From contig CALLUY010000121.1 in assembly GCA_938010615.1 (NCBI GenBank), positions 1 to 58,412 of the forward strand: a stretch of 58,412 bases of DNA. Direction: 5' to 3'. Origin of the DNA: an uncultured Pirellulaceae bacterium. Lineage in GTDB: Bacteria > Planctomycetota > Planctomycetia > Pirellulales > Pirellulaceae. Positions 1-58,412 of the stretch are shown one piece after another. The stretch's first letter is position 1; every line of letters starts with the position of its first letter. The position numbers and the translations under genes were made by a program. The notes beneath the pieces are model-generated. The model ran no database searches. It worked only from the letters and a program-made list of their open reading frames with translations, and was not told the DNA's origin.

Positions 1-290
1 GCGTGGTCCCAAGCACCCATGCTACACCCACCTCTGTTACCAGAAGCCGCGTAGGGGATTGGGCCGAGCTGTTGGCTAAACTTTACTCGTATGAGTGTTT
101 ACATCTCACTACTCCTGACCGGTTTACCCCGGCGCTTTCCGAATTTCCACGAATGACATGCAAGCAACAATGCACGGATTCAATCAGACTTTGAATATCC
201 CGCGTTGATTCATCTGTGCTACTAACGTTCTAAATCTTTGTCGCCTGCGAAGAATTTCAACTGAGGACTCCCGTTCGTGTTGACTTGGTC
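1..290. other. gene-free stretch at window edge
   Basis: I see no reading frame here with a ribosome binding site or recognisable protein motif. The short open frame near the left edge has no family features. The segment could be the tail of an element that begins outside the window, but nothing proves that. Confidence 0.4.
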
Positions 291-502
291 GTTTAACGGC
301 AATACCGTTCAATGAAGGTGATTCAGTAGGGTCGTTGCAGTTGGGGAGGTGGCATAAGCCTCTGGCTTGTGGACATGCAGAACACAGGCCAGAGTCCTAT
401 GCCACCGAGATTTTGGCTTCATTGAACGGTATTGCGTTTAACGGCAAGCCGAAGGCGACTGCGCGATCATGTGGCACAGTCGCCTACGGCTTGCCGTTAA
501 AC
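291..502. repeat. nested inverted-repeat (palindromic) intergenic element
   Basis: Three nested or adjacent inverted repeats are visible. An outer pair, GCAATACCGTTCAATGAAG, lies at 299-317 with its complement at 417-435. An inner imperfect pair begins GGTGGCATAAGCC at 348-371 and pairs with 383-406. A second hairpin starts GTTTAACGGCAAGCCG at 436-451 and closes at 487-502, with an inner GGCGACTG pair. The decamer GTTTAACGGC also starts the whole block at 291-300. The arrangement looks like two REP/BIME-like modules placed side by side. The bases from 503 to 822 contain no supported gene and lead into the end of the large NTPase gene. Confidence 0.75.
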
Positions 503-822
503 GATTTACGCAACGCGGTTCCATACAGCTGGCATTTTTTGGTTGCGGCCATGCCGCGCTGGGAAAATCTGTGTTCATCAGTGGCTCAAAAAACCGAATG
601 CCTTTTGTGCATCTTCTTGCTTTTCGTGGCCAGAAAAACACCACTTAGTCCCATCCGCACCGCGCCCAGTGCTTAGCCCATATCACAATTCACACGAAGG
701 ATGATCAACTCCATCAGCCCAATCAGTCCATCCTGAAATCAAAACGGGTTCGTCGCGTCAACTCAATTCTGAGTGTCGGACCGAAGCGGCTTTTCTGCAT
801 GTCAAATCCAAATCAACTGAAT

Positions 823-3800
823 TCAAGAACGTTGAATTGGTAATGGTGTCACAAAATCATCTCGCATTCGATATGCGGATGAAGAGCCAACTTCAATCAG
901 TTGATCAAGTAGATACATAACCGCTACACGCATACTCTCGTTGTTCTTAAGATCGACTGGGCGGCTATAGACGTGACGTCTCAGAAGTGCTTCCAAATGG
1001 AAAACAGTGTTGGATCTTGACAGCAAGACTCGAGCTTGCCCCAATTTCAGTTTGTTAGCTATTTTCTCAAACGCCAAAGGCAAGGAAGTTTCACCTATTT
1101 GAAAAAGAAAGCTGCAGTAAGAATCAAGCAGAATGGATGTCGCTGGGAGTTCATTGAATAATTGGTGAACGTTGTGGGCATGTCCGCCTTCAGCACCTTC
1201 GCTCAATCCTTTCCAGTGTCGAATGTTCCTCTTCCAATAACGCGTAAGGAATATCGTGGCGAGCAACTCACTTCCCTCAGAATACTCGCTGTCTAATAAA
1301 GGCAACCAGGTTGCCTTCTTTATTCGGTCTGCAAAGAGTCGCCACACTGGCCAGAAGTTAGTCAACGATGGGTTTCGATCTTCCGCTCCCACAATTCCCT
1401 GAAGGATCGAAGCCACTTCCTTCGGATGCCGGTCCGTTGCATCCAATATTGGCTTTATGACGGGCTGAATTTCTTTCTCGTCGATACGTAGAACGTAATC
1501 TTCAAGAAGCATCGGCAAGTTTACACGAGCCTTTTGTGATCTTCGGGTTCTTTCTCTTCCTCGATTTTCGTCATCCTCATCCCACCACTGAACAAGTGTC
1601 GTTGCCAGGTGAGCGAATGCAGCGACTGTTTGATTTTCATGAGGCGATCGTCGAAGAAGTAGTAAGGCCAAAATATTCGCCTCAGAACCAATCCAATCGC
1701 CGATGTTCAAGGCCAAGTAATGGTTGGAATCAGTTTTGGCAAACCATCGATCTCTCATTTCATGAGCGACGTCGTTTTCTATTTCGTTTAGGTCCTTTCT
1801 TTCTTTGTAGGACTTTTCCTGTTCTTCATTCCATCGCTTCTGGACTTCGACGGCATATAGCGAATGCGAATTTAGACATTGCTTTCCTAATTCTGGCAAT
1901 CGCTCCCATACGTTCTCTGCAACACCTTCAACAGCTTTTCCCTTTACTTCATCTATTGGGTGTGTCAGTGCGAATACCATCGCCCTTCGGATTTGTTCTT
2001 GCTTTTCCCTTGCGCATTCCCGTTCCAATAAATTAGAAATTATCCACGCTGCTGGTCTGTCCGCCGACAACGAAAACTGTTGGGCGCGATCTACAACGTT
2101 CCAATGCTCGGCTGTTAACTCAATTGCATTGCACACTGCATCAATACACCAGTTCAATTCAGCAGAACCCAACTCGTTCAAGTGGTCTCGGATGCAGACA
2201 CTAGCAATCCAAACTGGTCCATTGCGTCCGAATTCGTCTCGCGATTGCTCGCATTGAGGTTGTTGTGCAGCACTAAGTTTGGACTTCCAATCCTTTGGAT
2301 CATAGTTTGAATTGATTTCGTTTTCGAATACCTTCATGCCCCACATCTCTAGGCCAATAAGGTGTTCCATTCTCTCATGGTGAGCGGTTGCTTCTTCAGA
2401 CATTGCACGAACGTCAGATTCATCAACTTTGAGATCGAGTCGAATTTTAGACTTGGCTTCTTCTTCCTGATCTTTTGCAGGCTCAGGTTGCTCATCGGAC
2501 ATCTTGTACTGACGAATGTCCATGCGTCTTAACGTCAGGAGCCAAGTCATATCTTCTTTGGTGCGTTCTTCTGCTGACGGCATTTCAGCAAGATGGGCGT
2601 CTATGATCTTTTGCACATCCGCGGAATGCGCTCCCAATTGCAAATTCATAACTGCGTTTTCAAGATCCGTAGAGCGGTGCGGCAGTGCGTCTGCACTTCT
2701 TCTTTCTTGTTCATGAAGTTCATGCCCGCCAAGTGATGGGATCATTTCTGCCAACCGCGATGGACTCTGGCTCTCGTGAGCGAGGCGGTACTTGTCAAGA
2801 AAGATGCAATCCGACGAGCTCAGTAGAACCTTTATAGTTTCTGAGCATTTGTGAGGATGCGCGGTAGCGACGCTTGCAGCCACGGCAGTTACCGCGGCAT
2901 TCGTTGTTGATTTCATCAATCGGATAAGCAAAAGATCCAAATCTTCTGGCAGTAACTTCGCAATATCGAGGAGCCGTTTTTCTAGAGCCATTAAGGCGGA
3001 CTGCAACAGGTACGGACCAACGGTAGTGCTGCGGTAAAAACACCACATTCGTTCATTTCCCAACTGCTCAACAGTCTCGCCATTTTCAAACGTAAGGCCG
3101 ATCGTTCTAGGACGCTCCAAGTTTCGGTTTTCAACTTTCTTTTCCGCAATCCATTTCACACTGTGGTTCATCAGGGTGATTAGATGTGACTCACCGACGG
3201 CATAGTTGTGGCGTAGCAAAAAGTAAAATGGTCCTTGGAAAGCACTTGGAGGAAAACGGTTGAAGTGAGTGTGCGGTTGAATGCCAAAACACGGCTCTGT
3301 TCCGTCTGAATGCGAAAATCCTCGACGCCTATCTTCAAGGTCGCTTTCCTTCAATATCACAGAATCATGATGGGCTGCGATGACTGCATCGGGCACGTCC
3401 CGGCATGCGGCATCTCCTTCAATTCCAGAAAGAACCATATCGCGCAATTCTCGCGCGAATCGATTCTTCCTATCGCTCTTTCGCCCACCATCCGCCATCA
3501 ATTCTCGAAACTTATCTTCATTGCAATTCGGAAACTTGGCGATGATTTCAAGCGTTTTCTTGCATTGTTCTTCGCTTTTGTAGTTGTCAAAAAACTGTAA
3601 CAACCAGTGTGCTATTGCAACCATTTCATTGGCTCCATCAGGATAGGGATTTCGCCAAGAGGCCGATTTTGAAGCATCTCGGATTAAGCCAAGGAGTAAT
3701 CCTGAGTTAGTTTCATCAAATAGATCAAGGCGATTACTTATCAACCTCAACACACAGGACCACGCTTTGCCTTCTGGGATGTCATGTTCATAGTCGAGCC

Positions 3801-5934
3801 CAGTACACCAGTCTTGCGCAGAAAGGCATCCAACTCGAAGGAGGTGGATGACCCTTTTCAAGAGATGCTTGTCTTGCCTGAAAAGCAATTCGGATTGTTG
3901 CCCGATAAGTTCATCGGGATTTTCTGACCGAAGCAATGATACAATCGTGTCATCGCGAAAATGAGATGGTAGCTCGTTGTTTGTAAGAGCTTGGGTGAAC
4001 AAGGGTTCGGAAGCGTTTGTGTCTGTGTCACTTAGTTCTTCCAACCATTTGCGATAGCTTCGTCGGATCGCAGGATACGTACCCATCGCATCACAGAGTT
4101 TAGCAACATTATTGTTGGAAAGTGCAAACTGCTCATCAATCCACTTAAGGATTGCCCAGTCCTCAAGGACATCATGAGCGGGCGCGATTAACCCATCCGT
4201 TTTCTCAGAGTGCAGTACAAGTGAATCTTGGAGCAAGGCATTGACTGGCTCATCTGCGACTCCCTCGCGCGTGACATACATTGAAAGAGCTTTTGCGCGA
4301 CGGACTGCAACTTCCATGAATGCTTGGTGCCGCTGCCTTGGCATTCCATTAGCAGTCTTGTCGTTTGCTCTGATAATGTCACCCCAGAATTTGTCTCGAA
4401 ACTCCTTTTCATTTTCTGGCACCGCCACGTCGGGCGACCACGACATTTGTGTTGCTTTGTCAAGCATATATGGGTTTCGAAGAAGCTCCTTAAGTCGTTT
4501 GTTGACAAATGCCTGTCTAATTTGCGGGCAGGCTTCCGCGATTTCCCCCAGCTCCGCATCTGACAACTTAGGGACTTGGAAAACAGTGTTTGTTAATCCA
4601 GAAAGTTGTAGCAAAGAAGATCGCACAACATCTGCCGAATAGTCTCGACAGGTTAGTACTATTTGCCACGTCGGGTCTCGCTTAGCCAGTGTAAGCAAAT
4701 CCGAAAACGCTTCTCTAGTCGATGCCTCCAGAAGTCTTTCAACGCTTTCAACAAACACAGTTTTTTTGGATTGGCTGCTCAACGTCGCGCTCAACGCAAC
4801 TCCATTTGAATTGCATTGCGCGTTCAGAAGTGTCTGATCAAAATGTGACACTGCGAATTCTTCGGCTCGAAAAGCGAAGCAGAGAGAATCAGATTCAAGG
4901 ACTTGTGCTATTTGCTTGGCGACACAGGATTTCCCAGCTCCGGCGGAGCCTGTAAGCAACAGTAGTTTTGAATCCTCGAGCAGCTCCAGAGCTTTCAATA
5001 TCGCGTTATTGCGAGGCAACTGGATGTTCTGCTCGCTTGTGCCTATGGTCGTTCGCACACCTTCGAAAATGAGATCTGTATGCTCTCTGAGTCGTTGCAG
5101 AGTTTCGTGATCTTTGTTCTCTATAATTCCATGTCGGCTTTGCAATTCGGAGCTAAGGTGTTCGCGGCGATAGCTTTTGGCATTAGGTTTCCCTACACCA
5201 ACTTCGGCCAGCAAGTCATTCCAAGTTGCTCGTGCTAACTCAAGTGAGTTGGCTCCACCGACAGTGTGAGCAAGCAGCGAGAGAATCTGTGATTCCGTTT
5301 GCTTAGTAATCGTGTTTAAGTCAAAGCTGATCACATGGAGTACTGTCAGGAAATGCCAAATGCTCTCGACGGACGGATTTGTGTCTTCAACTTCATTGAG
5401 AATTGTCTCGATTATTGTGTAGTGACGTTTTACAGTGTTGTGCAGTAATCCTTTCGCTTTAAGCCTATCCGAGAATTCTTGTTCCGTTCGCGAGTGTCGC
5501 GCATTATCAAGCAGTGTTGCAAAATGCCGTAGAAGGACGTCAGTTCCTCGCAAAGCGACAAACGCAATTCGATCTTCCGTCTTGTCAAAAAGGCTGCCGT
5601 TTTTGAAGTCGTTCCACGCATCTGTTAATGACTTTCGAAATTCGTCATCTTTATCACTGATTGTCAAAGATTGCTTAACTTGGCACACCAGTCTACGAAT
5701 TTGCCCTGTTGATGTTTCGGATTCGACAACGATGTCATCCGTCTTCCAACCGAGTCTTTCCGTTTGGAGATGGACCTCCTTGATTTGGCAGGTAGTGAAT
5801 ATCGGAGGAATGGCTCCAACGAGTAGCCATGCTAAAAACGCAGCGTCAACATGCTGTTCAAAATGTGTGCCTCCGCCCCCAGTAGAATTTGGCGAAGAAA
5901 CATTTTGAATAGGCTGTTGTGATTTAGTAGACAT
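823..5934 (-). CDS. Large STAND-type NTPase with N-terminal PD-(D/E)XK-like nuclease domain (Avs-like defence candidate)
   Basis: The protein has 1703 residues. Residues about 19-100 look like the Cap4/DUF4297-type nuclease fold: a Gly-rich start, then D66-D67, then Q85-V86-K87, which fits the D...QxK pattern of PD-(D/E)XK enzymes. A P-loop, GSAGAGKS, lies near 329-336. A Walker B-like VFVESVERL follows near 393-401, and a TCRDYS segment near 428 resembles sensor 1 of STAND/NACHT ATPases. The remaining roughly 1200 residues look alpha-helical and repeat-like, as in sensor domains. The size and order (nuclease, NTPase, long C-terminal sensor) match antiviral STAND (Avs) proteins, which are known to recognise phage proteins and then cut DNA. 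The start has GGGG six bases upstream. The gene stands alone, and sampled lines are about 40-42% G+C against about 55% in the next operon, which suggests transfer. The role is inferred. Confidence 0.62.
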   Translation of the reverse strand: MSTKSQQPIQNVSSPNSTGGGGTHFEQHVDAAFLAWLLVGAIPPIFTTCQIKEVHLQTERLGWKTDDIVVESETSTGQIRRLVCQVKQSLTISDKDDEFRKSLTDAWNDFKNGSLFDKTEDRIAFVALRGTDVLLRHFATLLDNARHSRTEQEFSDRLKAKGLLHNTVKRHYTIIETILNEVEDTNPSVESIWHFLTVLHVISFDLNTITKQTESQILSLLAHTVGGANSLELARATWNDLLAEVGVGKPNAKSYRREHLSSELQSRHGIIENKDHETLQRLREHTDLIFEGVRTTIGTSEQNIQLPRNNAILKALELLEDSKLLLLTGSAGAGKSCVAKQIAQVLESDSLCFAFRAEEFAVSHFDQTLLNAQCNSNGVALSATLSSQSKKTVFVESVERLLEASTREAFSDLLTLAKRDPTWQIVLTCRDYSADVVRSSLLQLSGLTNTVFQVPKLSDAELGEIAEACPQIRQAFVNKRLKELLRNPYMLDKATQMSWSPDVAVPENEKEFRDKFWGDIIRANDKTANGMPRQRHQAFMEVAVRRAKALSMYVTREGVADEPVNALLQDSLVLHSEKTDGLIAPAHDVLEDWAILKWIDEQFALSNNNVAKLCDAMGTYPAIRRSYRKWLEELSDTDTNASEPLFTQALTNNELPSHFRDDTIVSLLRSENPDELIGQQSELLFRQDKHLLKRVIHLLRVGCLSAQDWCTGLDYEHDIPEGKAWSCVLRLISNRLDLFDETNSGLLLGLIRDASKSASWRNPYPDGANEMVAIAHWLLQFFDNYKSEEQCKKTLEIIAKFPNCNEDKFRELMADGGRKSDRKNRFARELRDMVLSGIEGDAACRDVPDAVIAAHHDSVILKESDLEDRRRGFSHSDGTEPCFGIQPHTHFNRFPPSAFQGPFYFLLRHNYAVGESHLITLMNHSVKWIAEKKVENRNLERPRTIGLTFENGETVEQLGNERMWCFYRSTTVGPYLLQSALMALEKRLLDIAKLLPEDLDLLLIRLMKSTTNAAVTAVAASVATAHPHKCSETIKVLLSSSDCIFLDKYRLAHESQSPSRLAEMIPSLGGHELHEQERRSADALPHRSTDLENAVMNLQLGAHSADVQKIIDAHLAEMPSAEERTKEDMTWLLTLRRMDIRQYKMSDEQPEPAKDQEEEAKSKIRLDLKVDESDVRAMSEEATAHHERMEHLIGLEMWGMKVFENEINSNYDPKDWKSKLSAAQQPQCEQSRDEFGRNGPVWIASVCIRDHLNELGSAELNWCIDAVCNAIELTAEHWNVVDRAQQFSLSADRPAAWIISNLLERECAREKQEQIRRAMVFALTHPIDEVKGKAVEGVAENVWERLPELGKQCLNSHSLYAVEVQKRWNEEQEKSYKERKDLNEIENDVAHEMRDRWFAKTDSNHYLALNIGDWIGSEANILALLLLRRSPHENQTVAAFAHLATTLVQWWDEDDENRGRERTRRSQKARVNLPMLLEDYVLRIDEKEIQPVIKPILDATDRHPKEVASILQGIVGAEDRNPSLTNFWPVWRLFADRIKKATWLPLLDSEYSEGSELLATIFLTRYWKRNIRHWKGLSEGAEGGHAHNVHQLFNELPATSILLDSYCSFLFQIGETSLPLAFEKIANKLKLGQARVLLSRSNTVFHLEALLRRHVYSRPVDLKNNESMRVAVMYLLDQLIEVGSSSAYRMRDDFVTPLPIQRS

Positions 5935-6043
5935 TGCCCCTATTCTAGTGTTTTTTGGTAGTCAGAAAGACCTGCAAGCGAGCGATCTTGCTCAAAATCA
6001 GCTACGATTCCAACACTCCTCAGTCACACCAACCAAGGCGAAA

Positions 6044-8332
6044 CTAGTGATAACTGCACATCCAACCGAGTGTCTGTTCCGCCACCAACACTAAAACTAA
6101 AACCAATAGCAACAGGCGATTCAATGACGATACGGCCTTCTGCTTGGGTTCGGGATTGAACTGATCCCAATTCATCAACGATGGCAACGACCCGGGAAGG
6201 TTCTGCAACAACTTCTCGTCACCAATCATTTCCAAGTCGCTTTCCGCACAGTCAACGTTCAACGCGATACGCTCAACGCTGGAACTTGAATCCATCTGCC
6301 GAAACCACAACTCATAAATTCCCGGGACGCTGGTCTCGCGATTGAGCAACGAATCGACACTCGCTCCGATGCTTCCCTGTAATCCGGATTCGGTCTGCAC
6401 AAGTCGGATCTTCCCGGACAATCTTTCTGTCGACAAAGTTGGAGCGGAGGACTTAACGTCCGGAGTCACCGATCCGGTCGGCTTCGAAATCAAAACTGGA
6501 TCGCCAACAAGCTGCACTTCATGCTGGTACTTTCCCGCCGCCATATAGTCCTCGAGCAGCAGCAATATCGGTGGAAACGTCGCGTTCCGCATCCAGTTGT
6601 TCCACAGCGGCCCCGCGGTCGTCATGAACATCATCGTGCGGCCTTTTCCATATTGCCCCTCGATCACAAGCGGTAACTGGCGGTTCCCTCGAACGCTCGC
6701 GATCACTTTTGATTGCGGAGCCGGACTCTGCAACCAACTGAAAGACGGACGAAGGACTTGTTTGACTTGCACTAGATCCAACAACGAATTCCGCACGTTG
6801 TTGACCGGAGCAAAGATCGGATGCGTTTCGGGAACAATGTCGGCAGGCGTATCATCCTTTCGCTCTTCGACTTCGACTGTGTCGGAGAGCTCAACCGGCA
6901 TCAAGCCTTCACCGTTTTCATAGAAGGCAAGATTGAAGAATCCGAAATTCGTGTTCGGACCCGCGAAATAAACCAAGCCACCACCTTCGGACGTGAATCG
7001 TTTCAAATTCTTGATCGCCAATTCATCAATCTGGCCAACGTCGCAAAGACAGATCACATCGAAACGGTCTAGCGCCTCGGCTGAAACATTCCGCAAAACA
7101 TCTGCGGTTTGAATTTCAGCACCAATCCCGGTCATGCTGTTCGGATTCAACGCCAGCGAAAGAAATTCGGAATGCAAGCGGTTGGCGGAATCGATCAGCA
7201 ACACGTTCGCATTCGGCTGAACGTCGACGACACAATGCCTCGAGTTGTCGACTTCGACAGAATCCTCTCCAAGCGACGCTGCAATTCCGTGCTTGCCAAC
7301 TTGCCCGAAGTAAACCGGAAAGATTCGAGTCTCAGCTTGTCCAGGCTCGATGGACTCAATGAAGACGGTCGGCAATTCTTCCGACTTCGAACTGACTTCA
7401 GTTGAACTCGGGGCAGGGCGACCGTAGACCGTTGAGTTCACATTTACCTGAATCTTCTTGGCGACTTCATTCGAATAGTTTCGCACTTCGACTTCCATCA
7501 TCAATGGCGTTTCGGCGACACGCACGTTCCCGATTGCTTTGAGGCTGGTGATTGCAAGGTTCGAGTGCTTCGTTTTCACACAGCGAATCATCTCGATCGC
7601 AGCACCCTGATCCGAAAGCGTTTCCAAAGATCGTTGCGCAGAACTGCTCTCACTCCAATCCTTCGCCCGGAAGTCCGACAGCAGATACACAATTGCATTT
7701 TCCTGATTGCGAGACCGAACCAGTTCCGCAACGGACTCGAGGGCCCGATCGGCGGTCGCAGGAAACGAGGACGCAAGCATCCCGACAATCGAAGTTTCTG
7801 CACGACGCACAAAAGCCGAATCGACCACTTCATTTTCTATGTCAAAGGCCGGCACAAGTGCATCCGTCGCACCACTGGCTTCAAACGACGAATAACGCAA
7901 CAAAGACATACGATGATTACTACGACTCCGGGCTCGGCTCACGATCTGCATCACCGTTGAACGAGCGCGATCCAATGCCGATCCTTGATTGTCCCGGTCG
8001 GTCATCGAGAAACTATCATCCACCAACACGTAATGATGCGTTGCACGTCCGCCAAGCAGTGCCGCTATGCGATCGTTTTCACATCCGACTTGCGAAAGTA
8101 GAAACAAAGCCAAAACCAGAATTGCAATTCGCGATAGCAGCAACAGCAGTTGCTTAAGCCAAACCCAGTTTCGATTCTTCCGATGGCTCTTGAGCAAAAA
8201 CTCCATCGCCCCCCACTCGATCGTCTTGTGCCTGACAAGATTGATCAAATGAATCACGATCGGCAGCGCAACCAGGCTGGCGATCAGCCCCGTCCACACG
8301 GCGGGTGAAGAAGTAAACAGATTACTGAACAT
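6044..8332 (-). CDS. BatA-like membrane protein with von Willebrand factor A domain
   Basis: This 762-residue protein has two N-terminal membrane segments (about 11-33 and 57-82). A VWA-like domain follows, with a DxSxS metal site at D105-D106-S107-F108-S109. A long region then resembles the glutamine-amidotransferase-like middle part of BatA/aerotolerance proteins, and a final membrane helix lies close to the C-terminus. I chose the start at 8332 because GGAGG lies 8-9 bases upstream; an upstream in-frame extension would overlap the DUF58 gene. The gene follows the DUF58 gene by 5 bases and closes a MoxR-DUF58-BatA operon. In such operons the MoxR ATPase is thought to act as a chaperone on VWA proteins. 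The precise function is unknown. Confidence 0.8.
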   Translation of the reverse strand: MFSNLFTSSPAVWTGLIASLVALPIVIHLINLVRHKTIEWGAMEFLLKSHRKNRNWVWLKQLLLLLSRIAILVLALFLLSQVGCENDRIAALLGGRATHHYVLVDDSFSMTDRDNQGSALDRARSTVMQIVSRARSRSNHRMSLLRYSSFEASGATDALVPAFDIENEVVDSAFVRRAETSIVGMLASSFPATADRALESVAELVRSRNQENAIVYLLSDFRAKDWSESSSAQRSLETLSDQGAAIEMIRCVKTKHSNLAITSLKAIGNVRVAETPLMMEVEVRNYSNEVAKKIQVNVNSTVYGRPAPSSTEVSSKSEELPTVFIESIEPGQAETRIFPVYFGQVGKHGIAASLGEDSVEVDNSRHCVVDVQPNANVLLIDSANRLHSEFLSLALNPNSMTGIGAEIQTADVLRNVSAEALDRFDVICLCDVGQIDELAIKNLKRFTSEGGGLVYFAGPNTNFGFFNLAFYENGEGLMPVELSDTVEVEERKDDTPADIVPETHPIFAPVNNVRNSLLDLVQVKQVLRPSFSWLQSPAPQSKVIASVRGNRQLPLVIEGQYGKGRTMMFMTTAGPLWNNWMRNATFPPILLLLEDYMAAGKYQHEVQLVGDPVLISKPTGSVTPDVKSSAPTLSTERLSGKIRLVQTESGLQGSIGASVDSLLNRETSVPGIYELWFRQMDSSSSVERIALNVDCAESDLEMIGDEKLLQNLPGSLPSLMNWDQFNPEPKQKAVSSLNRLLLLVLVLVLVAEQTLGWMCSYH

Positions 8333-8337
8333 CTGCG

Positions 8338-9231
8338 CTACCTCCGGGCCATTCGACGGCTGATAAATTGAGCCAACGCCGCATCCATCGGATCGGTCGT
8401 CCGAATCATCGCGTAGTCGATCGCTGCTTTCGCACAACCGCGGCGAACTTCATCTAGGAATTCATTAATCGCTTCCAGATACCCATCGCGAAGCGCTTTC
8501 GGATTGCAGTTTAGTTTCACTTCCGATTCAAGATCTGCGAAACGCGACGACCCAGAAAACGGAAACTCAAGCTCATCTTCGTCTAACACATGCAGCACCA
8601 AAACGTCATGGCCGCGTTGTCGCAGAAAGCGTAACCCTTTCAATGTCGATTCAACGTCACCAAACAGATCCGAAACGACAATCATGATGCCGCGTCGCGG
8701 AAAGGTCTCAGCCGCATCGGCAAAGATCGACCCCAAATCCGTTTTGCGATTCGGCGTCGCGGATTCAAGTGACTTGATGATGTGATTGAGTTGCAGTTTT
8801 TGGCTCGACGTTGGCGTTCGAGATCGGACGGATTCGTCAAATGTCATGCAGCCGACGGCGTCTTGCTGTTTCAAGACCAACCACGCGAGCGAAGTCGCCA
8901 ACGTTGCCGCGTAGTCGAACTTCGTGAACACTCCGCGGCCATACTTCATACTGTTGGACACATCGACCAACAAGTTGACTCGCATGTTGGTGTCTTCTTC
9001 GTATTGCTTGATGGTCAGTCGATCTTGACGAGCCCAAACTTTCCAGTCGACATGGCGCAGGTCGTCACCGGGCGCGTATTCACGATGCTGACGAAATTCG
9101 ATCGACTGGCCGAAAAACGGGCTTCGATGCATGCCCGAAAGGAATCCTTCGACAACATGTTTGGCCCGCAGATCGAGTCGCGAAATACGCTTGATCGCTT
9201 CAAGATGCAAATATCTTTTGGAATCGGGCAT
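8338..9231 (-). CDS. DUF58 domain protein (MoxR partner)
   Basis: This 297-residue protein shows the DUF58 signature [18 protein letters not shown] at residues 51-68. A VWA-like strand carries an intact DxSxS metal site at D90-S92-S94. No signal peptide or membrane helix is visible, so it is probably cytosolic or membrane-associated. It overlaps the end of the moxR gene by 32 bases and is followed 5 bases later by the BatA-like gene, so the three are almost certainly cotranscribed. No strong Shine-Dalgarno sequence precedes the ATG, which fits translational coupling to moxR. DUF58 proteins commonly pair with MoxR ATPases; the biochemical role here is not known. Confidence 0.85.
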
Positions 9232-10246
9232 CGGAAGTTAGCTCGTCCTCTTTCGTCGGAGTGTTTTGAATCAATCGGTCAATCACGTCGTCCGTCGTCA
9301 TGCCGTCGCTTTGAGCCGCAAAGTTAATCGCGATGCGATGTCGCAGGACGGGCTTCGCCAGTTCCACAATGTCTTCGGTGGTAACGTAAGTCCGACCGTA
9401 CAGTAACGCACGAGCCTTGCCGCCAAGAATCAAGTTCTGAACCGCGCGAGGACCGGCTCCCCAGCCGACGTTGTCTTCAATGAACTCTGGAATCCCATCG
9501 GAGCCGATTCGAGTTTGGCGAACCAGCGTCAAAGCAAATCGAATCACGTGATCGGAAACGGGAACATCACGAACTGCATCTTGCATCTTCAAAATGTCAT
9601 CGCCGCTCAAGACGGGTTTCACGTTGTGCGTGCTACGTGCCGTCGTTCGGCGAGCGACTTCGAATTCGTCGTCGAACGATGGATAGTTGACGTAGACCTT
9701 GAACATGAAGCGGTCTTGCTGCGCTTCGGGAAGGGAATAGGTTCCTTCTTGTTCGATTGGGTTCTGAGTGGCCAGCACGAAGAACGGATCAGCGAGCTCA
9801 TGCCGCACGCGTCCCACGGTGACCGTTCGTTCTTGCATCGCTTCGAGCAAAGCCGCTTGAGTCTTGGGCGGAGTTCGATTGATCTCATCGGCGAGGACGA
9901 GGTTGGAGAAAACAGGCCCTTCGAGGAAACGTCTTTCGCGGGCGCCGGTTGTTTTGTTTTCTTCGATGATCTCGGTGCCGGTGATGTCGGCCGGCATGAG
10001 GTCAGGCGTGAACTGGATTCTTGAGAAGCTCAGGTTCAGCGTTTTCGCGATGGTGCTGATCATCAGCGTCTTGGCGAGCCCGGGGACTCCTTCAAGCAAA
10101 CAATGTCCTCGGCTGAACATCGAGATCAAAATTTGTTCGACAACGTCCTGCTGCCCAACGATCACTTGCGAAAGTTCGCCGAGAATCTGCTCGCGAGCTT
10201 TCTGCATTAATTCGACAGCGTCTTGTCCGATCGGTTGTTCAGCCAT
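9200..10246 (-). CDS. MoxR-family AAA+ ATPase
   Basis: This 348-residue AAA+ ATPase of the MoxR family has Walker A GVPGLAKT at 53-60 and Walker [10 protein letters not shown] at 116-124. The family's typical LLEAMQER segment and [18 protein letters not shown] sensor region follow, and a C-terminal lid ends near residue 345. MoxR ATPases are believed to remodel or load metal into VWA-domain partners, and those partners are encoded directly downstream (DUF58 and BatA-like). It is the first gene of the operon; its upstream region contains the REP cluster of the neighbouring transposase gene. The length is normal for the family and I see nothing missing. Confidence 0.93.
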
Positions 10247-10334
10247 TTTGGTTCCATCGTGCTCTGTTTACGGAAAGAGCATTGTATATGAACTCTCCCG
10301 TACCGGCATCCGGACGCCTGACCTGCCAAACTGA

Positions 10335-10489
10335 GTAGGTCAGGCTGTGCCTGACTGGGATTTACACGTAGGTCAGGCTGTGCCTGACAAAAAACCCTAA
10401 CGTCAGGCTGTGCCTGACCTACGCGTTACGAGACGTCAGGCACAGCCTGACCTACGAGACTACCAGACGTCAGGCACAGCCCGACCTAC
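10335..10489. repeat. cluster of five REP palindromes upstream of the transposase
   Basis: Five copies of the palindrome GTCAGGCTGTGCCTGAC with a GTAG-type flank lie at 10335-10355, 10368-10388, 10402-10422, 10435-10455 and 10469-10489. The first three have mixed flanks, with the GTAG on the left in copies 1 and 2 and on the right in copy 3. Copies 4 and 5 are in the opposite orientation. Copy 5 carries one change in the stem (GCCCGAC). Alternating orientation next to a REP-associated transposase is the classic REP/BIME arrangement. Confidence 0.9.
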
Positions 10490-10508
10490 GATTTGCTACC
10501 ATTGGGAA

Positions 10509-11087
10509 ATGCCGAATTATCGACGAGCCTATGTTCCCGGTGGAACTTTCTTCTTTACCGTCGTCACTTGTGCGCGCGTGCCCATTTTTTCGGATTCGGT
10601 CGCGTGCAAACTACTTGGGGTCGTGTTCAGAGAAGCAATCTCGAAATGGCCAATGGATCTCAATGCCATTGTTTTATTACCAGATCACCTACACATGATT
10701 TGCTCTTTGCCAGCTGGCGATGATGAGTATTCAAAACGGATTGGTTGGATCAAAAAGGAATTCACCAAACGATGGCTCGTCTCTGGAGGTGGCGAATCAA
10801 CAATCTCGCAGTCAAAGCGAAACGAGCGCAGACGCGGAATTTGGCAGCCGAGATTTTGGGAACATACCATCGAAGAGGATGAAGATTTCGACAACCATTT
10901 CGATTACATTCATTGGAATCCGGTTAAACATGGGTACGTCAAATGTCCCAAAGACTGGCCTCATTCAAGTTTCCATCGCCACGTTAAGGCTGGCGTTTAC
11001 CCAGTCGATTGGGGTTGCTGCTCCGTTCAAACTTCAGAAAACGCACCCCCAAATCTAAGAGCTATTAAGGATGCTGGCGAACCGTAG
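10509..11087 (+). CDS. REP-associated tyrosine transposase (RAYT, Y1/IS200-like)
   Basis: This 192-residue protein has the RAYT layout. It opens with MPNYRRAYVPGGTFFFTVVT, has the HUH metal motif as H60-L61-H62 in LLPDHLHMI, and has the catalytic tyrosine Y133 in FDYIHWNPVKHG. RAYTs are single-strand nucleases that act on REP hairpins, and seven REP palindromes flank this gene. I chose the start at 10509 because the family begins at this methionine and upstream sequence is REP DNA. The TAG stop lies inside the next REP copy (11084-11103), so the palindrome supplies the stop codon. The gene looks intact. Confidence 0.93.
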   Translation: MPNYRRAYVPGGTFFFTVVTCARVPIFSDSVACKLLGVVFREAISKWPMDLNAIVLLPDHLHMICSLPAGDDEYSKRIGWIKKEFTKRWLVSGGGESTISQSKRNERRRGIWQPRFWEHTIEEDEDFDNHFDYIHWNPVKHGYVKCPKDWPHSSFHRHVKAGVYPVDWGCCSVQTSENAPPNLRAIKDAGEP

Positions 11088-11147
11088 GTCAGGCTGTGCC
11101 TGAATAGCACTCGACAACAATAAGAAGTCAGGCACAGCCTGACCTAC
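11084..11147. repeat. two REP palindromes downstream of the transposase
   Basis: One copy at 11084-11103 reads forward, with its right end altered to CTGAAT. A second at 11127-11147 is inverted. The GTAG flank of the first contains the transposase stop codon. The CTAC flank of the second contains the TAG stop of selB on the other strand. The two copies face each other, forming a BIME-like pair with a 23-base spacer. Confidence 0.88.
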
Positions 11148-13057
11148 GCAAGGACTCGCAGATCGCCTTCGCGTTTGGTGAAACCGGACTCGTCGAGATA
11201 CTCGCAGATCGGCACCGCCCATTTTCGACTCGTGTCGATCAACGTACGAATGTCGCTCATCGTCATCCCGCCGTTGGCTTCCATCGCGGCACGGATTTTT
11301 GACCAAGCTTCATCGATAACTTCGGCGTGAAAGAAGTATTCGTCGTTCGCTTTAACGATGTCTCCATTTTCCGCCGCCATCGCCAGCAGTTCGGGAACGG
11401 CGTCCTTGTTTTTGGTTGCAGACTTCTGTAACTCCGCGGCGGTTGGTGGTTTTAGTCCCGCAGCATGAAGCTTAGAAAGCAGATCTTCCAGCAACACCTT
11501 CTGACCTTTGGAGAGTTTGGGCCCGAATCCAGAAAGTGCAACGGTTTTCACGTTTGAAAAAACCGTTTTCTCTTTCGTCAAATGCGAAATCACCGCATCA
11601 AGCAATTCCTTTTGCCCCAACCAGGCGAACTCGTTCTCGACGACGTTGCGCTTATGATTGAATCGCAAAGGATTGGCTTCATGCAAACGGGTCAGCGTTT
11701 TGATAACTTGAGCACCCAGCTGCTCAAACCGATCGCGGTGCATGCAAACGGTTCGGGTTTGCGAAATCGCGGTCTCAACCAGTTCGCCCGATTCCTTGAG
11801 CCGGTCATAGGCTTCCTCGAAATCAACAACTCCCGCGACGCGAGGGAAAGAGTCCGCCTTGAAAGACGCATCGTTGAGCAAATAAACGCTCGATGCTGCA
11901 CGTTCGTCACCTGAATCGGACTCCATTCGTTGCACGTGTTTCAAATCCGTTTCCGTTGGCTTCTTGATCGCCGCGGCTTCCGAATGAATGACACGTCCTC
12001 CGCCGATGGTCAAAACGGGAGACTCCAAACGAACGACAAACGGCTGATTCCAAACGGTGACCGCAGGCTCGGACAACCAAATTTGAGCAAAGCCACTTTT
12101 TCCTGGTTCGAGTTCGTTACAGTCCAGCAACCGAACATTTCCAAAAAGCTCCGCCGTGCCGACGTGAAAACGGACTCGCGTTCGATCCTTGAGCGGTTTC
12201 CTGACGCTATTGAGCAAATGCAATCGAACCGTGAGCAGTTTGGACGGAACAAGGTGCCCAACCGCTGCGAGTTCGTGGCCGCGGCCGATCTCGTTGAGTC
12301 GCACACCCGCAAGGTTGATCGCCGCACGCTGTCCGCGGTGAACTTCTTCGCTGCCGGAGTCGTGGTTCTGAATCCCGCGGATGCGAACGGAGAGCGCACC
12401 GGGCTGAACTTCAACCGGATCTCCGATGCTCAATGTTCCGCTACTGACACTTCCGGTGACGACGGTGCCGTGGCCTTCGATCGAAAACGCACGATCAATC
12501 GCCATTCGAAACGGAGCCGACTCTCGGTTGGCGACTTCCGAAGCCGAAACTTTGTCGCCGGCTTCTTTGATTGCTTTCTTTAGGTCGTCGATGCCCAATC
12601 CGGATTTGGAACTGGTGCGAATGATTGGAGCATCGTGCAAGAACGTATCCGCGACCGTTGCCCGGATTTCTTCTTCCACCATTTCCAGCCAAGAATCTTC
12701 ACACAGATCGCATTTCGTTAACGCAATCACACCGCAAGTCAGGTCCAGCAATCTCAGAATGTCGAGGTGTTCGATGGTCTGTTGCTTGACCGAATCGTCG
12801 CCGGCGATCACGAGCAGCACCATATCCATTCCGGTGGCTCCGGCGAGCATTTGTCGCACGAACTTTTCGTGACCGGGAACGTCAACCACGCCAATGTTGT
12901 AATCTTCGATCTCGAGAAAAGCATAGCCAAGCTCGATCGTGATGCCACGTTTCTTTTCTTCTGGCAATCGATCCGTGTTGGTGCCAGTGAGAGCTCCGAT
13001 CAGGGAAGTTTTGCCGTGGTCGATATGACCGGCCGTTCCCAAAATCAAATCACGCAT
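11144..13057 (-). CDS. selB: Selenocysteine-specific translation elongation factor SelB
   Basis: SelB is the GTPase that brings Sec-tRNA to in-frame UGA codons and reads the SECIS hairpin. The 637-residue protein has the G1 segment [11 protein letters not shown] at 7-17, [17 protein letters not shown] as the switch region characteristic of SelB, DVPGHEKF at 59-66 and TKCD at 114-117. It has the elongation-factor beta barrels and a long C-terminal part consistent with the winged-helix repeats. Two ATGs occur in tandem; I took the second (13057) because GGGA lies seven bases upstream. The stop codon is inside a REP palindrome. It follows the zinc-ribbon gene by 14 bases. Its presence implies that the genome uses selenocysteine, consistent with the TGA-interrupted gene at 40298-41476. 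selA, selD and tRNA-Sec are not in this window. Confidence 0.93.
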
Positions 13058-13071
13058 CATGTTTTCCCGCA

Positions 13072-13791
13072 CTAAGATTCGCGATACAGAATGGAACCAC
13101 AACCTTTGCAGAGTAGTGGCTTGCAACTGAGAATATCGCTTTTCGTTTGCTGCGTCAGCGTGATATTACAATTGCCGCATGTGCTCAAATCAGTTGCGGC
13201 AAATGTATCTTCGCCCATGGTTTTGATGTTACGCTGGTAAGGCACACGCAGATCGGAGTGTAATTTTTTCAAGGCTTCGGCAAGCTCTTCCCTAATCCGA
13301 GCGTCCTCATTTTTCATCGTTACCAATTCGGCGGCGACTTTCTTCTCGATACCGGCTGTTTCAGATTTCGCCTTCTCAAGATTGCTCTTCGCCGTTTCCA
13401 ATTCTTGTTCGAGCACGTCCAGCTTCTCAAGCGTTTCGAAAATCTCGTCGGCCTGACAGCTATTCGCTTGCTCGTCGGCAGCGATCCGGTCTTTCAATAG
13501 TTGGAACTCCTTGTTGGAATCCGCAGCATTCAATTTGCCACGAAGATCTTCCAGTTTCGCCTCACGATCTTCCAACTGAGATTGCTTGGATCTGGAATCC
13601 TTCTTCACCTCCAACAATTCCTGCTTCTTGGCTTCAAGGGCGTCAGCGAATCCTTGCTCCGTTGTTTTGACCAACCGAACTTGAATCGGTCCACGGCGCA
13701 TTCGATCAGCGATATCGGTAAGCTGTCTGAGCATTCGGTGCAGAGTTTGCAACAACGCGTAGTCAGCCTGGTCTTTCGTCTTTTCGTTCAA
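13072..13791 (-). CDS. Coiled-coil protein with C-terminal C4 zinc ribbon
   Basis: This 239-residue protein is mostly a long heptad-rich coiled coil (about residues 10-175). It ends in a four-cysteine zinc ribbon with CGNC and CKGC pairs near 208 and 230. This is the architecture of the bacterial zinc-ribbon family formerly called DUF164, often found beside nucleic-acid or translation genes. Here it precedes selB closely and probably shares its transcript. No signal peptide is visible. The family has no firm biochemical role, so I leave the function open. Confidence 0.8.
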   Translation of the reverse strand: MNEKTKDQADYALLQTLHRMLRQLTDIADRMRRGPIQVRLVKTTEQGFADALEAKKQELLEVKKDSRSKQSQLEDREAKLEDLRGKLNAADSNKEFQLLKDRIAADEQANSCQADEIFETLEKLDVLEQELETAKSNLEKAKSETAGIEKKVAAELVTMKNEDARIREELAEALKKLHSDLRVPYQRNIKTMGEDTFAATDLSTCGNCNITLTQQTKSDILSCKPLLCKGCGSILYRES

Positions 13792-14059
13792 ACTTCAGTC
13801 CGTGCAAGTGACAGTTTCATTCAGTCCACATGTTAACAAACCTTGAATCGACGCGTTAGAGGGGACCGAGACTGCTGATCGAATGCGCCGCAGGAGCCTT
13901 AATCGACGGATTCTACCAACTGGTCCTCGATGCAAAGTTCATGCTGGAACCGTCTTCAGGGAGAAACTTGATCGTTAGCGGATAGCTATTCCAATTGTTC
14001 AAGCTGTTGGGCAAGGTTCATTCTGATTCCGAAATGTGAAAGGACTGAGACGACTTTCT

Positions 14060-14938
14060 TTATTCGACGTCAGACGCCCGATCTTGGGAAAATTCGTTGC
14101 TGGAATTTTCCGAGCTGGAGACTTTGAGCCGAGAATTCATTTCGTCGACAGCGATTCGAACTTGATCAGGGACAATGAACAGTCCCATGTCGAGCTCCTC
14201 ATCGTATTCAAACTTCTCAAGTTTCCAGATATAGGTTCCGCGTTCCGAGCTCGACGTGAGCGTCTTGGCGACGACAATGTCTCCTTGCTTTTCGTGGTCT
14301 GAGTACGTGCGGGTTACGACGGCTCCAGCAGCTTTTTGATCAACACCCTTATGGCGAATCAGGTAGCCGGTTTGCATATCATAATAGCGGTCTGACAAAA
14401 CTTCATCGTGACCAACACACTCAAGGTGGTAACAGTTGACGTTGTTGATTTTGGCCGTCCCAACGCATCGAGTCGACTTGTACGCTTCACTCCAATGAAC
14501 GTTCCCTGCCATCACGCAAGTATCTCTCAACCAAGATTGAAGCTCGGCCCCACGATGCATTGAAACGGTGTTGCCACTACGCTGCCGCCACGCCACGCCA
14601 CTCAACTTCGCCCATTTCCCAGGTGATTCAGAAACCACACAACCGTATTCGTATTCGAGTTCTCCGTTGTGCAACCTTCGCGAGAATTGCTGACCCGGGA
14701 CTTTCCATCCTTCATACCTCCAGACCTTTTCCCCTTTGCTACATGTCCAAACGACATGCGTCGAGGAAAGGCTTTCTAGCAACTCGTAGCCACCGACAGC
14801 CAGAATGTGCTGGTCCATTACTTCCTCGGCCGACGGCAGAGAAGAATCTTCGTCCTGGCCAAAAGCGGCAGGGGCGGCAGAGGAGACAAGCAGTAAAATT
14901 AAACAAAAGAGTTTGTCGAAATCTCGCACAAAAATCAT
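14060..14938 (-). CDS. Secreted protein, outer-membrane lipoprotein-sorting (LolA)-like fold
   Basis: The 292-residue protein begins with a signal peptide (MIFVRDFDKLF, then a hydrophobic run ending AAFGQ). I chose the ATG at 14938 because GGAG lies eight bases upstream; an in-frame ATG 33 bases earlier lacks this. After residue 40 it has the VMDQHILAVGGYELLESL segment. Later it has YYDMQTGYLIRHKG and a TRTYSDHEKQGDIVVAKT region, which are typical of LolA-like beta sheets that bind acyl chains. The last 30 residues are Ser/Asn-rich. It lies downstream of the HtrA-type protease on the same strand. The cargo is unknown. Confidence 0.7.
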   Translation of the reverse strand: MIFVRDFDKLFCLILLLVSSAAPAAFGQDEDSSLPSAEEVMDQHILAVGGYELLESLSSTHVVWTCSKGEKVWRYEGWKVPGQQFSRRLHNGELEYEYGCVVSESPGKWAKLSGVAWRQRSGNTVSMHRGAELQSWLRDTCVMAGNVHWSEAYKSTRCVGTAKINNVNCYHLECVGHDEVLSDRYYDMQTGYLIRHKGVDQKAAGAVVTRTYSDHEKQGDIVVAKTLTSSSERGTYIWKLEKFEYDEELDMGLFIVPDQVRIAVDEMNSRLKVSSSENSSNEFSQDRASDVE

Positions 14939-15030
14939 GGCAATGCTCCGTTGGAATCGCGAAGCCATCAACTTATCCGATTCAGAATCAGGAAGCCAGC
15001 GTTTACTTGACAGAAATCAATCTGCAAGTC

Positions 15031-16605
15031 TTACTCAAGTCCGTCAAGGTAGTTGATGTCGCTCTCGGAGAGAATGGTAAGTGGAACGTCGACGGTTTTT
15101 CCGTTTACTTTTTCAAGCGTAATTTTCTCGTCGCCGACACGAACTACTTTGGCAATCACGCTGTGCTTTCCTGCCGTCCACGTGCGCATTTCACTGTCAA
15201 CTTTCTTGCCTTTCCTAGCAGCATTCTGCCCGTCACCGAAAATCGCTTTCTTAAGCTCGGAATCTTTTAGACTTACCAGGACGGTGACCGCCATCGTGCT
15301 TTCACCGGGAATCGAAACCGTTTCCGTCCCGGCGACGAAAACAGTAGTCGGTGGAATCTCGGTGCCACGCGACAGACCGCTGGTCGTTGGAAGCCAAAGC
15401 AGATACGGCTGATCATCAAACAACACGATCGCATCGTGATCGTTGTACGGATGAATCATGATGCCATCCTGCATACATCCGATCGAACCCTCCTCATCGG
15501 TCTTCAGATATTGCCCCGCGTGCTTCATCAACTCAAATAACGAATCATTGTCAACGGTTTTTGCTAACTTGTTTTTTACTTCCTTCAACTCGGAAGACTT
15601 CTGCTCTGCTTTGCGGACTTCTCGCTCTTTGACACGATCAGTGCGAAAATAGAATTCACGCTTCTTGTTGCGAGAGCTGACCAGCACCACCACGTCTTCG
15701 TTTATGTTCCGTGGCGTTGGCACTTTCCCGCGCCGCATCAACCGAAACTCTTTGTCGGCCTCAGAAGCTTGTCTAACAATCTTCTTCGACAGCGGCTTGT
15801 AGTCGTCGCGGCAGGCCTGAACATAATCAGCAATGACTTCATCAGAGATCGAAGGACGATCGATCATGGCGTCGCCACCGCCACCGTCTTCATCAAGCTC
15901 CAGCTCGCCCACACCATCTGGTAGCGAGATCAATTCATATTCTCGTGATTCCCCAATCGCTTCCCGAATATCGTTCGCCGAAATCCCAAAGTTTAGATTT
16001 TGCGAATTGCCGGTCGAAGCCAGCGTGCTCATCGCGATGACTCGTCCTTTTGCGTTGATCAACGGCCCGCCACTGTTGCCTGGCGAAAGAGCGGCATCGA
16101 TTTGAATCCATGTTCCAGTGCGGTCTCCACCAAGCTGTTCGCCTTTTCTCATCGCACTGACGATTCCGTTGGTCGCCGTGAATGAGAGTCCACGCGGAGC
16201 ACCAAGTGCCGTTACGGTTTGACCTTTCCGCGGAGCGACTCGACTGACGACGATTTTTGGCAACTCATCCCCGTCAAGCTGCGCGATACAGATGTCGCGA
16301 GACTCATCAAAGTAATACGTCCCCTCGATTTTGTAGGACTTGCCGTTAGCGAACGTCGCAGTTGCTTCCTGAGCACCGGCCAAAACGTGGACGTTGGTCA
16401 CAATCACGCCAGAAGTTTCGACAACGAATCCACTGCCAAGCGAATCGCCACTTTTTCCTTTGACTTCAATGCGAACGACTGATCGTTCACTTTCTTCAAT
16501 GACGTCTGCAAGATCCTGAGCGACGAGGTCGCCGGAAAAAACAGAAAGAAAAACAAGTGCGAACAGAGTCGCGAAAAAATTGTTTAGCGAGGCGCGTCGT
16601 GGCAT
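15031..16605 (-). CDS. Secreted HtrA/DegP-type serine protease with SHD1-like C-terminal domain
   Basis: This is a 524-residue envelope protease. A signal peptide covers about residues 1-29. The trypsin-like domain has the full catalytic triad: H73 in TNVHVLAGA, D104 in ESRDICIAQLDG and S178 in SPGNSGGPL. No PDZ domain is evident. Instead a charged linker of about 200 residues leads to a C-terminal SHD1-like domain (about 455-524: TWTAG, then VDVPLTILSESDINYLDGL), a module common in planctomycete secreted proteins. It probably degrades or senses damaged envelope proteins. It is separated by 107 bases from the HMG-CoA lyase gene upstream. Confidence 0.85.
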   Translation of the reverse strand: MPRRASLNNFFATLFALVFLSVFSGDLVAQDLADVIEESERSVVRIEVKGKSGDSLGSGFVVETSGVIVTNVHVLAGAQEATATFANGKSYKIEGTYYFDESRDICIAQLDGDELPKIVVSRVAPRKGQTVTALGAPRGLSFTATNGIVSAMRKGEQLGGDRTGTWIQIDAALSPGNSGGPLINAKGRVIAMSTLASTGNSQNLNFGISANDIREAIGESREYELISLPDGVGELELDEDGGGGDAMIDRPSISDEVIADYVQACRDDYKPLSKKIVRQASEADKEFRLMRRGKVPTPRNINEDVVVLVSSRNKKREFYFRTDRVKEREVRKAEQKSSELKEVKNKLAKTVDNDSLFELMKHAGQYLKTDEEGSIGCMQDGIMIHPYNDHDAIVLFDDQPYLLWLPTTSGLSRGTEIPPTTVFVAGTETVSIPGESTMAVTVLVSLKDSELKKAIFGDGQNAARKGKKVDSEMRTWTAGKHSVIAKVVRVGDEKITLEKVNGKTVDVPLTILSESDINYLDGLE

Positions 16606-16712
16606 GGGAGTCTCGTTTCTAAAGTGCGTAGACTGGCTCGAAATCCCTTATCCCAACAAAGGACCCGACAAAGGAATTTACACTTTCAAGATATCGTCAG
16701 AATCGGCGTCCG

Positions 16713-17591
16713 TCAATTTTTTTGGACGCCTTGGTCGGAATCACTCGACAAAGATCGTGCGAACGCCGCAGCAGCGTCAAGTCTTGCACGATCGACACCG
16801 GTTGAAAAACCCTTCGATTCAACTAATTCACAGACGGCCTCAGTGGCCACATTTCCCTTGGCCCCGGGAGCGTAAGGACAGCCACCAAGACCTCCGACGC
16901 TCGCATCAAACACTCGCAACCCGTGCTCAAGTGCGACTTCGATATTCGCCAACGCCTGACCATCGGTGTCATGGAAATGTCCCGCAAGCTTGGCTGCATC
17001 TACTTCATCCAACACTGCTGCCAGCATGGACGCGACTTTCTCTGGCGTGCCAACTCCGATCGTATCGCCAAGCGAAATTTCGTAGCATCCTAGCGCCATC
17101 ATTTTCTTGGCGACCAATGCAACTGCCGCTGGGGCAATGGCTCCGTCGTAGGGACAGTCAGTGACACAAGACACGTAGCCTCGCACCGGAATGCTTGCTT
17201 CTTTGGCTGCGTCGACCACCGGTGCGAACCGTTCCAATGATTCAGCAATCGAGCAATTGATATTCTTTTGGCTGAAACCTTCGGAAGCTGCTGCGAAGAT
17301 CGCGACCTCATTAACGCTTGCAGCAATCGCCCCCTCGAACCCTCGCATGTTAGGCGTGAGCGCCGTGTAGGCCACGCCATCGACGCGTTCAATGCCAGCG
17401 AAAACCTCAGCCGCATCTGCCATCTGCGGCACCCACTTGGGGCTCACGAAGCTAGAAACTTCGATTTTTCGCAATCCGGTCACGCTCAACAGATTCACCA
17501 AGGCGATTTTGTCGCTGGTCGCGATCTGTACTTTCTCATTCTGCAATCCATCGCGCGGGCCGACCTCAAACAGAGTTACCGAATCAGCCAT
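16713..17591 (-). CDS. mvaB: Hydroxymethylglutaryl-CoA lyase
   Basis: The enzyme cleaves HMG-CoA to acetyl-CoA and acetoacetate, the last step of leucine breakdown. The 292-residue protein has the TIM-barrel metal and catalytic residues of the family: GPRDGLQNE with R13-D14, HFHDTDG with H205 and H207, and the signature GGLGGCPYAPGAKGNVATE starting at G233 with catalytic C238. Length and motifs are normal for bacterial HMG-CoA lyase. It sits 38 bases after the ligase-synthase fusion on the same strand and may be cotranscribed. Its end overlaps a GGCGTCC/GGACGCC hairpin that lacks a U-tract. Confidence 0.95.
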   Translation of the reverse strand: MADSVTLFEVGPRDGLQNEKVQIATSDKIALVNLLSVTGLRKIEVSSFVSPKWVPQMADAAEVFAGIERVDGVAYTALTPNMRGFEGAIAASVNEVAIFAAASEGFSQKNINCSIAESLERFAPVVDAAKEASIPVRGYVSCVTDCPYDGAIAPAAVALVAKKMMALGCYEISLGDTIGVGTPEKVASMLAAVLDEVDAAKLAGHFHDTDGQALANIEVALEHGLRVFDASVGGLGGCPYAPGAKGNVATEAVCELVESKGFSTGVDRARLDAAAAFARSLSSDSDQGVQKN

Positions 17592-17629
17592 TGGCTCAAT
17601 CTTTCAATTTAAAGTCGCTCGCTGGAAAT

Positions 17630-20600
17630 CTAAACCGCAACCGGCTCTGATCCACCCTGACCATTCATAATTTGGTCCCAAGCCTTAGCGAGAACTTTCA
17701 CCGAATGGCGAATTTGATCCTCAGTGTGGCTGGCGGTCATGAAGATCCGCACGCGAGTCTCTTCCTGCGGGACGGCAGGGTAGAGAATCGGTTGAGCATT
17801 GATGCCTTCGTTGTAAAGTGCCTCCGACAACAGCAACGCTCGCGAGTTGTGACCGCAAATGATCGGAATGATCGGCGTGCCGAGAGCCATTCCCGTGTCG
17901 ATGCCGGCCTCTTGAGCCAACTTCAGGAACAGTTTCGAATTGTCTTGCAGTTTCGTCACCAGTTGAGGATTCTTCTTCAGCATCCGCAGCGACCCGAGTG
18001 CCGCTCCCGCGTTTGCCGGCGGCATGCCAGCCGCGAAAACGTAGCCAGGCGTCGTGTATCGCAAGAACTGAATCAGTTCCGCTTTACCGGCAAGGAATCC
18101 GCCGCAGCTGCCGAACGATTTACTGAGCGTTCCCATCCAGCAATCGACGTCGCCTCGATCGACTCCGTACATTTCACCAATACCGCGACCGGTGTCACCA
18201 AGGGTTCCGATCGAGTGAGCTTCGTCGACGTAAAGCCACGACTTGAAACGTTTCTTGATCTCAACGAAGCGAGGCAAGTCAGGATAGTCGCCGTCCATGC
18301 TGTAGAGACCTTCAACCGCAATCAGGACTCGGCGGAAATCACGGCGAGACGTTTTCAAGATCTCGAACAGATCGCGCCAATCATTGTGCTTGAACGGACG
18401 GCGACGAGCACCCGAAAGGATGGCTCCTTGGACGATGCTATTGTGAGCAAACGCATCGTGGACGATCAAATCCTGTGGCCCGACAAGGTGACCGATGATG
18501 GTTTCGTTGGTTGCGTGGCCGCCCGGGAAAGTCATCACGTCTTCAACGCCGAGGAATTCTGAAAGCTCAGCTTCGAGCTCACGGTGAATCGTCTTCTCGC
18601 CCGATACGATTCGGCTGGCCGAAACCGATGTTCCAAAAGTATCAATCGCTTCCTTGGCCATCGCGTTGACTTCCGGATGACCGGAAAGACCAAGGTAGTT
18701 GTAGCTTCCGTAAGAAATGAGTTCTCGTCCATCGATCTGCGTCATGTTGTCGACGCGACCTTCATGAACGCTGAAAAATGGATTGCGAACGCCAGAAGAT
18801 TCGATCTGCTTCTGTTGATCATTGAGCAACAAAAATTCAGGGAACTTCGTCAGGTCGTAATACGACTCGGGAATTGGACCGCTAATCCGAGACTTGCTGC
18901 CGCGTCCTCCAACAGGCATTCCGTTGGCCGGCTCGACACCGATGTGCTCCTGAATCGCCGCTGCCACATCGCGAACGGTTTCAATTTCCTGAAGCACATC
19001 TTCCGGAAGTCGTCCGCCGAAGGCTTCTTCCAATGTGTGTGCAATATCAAGTCGCTCGACCGAGTCCAATCCAAGGTGGACGATGTTCGTGTCGATGTCC
19101 ACATTGTCAGCACGATTTCCGGCAGTGGCCGTCACAACGCGGATTACGGAATCGACGACGACGGGAGAGAGACCTTCGACCGCCGCAGTTCCATTTGTTG
19201 CACCATTAGCGGCAAACGAAGCAGTAGGCCGTTGCTCGTCTTGCTCCCACGAAACCCAAGACGCGACCACGTTTCGCAAACGTCCGTTTTCAAAGTCAGC
19301 CTTACAAGCGTGCCGCTGAACTTTCCCGCTGGAAGTTTTGGGAATACTATGTGCACGAACAAGAACAATCGCATCTGGCGGAAGCTCGTGCTCCTCCGCA
19401 ATCGCCGTACGAATCGCTTTGAAACATTCGTCCCAATTGCGACTCTTGCGGCCACGATCGACCTCGCAAACGATCACAAGGTGCTCACGATCCCAACGAG
19501 TCAACGCAAACGCCGCGCAGCCGCCGGAACGAGTCGATGGATCACAGATCTCAACCGTGGATTCGATATCTTGCGGATAGCGATTCACACCGCGAACGAT
19601 GATCATGTCTTTCAGGCGACCGCAAACAAACAGTTCGCCTTGGTGCATGAATCCAAGGTCACCCGAGCGAACGTATTTCATTCCGTTGTCGGGACTGAGC
19701 TTCGCTTCGAAAAACTCGGCCGTCATTTCTGGACGCTCGAAGTAACCGACTCCGCAACTTGGGCTATTGATCCAAATTTCGCCGATTTCATCCTCTGGCA
19801 AACAGCGGCGTGTTTCGGGTTGAACGATTTGGACGTCTTCTTCAGGAAGAACTTGCCCGCAGCCGACCAAATTTCGGCCGACGCGGTCATCCGGATCAAC
19901 TTGAACGACTCTGTGCTGAACAAGTTCGTTGCGATCGAAAGCGCGAATAACCGGCGGTTCTCTACGATCGCCACCGGTGACCAACAACGTCGTCTCCGCC
20001 ATTCCGTAGCACGGATAATGAGCTTTCGGGCTGAATCCGTAAGGGCCAAACTTCTCGCTGAAGGCATCCATGATGTCCGCTCGAACAGGTTCGGCTCCGT
20101 TAAAAGCAACCTCCCATTTCGACAGATCCAAGCCTTCACACTGTTCCGTTTTGATTTTTGTTGTGCACCACGCGTACGCAAAGTTAGGTCCACCGGTGAC
20201 GGTGCAACCGTAGTCCGACATCGCCCTTAGCCAACGAATCGGATATGTCAAAAACGCAACTGGCGACATCATGATCTGAGTCGCACCCAAGTACAGCGGA
20301 TTCAGAATTCCTCCGATCAGTCCCATGTCGTGGTAAGCAGGCAGCCACGTGCAGGCTTTCGTTCCGTTGGTGACTTCGAACGCCATGGTAATCATGCGAC
20401 AGTTCGCAATGAGATTCTGATGCGTCAGAACGACGCCCTTGGGAGTCCCGGTCGAACCGGACGTGTATTGGATCAACCCGACATCGGAAGACGCAACTTT
20501 CGGCGCGACCCAATCGTTGGCAACATCGCTGCCGATTTCTTCTGTGGCGATCCATTCCAAGCTATCGAGGTTGGGCGCATCGGCTAGCCACGTGCGCGAT

Positions 20601-21022
20601 CGTTCGATCACAGTTCGCGTTGTGAGCGCGACGGCAGCGTGACAGTTTTCCGAAATGGAATTCACGCGTCCCATGTTTCGATTTCGCCGCGGCGGGAAAG
20701 CCGGCACCGGCGTAACACCAGCGTAGTGGCATCCGAGGAACGCACGAATGAATTCCAAGCCGGGAGGATACATCAACACGGCGCGTTTGCCAGCGAAGCC
20801 TTTTACAACAAGGTCTGCTGCAATAGCGCGTGCATCTTCGTCGAGCTTCGCATAGGTAACCGAATCGACTTCGTGTTCCCCATGATCGAGATATCGATAG
20901 GCAACGGTATCGGGAGTCGCAGCCGCCCAATACCGCAGACGCTCCATGAAGTTCGTTTCAGGAGGTGAATACGGATGCAGTAATTGTTGTGAGTCAGAAT
21001 TCACGGCTGGGGTGTTCTCCAT
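17630..21022 (-). CDS. Fatty acyl-AMP ligase / acyl carrier protein / alpha-oxoamine synthase fusion
   Basis: This is a 1130-residue three-part enzyme. Residues about 20-590 form a fatty acyl-AMP ligase: YTSGSTGTPKG at 186-196, LPAYHDMGLIGG near 227 and YGMAETT near 339. Residues about 620-695 are an acyl carrier domain with the phosphopantetheine serine S654 in GLDSVERLD. Residues about 745-1120 are a PLP-dependent alpha-oxoamine synthase (relative of BioF and serine palmitoyltransferase) with DEAHS at 933-937 and the PLP lysine K968 in TLSKSFGS. The order implies that a free fatty acid is activated, loaded on the carrier, and condensed with an amino acid with loss of CO2 to give an alpha-amino ketone, possibly a sphingoid-like base. 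The substrate is not known. No other PKS or lipid gene is adjacent. Confidence 0.88.
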   Translation of the reverse strand: MENTPAVNSDSQQLLHPYSPPETNFMERLRYWAAATPDTVAYRYLDHGEHEVDSVTYAKLDEDARAIAADLVVKGFAGKRAVLMYPPGLEFIRAFLGCHYAGVTPVPAFPPRRNRNMGRVNSISENCHAAVALTTRTVIERSRTWLADAPNLDSLEWIATEEIGSDVANDWVAPKVASSDVGLIQYTSGSTGTPKGVVLTHQNLIANCRMITMAFEVTNGTKACTWLPAYHDMGLIGGILNPLYLGATQIMMSPVAFLTYPIRWLRAMSDYGCTVTGGPNFAYAWCTTKIKTEQCEGLDLSKWEVAFNGAEPVRADIMDAFSEKFGPYGFSPKAHYPCYGMAETTLLVTGGDRREPPVIRAFDRNELVQHRVVQVDPDDRVGRNLVGCGQVLPEEDVQIVQPETRRCLPEDEIGEIWINSPSCGVGYFERPEMTAEFFEAKLSPDNGMKYVRSGDLGFMHQGELFVCGRLKDMIIVRGVNRYPQDIESTVEICDPSTRSGGCAAFALTRWDREHLVIVCEVDRGRKSRNWDECFKAIRTAIAEEHELPPDAIVLVRAHSIPKTSSGKVQRHACKADFENGRLRNVVASWVSWEQDEQRPTASFAANGATNGTAAVEGLSPVVVDSVIRVVTATAGNRADNVDIDTNIVHLGLDSVERLDIAHTLEEAFGGRLPEDVLQEIETVRDVAAAIQEHIGVEPANGMPVGGRGSKSRISGPIPESYYDLTKFPEFLLLNDQQKQIESSGVRNPFFSVHEGRVDNMTQIDGRELISYGSYNYLGLSGHPEVNAMAKEAIDTFGTSVSASRIVSGEKTIHRELEAELSEFLGVEDVMTFPGGHATNETIIGHLVGPQDLIVHDAFAHNSIVQGAILSGARRRPFKHNDWRDLFEILKTSRRDFRRVLIAVEGLYSMDGDYPDLPRFVEIKKRFKSWLYVDEAHSIGTLGDTGRGIGEMYGVDRGDVDCWMGTLSKSFGSCGGFLAGKAELIQFLRYTTPGYVFAAGMPPANAGAALGSLRMLKKNPQLVTKLQDNSKLFLKLAQEAGIDTGMALGTPIIPIICGHNSRALLLSEALYNEGINAQPILYPAVPQEETRVRIFMTASHTEDQIRHSVKVLAKAWDQIMNGQGGSEPVAV

Positions 21023-21488
21023 CCCGTCAAATGATCGCCAGATTCAATTGTTATCGGAAACAAATTTGGGTAACCCAAGAGCCTTCTGGCTTTCCCGGCG
21101 TACCCGATTTTTAGCCCGACATTGTAACCAGTATCCGTATTTTCGGCACGACTCTCTGGCAAATGCAGAAATGTCACACATGGCCAACCTTTCAGGGGAA
21201 AGTCTTCGTGATAGTCACGATCATCGCGACCGGCAAACCGGCTGTTTAGATCAGACCGAATTTAACGCTTGGGACACCGAGCATTCATCGTGAACGCCAA
21301 ATTGGTGATTAAAACCCGGGAAAACAAGGACCAGTCGCGCATGATAGTGAGCAGTTAGTTCAAAGTTTCCTGCACATGAAACCGATTCATTTGATATGCG
21401 TTGGTGATAAAAGGACTTTGAGGAGAAATATCAGCATCCGCGATACCAGCATCGGATTCCTTCCGACGCATCCCACCAAGGAGAATCG
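21023..21488. other. intergenic region between divergent genes
   Basis: The 466 bases separate the ligase-synthase fusion (-) from the small membrane protein gene (+). It should hold both promoters. I see no tRNA, clear terminator, long repeat or convincing reading frame. A strong ribosome binding site, AAGGAG, lies at its right edge before the small gene. Confidence 0.4.
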
Positions 21489-21683
21489 ATGTCATCCATA
21501 TCCACCGATTTGGCCAAGTCCAGATCAGAGAAACACTGCAAAAGTTGCTGGCGAACCGACATTCACATTCCGATCAAATTCCCGGCCGTCGTCCAAGGAT
21601 TCTTGATCGTGCTCACATTTGGTTTGATCTTGTTGGTTCGCCCCTCGCACTGCGTTTGCTGCGGCACAAAAAGAATCTTCTAA
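21489..21683 (+). CDS. small membrane protein with two cysteine pairs flanking one helix
   Basis: The 64-residue product reads MSSISTDLAKSRSEKHC, then a CxxC pair (CKSC). A hydrophobic helix follows (about residues 32-50, VQGFLIVLTFGLILLV), then a second cysteine cluster CVCCG near the C-terminus. The gene has a consensus AAGGAG five bases before the ATG, which supports it as real despite its size. Paired cysteines on both sides of a single helix suggest a split zinc ribbon or a redox site at the membrane. I do not recognise the family. It stands alone between two minus-strand genes. Confidence 0.6.
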   Translation: MSSISTDLAKSRSEKHCKSCWRTDIHIPIKFPAVVQGFLIVLTFGLILLVRPSHCVCCGTKRIF

Positions 21684-21750
21684 GATCTCTCATCGTAGTG
21701 ATCCAATGCAACGCAATCCTGCTCTTTGACTTTCGGCGATTTCATTTTTG

Positions 21751-23130
21751 TTACCGGAAGTCTCCCTTCGGCCTCTCTATGCCGAACAATTCAATCGGCG
21801 GAATTTGCAATAAGTACTTCCTGTAAACCCAACGGATTTTGATTGAGTTGGGTTCGAAGTGACTGGATAGGTGAGTCAAAACAAACTTCTTGACCAGTTG
21901 ATGGACTCGTTCTTCAAGGAGTTCACGTGCCTCTTTCGCGTTATTTTTCAGGTTCGCCAGATCATCTTCACTAGGCGGAACCTCCATCAACTCTCGATTG
22001 TCTGGGGAAAACCAAGCCCGTTCGATTCCATGTCGCTGATAGTCGGAGACAATTTGGGCTTGCGCAATTCTACTTCTTGCCCTCTCGGGAAGTTCATCCA
22101 AGAACCGGTTGCGAGATTCCGTTTGTTCCTCTTCCATTTCGCGATTCAATTTCTTCCAAGCTTTTGTGTCCAGCGGCGAGCCCATTCGAGCGTCTGACCT
22201 TTTCACTGAAAACTTTTTCTGGATGGCAAGGTGTGCCGTGAACATTTCCTGCATGCAATCTCGAATCAACTTTTCATCCGAGTGTCCTTTGGAAGTTATT
22301 TGCATAATCGTCATCAAGTCAGTTGTTGCCGGATAGGGACGATAGCGTACTGGCAAAAGCCTGCCGGAATGAACAGCAAACACAGGCTGTTTTCCACCGT
22401 CGCTGGAGCTAACTTTGACGCCATGCTCTAGGTTCCAAAGAGACCGCCAAAGCACGGACAACGAAGGAGATCGATTAGGTAGGCCACCGTTCAAAGCCAA
22501 TTCAAATTCTGGTCTCCGATCTGTATCAAGAGGCTCAAGGAGAAGCTCCCAGACTTCTTTCTCGATTTCCACCACTTGGTCGGCAAGTTCAGCAAGGGAC
22601 TCATCAAGATCGACAGCGGACCCGCCCGTCGGAGAATATTTGTTGAGAAACTCGACAATACCCAACTCAAAAAACTCTGAGGCTATCGCGAAGTCAGTCA
22701 GAATCTCTTTTTCTTTGGGACGCAAAAGTCGATTCATTTCGGAATCGAACTCTTTCAGGTATTCGTTCCACTCTTTGACGAACTCTTGCTTTTTCTTTTT
22801 ACCTTTAACTTGAGCACGTTCTCTCCCAAGATCTTTAGCTCGCCCAACCATCTCTCTTGTCTTTGCTTCAATCTCTTTCAGTTGTTCCAAATCAACCGCT
22901 TTCAAGAAATCCAAGTCGAGGAAAAGGCGTTGTCTGTAAGTTAAATCGAGAACCAACTTCTTTTGTGCTTCAGCCCTAACTTGACCGTGAGGCCGAAACA
23001 GGAATGTGTTTCGGATCTCGTTCTTGAAGAGTTCAGAATTGAAGCCAGATTCTTGAGCATGAACAGGCGACGGCAATAGCCCACACAGTAGAAGAAATAG
23101 AGTGAAGGTGAATTTCTCAAATGCATTCAT
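21751..23130 (-). CDS. secreted charged helical protein of unknown function
   Basis: This 459-residue protein begins with a clear signal peptide (MNAFEKFTFTLFLLLCGLLPSPVHAQ). I chose the ATG at 23130 for that reason; an upstream in-frame start at 23181 would overlap lepA and bury the signal. The mature part is rich in Glu, Lys, Arg and Leu and looks mostly helical, with Lys-rich stretches such as KGKKKKQEF. It resembles many planctomycete periplasmic proteins that have no known role. It follows lepA by 40 bases and may be the last gene of the glucokinase-lepA operon. Its composition looks AT-richer than its neighbours. Confidence 0.7.
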   Translation of the reverse strand: MNAFEKFTFTLFLLLCGLLPSPVHAQESGFNSELFKNEIRNTFLFRPHGQVRAEAQKKLVLDLTYRQRLFLDLDFLKAVDLEQLKEIEAKTREMVGRAKDLGRERAQVKGKKKKQEFVKEWNEYLKEFDSEMNRLLRPKEKEILTDFAIASEFFELGIVEFLNKYSPTGGSAVDLDESLAELADQVVEIEKEVWELLLEPLDTDRRPEFELALNGGLPNRSPSLSVLWRSLWNLEHGVKVSSSDGGKQPVFAVHSGRLLPVRYRPYPATTDLMTIMQITSKGHSDEKLIRDCMQEMFTAHLAIQKKFSVKRSDARMGSPLDTKAWKKLNREMEEEQTESRNRFLDELPERARSRIAQAQIVSDYQRHGIERAWFSPDNRELMEVPPSEDDLANLKNNAKEARELLEERVHQLVKKFVLTHLSSHFEPNSIKIRWVYRKYLLQIPPIELFGIERPKGDFR

Positions 23131-23170
23131 GACGACATCATGCCGCGCATCGAGCAGCAAATCAAGAATT

Positions 23171-24979
23171 TTAATTTTCACCTGTACTCAAAATCGACAT
23201 GAACGCTTTCTGCGGGATGTCCACACTTCCGACTGATTTCATTCGCTTCTTTCCAGCCTTCTGCTTCTGAAGCAGTTTGCGCTTTCGCGAGATGTCGCCA
23301 CCGTAGCACTTTGCGGTCACATTTTTGCGCTGGGCTTTGACAGTTTCACGAGCGATTACACGTGAGCCAATTGCGGCCTGGACGGCAACTTCGAACATGT
23401 GCCGATCGATTTCTTCCTTCAGCTTCTTTACGACAGCACGTCCGCGACGATCCGCGTCAGCACGATGACAAATGATACTCAGCGCATCAACTTTGTTGCC
23501 GTTGACGAGAATATCCATCCGAACAAGATCCGCCATCACATAGCCGATGATGTCGTAGTCCATCGTGCCGTAACCGCGAGTAATACTCTTGAGGCGGTCG
23601 TGCATGTCGTAGATCACTTCCGCCAGCGGCAAGTCATAAGCCAACATGACTCGCGTTGCCGAAAGGTATTCCGTGTTGTGCAATAATCCACGTCGCTCGT
23701 TACACAACTTCATCACCGGCCCAACGAACTCTTCCGGCTGAATCAAGTTCACGCGAACAATCGGCTGACGAAATTCTTCGATGTCACCTGAATCGGGAAC
23801 TTCTTGAGGCCGATGTATCGCCAAAACATCGCCGCGCTTCGTCAAAATCTCATACGTTACGTTGGGAGCTGTCTGAACGAGGTCGACATCCGACTCTTGT
23901 TCCAATCGTTGTTGCACCACTTCCATGTGCAACATACCAAGGAACCCACAGCGAAACCCGAAGCCGAGTGCTTCGCTGGATTCCGGAGCGAATTCAAAAC
24001 TCGGATCGTTGATCGCGAGTTTCTCAAGTGCCTCACGAAGCTCTTTGAAGTCCTGGCCGTCAGACGGATACAGGCCGCAGTAAACCATTCGCTTTGGCTC
24101 GTGATAGCCAGGCAACGGCTCAACATCCTGCGCCGAATTTTTCGTCATCGTGTCACCAATGTTCACATCATTGAGCGACTTAATGTTACACACGACGTAG
24201 CCAACTTGGCCAGCGCGCAGTTCATCGCATGGCGTTTGCTTGGGGCGGAACTGGCCGATCTCAACGACTTCGTGCACCGTATTGGCGCGGATCATACGAA
24301 CTTTCTGACCTTTTTTCACCGTGCCGCTCATCACACGAACGTAGGTGATCGCACCACGGTATTCATCGTAGTGTGAATCGAAAATCAACGCCTGCAAATC
24401 GGTGTCAGGATCTCCTGTGGGTGGTTTGATTTTGGACACAATCGCCTCGATCAGTCCATCGATGTTGATGCCGGCTTTGGCGCTGACTCGAACCACGTCT
24501 TCGCCGTCAATGCCGAGCGTTTGTTCCATTTCCTGAACAACTTCGTCTGCACGCTGATGCTTCAGGTCGATTTTGTTGACCACGGGAATGATGTCGAGAT
24601 CATGTTCGATCGCGGCGTAGCCCGTGGCAACCGTTTGTGCTTCGACTCCCTGGAATGCATCCGCCAACAGCAACGCCCCTTCGCAACAGTTAAGCGATCG
24701 CGAAACCTCATATTGAAAGTCAACGTGGCCTGGTGTGTCGATGAGGTTTAGCTCATAAGTTTGACCTTGGTGCTGCACCGTCATCGCGACAGCTCGAGCC
24801 TTGATCGTAATCCCGCGTTGCCGTTCAAGCTCCATGTCGTCAAGCAACTGCTCTTGCATGTTTCGCTTTTCGACCGAACCGGTGTGCTCGAGGATTCGAT
24901 CCGCCAGCGTACTTTTTCCATGATCGATATGAGCGATGATGCAAAAGTTGCGAATGTTCGATTGTTCGATTTTGGCCAT
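23171..24979 (-). CDS. lepA: Elongation factor 4 (LepA), ribosome back-translocase GTPase
   Basis: LepA is a ribosome-associated GTPase that acts on stalled or mistranslocated ribosomes and in 30S biogenesis. The 602-residue protein has AHIDHGKS at 16-23, QRGITIKA in switch I, DTPGHVDF at 81-88 and NKID near 135. The C-terminal domain unique to LepA ends near TAKCYGGDISRKRKLLQKQK, with the usual final segment. Length is normal. The start codon overlaps the glucokinase stop by one base (TAATG), so translation is coupled. Confidence 0.97.
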   Translation of the reverse strand: MAKIEQSNIRNFCIIAHIDHGKSTLADRILEHTGSVEKRNMQEQLLDDMELERQRGITIKARAVAMTVQHQGQTYELNLIDTPGHVDFQYEVSRSLNCCEGALLLADAFQGVEAQTVATGYAAIEHDLDIIPVVNKIDLKHQRADEVVQEMEQTLGIDGEDVVRVSAKAGINIDGLIEAIVSKIKPPTGDPDTDLQALIFDSHYDEYRGAITYVRVMSGTVKKGQKVRMIRANTVHEVVEIGQFRPKQTPCDELRAGQVGYVVCNIKSLNDVNIGDTMTKNSAQDVEPLPGYHEPKRMVYCGLYPSDGQDFKELREALEKLAINDPSFEFAPESSEALGFGFRCGFLGMLHMEVVQQRLEQESDVDLVQTAPNVTYEILTKRGDVLAIHRPQEVPDSGDIEEFRQPIVRVNLIQPEEFVGPVMKLCNERRGLLHNTEYLSATRVMLAYDLPLAEVIYDMHDRLKSITRGYGTMDYDIIGYVMADLVRMDILVNGNKVDALSIICHRADADRRGRAVVKKLKEEIDRHMFEVAVQAAIGSRVIARETVKAQRKNVTAKCYGGDISRKRKLLQKQKAGKKRMKSVGSVDIPQKAFMSILSTGEN

Positions 24980-25989
24980 TAGGCGTTCTTACGTTTGAGG
25001 TATTCAGTTCTCGCAAGTCCGGCAGCTCCAACGAACCCGGCATCCCCGCCAAGTTCCGCGTACCGGACGACCAATTTCTCAGCCAAAACAGGGAAGACAA
25101 TTTTTTTGGTTTCGGCAATCACGCCGTCGATGAATTGCCTTCCAACGTGTGATGCCGACCCGCCGAAGTCCATGGCACCACCAAGAATGAATACTTCCGG
25201 GTCGATCACATGAGCCAACGTTGCGATTCCGCGCCCGAGATACTTCGCCGTTTCGTCAATGATCGAAAGAGACAATTCGTCTCCTTGGTTAGCCGCTTGA
25301 GAAATCATCAACGCCGAAAGCGGTGACGCTTCTCCCATCTCTGCCGTCAGCAAACTTTTCGCTCCGCCGGACAACGCTTCACTGCACCGAGCCACAACCG
25401 CGGTCGCGCTGGCGTAAGCTTCGAGGTGCCCCATCGTTCCACATGGGCAGCGACGTGCCGATTCTGAAGTATCGATCGTCACGTGACCGATCTCGGCTCC
25501 ATGACTGTGGGCTCCGTCGATACTGAAGTCGTTGACGATGATGCCACCACCAACGCCAGTGCCCAGCGTGATCAAAACAAGACTTCCAAATTGTCGACCA
25601 CTGCCGATCCAATACTCGCCGAAAGAAGCAGCTGCTGCATCGTTCGCGTAGGTCACTGGCTTGCCAGTCGCTTTCGCCAAAAGGTCTCGAACCGGAGCAT
25701 TTCGCCAAGCCGGTAGATTGCTGGGCGTGAGAATCACACCAGCTTCGATGTCCATCGGCCCCGGAGTTCCAAGGCCAACTGCCGCAACATCGTCGAGCGA
25801 CCTGCCGGATTCCTCGAGCAATTTTTCGATCGATTGTTTCGCTTTCTCAATCGAGTGCGACGGCTCCTTGTCGGCGATGGTCGGGAACTTCGTCTGGGCA
25901 ACGGTCCGGCCTTCGTCGTCCACGATGCCGACCTTTATATTGGTGCCTCCAACGTCGACGCCAACAAACAGAGGAATATCTGCGTTCAT
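24979..25989 (-). CDS. ROK-family glucokinase
   Basis: This 336-residue sugar kinase has the ATP-binding DVGGTN at 12-17, TLGTGVGGG at 141-149 and EIGH at 166-169. The ROK zinc motif, normally CxCGxxGCxE, reads CPCGTMGHLE at 181-190, so the third cysteine is replaced by H188, which can still bind zinc. I set the start at 25989 (MNADIPLFVGVD); the open frame extends upstream but that part has no family match. It probably phosphorylates glucose at the entry to glycolysis, although N-acetylmannosamine kinase relatives look similar. It is coupled to lepA by a one-base stop/start overlap. Confidence 0.88.
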   Translation of the reverse strand: MNADIPLFVGVDVGGTNIKVGIVDDEGRTVAQTKFPTIADKEPSHSIEKAKQSIEKLLEESGRSLDDVAAVGLGTPGPMDIEAGVILTPSNLPAWRNAPVRDLLAKATGKPVTYANDAAAASFGEYWIGSGRQFGSLVLITLGTGVGGGIIVNDFSIDGAHSHGAEIGHVTIDTSESARRCPCGTMGHLEAYASATAVVARCSEALSGGAKSLLTAEMGEASPLSALMISQAANQGDELSLSIIDETAKYLGRGIATLAHVIDPEVFILGGAMDFGGSASHVGRQFIDGVIAETKKIVFPVLAEKLVVRYAELGGDAGFVGAAGLARTEYLKRKNA

Positions 25990-26323
25990 GTATCTTGCTT
26001 GAATCAGAAAATGTGAGAATGTGAGACTGCTAACGATGCCGATCAACCATAAACTACCGATCAGACGGCGAGAGTTTATCGGAATGCCTGCAATTTGAGT
26101 ACGGGATTTTCTCGATTGCGCGCGGTCCACAGGGTAGAATTGGCAGGTTCTTAAGGAATCAGATTGCCAACGGTGTTTTTTAAGTGGCATTTTTTGCAAA
26201 TATCCTTTCAAACTCCCGTTCCTCTGTAGGCAATTGAGTTCAGTTAAGACCACAATGTGGACTTGGGGGAGCCTTTCACAGCATCAACCACATTCTTAAT
26301 TTATTGATTTACGAGGATTCAAA
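25990..26323. other. divergent promoter region between glucokinase and EF-hand genes
   Basis: The 334 bases separate divergent genes and should hold both promoters. Close to the right edge there is an AT-rich stretch (TTCTTAATTTATTGATTTACGAGG) whose GAGG serves as the ribosome binding site for the EF-hand gene. I see no RNA gene or repeat. Confidence 0.35.
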
Positions 26324-27067
26324 ATGAACGGTATCCGACTGGCTGTCTTCGCAGTGGCAGCAATCTGTGTTTTCCAGCTTCAAGTTTCTGAAGCGATAGC
26401 TCAAGGCCCCGGTCCAGGCTACGCTGAGGCACAGCGAAAAGCTCAAAAGGCCATGCAAGACGCCATGAGAAACGGTGGAAGTTCGAAAAAAGATAATTCT
26501 GATCGCGACGCGCCCAAATCAAACCGAAGCCGATCTCGTCGCAACAACCGAAGCAACAGCAACAATGGCGACAACGCGATCAAGTCCAATCCTTTGCTCC
26601 AGCTTTTTGACGCTAACGGTGACGGTGAACTTTCGCTCGAAGAGATCGATGCGGCATCTCGCTTGCTGTATTCGCTCGACACGAACGAGGACGATCGAAT
26701 CACAGCCGATGAAGTCGAGGATATGGTTGGGCAGAGCGTTGCAACTAAAGACGACGAAGAGGAAGAAGAACCGCCTCGCAGCCGTCAGTCAAGCCGCGAG
26801 CGAAACACTGCATCGCGCAGCCGTAGCTCCAGTCGATCGTCTAATAATCGGAAAAAAGGCATGGGCAAGCCAACACTCGGCAGTATGCAAGCGATGAACA
26901 GCGGCGGCAATGAGGATGCTGATTTCGCCACCAGCGATCGGGATAAAGACGGAATTCTCAAACGCGGTGAACTTCCGAAGAACCTTCGCAACGATTTCCG
27001 CAAGATGGACACAAACGGCGATGGCGGAGTCGACGAAGATGAGTTTTACGACTTTGTTGACGGATAG
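26324..27067 (+). CDS. Secreted EF-hand calcium-binding protein
   Basis: The 247-residue protein has a signal peptide ending near AIAQ (residue 27). A low-complexity Arg/Ser/Asn region follows, with two pairs of EF-hand loops: 96-107 (DANGDGELSLEE), 119-130 (DTNEDDRITADE), 205-216 (DRDKDGILKRGE) and 229-240 (DTNGDGGVDEDE). All four loops keep acidic residues at the key positions, although the third loop is the least regular. A second Ser/Arg-rich linker (about 150-180) separates the pairs. It probably binds calcium in the periplasm or outside the cell. A GAGG sequence precedes the start, and an intrinsic terminator follows 24 bases after the stop. It forms a single-gene unit. Confidence 0.85.
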   Translation: MNGIRLAVFAVAAICVFQLQVSEAIAQGPGPGYAEAQRKAQKAMQDAMRNGGSSKKDNSDRDAPKSNRSRSRRNNRSNSNNGDNAIKSNPLLQLFDANGDGELSLEEIDAASRLLYSLDTNEDDRITADEVEDMVGQSVATKDDEEEEEPPRSRQSSRERNTASRSRSSSRSSNNRKKGMGKPTLGSMQAMNSGGNEDADFATSDRDKDGILKRGELPKNLRNDFRKMDTNGDGGVDEDEFYDFVDG

Positions 27068-27090
27068 AGTTTGCGTCAATTAAAAAAACA

Positions 27091-27126
27091 AAGCCGAACC
27101 ATGCGATTGCACGGTTCGGCTTTTTT
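27091..27126 (+). terminator. intrinsic terminator after the EF-hand gene
   Basis: The inverted repeat AAGCCGAACC (27091-27100) pairs with GGTTCGGCTT (27113-27122) around a 12-base loop and is followed directly by a T run. The A-run just upstream (27082-27088) means that it could also stop transcription from the opposite strand, where the secreted Ser/Thr-rich gene ends at 27193. Confidence 0.85.
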
Positions 27127-27192
27127 ATTGATCGTTAAGTGACACGAGCGCTAAACGTAATGATCGTTCAGCAATCCGTCGCCACGTGATCT

Positions 27193-27933
27193 CTAGTGAT
27201 ACAGCACGCAAGCGTACCAGACGCCGTCGTTGCCACGACTGACTCCGATTTGAGCCGTCGGCCGAGTTCCCCAATAGCAGCACTGCTGGATCGCAGCTTG
27301 CGGAGATTGATTCGACCAACCAACACCTTCATATCGTGCACCTCCCAGTCCACCGCCAATGTGCCCTTGCACTCTGCCAGAAGCAGCTTGCTGGGCCTTC
27401 ATTTGGGCGAGTCCCGAAGCGACGTTCCCCACTCCGTTGCTGACAGCTCGATAGCCCGTCGACAAAGTTGATCGAATCGGAGTTGATCGAATGGGTTGCG
27501 TGTACGTCGGCTGGGTGTATGTCGGCTGAGCCAATGGTTGGGAATAGGTCGCTATCGCAGGAGCCACATAGCTCGCCGCGGGCATCGATGTCAGCGTCCC
27601 CACTGGCTCGGAAACCGTGCCGTTGCTGACAACAACATTACTGGCTGTCGTGCCAGCAAAACTGGTAGTCGTTGGAAGTGACTGGGTAGAAGCAGATGAG
27701 TAGACGACCTGTCCTGCGGGATAGGTCAAATCGGAAGCCGTCAAAGGCATCGACGAAACATTGCTTGGCGGGAAGTTAACTGTTTGATAACAGCCCGAAC
27801 AAGAACTACACCCAGAACTGGAAAACTGCTGGGCAACGACGGGAGCCCCACTGGAAGCGACAGCAAAAATTGCTGCAACCACCAAGGCCGTCATTAAGTT
27901 CGTCACATTTCGATAGATCATCTTTTGTCTCAC
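27193..27933 (-). CDS. Secreted Ser/Thr/Pro-rich protein with Cys/Gly-rich C-terminal domain
   Basis: This 246-residue protein has a signal peptide (hydrophobic MTALVVAAIFAVASSG, ending near VVAQQ). A cysteine cluster, GCSSCSGC, follows near residue 40. A Ser/Thr/Val low-complexity stretch contains short TYTQP repeats. The compact C-terminal 55 residues contain GHIGGGLGGARYEGVGWS, then CCYWG and WYACVLYH. That tail looks like a folded domain found in planctomycete surface proteins, but I cannot name the family. It is likely exposed at the cell surface or secreted. The frame ends at the bidirectional terminator region. Confidence 0.7.
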   Translation of the reverse strand: MRQKMIYRNVTNLMTALVVAAIFAVASSGAPVVAQQFSSSGCSSCSGCYQTVNFPPSNVSSMPLTASDLTYPAGQVVYSSASTQSLPTTTSFAGTTASNVVVSNGTVSEPVGTLTSMPAASYVAPAIATYSQPLAQPTYTQPTYTQPIRSTPIRSTLSTGYRAVSNGVGNVASGLAQMKAQQAASGRVQGHIGGGLGGARYEGVGWSNQSPQAAIQQCCYWGTRPTAQIGVSRGNDGVWYACVLYH

Positions 27934-28508
27934 ATCAGTTATGGACTCTTTTCAAAGCCCCAATACAAAATCCATCTGAGCGGTCGTCTTCGTTTTTGAA
28001 AACCGCCAAAATGGAGACGATGAAATCGTTCGAATCAAAACGCAAATCGTGTCGAGTTTGCTTTGCAACAAATTCGACCGTTGGTTCGAATACGCTTATC
28101 CGGCAGCGCTACCGGACAAACAAGTCAAGTGAGAACCGTTGTCGAATCTGTTGACAAGTCACCAACATCAAGTTCATGACTTTCAACCGAAGACGTTGAA
28201 TCCAAATCGATTTCGAGCGCTATCGTCCGACCAGCAACTGTTTCCGACAACCGCCCGATCTTTTCTAGAAAGGCAAATAAATAAGCGTATCTTATCTCAG
28301 GTCAAAATTTGGTGTGATTTCGCATAGTTGCCAGCAGATTCGAACGCTCAAACTCCTAATTAGGTTGCTACATATCGCCCAATTTGCTGGAATTTCTTTT
28401 GATATAAGTTCGCTGAAGCGAGCTTCGGGCATTTTGAGCAGGACACGACATCGATGGCCCAAAGATTGCTGAGCTAGAATTTCCGCGGCTGAGACCAGTG
28501 CAGCGTCA
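27934..28508. other. gene-free stretch
   Basis: No supported gene lies here. Frames are short, lack ribosome binding sites and show no motifs. A repeat begins at its right end. The segment next to 27933 must contain the promoter of the secreted protein gene. Confidence 0.4.
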
Positions 28509-28562
28509 AAGTAGCACGTCTCTCCGAGACGTGGAAAATCGCCTCGGAGAGACGAGCTACTT
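28509..28562. repeat. palindromic repeat (AAGTAGC...GCTACTT hairpin)
   Basis: The sequence AAGTAGCACGTCTCTCCGAG is mirrored by a right arm reading CTCGGAGAGACG, one base, then GCTACTT. This gives a near-perfect hairpin with a short loop, ending eight bases before the mgtE stop codon. It may help end transcription of mgtE, but the arms are followed by no strong T run. Confidence 0.8.
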
Positions 28563-28569
28563 ACCCTTG

Positions 28570-30054
28570 TTAGGCGCCGACTAACAACGCTGCCACCGTC
28601 ATGTAAATCACGATCCCCAAAATGTCGATGATCCCAGCAACAAACGGATTGCTCATCATGGCCGGATCGAGTCCAAGCTTTTCAAACATCAACGGCAGGA
28701 TCGAACCGGTCAGAGTCCCTGCCGAAACAACTAGGATCAGGGTGAGCGGAACGACAAAGAATGCCCTTTGCGTGATGCTCTTCGTTTCCTGCTTCAACCG
28801 AGCTTGCACTTTCGATTCGGCATCGTTCAACGTCCAAGTCTGCCCGCCGTCATCGGAAACTTCCATCGCTGGCTGATCCTCGATACTGATCTTGCGTGGA
28901 GCGGTATCAATCATGAAGTACGACGCGACCAAACCCATCAACGCCAAACCGAGCCCCAACAGCAATCCCATCACCAGTTCACGAGTGACGACCTTGGCCC
29001 AATCGCCGACGCCAATGTGTCCCCTCGAAAGCGCCGTAATAATCAGCGTGGCCGATTGCGAGCCCGAATTCCCGCCGCTACTGATAATCAGCGGAATGAA
29101 CGGCACCAGCCAGTACAGCGTCTTCAGTCTCGCTTCATATTGTTCAAGCGCAAAGGCGGTCAGCAACGCGCAAACGAATAGGATCGTCAACCAAATCCCG
29201 CGTTTCCAACTGAGCGTCAGCACTGAAGTTCGAAGGTAGCTTTGATCCAACGGCTCGACGGCGGCGATCCGGTGAGCATCTTCGGTGGCTTCTTCTCGGA
29301 CGACGTCGATCACGTCATCGTGAGTAATCAAGCCCACCAAACGACGTTCCAGATCAACGACAGGAATCGCCAGCACGTCCATTCGAGCCACCTTGTTAGC
29401 GACTTCTTCTTGGTCGTCCATCACATGCGCGGCAATCAAATCCGTCTGCATGATCTCTGAAAGTTTTCGATTCGGCGCCCGCATTCCGGCCAGCAACTCA
29501 CGAGCGGAAACCAAACCTCGCAGGTGATTTTCGTCGTCAACGATGTACAGATAGTAGATCGTTTCGAATTCTTCGGCCTGCTCCGTTAGCCGATCCATCG
29601 CTTGCCGAATCGTCATATCTTCGGAAAACTTGGTCACGTCCGTCGTCATCATCGCGCCGGCGGTATCTTCTGGATACTGATCGAGCCTCAAAATATCGCG
29701 TCGGACCTCCGCAGGCATCAGCGCGATCAACTCGTCCCGGACGTCGTCATCAACCTCTTGCAACAAGTCAACTCGTTCGTCTGGCGGCAAAAATTCAACA
29801 AGCTGCGCCGCAACAGATCGATCGAGTTCCGATACAACTTCGACTTGCTTCTGTCGATCAAAGTAGGACAAAATCTCAGATCGATTGTCCGGTTCAGTGT
29901 GTTCGAAGACGTTCGCAATCTCTTCGCTGCTCAGCCCAGCCATAAACTCGGCCGTACGCGACGCATGCAGCGCAATGCAGAACTCGGCAAGCCCTTGGTG
30001 ATTGTTTGCGGCCAGCATCTCGCGAAGCTCAGGAAGAAAGAGGGTATTAATCAT
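28570..30054 (-). CDS. mgtE: Magnesium transporter MgtE
   Basis: MgtE is a Mg2+-selective inner-membrane channel gated by cytosolic Mg2+. The 494-residue protein has the N-terminal superhelical domain (about 1-130, with repeated LPPDERVDLLQEV-type helices). Two CBS domains follow (about 135-255), then the plug helix and the five-helix pore with the conserved GGNSGSQSA segment near residue 330. I prefer the ATG at 30054 because GAGGG lies about eight bases upstream; another ATG six bases earlier is too close. The length matches the family. No Mg2+ riboswitch could be recognised upstream. Confidence 0.93.
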   Translation of the reverse strand: MINTLFLPELREMLAANNHQGLAEFCIALHASRTAEFMAGLSSEEIANVFEHTEPDNRSEILSYFDRQKQVEVVSELDRSVAAQLVEFLPPDERVDLLQEVDDDVRDELIALMPAEVRRDILRLDQYPEDTAGAMMTTDVTKFSEDMTIRQAMDRLTEQAEEFETIYYLYIVDDENHLRGLVSARELLAGMRAPNRKLSEIMQTDLIAAHVMDDQEEVANKVARMDVLAIPVVDLERRLVGLITHDDVIDVVREEATEDAHRIAAVEPLDQSYLRTSVLTLSWKRGIWLTILFVCALLTAFALEQYEARLKTLYWLVPFIPLIISSGGNSGSQSATLIITALSRGHIGVGDWAKVVTRELVMGLLLGLGLALMGLVASYFMIDTAPRKISIEDQPAMEVSDDGGQTWTLNDAESKVQARLKQETKSITQRAFFVVPLTLILVVSAGTLTGSILPLMFEKLGLDPAMMSNPFVAGIIDILGIVIYMTVAALLVGA

Positions 30055-30167
30055 GGGCATGCCCTCGTCGAGTTTCGCCGCCTGCCAGTGTTTGATAGAA
30101 GAGCCGACAAGCTGTTTAAAGGTTCGTAAAAATCTGAATGGTATCTAACTTGAGCCCAATGGAATTG

Positions 30168-30317
30168 TTACTTCCCGGACTCGAGCAAGGGCCTGCCAAC
30201 CTCAATGCAGGTTGACAAAAGCGCCGCCACAACGCCTGCAACAATCAACAACCCCGCGGCAACAGTGGCCAGAAAGATGAAAACTTTTCCTAGGATTGTT
30301 GGCGGATGTTCGTCCAT
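30168..30317 (-). CDS. possible 49-residue single-helix membrane protein
   Basis: This short frame starts MDEHPPTILGK, continues with a hydrophobic helix (VFIFLATVAAGLLIVAGVVA) and ends RPLLESGK. It lies 42 bases after the ispG stop on the same strand and could be translated from that transcript. No strong Shine-Dalgarno sequence is visible, and I know no family for it. The clean hydrophobic segment and the otherwise empty 300-base gap are the only support. Confidence 0.4.
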   Translation of the reverse strand: MDEHPPTILGKVFIFLATVAAGLLIVAGVVAALLSTCIEVGRPLLESGK

Positions 30318-30359
30318 CGATCTACCAAGCTAAATGTTCCACGAGTTCAGAAAAGGAGA

Positions 30360-31499
30360 CTACGACTTGGTCGCAATCAACTTATCCAACTCTGATTTTA
30401 GCTTGGGAAGAATTTCGTCATATGGGAAAGCACCCAATGCTTGCTCACCTTTCTTCAGATTAACAACTTTCGGCCCGCACCAAAGCCCCAAATCAGCATC
30501 ATCTGTCTCGCCGGGACCGTTTACCCGACAGCCCATCACGGCGATCGTAATCGCATGGTCTTTCGCGTAAGCCGTCATCTCTTTCACCTGCGCCGCCAAG
30601 TCCACGAAGGCTTCGTTTTCAACGCGTGAACAACTTGGACACGAAATGATGTTCAAGGCATTTGGATCAAACGTCACGACGCTGCGGACTCGGCCCGCAT
30701 AAATGTCGTCGACAATCTGCCGACCAGCTTCGATTTCTTCGCCCTTGCGAGCATTCGGCAGCGTCAGCGAAACGCGAACCGTGTCGCCAATGCCGCGTCC
30801 GACGAGTTGCTCAAACGCAATCCGCGTTTTAATGATTCCTTCGGGAGGCATACCGGCTTCGGTCACGCCCAAGTGCAGCGGAATGTCAGGCCGAGCTTCA
30901 GCAAATCGTTGATTGACTTCGACGACTTTCGCAGGATCTGAATCCTTTAACGAAACGCAGTATCGGACAAAATCGATACTGTCCAAAAACGCACAGTGTT
31001 CCAAAGCACTTTCAAGCATCGGAGTGATTGAATCGGAGGTGTCGTATTTTTCTTTTTTGGCAGGATCCACGCTACCACAGTTCACACCGACTCGAATCGC
31101 ACAATCGTGCTCCCGACAAGTATCCGCGATCAGTTGAACTTTCTCTTGCCAAGGTTTATCCGTTTCGTGGTGATAGAGATGTCCCGGGTTGTAGCGGACC
31201 TTGTCGACGTGGGGAGCCACCAACGTCACGAGGCGATAGTTCTCCTGCAAGTCCACGGACAGATTTGCCGTCGATTGCTTGCGAATTTCAGCAAGGGCTT
31301 CGGCGTCTTTTTTACTGTCGACAGCAATGCGAACCACGTCAGCACCCGCATCCTGCATCAGTTTCACCAGTGCGACGGTCGCCTCAACATCCTGCGTCTT
31401 GGTTGCAGTCATCGATTGGACCGCGATCGGATTGTTGTCACCGATGGTGATGCTTCCGATACGGACGGGTCGAGTTTGATTTCGTTCGATTTTGACCAC
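30360..31499 (-). CDS. ispG: 4-hydroxy-3-methylbut-2-enyl-diphosphate synthase IspG
   Basis: IspG (GcpE) is the [4Fe-4S] enzyme of the MEP isoprenoid pathway that converts methylerythritol cyclodiphosphate to HMBPP. The 379-residue protein has the bacterial short form: an N-terminal barrel ([20 protein letters not shown] near the start) and the C-terminal cluster domain with CPSC and [10 protein letters not shown] carrying the three iron-sulfur cysteines. Length and motifs are standard. It is divergent from trmL across 53 bases. Confidence 0.97.
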
Positions 31500-31552
31500 G
31501 AAGGGTTCCTTGTTCGAGTTCAGCTAAAAAGATTGCTGTTGGGACGCCCATT

Positions 31553-32098
31553 TTGCTTGATGGCTCCGCTTCCTACAATGTCGCCAGTGGAAGAAACCGC
31601 AAAGCTTCGGAGTCCGCATTGGAATCGCCAAAATACAAACCGCAACTACACATCGTTCTTCATCAGCCCGAGATCCCGCCCAATACCGGCGCCATTGGGC
31701 GGACATGCGTTGCCTTGCAAGCAAAACTCTGGCTGATCAAGCCACTCGGATTCGAGATCACCGAAAAGACACTCCGGCGGGCGGGGCTCGATTACTGGCA
31801 GCATCTTGAATGGGAGACCGCCGAAAATTGGGATGATTTTCTGGATAAACGACAGCCCAACAACATGTGGCTGTTCTCACGGTTTGCGACCAAAAGCTAC
31901 CTCGACGTCACTTACTCCGATCAGGATACGCTTATTTTCGGCTGCGAAACGGCTGGCCTGCCAAAGACAATTTCAGATCAGCATCCCGATTCGCTGCTCC
32001 GAATTCCAACTCACGCGAATGTCCGCAGCATCAATTTGAGTAGTGCCGTAGCGGTCGCAGGGTTTGAAGCGACCAGACAAATTGGTTCGCCATTTTGA
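31553..32098 (+). CDS. trmL: tRNA (cytidine(34)-2'-O)-methyltransferase, SPOUT family
   Basis: TrmL methylates the wobble base of tRNA-Leu. The SPOUT core is clear: LHIVLHQPEIPPNTGAIGRT near the N-terminus and the knot with FGCETAGLP and INLSSAVAVAGFEA near the C-terminus. The start is uncertain. No in-frame ATG precedes the core. The frame opens with TTG at 31553, and another TTG at 31619 would give a protein of more typical length (about 159 residues). An initiator-type tRNA-Met lies 77 bases downstream on the same strand and may share the transcript. Confidence 0.9.
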   Translation: MLDGSASYNVASGRNRKASESALESPKYKPQLHIVLHQPEIPPNTGAIGRTCVALQAKLWLIKPLGFEITEKTLRRAGLDYWQHLEWETAENWDDFLDKRQPNNMWLFSRFATKSYLDVTYSDQDTLIFGCETAGLPKTISDQHPDSLLRIPTHANVRSINLSSAVAVAGFEATRQIGSPF

Positions 32099-32175
32099 AA
32101 ACGTCCATCAGCAAAAAGCTGGAAAGAAATCTCGAAAAGGCCTCGACAACCTTATCCATCTCGCTACTATATCGC

Positions 32176-32249
<74 letters not shown>

Positions 32250-32260
32250 CTTTATGAGAA

Positions 32261-32294
32261 AAAGGCAGTCGATTATTCGGCTGCCTTTTTTTTT
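32261..32294 (+). terminator. intrinsic terminator after tRNA-Met
   Basis: A nine-base stem, GGCAGTCGA (32264-32272) with TCGGCTGCC (32277-32285, one G-T pair), has a four-base TTAT loop and is followed by nine T residues. It closes the trmL/tRNA-Met unit. Confidence 0.93.
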
Positions 32295-32360
32295 GTGCCG
32301 CTGACCAGCTCGCGGCTCTATAGGAAATTGCATGGATTGGCTTGTCACCGAAAACTTTAA

Positions 32361-32613
32361 CCCGACGCGTAGGTTTTGAAGTTGCACATATTTTTATTCC
32401 GAAGGAATTTCAGCCATTAGCCGGAGGTCGAGCGTAGCGACCACCTCCGGACCCCTAAGGATGCACGATTCGATCCTGAAGGGATCGCAGCAAACGCCCG
32501 CTGTGATCCCTTCGGGATCATGTTTGCATTCGACCGAATCCGGTGATGGCGCTGCGCTTATCACCGGCTAATCGCTTGAATCCCTTCGGGATGGGCCGAT
32601 ATAGTGCAACTTC
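32361..32613. repeat. TIR-bounded palindromic element, copy 1
   Basis: The left end reads CCCGACGCGTAGGTTTTGAA, then GTTGCAC. The interior is nearly identical to the element at 43625-43898: a GGAGGTCGAGCGTAGCGACC palindrome, two GATCCCTTCGGGATC-type hairpins and a CCGGTGATGGCGCTGCGCTT segment. The right end keeps GTGCAACTTC and then diverges, so the right terminal repeat is partly lost. No protein is encoded, so it would need a helper enzyme to move. The rest of the gap to 32650 holds no gene. Confidence 0.85.
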
Positions 32614-32649
32614 CCGAATGGCGAAGCCCTACGCAGCCCATGCAATCTT

Positions 32650-33882
32650 CTATCCAGCCTGCATCTTCCGCAGATACCAAACCAGAGCCACCGACTTGGC
32701 CAATCTCGTTCCCGCTCGACCACGAAGATTCGTCGGCTCGATCGGCCAAGGAATGGACTCAAGAAAGTCGCCAACATTATCGAACTCGTGTCGAGGATCA
32801 AAATTGATCGACTTGAGCTGTTCGCAGGACCCAACGGTGCCACCAGAGTGCCGTAGCAGTTGAATCGTCTTATGGTTGGGCACCACCAACAAGTCGTCGG
32901 GCCGCAGAAATTTTTGCCAGCTTTCACGAAACGACTCAACCGAAACGGCGGATTCGAAATCGGATTCAGAAAGCTCCATGTGTTTCAGGTTCGCTGGCGA
33001 AATCGGTTCGCTCGGCATGATCGTTTCGCAAAAGAACTCGCATTGCGATGACTGCTCAGAAAGCCGTTGCGCGACCCAGTAAACCGGCGGCAGTTTGGCA
33101 GCCTGCTTCTTCTTTCGATTTAGGTTCGTCCAGCCTTCGGCGCTGCTGTACAAAACTGGAGTCGCCTCTCCGTAGGCAACCACGATTTGATTCGCATCAC
33201 GGCGAAACGATTTTGGAACATTTAGCGTTTCAACTTTTGGCCGCGGCGATCCGTCACCGTAGCTCGCATTCGGATGAGCCAATTGATTTTCAACCATTGC
33301 GTTAAACGCATCCAGCAATCCGCCGAGTCCCGGTGTATTGGGTTCCAAATGCTGAAGCGACTGAACCGTCGCTTCGAGCGTTGACAACGAAGTATCGGTC
33401 GGCTCGCGTCGAATTCGATACTGACCCGGCGTCGATGGAGCCAATTTAAACTGAGGCAAATCGTGAAGCTGCGGAATGTCTCGAAACAAAGTCCTCGCTT
33501 GATCCCAAGTGCCGTCGATGACAATCAATTGCTTGGGCCGTTCGCTCGGAGACAGTTCGTCCAACAGTCGAGAATCTTTTCCCGGATAGAGCAGGGCGGC
33601 ACCTTCAATAATTGGAAGTTGCCGCTGCGAAAAGGATTCGTTTCGGTCAAACAGGAGCTGACATCGATCGAGTGACCGGTTAACAATCCGCGCCGTATTG
33701 AATGGATGAGACCGTTCTCGCTGGTGTTGCAGAATCAACACTTCCGTTTGGTTCTCGATTCGCGGAATGCTGTCGCAAAAGCAAGCCCCGACCGGCCGAT
33801 AACATCCGTAGCACCGCTCCCGATACTCTCCTTCGGGCAGAGCTCGGACGCGTTGTTGGACTCGATCGCTTCGTTGATTCAT
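32650..33882 (-). CDS. DTW-domain tRNA-modifying protein with extra C-terminal domain
   Basis: This is a 410-residue protein. Residues about 20-220 form a DTW domain: zinc cysteines C24, C27, C34 and C36, the DGTW motif at 123-126, YRIRREP at 155-161 and LSTLEA at 166-171. DTW proteins transfer an aminocarboxypropyl group to tRNA uridine (acp3U), as in TapT. The C-terminal 190 residues are not part of the usual family. Their layout (FCETIMPSEPIS, then an aspect resembling LVVPNHKTIQLL) recalls a DnaQ-like 3'-5' exonuclease fold with the acidic residues lost, but this is only a resemblance. No neighbours suggest a pathway. Confidence 0.82.
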   Translation of the reverse strand: MNQRSDRVQQRVRALPEGEYRERCYGCYRPVGACFCDSIPRIENQTEVLILQHQRERSHPFNTARIVNRSLDRCQLLFDRNESFSQRQLPIIEGAALLYPGKDSRLLDELSPSERPKQLIVIDGTWDQARTLFRDIPQLHDLPQFKLAPSTPGQYRIRREPTDTSLSTLEATVQSLQHLEPNTPGLGGLLDAFNAMVENQLAHPNASYGDGSPRPKVETLNVPKSFRRDANQIVVAYGEATPVLYSSAEGWTNLNRKKKQAAKLPPVYWVAQRLSEQSSQCEFFCETIMPSEPISPANLKHMELSESDFESAVSVESFRESWQKFLRPDDLLVVPNHKTIQLLRHSGGTVGSCEQLKSINFDPRHEFDNVGDFLESIPWPIEPTNLRGRAGTRLAKSVALVWYLRKMQAG

Positions 33883-34025
33883 TGGCTTTGGGGTTGCCGA
33901 GGCGGCAGATTCTTAAACGGTTTGGCATCTACAGAAATAGGATATCTTACGGCAATTCGGCTTACTCGAGCATTCCACATGTGGTCATCTTTTAGGGAGG
34001 GGATGTTTTCTCGCAGCCAATACAA

Positions 34026-34332
34026 GCCCGAGGCGCAGGTTTTGAAGTTGCACACTTTCAGTCACGAAGTGACGAAGTGACGAAGTGACGAAGTGACGAA
34101 GTGACGAAGTGACGACCTGTATTAGCCATGGACGCAAGTCCGTGGTTACGGTCAATAAATCGCCGCAGAGTGCCGAAGGCACGGCAGGAGCCAAGCTTTA
34201 CACGACCGCAATTTTCCTGCCGTCCTTTCAGGACTCCCGATTAACGCATCAACTTTTCCATGGACTTGCGTCCATGGCTAATACATGCCGTGCTTTCAGC
34301 ACTAAACACTGCAACTTCAAAAAGCGCAAGCG
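34026..34332. repeat. TIR-bounded palindromic element, variant interior
   Basis: The left end (CCCGAGGCGCAGGTTTTGAA, then GTTGCAC) and the right end (GCAACTTCAAAAAGCGCAAG) match the terminal repeats of the two other elements. The interior is different. It has an octamer tandem array at 34061-34115, then a perfect 20-base inverted repeat, TTAGCCATGGACGCAAGTCC at 34122-34141 and its complement at 34262-34281, around short hairpins such as GTGCCGAAGGCAC. It encodes nothing. The rest of the 33883-34472 gap holds no gene. Confidence 0.8.
34061..34115. repeat. octamer tandem repeat GTGACGAA
   Basis: About seven head-to-tail copies of GTGACGAA occur, the first reading GTCACGAA and the last incomplete. 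The unit length of eight is not a codon multiple and the array lies in non-coding DNA, so copy number may vary between strains by slippage. Confidence 0.9.
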
Positions 34333-34472
34333 AGTGTTACTCAATTGGAAGCCGCTGCAAAATTCACTCGATCGCGCTTCGGGTTCGTATTTGAGCCCCA
34401 TTTCCTCGTGAACCATTTAGCGACTAGAGTGTCCGCTTCTGAAAACCAACATGCCCGACGGCGATCAAGACG

Positions 34473-35870
34473 ATGGACCGACTCAAAACTTGGTGGAGCC
34501 AACCGTGCGGGGCAAAGGAATTGCTCGCTATCGCATTGCCGCTGATCGCTTCCACGATTTCGTGGACGGTCATGCAGTTTTGCGATCGCATCTTTCTGAC
34601 GTGGCATTCCAACGAATCGCTCGCCGCGGTTCTTCCAGCCGGTGCAGTGGCGTGGACAATCACCAGTTTGCCGATGGGCATCGGCTTTTATTGCGCAACG
34701 TTCGTAGCTCAATATTTCGGTGCTGACCAAAAAGAAAAAATTGGAGCCATCGTTTGGCAGGGAATATGGATCGGGTTGCTATGTATACCGGTCTATCTGT
34801 TGATCGGGATGTACGGAGAGCAAATCTTTCTGAAGATCGGACACTCACCGGATTTAGCAATCCTAGAACACGAGTACTTTCTCGCGTTATCATTCGGATC
34901 CGGAGCTGTCATTTTGGACGCCGTGATCAGTTCCTTTTTTGTCGGCCAAGGCAAAACTGGCACGGTGATGTACGTTAATTTCTTTGCAGCAGGACTGAAC
35001 CTGTTGCTCGACTTCTGGTTCATCTTCGGCGGTCTGGGCGTTCCAGAGATGGGAATTTGGGGCGCAGGTTTGGCAACCTCAATCGCTGCGTGGGCCAAAA
35101 TCCTGATCTTCACGTGGCTGTTCTTTTTGCCACGTAACGCTGAGCTAGGTACGCGATCACGGTGGCATTTGGATTTTTCGCTAATGAAGCGATACCTTCG
35201 TTTTGGATTGCCCAACGGGCTACAATTCCTCATCGAAGGCTTGGCAGTCACGTTTTTCTTCGTCGTCATTCCAACAATCAGCGAAACGGCATCTGCTGCG
35301 GCGTCCGTCGTCTTTAGCATCAACATGTTGGTCATCTTTCCCGTCTTCGGGCTGGGCATGGGATGCTCGACTTTGGTCGGTCAAAAGATCGGCGAACAGC
35401 AGCCCGATCTCGCCAGCAGAACAACCTTTAATGCACTGATCTTGGGTTTGTTGTACACCGGCATCTTCGCAATCGCATACATTGCTGCGCCGGGCCTGTT
35501 TACGTTTGCACATGAAACCGAAGGAGGAGAATTCGCGAAGATAAAAGATCTTGTCATCCTCTATCTGAAGTTCGTGGCGGTGTACTGCATCTTCGACACC
35601 GTTCAGATCGTGTTCGTTAGCGCTATTAAGGGAGCCGGCGACACCCGATTCGTCGTCATCGTGACCATCATCACCGCGCTCCTTTTTGTCGGTGTCGGGT
35701 CACTTGGTGCGTCGCTAATCAGTGAACCCAACGCCAAAGTGAATTGGTGGTGGCTGAGCTTAACCGGTTGGATTTTACTACTGAGCGCTATCTATTGGCT
35801 TAGATTCCGACAGGGTAAATGGCGAAGCATGTCAGTGATTGAGGATGTCAGTATGTGTTTGTCCGACTGA
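34473..35870 (+). CDS. MATE-family efflux transporter
   Basis: The 465-residue inner-membrane protein has about twelve hydrophobic helices in two similar halves, as in NorM-type MATE exporters, which expel drugs or metabolites in exchange for Na+ or H+. The first helix region (LLAIALPLIASTISWTVMQFCDRIFL) and the second half start (LRFGLPNGLQFLIEG) are typical. The GAGDT segment near residue 388 is also characteristic. The substrate cannot be told from sequence. The gene converges with the beta-helix gene, 70 bases away, without a visible terminator. The frame could start slightly upstream, but this ATG precedes the first helix properly. Confidence 0.9.
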   Translation: MDRLKTWWSQPCGAKELLAIALPLIASTISWTVMQFCDRIFLTWHSNESLAAVLPAGAVAWTITSLPMGIGFYCATFVAQYFGADQKEKIGAIVWQGIWIGLLCIPVYLLIGMYGEQIFLKIGHSPDLAILEHEYFLALSFGSGAVILDAVISSFFVGQGKTGTVMYVNFFAAGLNLLLDFWFIFGGLGVPEMGIWGAGLATSIAAWAKILIFTWLFFLPRNAELGTRSRWHLDFSLMKRYLRFGLPNGLQFLIEGLAVTFFFVVIPTISETASAAASVVFSINMLVIFPVFGLGMGCSTLVGQKIGEQQPDLASRTTFNALILGLLYTGIFAIAYIAAPGLFTFAHETEGGEFAKIKDLVILYLKFVAVYCIFDTVQIVFVSAIKGAGDTRFVVIVTIITALLFVGVGSLGASLISEPNAKVNWWWLSLTGWILLLSAIYWLRFRQGKWRSMSVIEDVSMCLSD

Positions 35871-35940
35871 CATCGACGATCTTCGACCTGACTTCAACTG
35901 GAACGCACCTTCCCATGCTGAACACTCAAAAAGACCGGCT

Positions 35941-38694
35941 CTAAGGCGAGTTGCCTTCAAAATTGGTTCGCTCGATCGTGGTTTCAGAGAATGCCGTCTC
36001 TGCCACTCCGCCGTGATTCAATGCCGTGTTGTTGGTCACGTTTGAATCAGCCAACAACAATTCGCCGGCGTTGAAGATTGCGCCACCACGGCTTCCAGAA
36101 ACATTGGAGTCCAAATCTGAAAACAGAACATTGGCATTCGAATGGATGCTTAAGAAGATCGCGCCGCCCTCTTCTTCGGACCGATTATTCGAAAACACGG
36201 CGTCCTTCACGGTCAGATTTGCTTCAAAGGTTCCGATAGCGCCCCCGCGGGAAATCAATGATTCATCATCTTCATTGATCAGGGCGACATCCACGGCATC
36301 GACGCGGTTACCGATGAACCGTGACCCCTGATCCACAACGATGGAAGGGTTTGAGCCGGCACGCATCCCCGCAATCGCCCCACCAAGCCTCACGCTACGA
36401 TTGTTTTCAAACAAGGAGCTTGAAATCACAACGCTGGCGAGATCTTTCACAAAGATCGCGCCACCAAGACCTGCCGTGGAAACTGTAGGAGCCCGAATCG
36501 CCTCGTTGCCGTAGCTCGGATCCGAACTTCCAAAGGTTAGATTTCGCCCAATGGTCTCGCCAGCAGTCGTCGCAATGGCACCTCCACTGCCGGCAATATT
36601 GCGGGTGTAAGTCACGCTCTCAAGGTTCGTTTCACCTGTCAGGTACATCGCACCGCCAAGTCCAATGCGGACGGAATCAAAAAATTCAGTTTGATTGCGA
36701 TCAAAGACCGAAGCAGAAACGTTCAACGTGCCTTGGGAAAAAACAGCTCCACCAAGGTTGGCCCGATTCAATCTAAAAACCGAAGACCGAATTGTGGCGT
36801 CCCCCAAATTGGAAATCGCACCGCCCCGCGAGATGCTTCCAATCCGAAGATTTGCCCGATTACCTGAAAACATGGTGCCGGTGACCGTGAGGACTCCTTC
36901 ATTGTGAATCGCACCTCCAGATCCAAGATCTACTTCATTTTCGAAACTGGCTGAACCAAAACTGGAATCAGTAATGTTCAATTCGGCTCCACGAGCAACA
37001 TAGATTGCTCCACCGTTTTCTTTGGCAGCGTTAGCGACAAACCGGGATCCCTGAATGTTGACGCTCGAACCACCGGACACAAAAATTGCACCACCGAGTT
37101 CTGAACCATTTCCGGATACGAACTCACTGTCAACGATGGTTGCGTCGTTCCCTCGAACAAACAGAGCCGCCCCACGGTTAGCAAAAAAGTTTTTAAATGA
37201 GACATTTCGCAAATTTAGGTTTGAATCGACTGCTGAAATGGCTCCTCCATTTGCTGTCCGGTTGGAATTGTTTTCGCCCGTCCAAAAGTTCGTTGGAAGT
37301 TCTGGCGCGGAGGAGCTGATTTCCAAACTGCCACCAATGACTGAAAGAACGCCGCCTGAATCGACGGAACTGTTGGAGCGAAATCCAGAGCTGTTCTGAT
37401 TCGTCCGAATGCTCAACTCTGTATTGAAAGCATCAATCGCTCCCCCGCGATGCGTAACGGGAATTCCGAATACTTGGCGTTTGAAAGTGTTCCCTTCAAA
37501 GTCCGGATTGAACACAGAAAGTTTTGCCGTAGCCACCGAAATCGCTCCACCTCGCTCACTGGAGACGTTTTCCAAAAACCGCGAACGAGCCACACCGAAG
37601 CTTCCGTTGACCAGCCTCAGCCCACCGCCCCACTTGGCTTCGTTGGCTTCATAGACGGTATTCTGGTGGGTGCTCATTTGGGAAAATGCAAACACCGCCC
37701 CACCGAATGAAGCGTAATTGTTCTTGAATTCAATTGAGCCGTTTTGCTCCTCAAATTGACCGAGTTCCAACACGCCGGTCGAGTAGATCGCGCCGCCCTT
37801 ACCAATACTATCGGAAACCTGATTCGATTCAAAAGCAGAGTCTTTCACGAGAAGACTCGCTGCGAAACTCGCAATCGCACCACCCGCTCGCGAAGCCCAA
37901 CCGGACCGAAAATTGCTGTCCCAAACCGTCGCATTCGACTCACCCGCGGACGCGATAAATCCGCCTGATCGCGCTGCAGGACTCGATTGGGAATATGAAA
38001 ACTCTGAATTGGCCACGGACAGAAAACGTATGTTGACAGCATTGATCGACCCGCCAAAGCCATTGGAAGAGTTATTGAAGAAACTCGATTCGTTGACTTG
38101 CAACGCTCCATTGGCCGCATGAATAGCCCCGCCACTGCCATTTTGTGACAGCGCTTGGTTGTACTCAAAAGTTGAGTTTTCTATCGAGAGTTGTCCGTCC
38201 GTTTGAAAAATAGCGCCACCGCTAAACCGTGTCGCTTGATTGTTGACAAACGTTGCATTGGCAATCGTCACATCGACACGATCCGCCAGCAAGAGTGATC
38301 CAGCGTGACTGGCAAGGCCGTTTGCAAATGTCATTTCATTAAGTGAAACAGCATCTGTCGTTGCGATTTTGAGATGGCGATGGCTTCCTTGGCCATCAAG
38401 CGTCACGTTTCCTTCGATCGTGACCGCGGAGCTCACAACAAGGGAGCTTTTCAATTCGATCGTTCCACCTTCGATCGTCGGCGAAAACTGAATCACATCG
38501 GCTCCACTTCCCGCAGGAGCGTCTGCAACGGGTTGATCGAGATTGGATGCCAACACTGCTTCTCGTAAGCTCACCAACCCATCGGTTGCTGATACTTCAT
38601 TGTCGATGAGCGTGTCGACAACAATCACCGCGAGCAATCGTCGGTCTTCGAGTGTCTGGTAGTTCTGCCGATTTCGTTTCGATCTGTTTCGCAT
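35941..38694 (-). CDS. Secreted right-handed beta-helix (polymorphic-outer-membrane-protein-like) repeat protein
   Basis: This 917-residue protein opens with a basic stretch and the planctomycete export-type motif TLEDRRLLA (14-22), followed by a CSLREA-like segment (LVSLREAV, 40-47). From about residue 90 to the end it is built from roughly 25-40-residue repeats containing GGAI and FxxN or NxA motifs, the pattern of right-handed beta-helix and Chlamydia Pmp-type passenger domains. It is likely secreted or surface-bound and adhesive. The sequence stops inside a repeat (ERTNFEGNSP) with no dockerin, autotransporter or other anchor domain, so it may be shortened or may rely on another anchor. 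Confidence 0.82.
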   Translation of the reverse strand: MRNRSKRNRQNYQTLEDRRLLAVIVVDTLIDNEVSATDGLVSLREAVLASNLDQPVADAPAGSGADVIQFSPTIEGGTIELKSSLVVSSAVTIEGNVTLDGQGSHRHLKIATTDAVSLNEMTFANGLASHAGSLLLADRVDVTIANATFVNNQATRFSGGAIFQTDGQLSIENSTFEYNQALSQNGSGGAIHAANGALQVNESSFFNNSSNGFGGSINAVNIRFLSVANSEFSYSQSSPAARSGGFIASAGESNATVWDSNFRSGWASRAGGAIASFAASLLVKDSAFESNQVSDSIGKGGAIYSTGVLELGQFEEQNGSIEFKNNYASFGGAVFAFSQMSTHQNTVYEANEAKWGGGLRLVNGSFGVARSRFLENVSSERGGAISVATAKLSVFNPDFEGNTFKRQVFGIPVTHRGGAIDAFNTELSIRTNQNSSGFRSNSSVDSGGVLSVIGGSLEISSSAPELPTNFWTGENNSNRTANGGAISAVDSNLNLRNVSFKNFFANRGAALFVRGNDATIVDSEFVSGNGSELGGAIFVSGGSSVNIQGSRFVANAAKENGGAIYVARGAELNITDSSFGSASFENEVDLGSGGAIHNEGVLTVTGTMFSGNRANLRIGSISRGGAISNLGDATIRSSVFRLNRANLGGAVFSQGTLNVSASVFDRNQTEFFDSVRIGLGGAMYLTGETNLESVTYTRNIAGSGGAIATTAGETIGRNLTFGSSDPSYGNEAIRAPTVSTAGLGGAIFVKDLASVVISSSLFENNRSVRLGGAIAGMRAGSNPSIVVDQGSRFIGNRVDAVDVALINEDDESLISRGGAIGTFEANLTVKDAVFSNNRSEEEGGAIFLSIHSNANVLFSDLDSNVSGSRGGAIFNAGELLLADSNVTNNTALNHGGVAETAFSETTIERTNFEGNSP

Positions 38695-39151
38695 GCCATT
38701 TCCAACGGGAGTCTGTCACTTTTTAATGATCGACAAATGCGACACCGACAATTGAACAAGCTGAGATTCGACGGCAAATTCCTATTTCAAAGGATGGTTT
38801 TCGGGCGAACTGGACGTAACGGCGTCGATTTTGGGCTGGCTTTTGTGCCTAACCCTTACAGCCTGGCTTTGGAAATATGGCTCGCGAAGATCACGATTTC
38901 AGATTGCGGAACCAATCAAGAGAGTCGAGGCACAACGCAATGCCAGAAAGTTTCGACGATTCCGCCGCGACCAATGCGGTGCCATAAGGCCTGCGGATTA
39001 AATCCAATCCCAGCACGACGCGCAAGTTTTTAGTTTGGGGACTACTAATCGGGCGCTGGTCAGACATGCCTTTTAATTGGTGGTCATCTGTGTGAATCTT
39101 CGGGTTGTTGCCATAATGGACGTTCAAAATTGAAATCAACATAGGCTCTTC
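38695..39151. other. intergenic region between divergent genes
   Basis: The 457 bases separate the beta-helix gene (-) from the YkgJ-type gene (+). No supported frame, tRNA or repeat is visible. It should contain both promoters. Confidence 0.35.
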
Positions 39152-40189
39152 ATGCTCGAACGCTCAATAACTCATCGCTACGACGACCCAGTCGATCTGA
39201 TTTGGATCCACGCCGCTGCGGACCTTGGGCTAAAAGTTGTTCGGTCGGCTGATGCGTATGCGGCTTACGATGGCAACGGAACTTTGACCATCTGCGATGC
39301 TACGCACTTCGACGCCGACGACTGCTTGGCACAGATGATCTTTCATGAGATCTGCCACTGGCTGGTGGCCGGCCGACGTGGCTTCAAGATGGAAGACTGG
39401 GGCCTTTCCAACCTCGACGATAGCGATCTAGTTTACGAGTACGCCGCCATTCGCGTACAAGCAGCACTCTCACGCCCCTACGGCTTACGATCGTTCATGG
39501 CGGTGACGACCGACTGGCGGCCGTACTGGGACTCGTTGCCAGAAAACCCACTGCTTGATGGAAACGATCCGGCAATCACGCTTGCTCAAGACGCTCATTT
39601 TCTCTCGCGGCGGGAACCATTCGAAGCCGTGCTCAAGCGTGCTCTTTCTGCGACGGCAACGATCGCTGATGCGGTTCGAGATTCTTCGGAGCAAAATTCG
39701 CTCTGGAAAACGACCATCGCTCGCCATCGTTTGGGCTCACTCATCCCCGAAGCCAGCGATTTAAAATGCGGCGATTGTGCGTGGGCCGTTTCAGAAGAAT
39801 CCAAGTTGGTTTGTCTCCAGCATAAGGAGTTCGAAGAAGCCGCTCCTGCGATCGAAGCCAATGAACAAGCCTGTGAAAAATGGGAAACAAAGTTCACCAT
39901 CGAAGACTGCGGTTCCTGCGGCGCGTGTTGCCGTGAAGGATTCGATCTCTTGACCGTCGCTGAAGATGATTCGTTCAAAAAGCTGCATCCGGAATTGGTG
40001 CAACTTCGCGACGATGGGACTCATTGCGTGCCGCGACCCGACGGCGTTTGCGTGGCACTGGACGGCGATGGCGACGAATCTCCTTATCGCTGTCGGCACT
40101 ATGAAGATCGACCGAAGAATTGTGGTTTGTTCGAAGTCGGCGGCGATGGCTGTCTGCAAGCAAGGCGTCGCGTTGGACTCAGCCGTTAA
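39152..40189 (+). CDS. HExxH-containing protein fused to YkgJ-type cysteine cluster
   Basis: The 345-residue protein has two parts. Residues about 1-190 contain H65-E66-I67-C68-H69, a zinc metallopeptidase-like HExxH in MIFHEICHWLVAGRRGFKMEDWGL. Residues about 200-345 are cysteine-rich: C206 and C209, then CGSCGACC at 253-260 (the YkgJ/CxxCxxCC cluster), and further cysteines in YRCRHYEDRPKNCGLFE and GDGCLQARRRVGLS. YkgJ clusters are thought to bind zinc or iron. The combination suggests a metal-handling or peptidase role, but no function is established. The start follows an AGG sequence about nine bases upstream. Confidence 0.72.
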   Translation: MLERSITHRYDDPVDLIWIHAAADLGLKVVRSADAYAAYDGNGTLTICDATHFDADDCLAQMIFHEICHWLVAGRRGFKMEDWGLSNLDDSDLVYEYAAIRVQAALSRPYGLRSFMAVTTDWRPYWDSLPENPLLDGNDPAITLAQDAHFLSRREPFEAVLKRALSATATIADAVRDSSEQNSLWKTTIARHRLGSLIPEASDLKCGDCAWAVSEESKLVCLQHKEFEEAAPAIEANEQACEKWETKFTIEDCGSCGACCREGFDLLTVAEDDSFKKLHPELVQLRDDGTHCVPRPDGVCVALDGDGDESPYRCRHYEDRPKNCGLFEVGGDGCLQARRRVGLSR

Positions 40190-40242
40190 TTTCAAACTTC
40201 TTCGAAAGTCTAGTGGTGCATTCAGCCTAAAATGAATCGTTC

Positions 40243-40286
40243 GAAGTACCGCCTTCAGGCGGAATTCCGGCTAAAGCCAGCACTAC
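40243..40286. repeat. double palindrome repeat GAAGTACCGCC...AGCACTAC
   Basis: Two adjacent hairpins, CCGCCTTCAGGCGG (40249-40262) and CCGGCTAAAGCCAG (40267-40280, one mismatch), are framed by GAAGTA and CACTAC. It lies between converging genes and ends 12 bases before the selenoprotein gene stop. It may act as a terminator-like structure but has no T run. Confidence 0.75.
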
Positions 40287-40297
40287 AAACTGGGCAA

Positions 40298-41476
40298 CTA
40301 CTCCGCGGACTGGTAGTAGCCTTCGATCCAACCTTTCGCCCCGTGCGGAATCGCTTGGTTCTGTCTCTTGGTTGGATCAACGATCGTAAACGTGATTGCC
40401 AGCGGAAACTTTCCTTTCGGGCCCGCCCCGGTGTGCGGACCGTCGCCCCAGAACATTCCTTCGGCGGCCATATCAAATCGCGTCACTTCATCACCATCGA
40501 CTTCGATGTGACCGCAGAAGTTCGCCTCGTAGCCTCGCCTACCGTCTTCAGTCGAAAGTTTGACGGATCCTTCGATTACTCCATCGGTAACCTTCATTGA
40601 CAGCTCCTGAATTTCTTCGACGGTCCAACGCGGAGGTTCGCCACGCGTGTTGTCGATGAAATGAAAGCGAGCGATTCGTTTGGCGATCGCCTCGGGGACG
40701 CTTCCATTTGATTCGAAGGCTTTGATCAATGCAGCTTTTTCGCTTGCTTGAATCCAGAACGTGTCTTGCCCGATCGACTTTTGAAATGAAGTTTCGTGCA
40801 TGTTTTTCGGCTCCTCATAGCCGCTGAGAATTTTTGAATACACACGAAAGACCAATCCTCCGTTCGGTGGAACGATATTGAATCGCGCGTCGGGAGCCCC
40901 CGGATCAATCGCTTGGACGTCGGCGTTGGCTTCCTGATCAAATTCGCTCAATGCCTTTCGCATCATTTCTTTAACGCGATCCACATCGATGTGATTTCCA
41001 TTGAACCCCAGCAGTTTGCCACTGGCATCGCAGGCGTAGTGGCCTTGGGTCGTATGTTCGAAATCATTTCGCGGTCCTTGACCAGCGACCTTCCGATAGT
41101 ACTCACCTTTGGCATCTTTTTGCCGACGCTCGTACCATTGGTCAATCGCGACGGGAACAAAATCATCTTTCAGCATTTTGACGATTTCAGGATCGATAAA
41201 AGTCGACTCACGGTCAACGATTCCATTGTTTCACGTACAGCCCAACGGATGGCCGTCCATCGACCAGATGAAGATCGGCTTTTTCTCTTCGATCGCCACC
41301 TTTTGAGCACTCAACAGATCCAGATGCCAGTCGACCAAACTCGCATTCTCTGCGGGCACGATTGACTTCATCAGCTCTTGAAACCGATCCTCCGTTAGCT
41401 TCGTTTGAGCATTTGCCACGACGGCGAACTGCGAACAGGTGAGCAGCGCAACGAATGCAAAAAACAACTTGGACAT
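40298..41476 (-). CDS. Secreted thioredoxin-like selenoprotein (in-frame TGA at 41231-41233)
   Basis: Read through one TGA, this is a single 392-residue protein. The first 81 codons give a signal peptide (MSKLFFAFVALLTCSQFAVVANAQ). A thioredoxin-like stretch follows: LSAQKVAIEEKKPIFIWSMD, then GHPLGCT. Codon 82 is TGA. Translation then continues in the same frame with NNGIVDRESTFIDPEIV, KMLKDDFVPVAIDQWYERRQ and about 270 further residues without another stop. The strand layout after the TGA (hydrophobic FVPVAID following the active-site helix) fits a thioredoxin fold with C80-T81-U82 as a CxU redox site. A SECIS-like hairpin follows the TGA, and selB is in this window. The C-terminal 250 residues are unfamiliar. 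The start has GGAAATA upstream. A nonsense mutation is the alternative, but conservation of coding quality after the TGA argues against it. Confidence 0.82.
41202..41218 (-). promoter_or_regulatory. candidate bacterial SECIS stem-loop
   Basis: On the minus strand, 12 bases after the TGA, GTTGACCGTGAGTCGAC forms a six-base-pair stem (GTTGAC with GTCGAC, one G-U pair) and a five-base CGTGA loop. In Escherichia coli fdhF the upper SECIS hairpin is also 17 bases and starts 11 bases after UGA, with a GU in the loop; here the loop also contains GU. An outer GGA/TCC pair may extend the stem. The identity is inferred from geometry. Confidence 0.65.
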
Positions 41477-41583
41477 GGCTTATTTCCGAAAATAGTTGGC
41501 GTGTGAAATCGACAAACTGAGTTCTAAAGCGGTTCCTCAAGTATAACAAAGCCAGACGAGTAAGCGATCAAGGCAATAGCGAC

Positions 41584-42483
41584 ATGAACGATTCAAGAAA
41601 TTTCCGTTGGCGAGTAGGCGGACTTGGCGAATTACTGTGGGACGTCTTTCCAACGCATCGTTGCTTAGGCGGCGCTCCGGCTAACTTCGCGTCTCATGCC
41701 GCGGCTTTGGGAGCCGACGCATTTCTGATAACCGCCGTTGGAAACGATGAACTTGGACGATTGGCAACGGCGGAACTAAGCAAACTAACGATCGACACGA
41801 CTCATGTCTCAATCAACACACACCCGACAGGATACGTTCAAGTTCAATTGGCCGATGGTGAGCCCGAGTACGATATTGCCAGCGATGTTGCATGGGATTT
41901 CTGCGATTGGAATTCGGTACTCGAACCTTTCGCGCAAACGATCGACGCGGTTTGTTTTGGCACACTCTTTCAACGATCCCGCGCCAGCCGCGAAACGACC
42001 AAACGGTTTCTTTCGGCGACACCGAAGAGCTGCCTCCGAGTCTTCGATGTAAATCTGCGTCAAGATTTCTATTCCGATGACCTCATCGTTGATTCACTGA
42101 AGCTTGCCAACGTCTTGAAGATCAACCGTGCCGAACTGCCTATCGTTCTGCGAGCCGCTGGAATGTCTGTCCATGATGAGAACTCGATTGATTCGTTGCT
42201 CGAAAAATTTGATTTGAAATTGATTGCTTTGACCCTTGGAGCAGAGGGGTCGCTCTTGGTGACGCAGGATGAAAGGAACACTTGCGACGCCCCGAAAGTC
42301 GAAGCCGTCGATACCGTCGGAGCAGGAGATTCCTTTACGGCCTGCATCGTCGCGGGAATGCTCCGCGGCATGGAGCTTTCGACCATCAATACACTGGCCA
42401 ACGAGATTGCAGCACAAGTTTGCCGGCGATCTGGAGCCGGGCCAGCGGTCAGCGACCAATTTCTTGACTCGTTTAAGTCGTGA
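41584..42483 (+). CDS. PfkB-family carbohydrate kinase (fructokinase-like)
   Basis: The 299-residue kinase phosphorylates a sugar or nucleoside. The N-terminal GELLWDVFPT, then LGGAPANFASHAAALG, is the fructokinase-type start of PfkB enzymes. The C-terminal DTVGAGDSFTA (243-253) carries the anion hole and the catalytic base D249. Fructose is the best guess because of the GE(L)xWD motif, but the substrate needs assay. It is divergent from the selenoprotein gene across 107 bases and is followed 69 bases later by a secreted beta-propeller gene on the same strand. Confidence 0.87.
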   Translation: MNDSRNFRWRVGGLGELLWDVFPTHRCLGGAPANFASHAAALGADAFLITAVGNDELGRLATAELSKLTIDTTHVSINTHPTGYVQVQLADGEPEYDIASDVAWDFCDWNSVLEPFAQTIDAVCFGTLFQRSRASRETTKRFLSATPKSCLRVFDVNLRQDFYSDDLIVDSLKLANVLKINRAELPIVLRAAGMSVHDENSIDSLLEKFDLKLIALTLGAEGSLLVTQDERNTCDAPKVEAVDTVGAGDSFTACIVAGMLRGMELSTINTLANEIAAQVCRRSGAGPAVSDQFLDSFKS

Positions 42484-42552
42484 GCTGCTGAATTCGTCGG
42501 AAGATTCGGTTATCTTTACATTAGATTCTAAATTTCTTAACCGGGAAAAATT

Positions 42553-43566
42553 ATGAAGCCACCTTTTCTGTCACTGGCCATCGCAAGCCTAGTCATTTCG
42601 CTAACATCCGCGTCCGCTCAAGACGCCGAAAAAATTCAACGCGTGCGAATGGGCTGTGGAATCATGACCTTCGACACCGTTCCCGGCTGGGGAATGCGAC
42701 CAGATGGAAACTCGCCGCTTGGAGCCACACACGGCGGCGTCGTGGTTGATTCCAAGGGTCACATCTACACAAGCGCTCAACAAGGCGTGTTTGTATTCAC
42801 TCCTGAAGGCGAAGTTGTGCAATCTTATTTGGGCAAAGATTTCACCAATTTACATGACATCGAAATTCGCACCGAAGACGGAGTCGAATACATCTACGGG
42901 GCTCGCAACAACGCGGAAGAGGCAATCAAATTCAAAGCTCATGGCGGCGAAGTCGTTTTGCGATTGCCGTTCCCAGAGGAATCAGGCGTCGAAAAACCCA
43001 AAGTCTACCGGCCGACGGCCGTTACCGTCGCCAAAAATGGAGACATCTACGTGGCCGACGGCTACGCCAGTAATCTGATCTTTCGATTCGACAAAACGGG
43101 CAAGTATCTCAGCCACTTCGGTGAAAAGGGCAACGGACTAAAACAGTTCAACACCTGCCACGGCATGACGCTGGATACCCGTTACGAAAAACCTCGGCTG
43201 CTAATTTGCGACCGCAACCATCAGCCCAAGGGACGCTTAGTCCACTACGACCTCGAAGGAAACTTTATCGAAGAAGTCATTACCGGACTTGGCATGCCAA
43301 CTTCGGTCGCGATTCAAGGCGACTACGTTTCTGTTCCCGATCTTCATGGTCGCGTCGTGATTCTTGACAAAAGCAACACGATCATTGCCGTGCTGGGTCA
43401 CAACTCGGATCCGAAACAACGGAAGAATTTCAAAGTCGAACAAAAGGATTGGATCGAAGGCGTCTTCAGCGGAACGCATGGTTCCTACTGGGACAAAGAC
43501 GGCAACCTTTACGTTCAGGATTGGAACGTTTCGGGCCGTCTGATGAAATTGGTTCGCGTGAAGTAA
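42553..43566 (+). CDS. Secreted NHL-type six-bladed beta-propeller protein
   Basis: The 337-residue protein has a signal peptide ending near ASAQ (residue 23). Repeated blade motifs follow: GVVVDSKGHIYTS, TAVTVAKNGDIYVADGY, GMTLDTRYEKPRLLICDR and GSYWDKDGNLYVQDWN. These are NHL/SMP-30-like blades used in binding or in lactonase and lyase enzymes. The segment RFDKTGKYLSHFGEKGNGLKQFNTCHGM is typical of planctomycete homologues annotated only by repeat. No catalytic residues can be assigned. GGGAAAAATT precedes the ATG. It may be cotranscribed with the PfkB kinase. Confidence 0.82.
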   Translation: MKPPFLSLAIASLVISLTSASAQDAEKIQRVRMGCGIMTFDTVPGWGMRPDGNSPLGATHGGVVVDSKGHIYTSAQQGVFVFTPEGEVVQSYLGKDFTNLHDIEIRTEDGVEYIYGARNNAEEAIKFKAHGGEVVLRLPFPEESGVEKPKVYRPTAVTVAKNGDIYVADGYASNLIFRFDKTGKYLSHFGEKGNGLKQFNTCHGMTLDTRYEKPRLLICDRNHQPKGRLVHYDLEGNFIEEVITGLGMPTSVAIQGDYVSVPDLHGRVVILDKSNTIIAVLGHNSDPKQRKNFKVEQKDWIEGVFSGTHGSYWDKDGNLYVQDWNVSGRLMKLVRVK

Positions 43567-43624
43567 CAAAACTCGACCAGCGCACACCAACACAAGCCCA
43601 AAGCACAGCGAGTGCAAATCCTGA

Positions 43625-43898
43625 CCCGAAGCGTAAGCTTTGAAGTTGCACACATTTTTATTCCGAAGGAATTTCAGCCATTAGCCGGAGGTCGAGCGTA
43701 GCGACCACCTCCGGAAACCCTAAGGATGCACGATTCGATCCTGAAGGGATCGCAGCAAACGCTCGCTGTGATCCCTTCGGGATCATGTTTGCTTTCGACC
43801 GATCCGTCCGGTGATGGCGCTGCGCTTATCACCGGCTAATAGCTTGAATCCCTTCGGGATGGACCGATATCGTGCAACTTCAAAGCTTGCGCTTCGGG
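43625..43898. repeat. TIR-bounded palindromic element, copy 2 (complete)
   Basis: This is the best-preserved copy. The 27-base left terminus (43625-43651, ending TTTGAAGTTGCAC) and the right terminus (43872-43898, starting GTGCAACTTCAAA) are inverted with one mismatch. The interior is nearly the same as 32361-32613, with hairpins from GGAGGTCGAGCGTAGCGACC and GATCCCTTCGGGATC-type repeats. No protein is encoded. The 43567-43926 gap holds nothing else. Confidence 0.9.
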
Positions 43899-43926
43899 CT
43901 TGTATTGTGTTCGATTGACCAGTGAC

Positions 43927-45027
43927 TCAACCCGTACAGTCGCTTCCCTTGGCTTTGTGCATTCGCCCGTCAGGATGCGTTCCGGGGCCGTCCACCGAAT
44001 AGAACTTCTCGATCGCCGTTTCCCAATCGCTTCGCTGTTTAACTTTCACGAAGGCACTGCGAACTTCGTTGTGTAGCGGATGCAAGATCGAATACTTGAT
44101 GCCGAACTTTCGCATCAACTTCCCGACTCTCTCTTCGCCGTAAAGCGATTCGGCCAAACGGTAGTGTTCCAGCAAAATCTCTCGCTGTTCGTGAAGCGTT
44201 GGAGGGTCCGGCAGCGGCTTGCCGTCCGCAATGGCGCGAGTCTGCTGGAAAATCCAAGGGTTTCCGATGGCTCCCCTAGCGACCGTCACACCATCGACGC
44301 CGGTCTGAGCAATCATGTCCAAGCAAGCTTGGGGTGTGAACAAGTCTCCTGAACCCAGCAGGATCTTGTCGCCAAGATGTTGCTTCAACTCTCTGAGAAA
44401 TTCCCAACGGCTTGGTCCAACGTAACGTTGTTTCACCGTGCGGCCGTGGACGGTCACTCCGGCGATCCCGATCTCAAACGCCCCATCAAGGATCTCATAA
44501 AACTGGTCGCGGCTTTCCTGAGTGTCATCGATTCCTCGACGCATTTTCACTGTGACAGGAATCTCGGCAGGAACATTGTCGCGAGTCCGTTTGATGATTT
44601 CTAGCGCTACCTTCGGTTGGCTAAGGTGAAAGCCGCCGCGGCAACGCCCGAGCACTTTCTTGACCGGGCAACCGAAGTTAATGTCGATGATGTCGAAGCC
44701 GGCTTGGACCAGCTTCATGGCTCCAGCAGCAAACTGTTCCGGTTCCGCTCCCATGAGCTGTCCGCCGACAGGATGCTCTTCGTCCGAGATGTGCAAGAAG
44801 TGGCTGGTCCGTTTACGCTCTTTCAATTTCACCAGAAACTCGTCCAGCATCACTTCGCAAACGGTGTAGGGAGCCCCGAGCCGTCTGGCGATGACTCGCA
44901 TTGGCCAGTCGCTATAGCCAGAAAGCGCGGCTTGCACGACAGGAAAGCCAATTTCCAGATTGCCAATTTTCAGGGGTTTCAGGTCAGTTTTTGATTCAGC
45001 GGTCGACACGCGTTCGATGACAGCCAA
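43927..45027 (-). CDS. tRNA-dihydrouridine synthase
   Basis: The 366-residue flavoenzyme reduces uridine to dihydrouridine in tRNA. It has the FMN-binding barrel start (PVVQAALSGYSDWPMRVIARRLG) and the catalytic cysteine C120 in INFGCPVKKVLGR. The RNA- and flavin-binding segments VTVKMRRG and VTVHGRTVKQRY follow, then the C-terminal GVTVARGAIGNPWIF. It resembles the DusB branch. The active-site loop reads GRCRGGFHL, whereas bacterial DusB usually has a small Gly/Ser/Leu-rich stretch there, a mild oddity. A DUF2726 gene diverges 102 bases away. Confidence 0.92.
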   Translation of the reverse strand: MAVIERVSTAESKTDLKPLKIGNLEIGFPVVQAALSGYSDWPMRVIARRLGAPYTVCEVMLDEFLVKLKERKRTSHFLHISDEEHPVGGQLMGAEPEQFAAGAMKLVQAGFDIIDINFGCPVKKVLGRCRGGFHLSQPKVALEIIKRTRDNVPAEIPVTVKMRRGIDDTQESRDQFYEILDGAFEIGIAGVTVHGRTVKQRYVGPSRWEFLRELKQHLGDKILLGSGDLFTPQACLDMIAQTGVDGVTVARGAIGNPWIFQQTRAIADGKPLPDPPTLHEQREILLEHYRLAESLYGEERVGKLMRKFGIKYSILHPLHNEVRSAFVKVKQRSDWETAIEKFYSVDGPGTHPDGRMHKAKGSDCTG

Positions 45028-45129
45028 GTTGGTCTGTCTTGAGTGGAAAATATCGGATAGAAAACGATGTGAGAAATCATCTTAACAGTACCAGACGATT
45101 CTTCGAGAGCTACGTTCGCGAAATATTAA

Positions 45130-45633
45130 ATGCTCAACCAGCTAATTGGCATCCTGATTCAATACTGGCCCTTCTGGGTTGGCGTGGCGGTATTTGCTTC
45201 GATATTTCTGCTGCTTCGAATGTACTCGCTGCCGGCGCGGATGCCGTATTTCAAACGTCCTTCGCTGGTGACCAAGAACGAGCTTCGATTCTACAAGTCG
45301 CTTCATAAAGCCACTTTGGACGATTTCGAAGTGTTCGCCATGGTGCGAATCGCGGATCTGATCCGAGTCGAAAAGGGCTCAAAAAACGGACGGAAATGGC
45401 TCAACAAGATCCTCTCAAAGCACATCGATTTCGTGCTCTGTGATCCGGGGTCGCTTGAGCCCGTCGTTTGCATTGAGCTGGACGATGCCTCCCATAACCG
45501 TCCAGATCGAATCGAACGCGATATTTTCGTGAATGATGCCTTCGATGCCGCGGATTTGCCACTGCTGCGAATTCCAGTCGAACCGTCATATAATGCTCGG
45601 GAAGTCCGTCAGTTGATCGATGACGTTCTGTAG
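45130..45633 (+). CDS. DUF2726 protein with N-terminal membrane helix
   Basis: This 167-residue protein has one membrane helix (about 10-32), then a DUF2726 domain (about 45-167) with ELDDASHNRPDRIERDIFVN and LPLLRIPV. This resembles a PD-(D/E)XK-type fold: D136-D137 in the ELDD strand, and lysines in the preceding KNELRFYKSLHKAT region. DUF2726 proteins are widespread and often linked with DNA or RNA helicase domains; their role is not known. No ribosome binding site stands out. The next gene begins 37 bases downstream on the same strand. Confidence 0.8.
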   Translation: MLNQLIGILIQYWPFWVGVAVFASIFLLLRMYSLPARMPYFKRPSLVTKNELRFYKSLHKATLDDFEVFAMVRIADLIRVEKGSKNGRKWLNKILSKHIDFVLCDPGSLEPVVCIELDDASHNRPDRIERDIFVNDAFDAADLPLLRIPVEPSYNAREVRQLIDDVL

Positions 45634-45670
45634 CGCAGTCTGATTCATCCAATTCAGCGTGAGACGCCCA

Positions 45671-47536
45671 ATGTTCCCAAAGTTCAATTCTCAAATCGTT
45701 TTAACAGTCGTCCTTGTCGCTTGCTTGCCGACATTGGCAGTCGCACAGAATTCGACTCGGAAGATTCGTGTCACGCCGAACGCGATTTCTGCGAAGATTG
45801 GTACCGCGATCAACTGGGAATCAGAATTCGAAGCTGCGAAAAAGAAATCAGTCGAATCCGGAAAGCCAATTTTTTGGTACGTGCCGCGACTCGCCAGAAC
45901 GTTTATGGATCGCAAGAAGGAAGTCGACCGCTACATGCGAGCTGGTCCTTTTTCCAACCCGACGATCATCGCATCGGTAAACGAGCATTACATTCCATTG
46001 ATGGCGATTCCAAAAGAAGCCGAATCGGAATCCTTTGAGCTAAAACCTTTTAAGTTCATTGAGCCCGGATTTCTGATTGTTGAAACTGATGGGACCGCAT
46101 CGACGAAACTGGATCGCATCACGACGATGAACTCCGCTTGGCTGGCTGGATTTTTGAAGCCGCCAACGACTTTGGCTGATCCCAGTCCGTCACTGGTCAG
46201 AGCCCGGCAACAATTCGCCGCTGGTGAATATGAAGCTTGCAAGGTCATCAATCGGATGCGTGTCCCGAAGGACGATTCCATTGAGCTTCAATTGATTGCC
46301 GCGATGGCCACGTTTCGCCTAAACGAACATGATGCCGCACTAAAGAAATTTGAAAGGATTGGCCAATCGTTCCCCGATCATCCGCTGGGCTGGAAGGCCG
46401 CAGCAGAAGGTCAGCGAATTGGTCCGTTTGTGCGTGGCTTCGAAGTGTTCCGCGAATTGCCTGTCGCTGCCATGAAGGCGGGGCGAAATTCGCCCGGATC
46501 AGCCTCTCCAGCGAATGTTTACACCGAGGCACAGCTTTGGCGGCGAGGAATTGAATTCTTGCTGGCGATGCAAAATGAAAACGGTGGCTACGAAGATTCG
46601 GACTACGATTTCGGTGGCACCGATGGTTTGCCCAACGTCCACGTCGCTGTCACCTCAATCTCTGCGATGGCATTGCTCGAAGCTCATTCGCGACCTGAAC
46701 TCAAGGATCTGCATCCGCGAATCGAATCGGCGATCGAGAAGGCCGGCAAATACGTGATGGATGAATCAAATTTAAATCTGAAAGACAAGGACGAGATCTT
46801 TTGGGCGTATCTGTATCGCTTGCGACTGTTCAATCGTCTTCAAGCTAGTTGGAAGGCGGGCGCAGCACAAATCGGGACCTGTTTGAAGTCTCTCGCCAGC
46901 GTTCAGACTTCTGGCGGAGACTGGTATCACGAATACAACAATCCTTTCGTGACGGCGTCAGCGTTATGGGCGATGAAAGAATCGGAATCGCTCGGCGGGA
47001 CTGTGGATGCATCTTCGGTCGAAGCAGGTATTGCAGCGCTTCAGAAATGTCGATTCGCCAACGGAGCTTGGACTTATGGCAGCCCGCGAGACACGAGCAA
47101 ACCGAATTCAGAAAAAGTCGCGGGCGAAAGAAGCGTCATCGGAAGCGCTGGACGAACGCCGCTTTGCGAAGGAGCCCTGTTCGTTTGGGACCGCGCTGAC
47201 GATCAGGCGTTGCTGACGAGCATTCGAGCCGCGTTTGAAAAACACGACGATATGGATGTGGCTCGTAAATACGATGACCACACGGCATCTTACAACTACG
47301 GCGGTTTCTTTTATTGGTACTGTATGGAGTCTCGGTCCCAAGCGATCTTGCAGGTTCAGGATGCGGTGGCTCGAAAGGAAATGGCCAAGCAGCAACGTGA
47401 CATCGTTCTGTCTGTGCCGGAGATCGACGGTTGCTTTGTTGATTCACATGAAATTGGACGTAGCTATGGAACGGCAATGGCATTGCTTTGCCTTGCTGAT
47501 TGCAAGAAAGCCAACCAAGAAAGCGCGACGCGGTAA
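45671..47536 (+). CDS. Secreted protein with thioredoxin-like region and prenyltransferase/squalene-cyclase-like repeats
   Basis: The 621-residue protein has a signal peptide ending near LAVAQ. Residues about 35-140 have a thioredoxin-like layout (WESEFEAAKKKSVESGKPIF, then WYV, later HYIPLMAIP) but lack CxxC. A helical TPR-like part follows (about 165-255). From about 290 onward, alpha-alpha toroid repeats appear (IEFLLAMQNENGGYEDSDY, CLKSLASVQTSGGDWYHEYN), as in prenyltransferases and terpene cyclases; no DxDD catalytic motif is seen. The ATG at 45671 gives the signal peptide start with GAGA upstream. Its stop overlaps the next gene's ATG by one base. Confidence 0.75.
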   Translation: MFPKFNSQIVLTVVLVACLPTLAVAQNSTRKIRVTPNAISAKIGTAINWESEFEAAKKKSVESGKPIFWYVPRLARTFMDRKKEVDRYMRAGPFSNPTIIASVNEHYIPLMAIPKEAESESFELKPFKFIEPGFLIVETDGTASTKLDRITTMNSAWLAGFLKPPTTLADPSPSLVRARQQFAAGEYEACKVINRMRVPKDDSIELQLIAAMATFRLNEHDAALKKFERIGQSFPDHPLGWKAAAEGQRIGPFVRGFEVFRELPVAAMKAGRNSPGSASPANVYTEAQLWRRGIEFLLAMQNENGGYEDSDYDFGGTDGLPNVHVAVTSISAMALLEAHSRPELKDLHPRIESAIEKAGKYVMDESNLNLKDKDEIFWAYLYRLRLFNRLQASWKAGAAQIGTCLKSLASVQTSGGDWYHEYNNPFVTASALWAMKESESLGGTVDASSVEAGIAALQKCRFANGAWTYGSPRDTSKPNSEKVAGERSVIGSAGRTPLCEGALFVWDRADDQALLTSIRAAFEKHDDMDVARKYDDHTASYNYGGFFYWYCMESRSQAILQVQDAVARKEMAKQQRDIVLSVPEIDGCFVDSHEIGRSYGTAMALLCLADCKKANQESATR

Positions 47537-48726
47537 TGCCCGACTATCAAAAGATTTACAACGAAGTCTTTCAGCGTGACGCCAAGTCCATCGTGGCTGA
47601 GAAGTCGTCCGGCTTTCGCAATGTCGTGCAGGCGACCGATCAGCTGGTTGGAATGGCCGGTCGAACATTGGATATCGGTTGCGGCAAAGGTTTTGTGATT
47701 GAGTACCTTGCGGAACGACCATTTCATCTGCATCCGCACGGTGTTGATGTCAGTGATTTGGCGATCGAGCAGACTCGTGCTCGCATGTCGAAAATTCCAA
47801 ACGCGGCCGAGCGAATTCAGCAAGCTAATTGTACGTCGCTGCCGTATGGGGATGGCTTCTTCGCTTTGGTAACTTGTTTTGACGTGTTGCAACATTTGGA
47901 ACAGTCCGAAATCGCCGTTGCCATGAACGAAATCTCTCGAGTCGTGCGGCAAGGAGGAATGTTCTTTGGTTCGGTGTCATGTGGCCCGTCGAAAATTTCT
48001 GATTCAGGTGGAGTCAATTTGCATCGAACCGTTCAGTCGCCCGATTGGTGGATCGAAACCATGAAGCCCGATCGAACGACTTACGATGGGCACTCGCAGG
48101 AGCTGAAGATATGGAAGCGTGCTCCGTTTGGCGACAATTCGTCGTTGTTCAATTCATCGCAAGCCAGCGTGCCGGTTTCAAAAGTCGTCGCGGATCATCC
48201 TGCTGATTCGAAAAACTTGTATCAGAAAATTTACGACGACAATCCGTGGTACGGCGATGCCAATGAAGGCCGTTGCCCTGGCGTTCGGTTGTTGCCGCAG
48301 TACCAAGACTGGTTGATCGGTCCCGTGATCGACCTTGGTTGCGGCCGCGGGCACACGGTTGAGAAACTTCGGGAGCTTGGTTTTGAGGCTTCTGGAATTG
48401 ATCAGATCAGCAAGCATCCCGACATGATGGTCGGTGACATCACGAAGCCGATCAAAAACTTAAGTCGTTTCCAGAGCGCGGTTTGCGTTGATTGCATCGA
48501 GCATCTTTACGATGAACAAGTCCACGGTTTGTTCGCGAATATGAAGCAGGTTCAGCGGCAGGCTTTCTCAATTCATAACGGCGAATCAACAGGCACAGGA
48601 CAGGAGTTGCACGTCAATCGTCGTCCTTTCGCTCAATGGCGTAAGATCATCGAACGGAATTTCGTGATCGAGAAAGAAATCGAGCTCCATGGAAAGCAGA
48701 TGCTTTATCTGACGAGCTCGAAATAA
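47536..48726 (+). CDS. Tandem SAM-dependent methyltransferase (two domains)
   Basis: The 396-residue protein carries two class I methyltransferase domains. The first has LDIGCGKG at 45-52 and a GVDVSD acidic loop; the second has VIDLGCGRG at 264-272 and GIDQ. Both domains are preceded by the same short motif, YQKIY, at 4-8 and 229-233, which suggests an internal duplication. The second motif III region is weak. Such enzymes act on small molecules, lipids or sugars; the substrate is unknown. The ATG overlaps the previous stop (TAATG), so it is translated with the repeat protein. The 196 bases after it hold no supported feature. Confidence 0.82.
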   Translation: MPDYQKIYNEVFQRDAKSIVAEKSSGFRNVVQATDQLVGMAGRTLDIGCGKGFVIEYLAERPFHLHPHGVDVSDLAIEQTRARMSKIPNAAERIQQANCTSLPYGDGFFALVTCFDVLQHLEQSEIAVAMNEISRVVRQGGMFFGSVSCGPSKISDSGGVNLHRTVQSPDWWIETMKPDRTTYDGHSQELKIWKRAPFGDNSSLFNSSQASVPVSKVVADHPADSKNLYQKIYDDNPWYGDANEGRCPGVRLLPQYQDWLIGPVIDLGCGRGHTVEKLRELGFEASGIDQISKHPDMMVGDITKPIKNLSRFQSAVCVDCIEHLYDEQVHGLFANMKQVQRQAFSIHNGESTGTGQELHVNRRPFAQWRKIIERNFVIEKEIELHGKQMLYLTSSK

Positions 48727-48922
48727 GAGACCGTCAATTTTGCGAAGAATCTAACACTAAGTCAGCATGTTGGTTTTCGAAAATGTGAAGAATATTCACA
48801 TCAAATTCGTTTCTCTTGCGTATATCACTGTGCACAACCCAACAATAGGAACGTCAACTGAAGGCTGGTCTTCAATCGGTTTTCGATTGGTTTTGCTGTC
48901 GAGCATAGGTAAGTTTAACTAA

Positions 48923-50935
48923 ATGAAGAATGGCGTCCGGAAAACACTTTGCTTGATCTCGTTTGCGGCGAGCGTTTTCGTTTTCACGTCCTCGTCCGTT
49001 GCCGACGCCCAAGATAGCTTTCGCGAGTTCGACCGAAAGTTGGTGGCAACACCAGCGGAGCTGTTCGAAGCGTTGTCGACTTTCCAGCCTCCCAAGCAGC
49101 GGAAGGAAATTGACTCGCAGCGAAGGAAGGAAATTGAAGCCGCCGGCCGTGAGTTTCTGTCCAAGCTTTCTCCTGCCCAGCAGGAAAAGGCGTGGGAGTT
49201 TGCTGAGAAGTATCTTCGAAAAAACGGTGTGGATTCGAGCTCTTCGCAAAAGCTGATGCAAGACTTTGGGCTGCCGCCTGAAATGCAGAGCGAACTTTCG
49301 AAACAGTTTCGCAAATACAGCAACCGCTCGTCCAATTCGAACGACCTGCCAGATAGTGACTCTGACGATGCGATCAGTCAGATCTTGCGGAAGGCTCGGG
49401 ATAATTTCGATCGCGATTCGCGGAAAGATGGCCAAGGGCCCAAACGTGCCGATACGCAGGATCTTGATCGGCCCAAAACGGATGCTGCTGACGGCGATCA
49501 AGGCAAAGGGCAAACGCCTCCGTCAACTTCGCGACAGAACTCCAAAACTAAGGACGCTGGCGACAGCAAAACGAAAGAGGGATTTTCCGGCAAGCCCGAC
49601 CAACCTAGTCGTGATTTCGATTCAAATCGCGATGCTTCAAAGAATCCGCCAAACGCGGACGCTGAAGGCGAAGGCGACCGCATCGCGTCCCCCTTTGAAC
49701 TTCCTGCTTCGCGCTCAACGAATCCAACTGAGCCCGGAATCGAAAGCGACAAAGAAAAGAAAGGCGCTGGATCGGATGGCGATCTGGATCAGCTTCTCAA
49801 ACGCCTAGATGGATTGAAAAAGAATATCGATGCCAGCGGAAGGGACGGTGTAGATGCAGATGGGCAAAGCCCTTCTTCGGATGATGATCTCGATTGGGAG
49901 AAAGTCATTGAGAACTTGGCCAGAAAAGGGTCCGCGGAAGAGCAATCGAAAAGACTTGATCGAAGAATGCTTGATCGAGCAAAGGAATTGATTTCTGGTT
50001 CGTTCGATCCTGAAAAGAATTCCGGCGAAGGCGGATTGAAACGGGCGGCGGAAAAAATCGCTGCTGCCCGAGAAAAGGTCGGAACCCGGTTCGATCGCCT
50101 GCTAGTCGAAGCCGCTCAGCGGACGCTAAATTCCGACGATAAAGACGGCGTTTCCAAGAGCGCTGGCTCCGTTTTGGGAAGTCTGATCGAACGGATTCAG
50201 AATCGGGCGTCCAACAAGGACGGTGAAGGGGCAAATGGTCAGAATTCAGCTGGATCAGAACGTGGTGGCAATCGAAACGATCTTGCTTCCGATGAGGACA
50301 GTGCTGGCTCGCAAACGGATTCATCAAATGCAAGCGACTCAAACGATCGATCGGATCGCGACTCGGATTCTGCGATGGAAAATCTATTTAGTCCGCCCAC
50401 GCCAAACTCCGCTGAAAGCAATTTTGATCCTCGCAAAATGTTGGACAGCATTAATGATCTCTCGGCCATCAATCCAACGCATGTGTTTACTCTTTTTGCG
50501 ATCATTGGAGTCGTCTTGTTTGTTGGCTACCTGTTGGCGAAATCGTTTGTGGGCGATGAAGTAAAGACAAGTAGACGGAAGGTGATCCAGCAAATTCGTG
50601 GCACGAAAATCAAGACGCCGAAAGACCTTGTCGAAACCGTCGATATGTTTTTGTTGGGCAAGTTTGGAATCAAGTCAAACTGGTGGAATGCAAGACTCGC
50701 CCAAAGGGTTTTGAATTCTGGTTCTCCTGAGTTTCAGGTCCGAGTTAACGACTTGATTCAAGGTTATGTCCGTGCCCGATATATGCGTGATGACATTCAA
50801 ATTCCTCCTGCTGAACAACAGCGATACAAAAAAACGTTAGAAGAACTCTCGGCACTCGATATCAAGCCCGATTCAAATCTCGCAATCGTTCCAAGGTCAC
50901 CCGTTCCAGTTTTGCCCGCACCGGCGGAAGGGTAA
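48923..50935 (+). CDS. Secreted Ser/Asp-rich protein with C-terminal membrane helix (MoxR operon)
   Basis: The 670-residue protein has a signal peptide ending near ADAQ. A helical segment (about 30-110) precedes a very long acidic low-complexity region rich in Ser, Asp, Gly and Lys (about 120-510). One membrane helix lies at about 521-542, and a cytosolic tail with KTPKDLVETVDMFLLGKFG resembles the DUF4129-type tail found in MoxR/transglutaminase clusters. It is the first gene of a five- or six-gene operon and abuts the DUF4350 gene (TAA directly followed by ATG). The low-complexity part could span the periplasm. The function is unknown. Confidence 0.68.
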   Translation: MKNGVRKTLCLISFAASVFVFTSSSVADAQDSFREFDRKLVATPAELFEALSTFQPPKQRKEIDSQRRKEIEAAGREFLSKLSPAQQEKAWEFAEKYLRKNGVDSSSSQKLMQDFGLPPEMQSELSKQFRKYSNRSSNSNDLPDSDSDDAISQILRKARDNFDRDSRKDGQGPKRADTQDLDRPKTDAADGDQGKGQTPPSTSRQNSKTKDAGDSKTKEGFSGKPDQPSRDFDSNRDASKNPPNADAEGEGDRIASPFELPASRSTNPTEPGIESDKEKKGAGSDGDLDQLLKRLDGLKKNIDASGRDGVDADGQSPSSDDDLDWEKVIENLARKGSAEEQSKRLDRRMLDRAKELISGSFDPEKNSGEGGLKRAAEKIAAAREKVGTRFDRLLVEAAQRTLNSDDKDGVSKSAGSVLGSLIERIQNRASNKDGEGANGQNSAGSERGGNRNDLASDEDSAGSQTDSSNASDSNDRSDRDSDSAMENLFSPPTPNSAESNFDPRKMLDSINDLSAINPTHVFTLFAIIGVVLFVGYLLAKSFVGDEVKTSRRKVIQQIRGTKIKTPKDLVETVDMFLLGKFGIKSNWWNARLAQRVLNSGSPEFQVRVNDLIQGYVRARYMRDDIQIPPAEQQRYKKTLEELSALDIKPDSNLAIVPRSPVPVLPAPAEG

Positions 50936-52363
50936 ATGCGAATGCTTCGGATGCACATCTTGCGGAACTCCTTGCTGCTTTTGCTTGTCGCGTTGATCGT
51001 TTTCCCTTCGACCGCAGTCGCGCAGTTGGGTGTCGGTCAAGAACAAATCTCGGAGGCACAATGGCGTCGTGGGTTTCATGGCTTCAACATGATCGCCGAA
51101 GGGAATGACTTGGAGCGAATCAGTGTCGAGCAGTTTCGATCCTCACAGCCCTCGGATGTGCTGTTGGTCGTGATCGGCAATCTAAGAAACCTGCCGGTGC
51201 ACGTGACGAATCACGTCAACAATGGTGGCTCCGCGTTGTTGGCAAGCGACAGCTCCGTCCCTCGCTACGATGTTACCTTCGCTGGTTTTGGTTTTCGAAG
51301 AATGACCAGCTATCCAAGGAATGACCCAAGCGCGTTCCGTGGAATGCATGACTGTCCAATCGTGAGTGACTTTCAACCTCACCCGATCCTTTCGGGAGTT
51401 GCTGAAATTGTGACGAATCGTCCCGGATACGTGACGGCCAGCCGAAGGAAAACGTTGGCCTCATTGCCGTCAACTTACTGGGGCAGAACTGCAGGTGCGT
51501 TTATTGCTGCTCGTGAGCATAGGAACGGTGGGCGGGCGGTTGTGGTGGGAGATCAGTCCATCTTCACCAACCAAATGATTCTCTTCGGCGACAACGCAAT
51601 CTTCGCCAACCAAGCAATCAAGTGGCTGAAAAACGGACAGCCAAAAAAGATGTTGATCTTGGTCAATGGATCTGAGCACTCGACGCTCAATCCGGCGGAT
51701 GTCGTAGTTGACCTGCCTCCTCCGTCAACAGACGATGTCATGGAAGCGTTAGAAAATCTCCCGCCCTCTGCGATGTTGGACTTTGCGAACTCAGTCGCGA
51801 CGGTGGTTGAAGACGAAGGTATGATCAATGATTTCATTCATGACACCGTCGACAAGATTCCTCAGCGAGACCTTAGCCGATTTTTCATTTTTCTGATGTT
51901 CGGCGTCGCGTGCTTTACGTTCGTCGCCGCGTTCTTATTTCAGGGAAAGCTTCAGCGTCAAACGGCCAGCGAAGTTGCGTTCAAGCAGTCCGGTCGCGAG
52001 CGCGACGAATTGAAGGTTGTTCAGATGCGTGAACGACAACAGGCGGCACATATGCTGTTGGACAGATTTTGTGTTTTGCAGGCAGGCAGAAGATTCGGTG
52101 ATTGGCCAAGTTTTCCAACGGGTTTGCGTGTCGAAAGTGACCGAGAATCAAAAAGCATCTTTGAGTCGATGACGAAAGCAAGCATTCTCTACAGGTCAAA
52201 GCAGAGTAGTTTTTGGACGCGCAAAAGGCTGGCCAATCTCGAAAAGACAGTTCAAAAATGGCAAACTTATTTTGACGCACGACCAGAATTGGAAGTGGAT
52301 GCGGAACTGGTTCAGAGTAACAATGCTTGGCCGACTGACCCATTGTCGAATGAATTCAACTAA
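50936..52363 (+). CDS. DUF4350 domain membrane protein (MoxR operon)
   Basis: The 475-residue protein has a signal peptide ending near AVAQ. The DUF4350 region (about 40-215) includes PSDVLLVVIGNLRNLP, VNNGGSALLASD and GRAVVVGDQSIFTN, which looks like a glutamine-amidotransferase-fold domain without a catalytic cysteine. One membrane helix lies near 310-330 (FFIFLMFGVACFTFVAAFLF), followed by a cytosolic helical tail. DUF4350 genes regularly accompany MoxR and DUF58 genes. Here moxR starts 47 bases downstream, so this is the usual gene order. The role is unknown. Confidence 0.82.
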   Translation: MRMLRMHILRNSLLLLLVALIVFPSTAVAQLGVGQEQISEAQWRRGFHGFNMIAEGNDLERISVEQFRSSQPSDVLLVVIGNLRNLPVHVTNHVNNGGSALLASDSSVPRYDVTFAGFGFRRMTSYPRNDPSAFRGMHDCPIVSDFQPHPILSGVAEIVTNRPGYVTASRRKTLASLPSTYWGRTAGAFIAAREHRNGGRAVVVGDQSIFTNQMILFGDNAIFANQAIKWLKNGQPKKMLILVNGSEHSTLNPADVVVDLPPPSTDDVMEALENLPPSAMLDFANSVATVVEDEGMINDFIHDTVDKIPQRDLSRFFIFLMFGVACFTFVAAFLFQGKLQRQTASEVAFKQSGRERDELKVVQMRERQQAAHMLLDRFCVLQAGRRFGDWPSFPTGLRVESDRESKSIFESMTKASILYRSKQSSFWTRKRLANLEKTVQKWQTYFDARPELEVDAELVQSNNAWPTDPLSNEFN

Positions 52364-52410
52364 CTGATATCGCGCTGCTTGGCGGTGCGTGAAAAACATA
52401 AGAGGTTTGT

Positions 52411-53373
52411 GTGAGTAATACGATTAACGTTCAATCCGCGGCACAGGAAGCCAAACAGCTTCGTGACACCGCGATTGCCAACCTGAATCGCACGCTGGTC
52501 GATTTGGATGCCGTCATTGAGCAAGTGTTGATTGCGACGATCGCTCGAGGACACGTTTTGCTGGAAGGTGTGCCTGGGACTGCCAAGACAACGCTTTGCC
52601 GGACGCTGGCCGTCGCGATGGGTCTGGATTTCAAACGCATTCAATTCACCCCAGACTTGCTGCCGTCGGATGTCACCGGAACACGGATCCTCGATCAGGC
52701 AAAATCGCAATTCGTTTTGCAGAAGGGGCCGATTTTCTGCCAGCTGCTACTGGCCGACGAACTCAACCGCGCTCCGGCGCGTACGCAGTCGGCGTTGCTC
52801 GAAGCGATGCAGGAAAATCAAGTTACCATCGAAGGTGAGACGCTGCCGTTGCCGCAGCCATTCATTGTGCTCGCGACTCAAAATCCGGTTGAACAGGAAG
52901 GCGTCTACCGTTTGCCAGAAGCCCAGCTGGACAGATTTTTGTTTCGCGTCAAAGTTGGCTACCCGGATCGCAGCAGCGAAATTGATCTGTTGGAGCTACA
53001 AGAAGCCGCGCCCGCAACGCCATCACAAATTTGTGATGCAGGCTTAATTTTGCGACTGCAAAACGCTGTCTCGACGGTGTATGGAAAACGCGAAATGAAA
53101 GAGTACGTGGTCGACCTAATCCGCGAGACTCGTCAACATCGAGACGTATTACTGGGGGCGAGTCCACGAGCCGGTATCTATTTGCTTCGCGCCGCTCGTG
53201 CACGAGCTTTGCTAAATGGAAAGGACTTCTTCAGTCACGAAGACGTTCAGGCAATCGCGAACTCGGTGCTTGAGCATCGCGTCATCATTCGCCCCGAAGC
53301 CGAACTCTCCGGGCGCACCGTCGCAGAAGTTGTTGCAGAAGTGATCCAGAACGTTGCGATCCGTGAAGGCTAA
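52411..53373 (+). CDS. MoxR-family AAA+ ATPase (second copy)
   Basis: The 320-residue ATPase starts with GTG after an AGAGG sequence. Walker A is GVPGTAKT at 53-60, Walker B LLLADELNR is at 112-120, and LLEAMQENQVT and ATQNPVEQEGVYRLPEAQ follow. It is clearly related to the ATPase at 9200-10246 but from another MoxR subgroup, with a different operon. It probably remodels the DUF58 protein encoded 24 bases downstream. Confidence 0.92.
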   Translation: MSNTINVQSAAQEAKQLRDTAIANLNRTLVDLDAVIEQVLIATIARGHVLLEGVPGTAKTTLCRTLAVAMGLDFKRIQFTPDLLPSDVTGTRILDQAKSQFVLQKGPIFCQLLLADELNRAPARTQSALLEAMQENQVTIEGETLPLPQPFIVLATQNPVEQEGVYRLPEAQLDRFLFRVKVGYPDRSSEIDLLELQEAAPATPSQICDAGLILRLQNAVSTVYGKREMKEYVVDLIRETRQHRDVLLGASPRAGIYLLRAARARALLNGKDFFSHEDVQAIANSVLEHRVIIRPEAELSGRTVAEVVAEVIQNVAIREG

Positions 53374-53397
53374 CATGACCCACAGCAGCAAGACTTT

Positions 53398-55122
53398 ATG
53401 CTAACGAACCGAAGTAGTTTAATTCTCGGAATCTCTGCCCTTGGGTTGGTGATCGCGCTACTTGATCGCAACGAACCGCTCGCGTGTCTGTCGCTGTCTT
53501 TGTTGGTGTGGATTTGGATTGAGTGGTTGTCGTTTCAGCGTTTTAGGATGTTCTCGCAACCAATTCTTTCAAGTTGCTCGCGCGCGATTGACGGCCAAAC
53601 GGACCAAAGAGTAACGATGGTGGCGGACCGAGAGATCGTTGTCCGTTTGTCGGGAAAGCTATCGTGGACCTCGCGTGGATATCGTTTTTTGGTTCACGAC
53701 ACCGTCCCGGATACGTTTCAAGTCACCAACGGCAAACCACTCCAAGTGATCGATTCGGGAGTCGGGTCCAAATTTGATCTTGAGTACGTTGCGACGACAG
53801 CGATCTGCGGCAAAGTTTCGTTTCCAGGAATTCGTGTAGAGGCTTCCGACTATTGGGGTTTCTTTCGTTTGGAGCAATTCATCCCGATTGTTCAGGAACC
53901 AACCGTGCTGCCATATTTGATTCGGCCGCAAACAACCGTCTCCGTTTTGAAACACAACAATCTGCAACGGCATATTGGCCATCACCGCCACATGAGTGCC
54001 GGACTTAGTTCAGAGTTGCTCGGGATTCGGGATTATCGAATTGGCGATCCGCCTCGCACGATTGCTTGGAAGCCTACCGCGCGTTTGGGCAAGCTGATGA
54101 CTTGCGAATACGAGAGCGAAGTTCCCGTACGAGCAACGATTTTCGTTGACTTGGCAGTCTATCAATTTCAAGGCCGCCCGGGCCCTTCGGCCGCCGATCG
54201 GGCAATCATGTCGTGTGCGGCGATCGCAAAACTGTTGCTGGCTGATCGCGATCCTGTTGCAGCAGTTCTACTGAAATCAGATTCGACTCAGCGTATAAAG
54301 CATGCCGGCGGCGAGCGACAATTGACCAAACTGCTTCAGTATTTGTTGGCGGCTTCCAACCCCAATCCACCGCTTGAGCACATGAGCATCAATGAATTGG
54401 TTCGATTGGTTTTCGAGAATGGATCGCGTCGGTTTCCAGAACAGTTTGACGAGTTTTTCAATCACGGTCCGGTGCGCCGAAGGAGTTTTCGAATTCGCCC
54501 GACTCGAAACGATCGCATCCGCCGTTCGTTGGCGGTTGTGCTGGAACATTTGCTGGACTGGCAACCGGGAACGTCCACTCGGATGCAGTTTGATGATGAC
54601 TTGATGCGAAAGGCTTGTTTGGACTACGTGCAAAAGTACACGGTTGTGGCAAGTTCAACCAACCTCACCGCCAAACCGCCTTGGGCAGATCCGGGCCGTT
54701 GGCAAGTTGAATGTCAAAAGATGACGTTGAAGTTAACGGAGACGTTGCTGCAGTCAAAGGCTCGCGCCAAAGACAATGAGCTGTTTGTTGTTGTTGCTCC
54801 CGAACCAATTGACTTGGCATCTGAAGACATGGTCGAAAATACGCTCAAGTCAATTGTTGCTGCCGGTCATCGGGTGATATTTGTTGCCCCATTAGTTCCA
54901 GAAGAACCGACGCAGATCCACGATCCGTTGGCCAGGAGAATTTTGAGTGAAGCCACGCCAGTGAACATGCGAGACGCGAAAACCAGATTTCGAGATCGCG
55001 TCTCGCAATTGGGGGTCGCGTTTGCACGGATTGACGACCCAAAGTTGATGCAAATTGTCGCCATGGAAGTTGGCTTGCTTCAATCAGGCAGTGGTCGCAA
55101 ACGCGTTTTGAGGGCTCGCTGA
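53398..55122 (+). CDS. DUF58 domain membrane protein with degenerate VWA metal site
   Basis: The 574-residue protein has two N-terminal membrane segments (about 7-24 and 27-45). A beta-rich region follows, then the DUF58 signature RDYRIGDPPRTIAWKPTAR at 211-229 and a VWA-like domain. Its metal site, normally DxSxS, reads D251-L-A-V-Y255, so the serines are lost and metal binding is doubtful. The C-terminal 200 residues contain further Rossmann-like strands (NELFVVVAPEPIDLAS, VIFVAPLVP). It overlaps the next gene's start by one base (TGATG). It is the partner of the MoxR ATPase upstream. Confidence 0.85.
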   Translation: MLTNRSSLILGISALGLVIALLDRNEPLACLSLSLLVWIWIEWLSFQRFRMFSQPILSSCSRAIDGQTDQRVTMVADREIVVRLSGKLSWTSRGYRFLVHDTVPDTFQVTNGKPLQVIDSGVGSKFDLEYVATTAICGKVSFPGIRVEASDYWGFFRLEQFIPIVQEPTVLPYLIRPQTTVSVLKHNNLQRHIGHHRHMSAGLSSELLGIRDYRIGDPPRTIAWKPTARLGKLMTCEYESEVPVRATIFVDLAVYQFQGRPGPSAADRAIMSCAAIAKLLLADRDPVAAVLLKSDSTQRIKHAGGERQLTKLLQYLLAASNPNPPLEHMSINELVRLVFENGSRRFPEQFDEFFNHGPVRRRSFRIRPTRNDRIRRSLAVVLEHLLDWQPGTSTRMQFDDDLMRKACLDYVQKYTVVASSTNLTAKPPWADPGRWQVECQKMTLKLTETLLQSKARAKDNELFVVVAPEPIDLASEDMVENTLKSIVAAGHRVIFVAPLVPEEPTQIHDPLARRILSEATPVNMRDAKTRFRDRVSQLGVAFARIDDPKLMQIVAMEVGLLQSGSGRKRVLRAR

Positions 55123-55871
55123 TGTCGAATTCAACTCCAAGCAAAACCGAAGCTACGAACCCATTTCGTTTTCGACTTCCACCAGCAGAGGCGCAGATCG
55201 CTTTGGGGATTGGTGCCGCATTGCTGATGGTCTGTGCCGTGCAGTTCAAGAACTTTGGCCCGTATCCTATGCTTGTGATGATCGCGTTTTTCACCGTCGG
55301 GATTTTCTGGCAACGGGCGTGGGCGATTTACTTGATGTTGGCCACGTTTATCTTTCTAAAATACGCAACCGATGTGCCTGGCCTTAGTTCTGCAATGTAC
55401 AGACTCCGGTTTGGGGACGTTTTCCTTGTCCTGATTTTGATTTTGCTGGCCGGCGCGTGTTTTCGGTTTTTGGCATTCAGTCGATTTTTGCGGAGCTTCT
55501 ATCCAGATGTAAAGCTTGCCGAAAAACCGCAGCCAAAGGTTGGGTACGAGTTTCCATCATTGTTGGGAGGGCGGTGGTGGGCCATTCCGTTGGCGGTATT
55601 GTTAGCGTCGACGCTGTTGGTGACTTTCCCTTTCGATACCCAGCCAATGGGGACGATCAGGATTAAGCCTCCGGAGTCGCGATTGATTTTTTTGACTCTG
55701 CTATTGTTTTTTGGATGGTTCATTTGTCGCGCTCTGTTGGGCATATTGATACGATGGCGAATGGAAGCTCATCAGGCGGACGTGCATTGCAGAAGCCTCG
55801 TCGCGAAAGAGCTATGGAAGGATGTGTATGGCATTGAGGCACGTCGGGAAAAAGGACGATCGCCAAAGTGA
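55122..55871 (+). CDS. polytopic membrane protein of the MoxR/DUF58 operon
   Basis: The 249-residue protein has about five or six hydrophobic helices, including QIALGIGAALLMVCAVQF, MLVMIAFFTVGIFW, VFLVLILILLAGACF, AIPLAVLLASTLLV and LIFLTLLLFFGWFICRALLG. Its cytosolic tail is basic (ARREKGRSPK). It overlaps the DUF58 gene by one base, so translation is coupled. I know no named family; membrane proteins of this type close many planctomycete MoxR/DUF58 clusters. Confidence 0.75.
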   Translation: MSNSTPSKTEATNPFRFRLPPAEAQIALGIGAALLMVCAVQFKNFGPYPMLVMIAFFTVGIFWQRAWAIYLMLATFIFLKYATDVPGLSSAMYRLRFGDVFLVLILILLAGACFRFLAFSRFLRSFYPDVKLAEKPQPKVGYEFPSLLGGRWWAIPLAVLLASTLLVTFPFDTQPMGTIRIKPPESRLIFLTLLLFFGWFICRALLGILIRWRMEAHQADVHCRSLVAKELWKDVYGIEARREKGRSPK

Positions 55872-55918
55872 TGTTCGCGTATAGTGTGGTGACATTTGTT
55901 TAAGTCAGGATTTGCAAA

Positions 55919-56155
55919 ATGTGGTTAAGTTTTCGAGAGTTCTTAGGGTGGCTAATTACGTTGGTGGGGCTCGCTCTCATCGTCGTGGTTCTATTGTTGG
56001 CATTGAACCGGGCAGTCTTCGAAGCGCTTGCTCTTTCATTTCCATCGGCGATCGTGTTTCGCGCCGGGATTGGTTTGGTCCGCATGTCGACGGCTGCCAG
56101 AATCGCGTTGAATTTGAACAAGCAAGAACGTGACCATGTAATAAGCCGCCGGTAA
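55919..56155 (+). CDS. small membrane protein at the operon end, C-terminus possibly altered by IS remnant
   Basis: The 78-residue frame has one strong helix (FLGWLITLVGLALIVVVLLLAL) and a plausible amphipathic tail (AVFEALALSFPSAIVFRAGI). CAGGA lies nine bases before the ATG, and the gene follows the operon 47 bases after the previous stop. The last 10 or so residues (QERDHVISRR) are read from DNA that, on the other strand, encodes an IS91-type fragment, so the natural C-terminus may have been replaced by an insertion near 56120. Confidence 0.55.
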   Translation: MWLSFREFLGWLITLVGLALIVVVLLLALNRAVFEALALSFPSAIVFRAGIGLVRMSTAARIALNLNKQERDHVISRR

Positions 56156-56245
56156 CAGGTGACGCAGCCGTTTCTGTAACCACAACGCAGACTTGTCGCT
56201 TTGGCAATTGGGACAGTGTCGATTGCTTGGCAGGCGTTTGTTGCT
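56120..56245 (-). pseudogene. IS91-type transposase N-terminal fragment
   Basis: On the minus strand the frame reads RLPSNRHCPNCQSDKSALWL, then QKRLRHLLPAAYYMVTF. The HCPxCQ zinc-ribbon segment followed by W, then LLP and YF-hVxF spacing, is characteristic of IS91-family transposase N-termini. Only this part remains, and it faces away from the C-terminal fragment at 56300, which implies inversion. The flanking frame has no start or transposase context. Confidence 0.55.
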
Positions 56246-56299
56246 GAGCTTTCTGCTGTGGATTAGGTGAGTTTCATTCAGGCTCCTCCGTAGTCGGGC

Positions 56300-56791
56300 A
56301 TGACGGCCGAGCACGTTTTAAAGTACCTTGCTCGTTATCTTTCTGGCGGGCCGATATCGGACAGTCGGATTGTTTCGACCGACGGCGAGAACGTGACTTT
56401 TATGGCGCGCGGGCGAGGTTGCTGGCGGCGACAGGAAGCAAGTTCCGTTCACGTTGTCACAAGTCGAGTTCGTTCGTCGCTGGAGCTTGCATGTGTTGCC
56501 ATCGGGCTATCGCGAACGCGTCGCTTTGGCGGTTGGGCCATCACAAAGCGTGAGCAGTATTTGGATTTGTTCGCCAGGCAGCTTAATGCGGATGATGCTC
56601 CGTTGTCTGACCGAGCCACCGAGTTCGGCCCTTTCGACGATTCGGCTGCCGATCAGCAACCCGGTTCTGCGCGGGAAATACCCTGCAAGATCTGCGGTTG
56701 TACATTGATTCCGCATAGCATGACGGTCAAGCCAAGCTGGGCGACGGTCATGAACTCCAGGCATCGCCCCAATTGGTATCACCGGAGTTGA
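56300..56791 (+). pseudogene. IS91-type transposase C-terminal fragment, frameshifted
   Basis: The sequence begins AEHVLKYLARYLSGGPISDS and RIVSTDGENVTFMARG, typical of IS91-family transposases. It then shifts frame near 56421: VEFVRRWSLHVLPSGY continues in the +1 frame. It shifts back near 56515 to RTRRFGGWAITKREQYL and a C-terminal CKICGCTLIP cluster, ending RPNWYHRS. Two frameshifts and no N-terminus make it inactive. The tail matches the second fragment at 58055-58408. Confidence 0.75.
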
Positions 56792-56972
56792 CGAAACAAG
56801 CTGACTCCAAGTTGCCCACCAAAACTGGCAACCTTCTTGAAGATCCACTACCATAGGCGTTGGACAGTTCGCATCAGCTGACAAAGTTCAACGCACGATC
56901 TATCCGCGTGCCCAGAAACAAAACCAAATTGCGAACAAGTCTCAGTGACACACGGATAGATCGCAATTCGTT

Positions 56973-57566
56973 ATGCGGCTTAACCGAATGCGAATCCTAA
57001 TTGCGATATCACTGCTTTGCTTTTTCGTCGGCTGCGATCCTGATCGTGGAATCCGAACACGAACCGCTGAGGAAGTCGTCAAGGTTGAGAGTGGCGAGAA
57101 GGACAGCATAGTGCACCCTTTGGCTTCGGAGCTTTTCCGCCACATAGACGAAGGTAGCGTCACCAACAACCTGAAGGAACTCTCCCTGACTGGTGACCTT
57201 GCTCCCTATACGAATCCTCAGATGCTGGAATTTGACAAGATCACTAAGATCGACCTTTACTGCACGTACAACACTGACCAGTTTCTCGCCCTAACTTCAA
57301 AACTCCCCAACCTTACTGAACTCTATATTGGTGAAACTGACGCGACAGATGCAGGAGTGGTTGCCGCCGCAGAATGCAAACAATTAATTGGGTTCAGCAT
57401 TACGTCATGGGGCGATTCACTGACGATGAATTCGATCAATAATTTGTCAAACATAAAAACACTTCGACAAATAAATCTTGAAATCTCCTCACAGCCAAAC
57501 GATCTATCGAAATTGCGTGACGCTTTGCCGGAATGTAAAATCTACGAGAGAACGTACGAAAACTAG
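56973..57566 (+). CDS. lipoprotein with leucine-rich-like segment
   Basis: The 197-residue product begins MRLNRMRILIAISLLCFF followed by VGC, a lipobox whose cysteine (about residue 21) would be lipidated. The mature part has LRR-like spacing (LKELSLTGDL, KITKIDLYCTYN, LPNLTELYIGETDATDAGVV, IKTLRQINLEI), so it may form a short leucine-rich solenoid in the envelope. No strong ribosome binding site is seen. It lies between two IS91 remnants and looks AT-richer than the operon before it, so it may have moved with them. The family is unknown. Confidence 0.65.
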   Translation: MRLNRMRILIAISLLCFFVGCDPDRGIRTRTAEEVVKVESGEKDSIVHPLASELFRHIDEGSVTNNLKELSLTGDLAPYTNPQMLEFDKITKIDLYCTYNTDQFLALTSKLPNLTELYIGETDATDAGVVAAAECKQLIGFSITSWGDSLTMNSINNLSNIKTLRQINLEISSQPNDLSKLRDALPECKIYERTYEN

Positions 57567-57865
57567 CCTCAATCAACGATCGTCAGATAACATTTGAGTG
57601 TTTGACTTCGCGGGTGCGGCGGAGTGAGTTTGGTCGGGGTGAGAATTCTCTTTGAATGTTCGCATGTGGTGGCTCTTTGGGTCCCGCCGGAGCTCAAACA
57701 CTTTGTTCAAGAATCCCGAATTGGCTCTGACGCGTTCCACTGGCTGCCGTTTTGTGTTTTGATTTTGACCACCGCGCAGCATGAAGGCTCCTTGCTGCTG
57801 GACGCTTCAAAGATGTTTATCGAGTCAGTGAATTTTCATCGCGGAGATGCGCGGCGACAAGCGAA
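57567..57865. other. gene-free stretch between lipoprotein and IS remnant
   Basis: No frame here has a ribosome binding site or recognisable motif. It is probably degraded mobile DNA, but that is a guess. Confidence 0.3.
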
Positions 57866-58027
57866 CTATCCGGAATCAAGATAGCTCTTCGCATGCTCAG
57901 GTAACGCTCGCCAGATCATGCGGCCATCGCCGTCGGTGATCGTCGTGACACGCATAGTGCCGACATTGCACTTGGGACAGGGCCGCGGAGGTCGGGCGAG
58001 GTCGGTGACGATCTCTTCTTTCTTCAT
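57866..58027 (-). pseudogene. possible 53-residue zinc-ribbon fragment
   Basis: A minus-strand frame reads MKKEEIVTDLARPPRPCPKC, then NVGTMRVTTI and ends EHAKSYLDSG. CPKC suggests half a zinc ribbon. It lies back to back with an IS91 fragment, as the N-terminal fragment at 56120 does. I cannot say whether it is a real small gene or debris. Confidence 0.25.
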
Positions 58028-58054
58028 CGACCAATATCAGCATCTGCAGGTACT

Positions 58055-58408
58055 GGAATTTCCACCGGCAGTTGGTGTTTGCACGTGTTGCCCAAGGGAT
58101 ACACTCGGACACGGCGTTTCGGAGGCTGGTGCAATATTCACCGCGAGCAATTCCTAGAGCGTTTCGCGATGCAGTTGCAGGCGACGGACATTCCGCTGTC
58201 ACCGACGGCGATGAAGTTCGGGCCTTTCGAAGTTGATTCATCGAAGGATGATCTTGACCATCTTGATCCTGAGCTTGCAAATCAGGGTTCATCTGCTTCA
58301 CATGGTCAGTGTGAATCTTGCGGCGGTCGATTGATTCCGCATAGAGAAATCCCCAAACCAAGTTGGGCTTGCGTCATGGCGTCGCCTTACCGCCCAAGCT
58401 GGTACTGA
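58055..58408 (+). pseudogene. second IS91-type transposase C-terminal fragment
   Basis: From about 58079 the frame reads HVLPKGYTRTRRFGGWCN, then HREQFLERFAMQLQATDIPL, CESCGGRLIP and the end RPSWY with TGA. It is clearly homologous to 56300-56791, including the cysteine pairs and the R-P-x-W-Y end. Upstream of 58079 the homology (EFPPA-like stretch) continues only out of frame. No N-terminus is present. It is a truncated remnant that ends just before the window edge. Confidence 0.72.
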
Positions 58409-58412
58409 CGAT

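Follow-up and report, generated by a model that had tools for sequence, protein, structure and literature searches.

Selenoprotein families are commonly recognised through homologues that carry cysteine (Cys) at the position of selenocysteine (Sec), and a 2025 study that introduced deep-Sep noted that all known selenoproteins now seem to have such homologues (PMC12013277). Glycine reductase selenoprotein A (GrdA) was formerly believed to be the sole bacterial selenoprotein without Cys homologues, which have since been reported (PMC12013277), and the GOS selenoprotein families were likewise found with Cys homologues (PMC2398784). Among described families, the closest to the gene reported here is VPGUxxT (NF041382, NF041383; "OS_HP5"), a family with a UxxC motif, an MsrA-like domain at the C-terminus and many members in Cys form. 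Here we analyse a 58,412-nt stretch of DNA from an uncultured Pirellulaceae bacterium (the window), in which one gene very probably encodes an exported selenoprotein, with UGA codon 82 read as Sec by way of a downstream hairpin and a likely function as a thioredoxin (Trx)-like redox enzyme with a CxU site. The gene represents an apparently undescribed selenoprotein family that is widespread and well supported.

Positions 41476-40298 of the minus strand form a single 392-codon gene with one in-frame TGA, at codon 82. The gene starts with an ATG at 41476-41474; 81 sense codons precede the TGA (41233-41231) and 310 follow it, up to a TAG stop finishing at 40298 (Table 1). Re-reading of the window agrees with the original prediction on the position of the TGA and its context, GHPLGCT-TGA-NNG; the predicted gene coordinates also stand, and the strand, which had been left unstated, is minus. 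Standard gene callers would be expected to report two open reading frames, split at the TGA. Upstream lies a divergent pfkB-type sugar kinase gene (41584-42483, plus strand) and downstream a convergent gene for a protein with a CxxCxxCC domain (39152-40189, plus strand); hence, the selenoprotein gene is probably transcribed by itself. Across the family loci, we sought a universal operon partner and found none, only local groups; no conserved neighbour hints at a substrate. In three Verrucomicrobia loci (L088, L091 and L093), the next gene downstream overlaps by a few bases and is terpene-cyclase-like, with a CSCHH motif; this gene (L091:6068-7000 and its counterparts), in which the motif reads CFSCHH, resembles a squalene-cyclase toroid and is a possible partner. 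Elsewhere in the window, we noted an Acido-Lenti-1 small RNA (RF01687, 54.7 bits) at 34258-34303 on the plus strand.

Table 1. Features of the selenoprotein gene and the selB gene in the window
Feature	Position	Strand	Basis
Complete gene, predicted 392-residue selenoprotein	40298..41476	-	ATG to TAG with one in-frame TGA; homologues align across the TGA
Predicted N-terminal export signal, about residues 1-23, MSKLFFAFVALLTCSQFAVVANA	41408..41476	-	By eye; model helix 2-21; homologues also show hydrophobic N-termini
Thioredoxin-like domain, about residues 48-191, with CxU site C80-T81-U82	40905..41335	-	hhalign, Foldseek, AF2
Cys80, candidate resolving partner of Sec82	41237..41239	-	Cys in 122/124 contexts
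Sec-encoding TGA, codon 82	41231..41233	-	TGA in 142/143 motif-bearing relatives and 124/124 distinct stop-containing contexts
SECIS hairpin, GUUGAC-CGUGA-GUCGAC	41202..41218	-	93.6% of cells paired; contains the top covarying pair
C-terminal beta-rich domain, about residues 200-392	40301..40880	-	AF2 of the domain alone, pLDDT 87.9, pTM 0.85
selB, Sec-specific elongation factor, same contig	11144..13126	-	TIGR00475, 349.8 bits (cut-off 242.25); Pfam SelB-wing_3, Beta-barrel_SelB

With the read-through protein as query, we found matches in 37 of 148 related genomes. Each match, among those listed, contains one TGA, and translation of the loci gives a common motif, W-x-M-(D/N)-G-(H/D)-P-L-G-C-(T/V)-TGA-(N/G)-N-G. 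In an alignment of 29 sequences the TGA column is invariant, as are W71, M73, G75, P77, G79, C80, N84, G85, R89 and the QG at 144-145; one relative additional to this alignment (L009) has Ala at 79, and His76 is replaced by Asp throughout one subfamily. A profile search detected the family in 109 of 392 genomes of the phylum. Among the carriers is a cultured strain, Planctomycetes bacterium K23_9 (CP036526, locus L141). We also scanned genome contigs, the only search through which Verrucomicrobiota were sampled, and obtained 353 relatives, of which 80 were kept; all 80 have the TGA, and they come from Planctomycetota, Verrucomicrobiota and Kiritimatiellota. The original prediction had proposed examining codon 82 in homologues, and a regular expression that left this codon free matched 143 sequences, 142 with TGA and one with AGC (Ser). 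Since the loci from the 148-genome, phylum-profile and contig searches lie partly on the same contigs, a fair count is that of distinct contexts with any stop at codon 82: there are 124, and the stop is TGA in every one, confirming that it is no chance event. Nonsynonymous divergence is low before and after the TGA (dN/dS about 0.04-0.15 downstream), and both flanks are under purifying selection. We also observed that some genomes carry more than one member. The source genome has a second, divergent one (L155, G000:C107:13700-17000; MNGDPLGCV-TGA-NNG), which likewise has a single TGA and resembles the first in its hairpin region; two TGA-containing members adjoin in tandem at L017 (G114), and tandem copies also occur in G189:C42.

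A six-pair stem 12 bases beyond the TGA had been pointed out in the original prediction; we found it as stated, and it is conserved through compensatory change. The hairpin (41218-41202) has one G-U among its six pairs, starts 12 nt past the TGA and has its loop start 18 nt past it. The published bSECIS model calls for a spacing of 16-37 nt, for a G as the first or second base of the loop and for a folding energy of at most -7.5 kcal/mol (PMC13188914). The hairpin fits the model in spacing and loop G, and the single-sequence fold of the window's own hairpin is weaker than the energy cut-off, at -6.2 kcal/mol. This fold is non-significant (z = -0.59), and we rejected single-sequence folding as proof of a SECIS; the hairpin appears convincing only when relatives are compared. 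Numbering from the T of the TGA (position 1), we examined all column pairs within 75 nt in the 124 contexts. The largest pairing excess of any pair falls at 18-30 (91% paired versus 61% expected; CG, GC, UA and others), which belongs to a stem running from 17-31 to 21-27 around a loop at 22-26, that is, to the same hairpin. Among 82 less redundant sequences, the stem surpasses shuffled alignments in paired cells (93.6% versus 83.0%, s.d. 1.1), double-change cells (40 versus 12.1) and covariation score (0.393 versus 0.215), with 0 of 500 shuffles equalling the value in each case; such tests can be inflated by sequence relatedness, which is retained in controls where the stem is slid by 1-3 columns, and in these pairing falls to 18-39%. 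The loop of the family is CGUGN. Codon choice downstream of the TGA is frozen, with extreme synonymous bias: AAC encodes 117 of 120 Asn residues at +1, GAC encodes 89 of 91 Asp at +6 (98%, versus 60% in the rest of these genes), CGT encodes 104 of 124 Arg at +7 (84%, versus 15% of their other Arg codons) and TCG encodes 79 of 111 Ser at +9 (71%, versus 29% in the rest of these genes). An Rfam scan of the region returned chance matches only.

The genome encodes the machinery for Sec insertion. The gene that the original prediction had placed at 11144-13057 is indeed selB, as identified by TIGR00475, and its extent is revised to the open reading frame 11144-13126, with an approximate start. A search of the genome for selA, selD and tRNA-Sec had been suggested as a further check, and all three were found: selA on contig C95 (552 bits), selD on C68 (262.6 bits) and tRNA-Sec on C123 (65.9 bits versus a gathering score of 47). 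Among the 148 genomes, with tRNA-Sec called present above 62 bits, it occurs in 35 of 37 carriers of the gene and in 47 of the 111 genomes that lack the gene (Fisher p = 5.7e-9, genomes being taken without correction for kinship); the two carriers without a detected tRNA-Sec are 71% and 80% complete. At several loci of the Rhodopirellula/Rubripirellula group (including L081, L083, L089, L097 and L107), the gene adjoins, in opposite direction, a cluster of a selD fusion, selA and selB, recognised through TIGR00476, TIGR00474 and the C-terminal domain of SelB. Selenoprotein genes are judged by an in-frame TGA in a conserved column with coding conserved on both sides, by a covarying hairpin with bSECIS spacing and a G in the apical loop, and by the presence of selA, selB, selD and tRNA-Sec together in the genome; we found each of these, the window's own hairpin by itself being weaker than the energy criterion. 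Homologues, hairpin and Sec machinery all support the 392-residue protein, read through the TGA, that had originally been proposed.

The N-terminus of this protein looks like a Sec-type signal peptide. AlphaFold2 predicts two domains (whole model, pLDDT 91.3, pTM 0.87), with a helix that begins at residue 83, directly after Sec82, and the order of strands and helices in this confident model agrees with the Trx fold. The best PDB match found by Foldseek is 7tkv, a Thioredox_DsbH structure (probability 1.00, E 9.5e-3, with a low TM score over the whole model), and hhalign aligns residues 47-111 with the VPGUxxT Trx domain (probability 90.7, E 1.2e-6). These matches lend moderate strength to the thioredoxin-like domain of the original prediction. 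Its second domain also exists in the model, at about 200 residues and not the 250 proposed; a PDB fold search with this domain alone gave scattered beta-barrel matches, none with E below 1e-3, and a sequence search of solved structures with the protein and the profile gave chance matches only. The predicted CxU motif is present, its Cys being nearly yet not absolutely conserved (122/124): a few Sec members lack Cys80, such as L158, which has Ala there and keeps Sec. In the hhalign register, Cys80 lies opposite the Sec of VPGUxxT and Sec82 near the second Cys of UxxC; hence, U82 could be either the nucleophile or the resolving residue. A count by eye, made backwards from the helix that follows, gives a different register, with Sec82 at the first of the two UxxC redox positions.

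The lack of any Cys homologue among the relatives sampled is the most unusual feature of the family, and it was beyond the reach of the original prediction. Sec-less relatives from the phylum search have Ser at the Sec position or a rebuilt stretch (TGDEN, TSSAG, TSKAG, TSTNG, PSVNT or PGNGS), and Cys80 is gone too. A DNA pattern for the motif with Cys codons at the site had no matches in 397 genomes of the order; with TGA at the site instead, the pattern matched 24 times, in 22 of these genomes. Cys at the Sec position of homologues, a usual supporting criterion that is not strictly defining, was thus absent among the relatives sampled. On a tree of 99 proteins built with FastTree, four changes are required to account for the Sec-less members, each forced by well-supported branches; their direction depends on the root, with Sec present on both sides of the midpoint, and the tree suggests about four losses of Sec, to Ser or other residues. 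The claim that there is no Cys form applies to the sampled genomes, and one is conceivable elsewhere. In lineages that lose Sec, we saw no replacement by Cys, and selenium chemistry therefore seems to be required at the active site. We lean, by a little, towards the stronger view that no Cys form exists anywhere: the reaction would be impossible with sulfur, and on loss of Sec to Ser or other residues the function would change or die. The deep-Sep method may miss selenoproteins without Cys homologues, according to its authors (PMC12013277); given this filter on Cys homologues, it is understandable that the family stayed unnoticed. Since discovery through Cys/Sec pairs is blind to Cys-less families, more may exist.

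We considered whether the TGA is a real stop, in a pseudogene, through a sequencing error or between two proteins, one of 81 residues and a second from the ATG at 41176. The two open reading frames expected from gene callers would suit this reading, to which we give next to no credence: the same TGA occupies the same codon in more than 120 distinct sequences of three phyla, dN/dS is low in both flanks, and protein conservation continues unbroken across it, whereas the internal Met is not conserved. The pseudogene and two-gene readings were rejected on the conserved column, the dN/dS and the unbroken alignment. An in-frame TGA does not by itself name the inserted residue, and it might be read as another amino acid, if the code were reassigned or a near-cognate tRNA brought about programmed readthrough. 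However, TGA terminates other genes in the window, the hairpin has bSECIS geometry and covariation, and the gene tracks tRNA-Sec and adjoins the Sec operon in some genomes. With TGA a normal stop for other window genes, and given the hairpin and the tRNA-Sec link, we rejected a code change; insertion of some other residue is very improbable.

A selenoprotein could also use its Sec-Cys-His site for metal binding, structure or transfer instead of redox catalysis. The conserved (H/D)PLGCxU cluster is compatible with such a role, as are the invariant QG (144-145), in a loop that appears equivalent to the cis-Pro loop of many Trx proteins, and the persistence of Sec-less relatives in which the remainder is conserved. 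In the AlphaFold2 model, however, Sec is placed where the first Trx helix begins, and His76 is Asp across a whole subfamily; we regard a non-redox site as unlikely, though deserving of attention. The protein might otherwise be simply a divergent member of VPGUxxT, with which it shares a homologous Trx domain and genomes. We consider membership improbable, since the best-scoring relative reaches 19.7 bits where the cut-off is 275, the motifs differ, and the MsrA-like second domain and Cys forms belong to VPGUxxT alone; our query itself scored 14.7 bits versus 275 (NF041383) and 12.2 versus 350 (NF041382).

We therefore favour an exported, redox-active selenoprotein and infer the following steps. 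SelB and Sec-tRNA would decode UGA codon 82 as Sec, directed by the downstream hairpin, as the comparison of relatives suggests. After export, Sec82 would directly precede the first helix of the Trx-like domain, where the catalytic nucleophile is normally found, and Cys80 would probably be its resolving partner in a CxU selenenylsulfide. The protein would most likely act as a selenol-based oxidoreductase or peroxidase of the cell envelope, and the family-specific C-terminal beta domain may bind a partner or substrate.

The statement in the original prediction that no described selenoprotein family has this layout holds for Pfam and NCBIfam release 20 (June 2026), where no model reached its cut-off, and for the 119 entries of a 2026 review table, where no family matched; a text search for the motif in open-licence literature gave no match, and a description elsewhere is possible. 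The family adds a widespread, predicted exported selenoprotein to those of planctomycetes and their relatives. It shares the Cys-x-Sec motif with other CxU selenoproteins (UshA-like NF041198, Trx-like Sec.1 PF13192, rhodanese form 3 and ferredoxin-thioredoxin reductase), which are unrelated by sequence (no match at E<=0.1, NCBIfam or Pfam). Thioredox_DsbH/DUF255 (PF03190), the family of the top Foldseek match, and Thioredoxin_7 (PF13899) match weakly around the active site, below gathering scores; for PF03190 the score is 17.1 bits versus 27, without the CxxC, and DUF255 proteins, unlike the new family, have a large multi-domain architecture. VPGUxxT is closer, with a distantly related, homologous Trx-like domain, Sec after a P(L)G turn and shared genomes, including the source genome. 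There, two TGAs interrupt the frame of its type-2 gene (L165:1501-2355, minus strand; G000:C175:12827-13681): one falls in VPGU, and the other stands at the position of the catalytic Cys in the MsrA-like domain (MYUFW; Cys in L163), as also seen in L161 and L168. The 2026 review gives a single Sec for VPGUxxT, and in some planctomycetes type 2 may carry two. The new family has neither the VPGUxxT motif nor the MsrA-like second domain; it differs in its CxU site, in its own C-terminal domain and in the lack of Cys forms among the relatives sampled. In this last respect it recalls the unrelated GrdA, once thought to be without Cys homologues, and it bears on the question of whether Cys can ever fail to replace Sec: with hundreds of members, the family is a candidate counter-example in which U-to-C replacement is directly testable.
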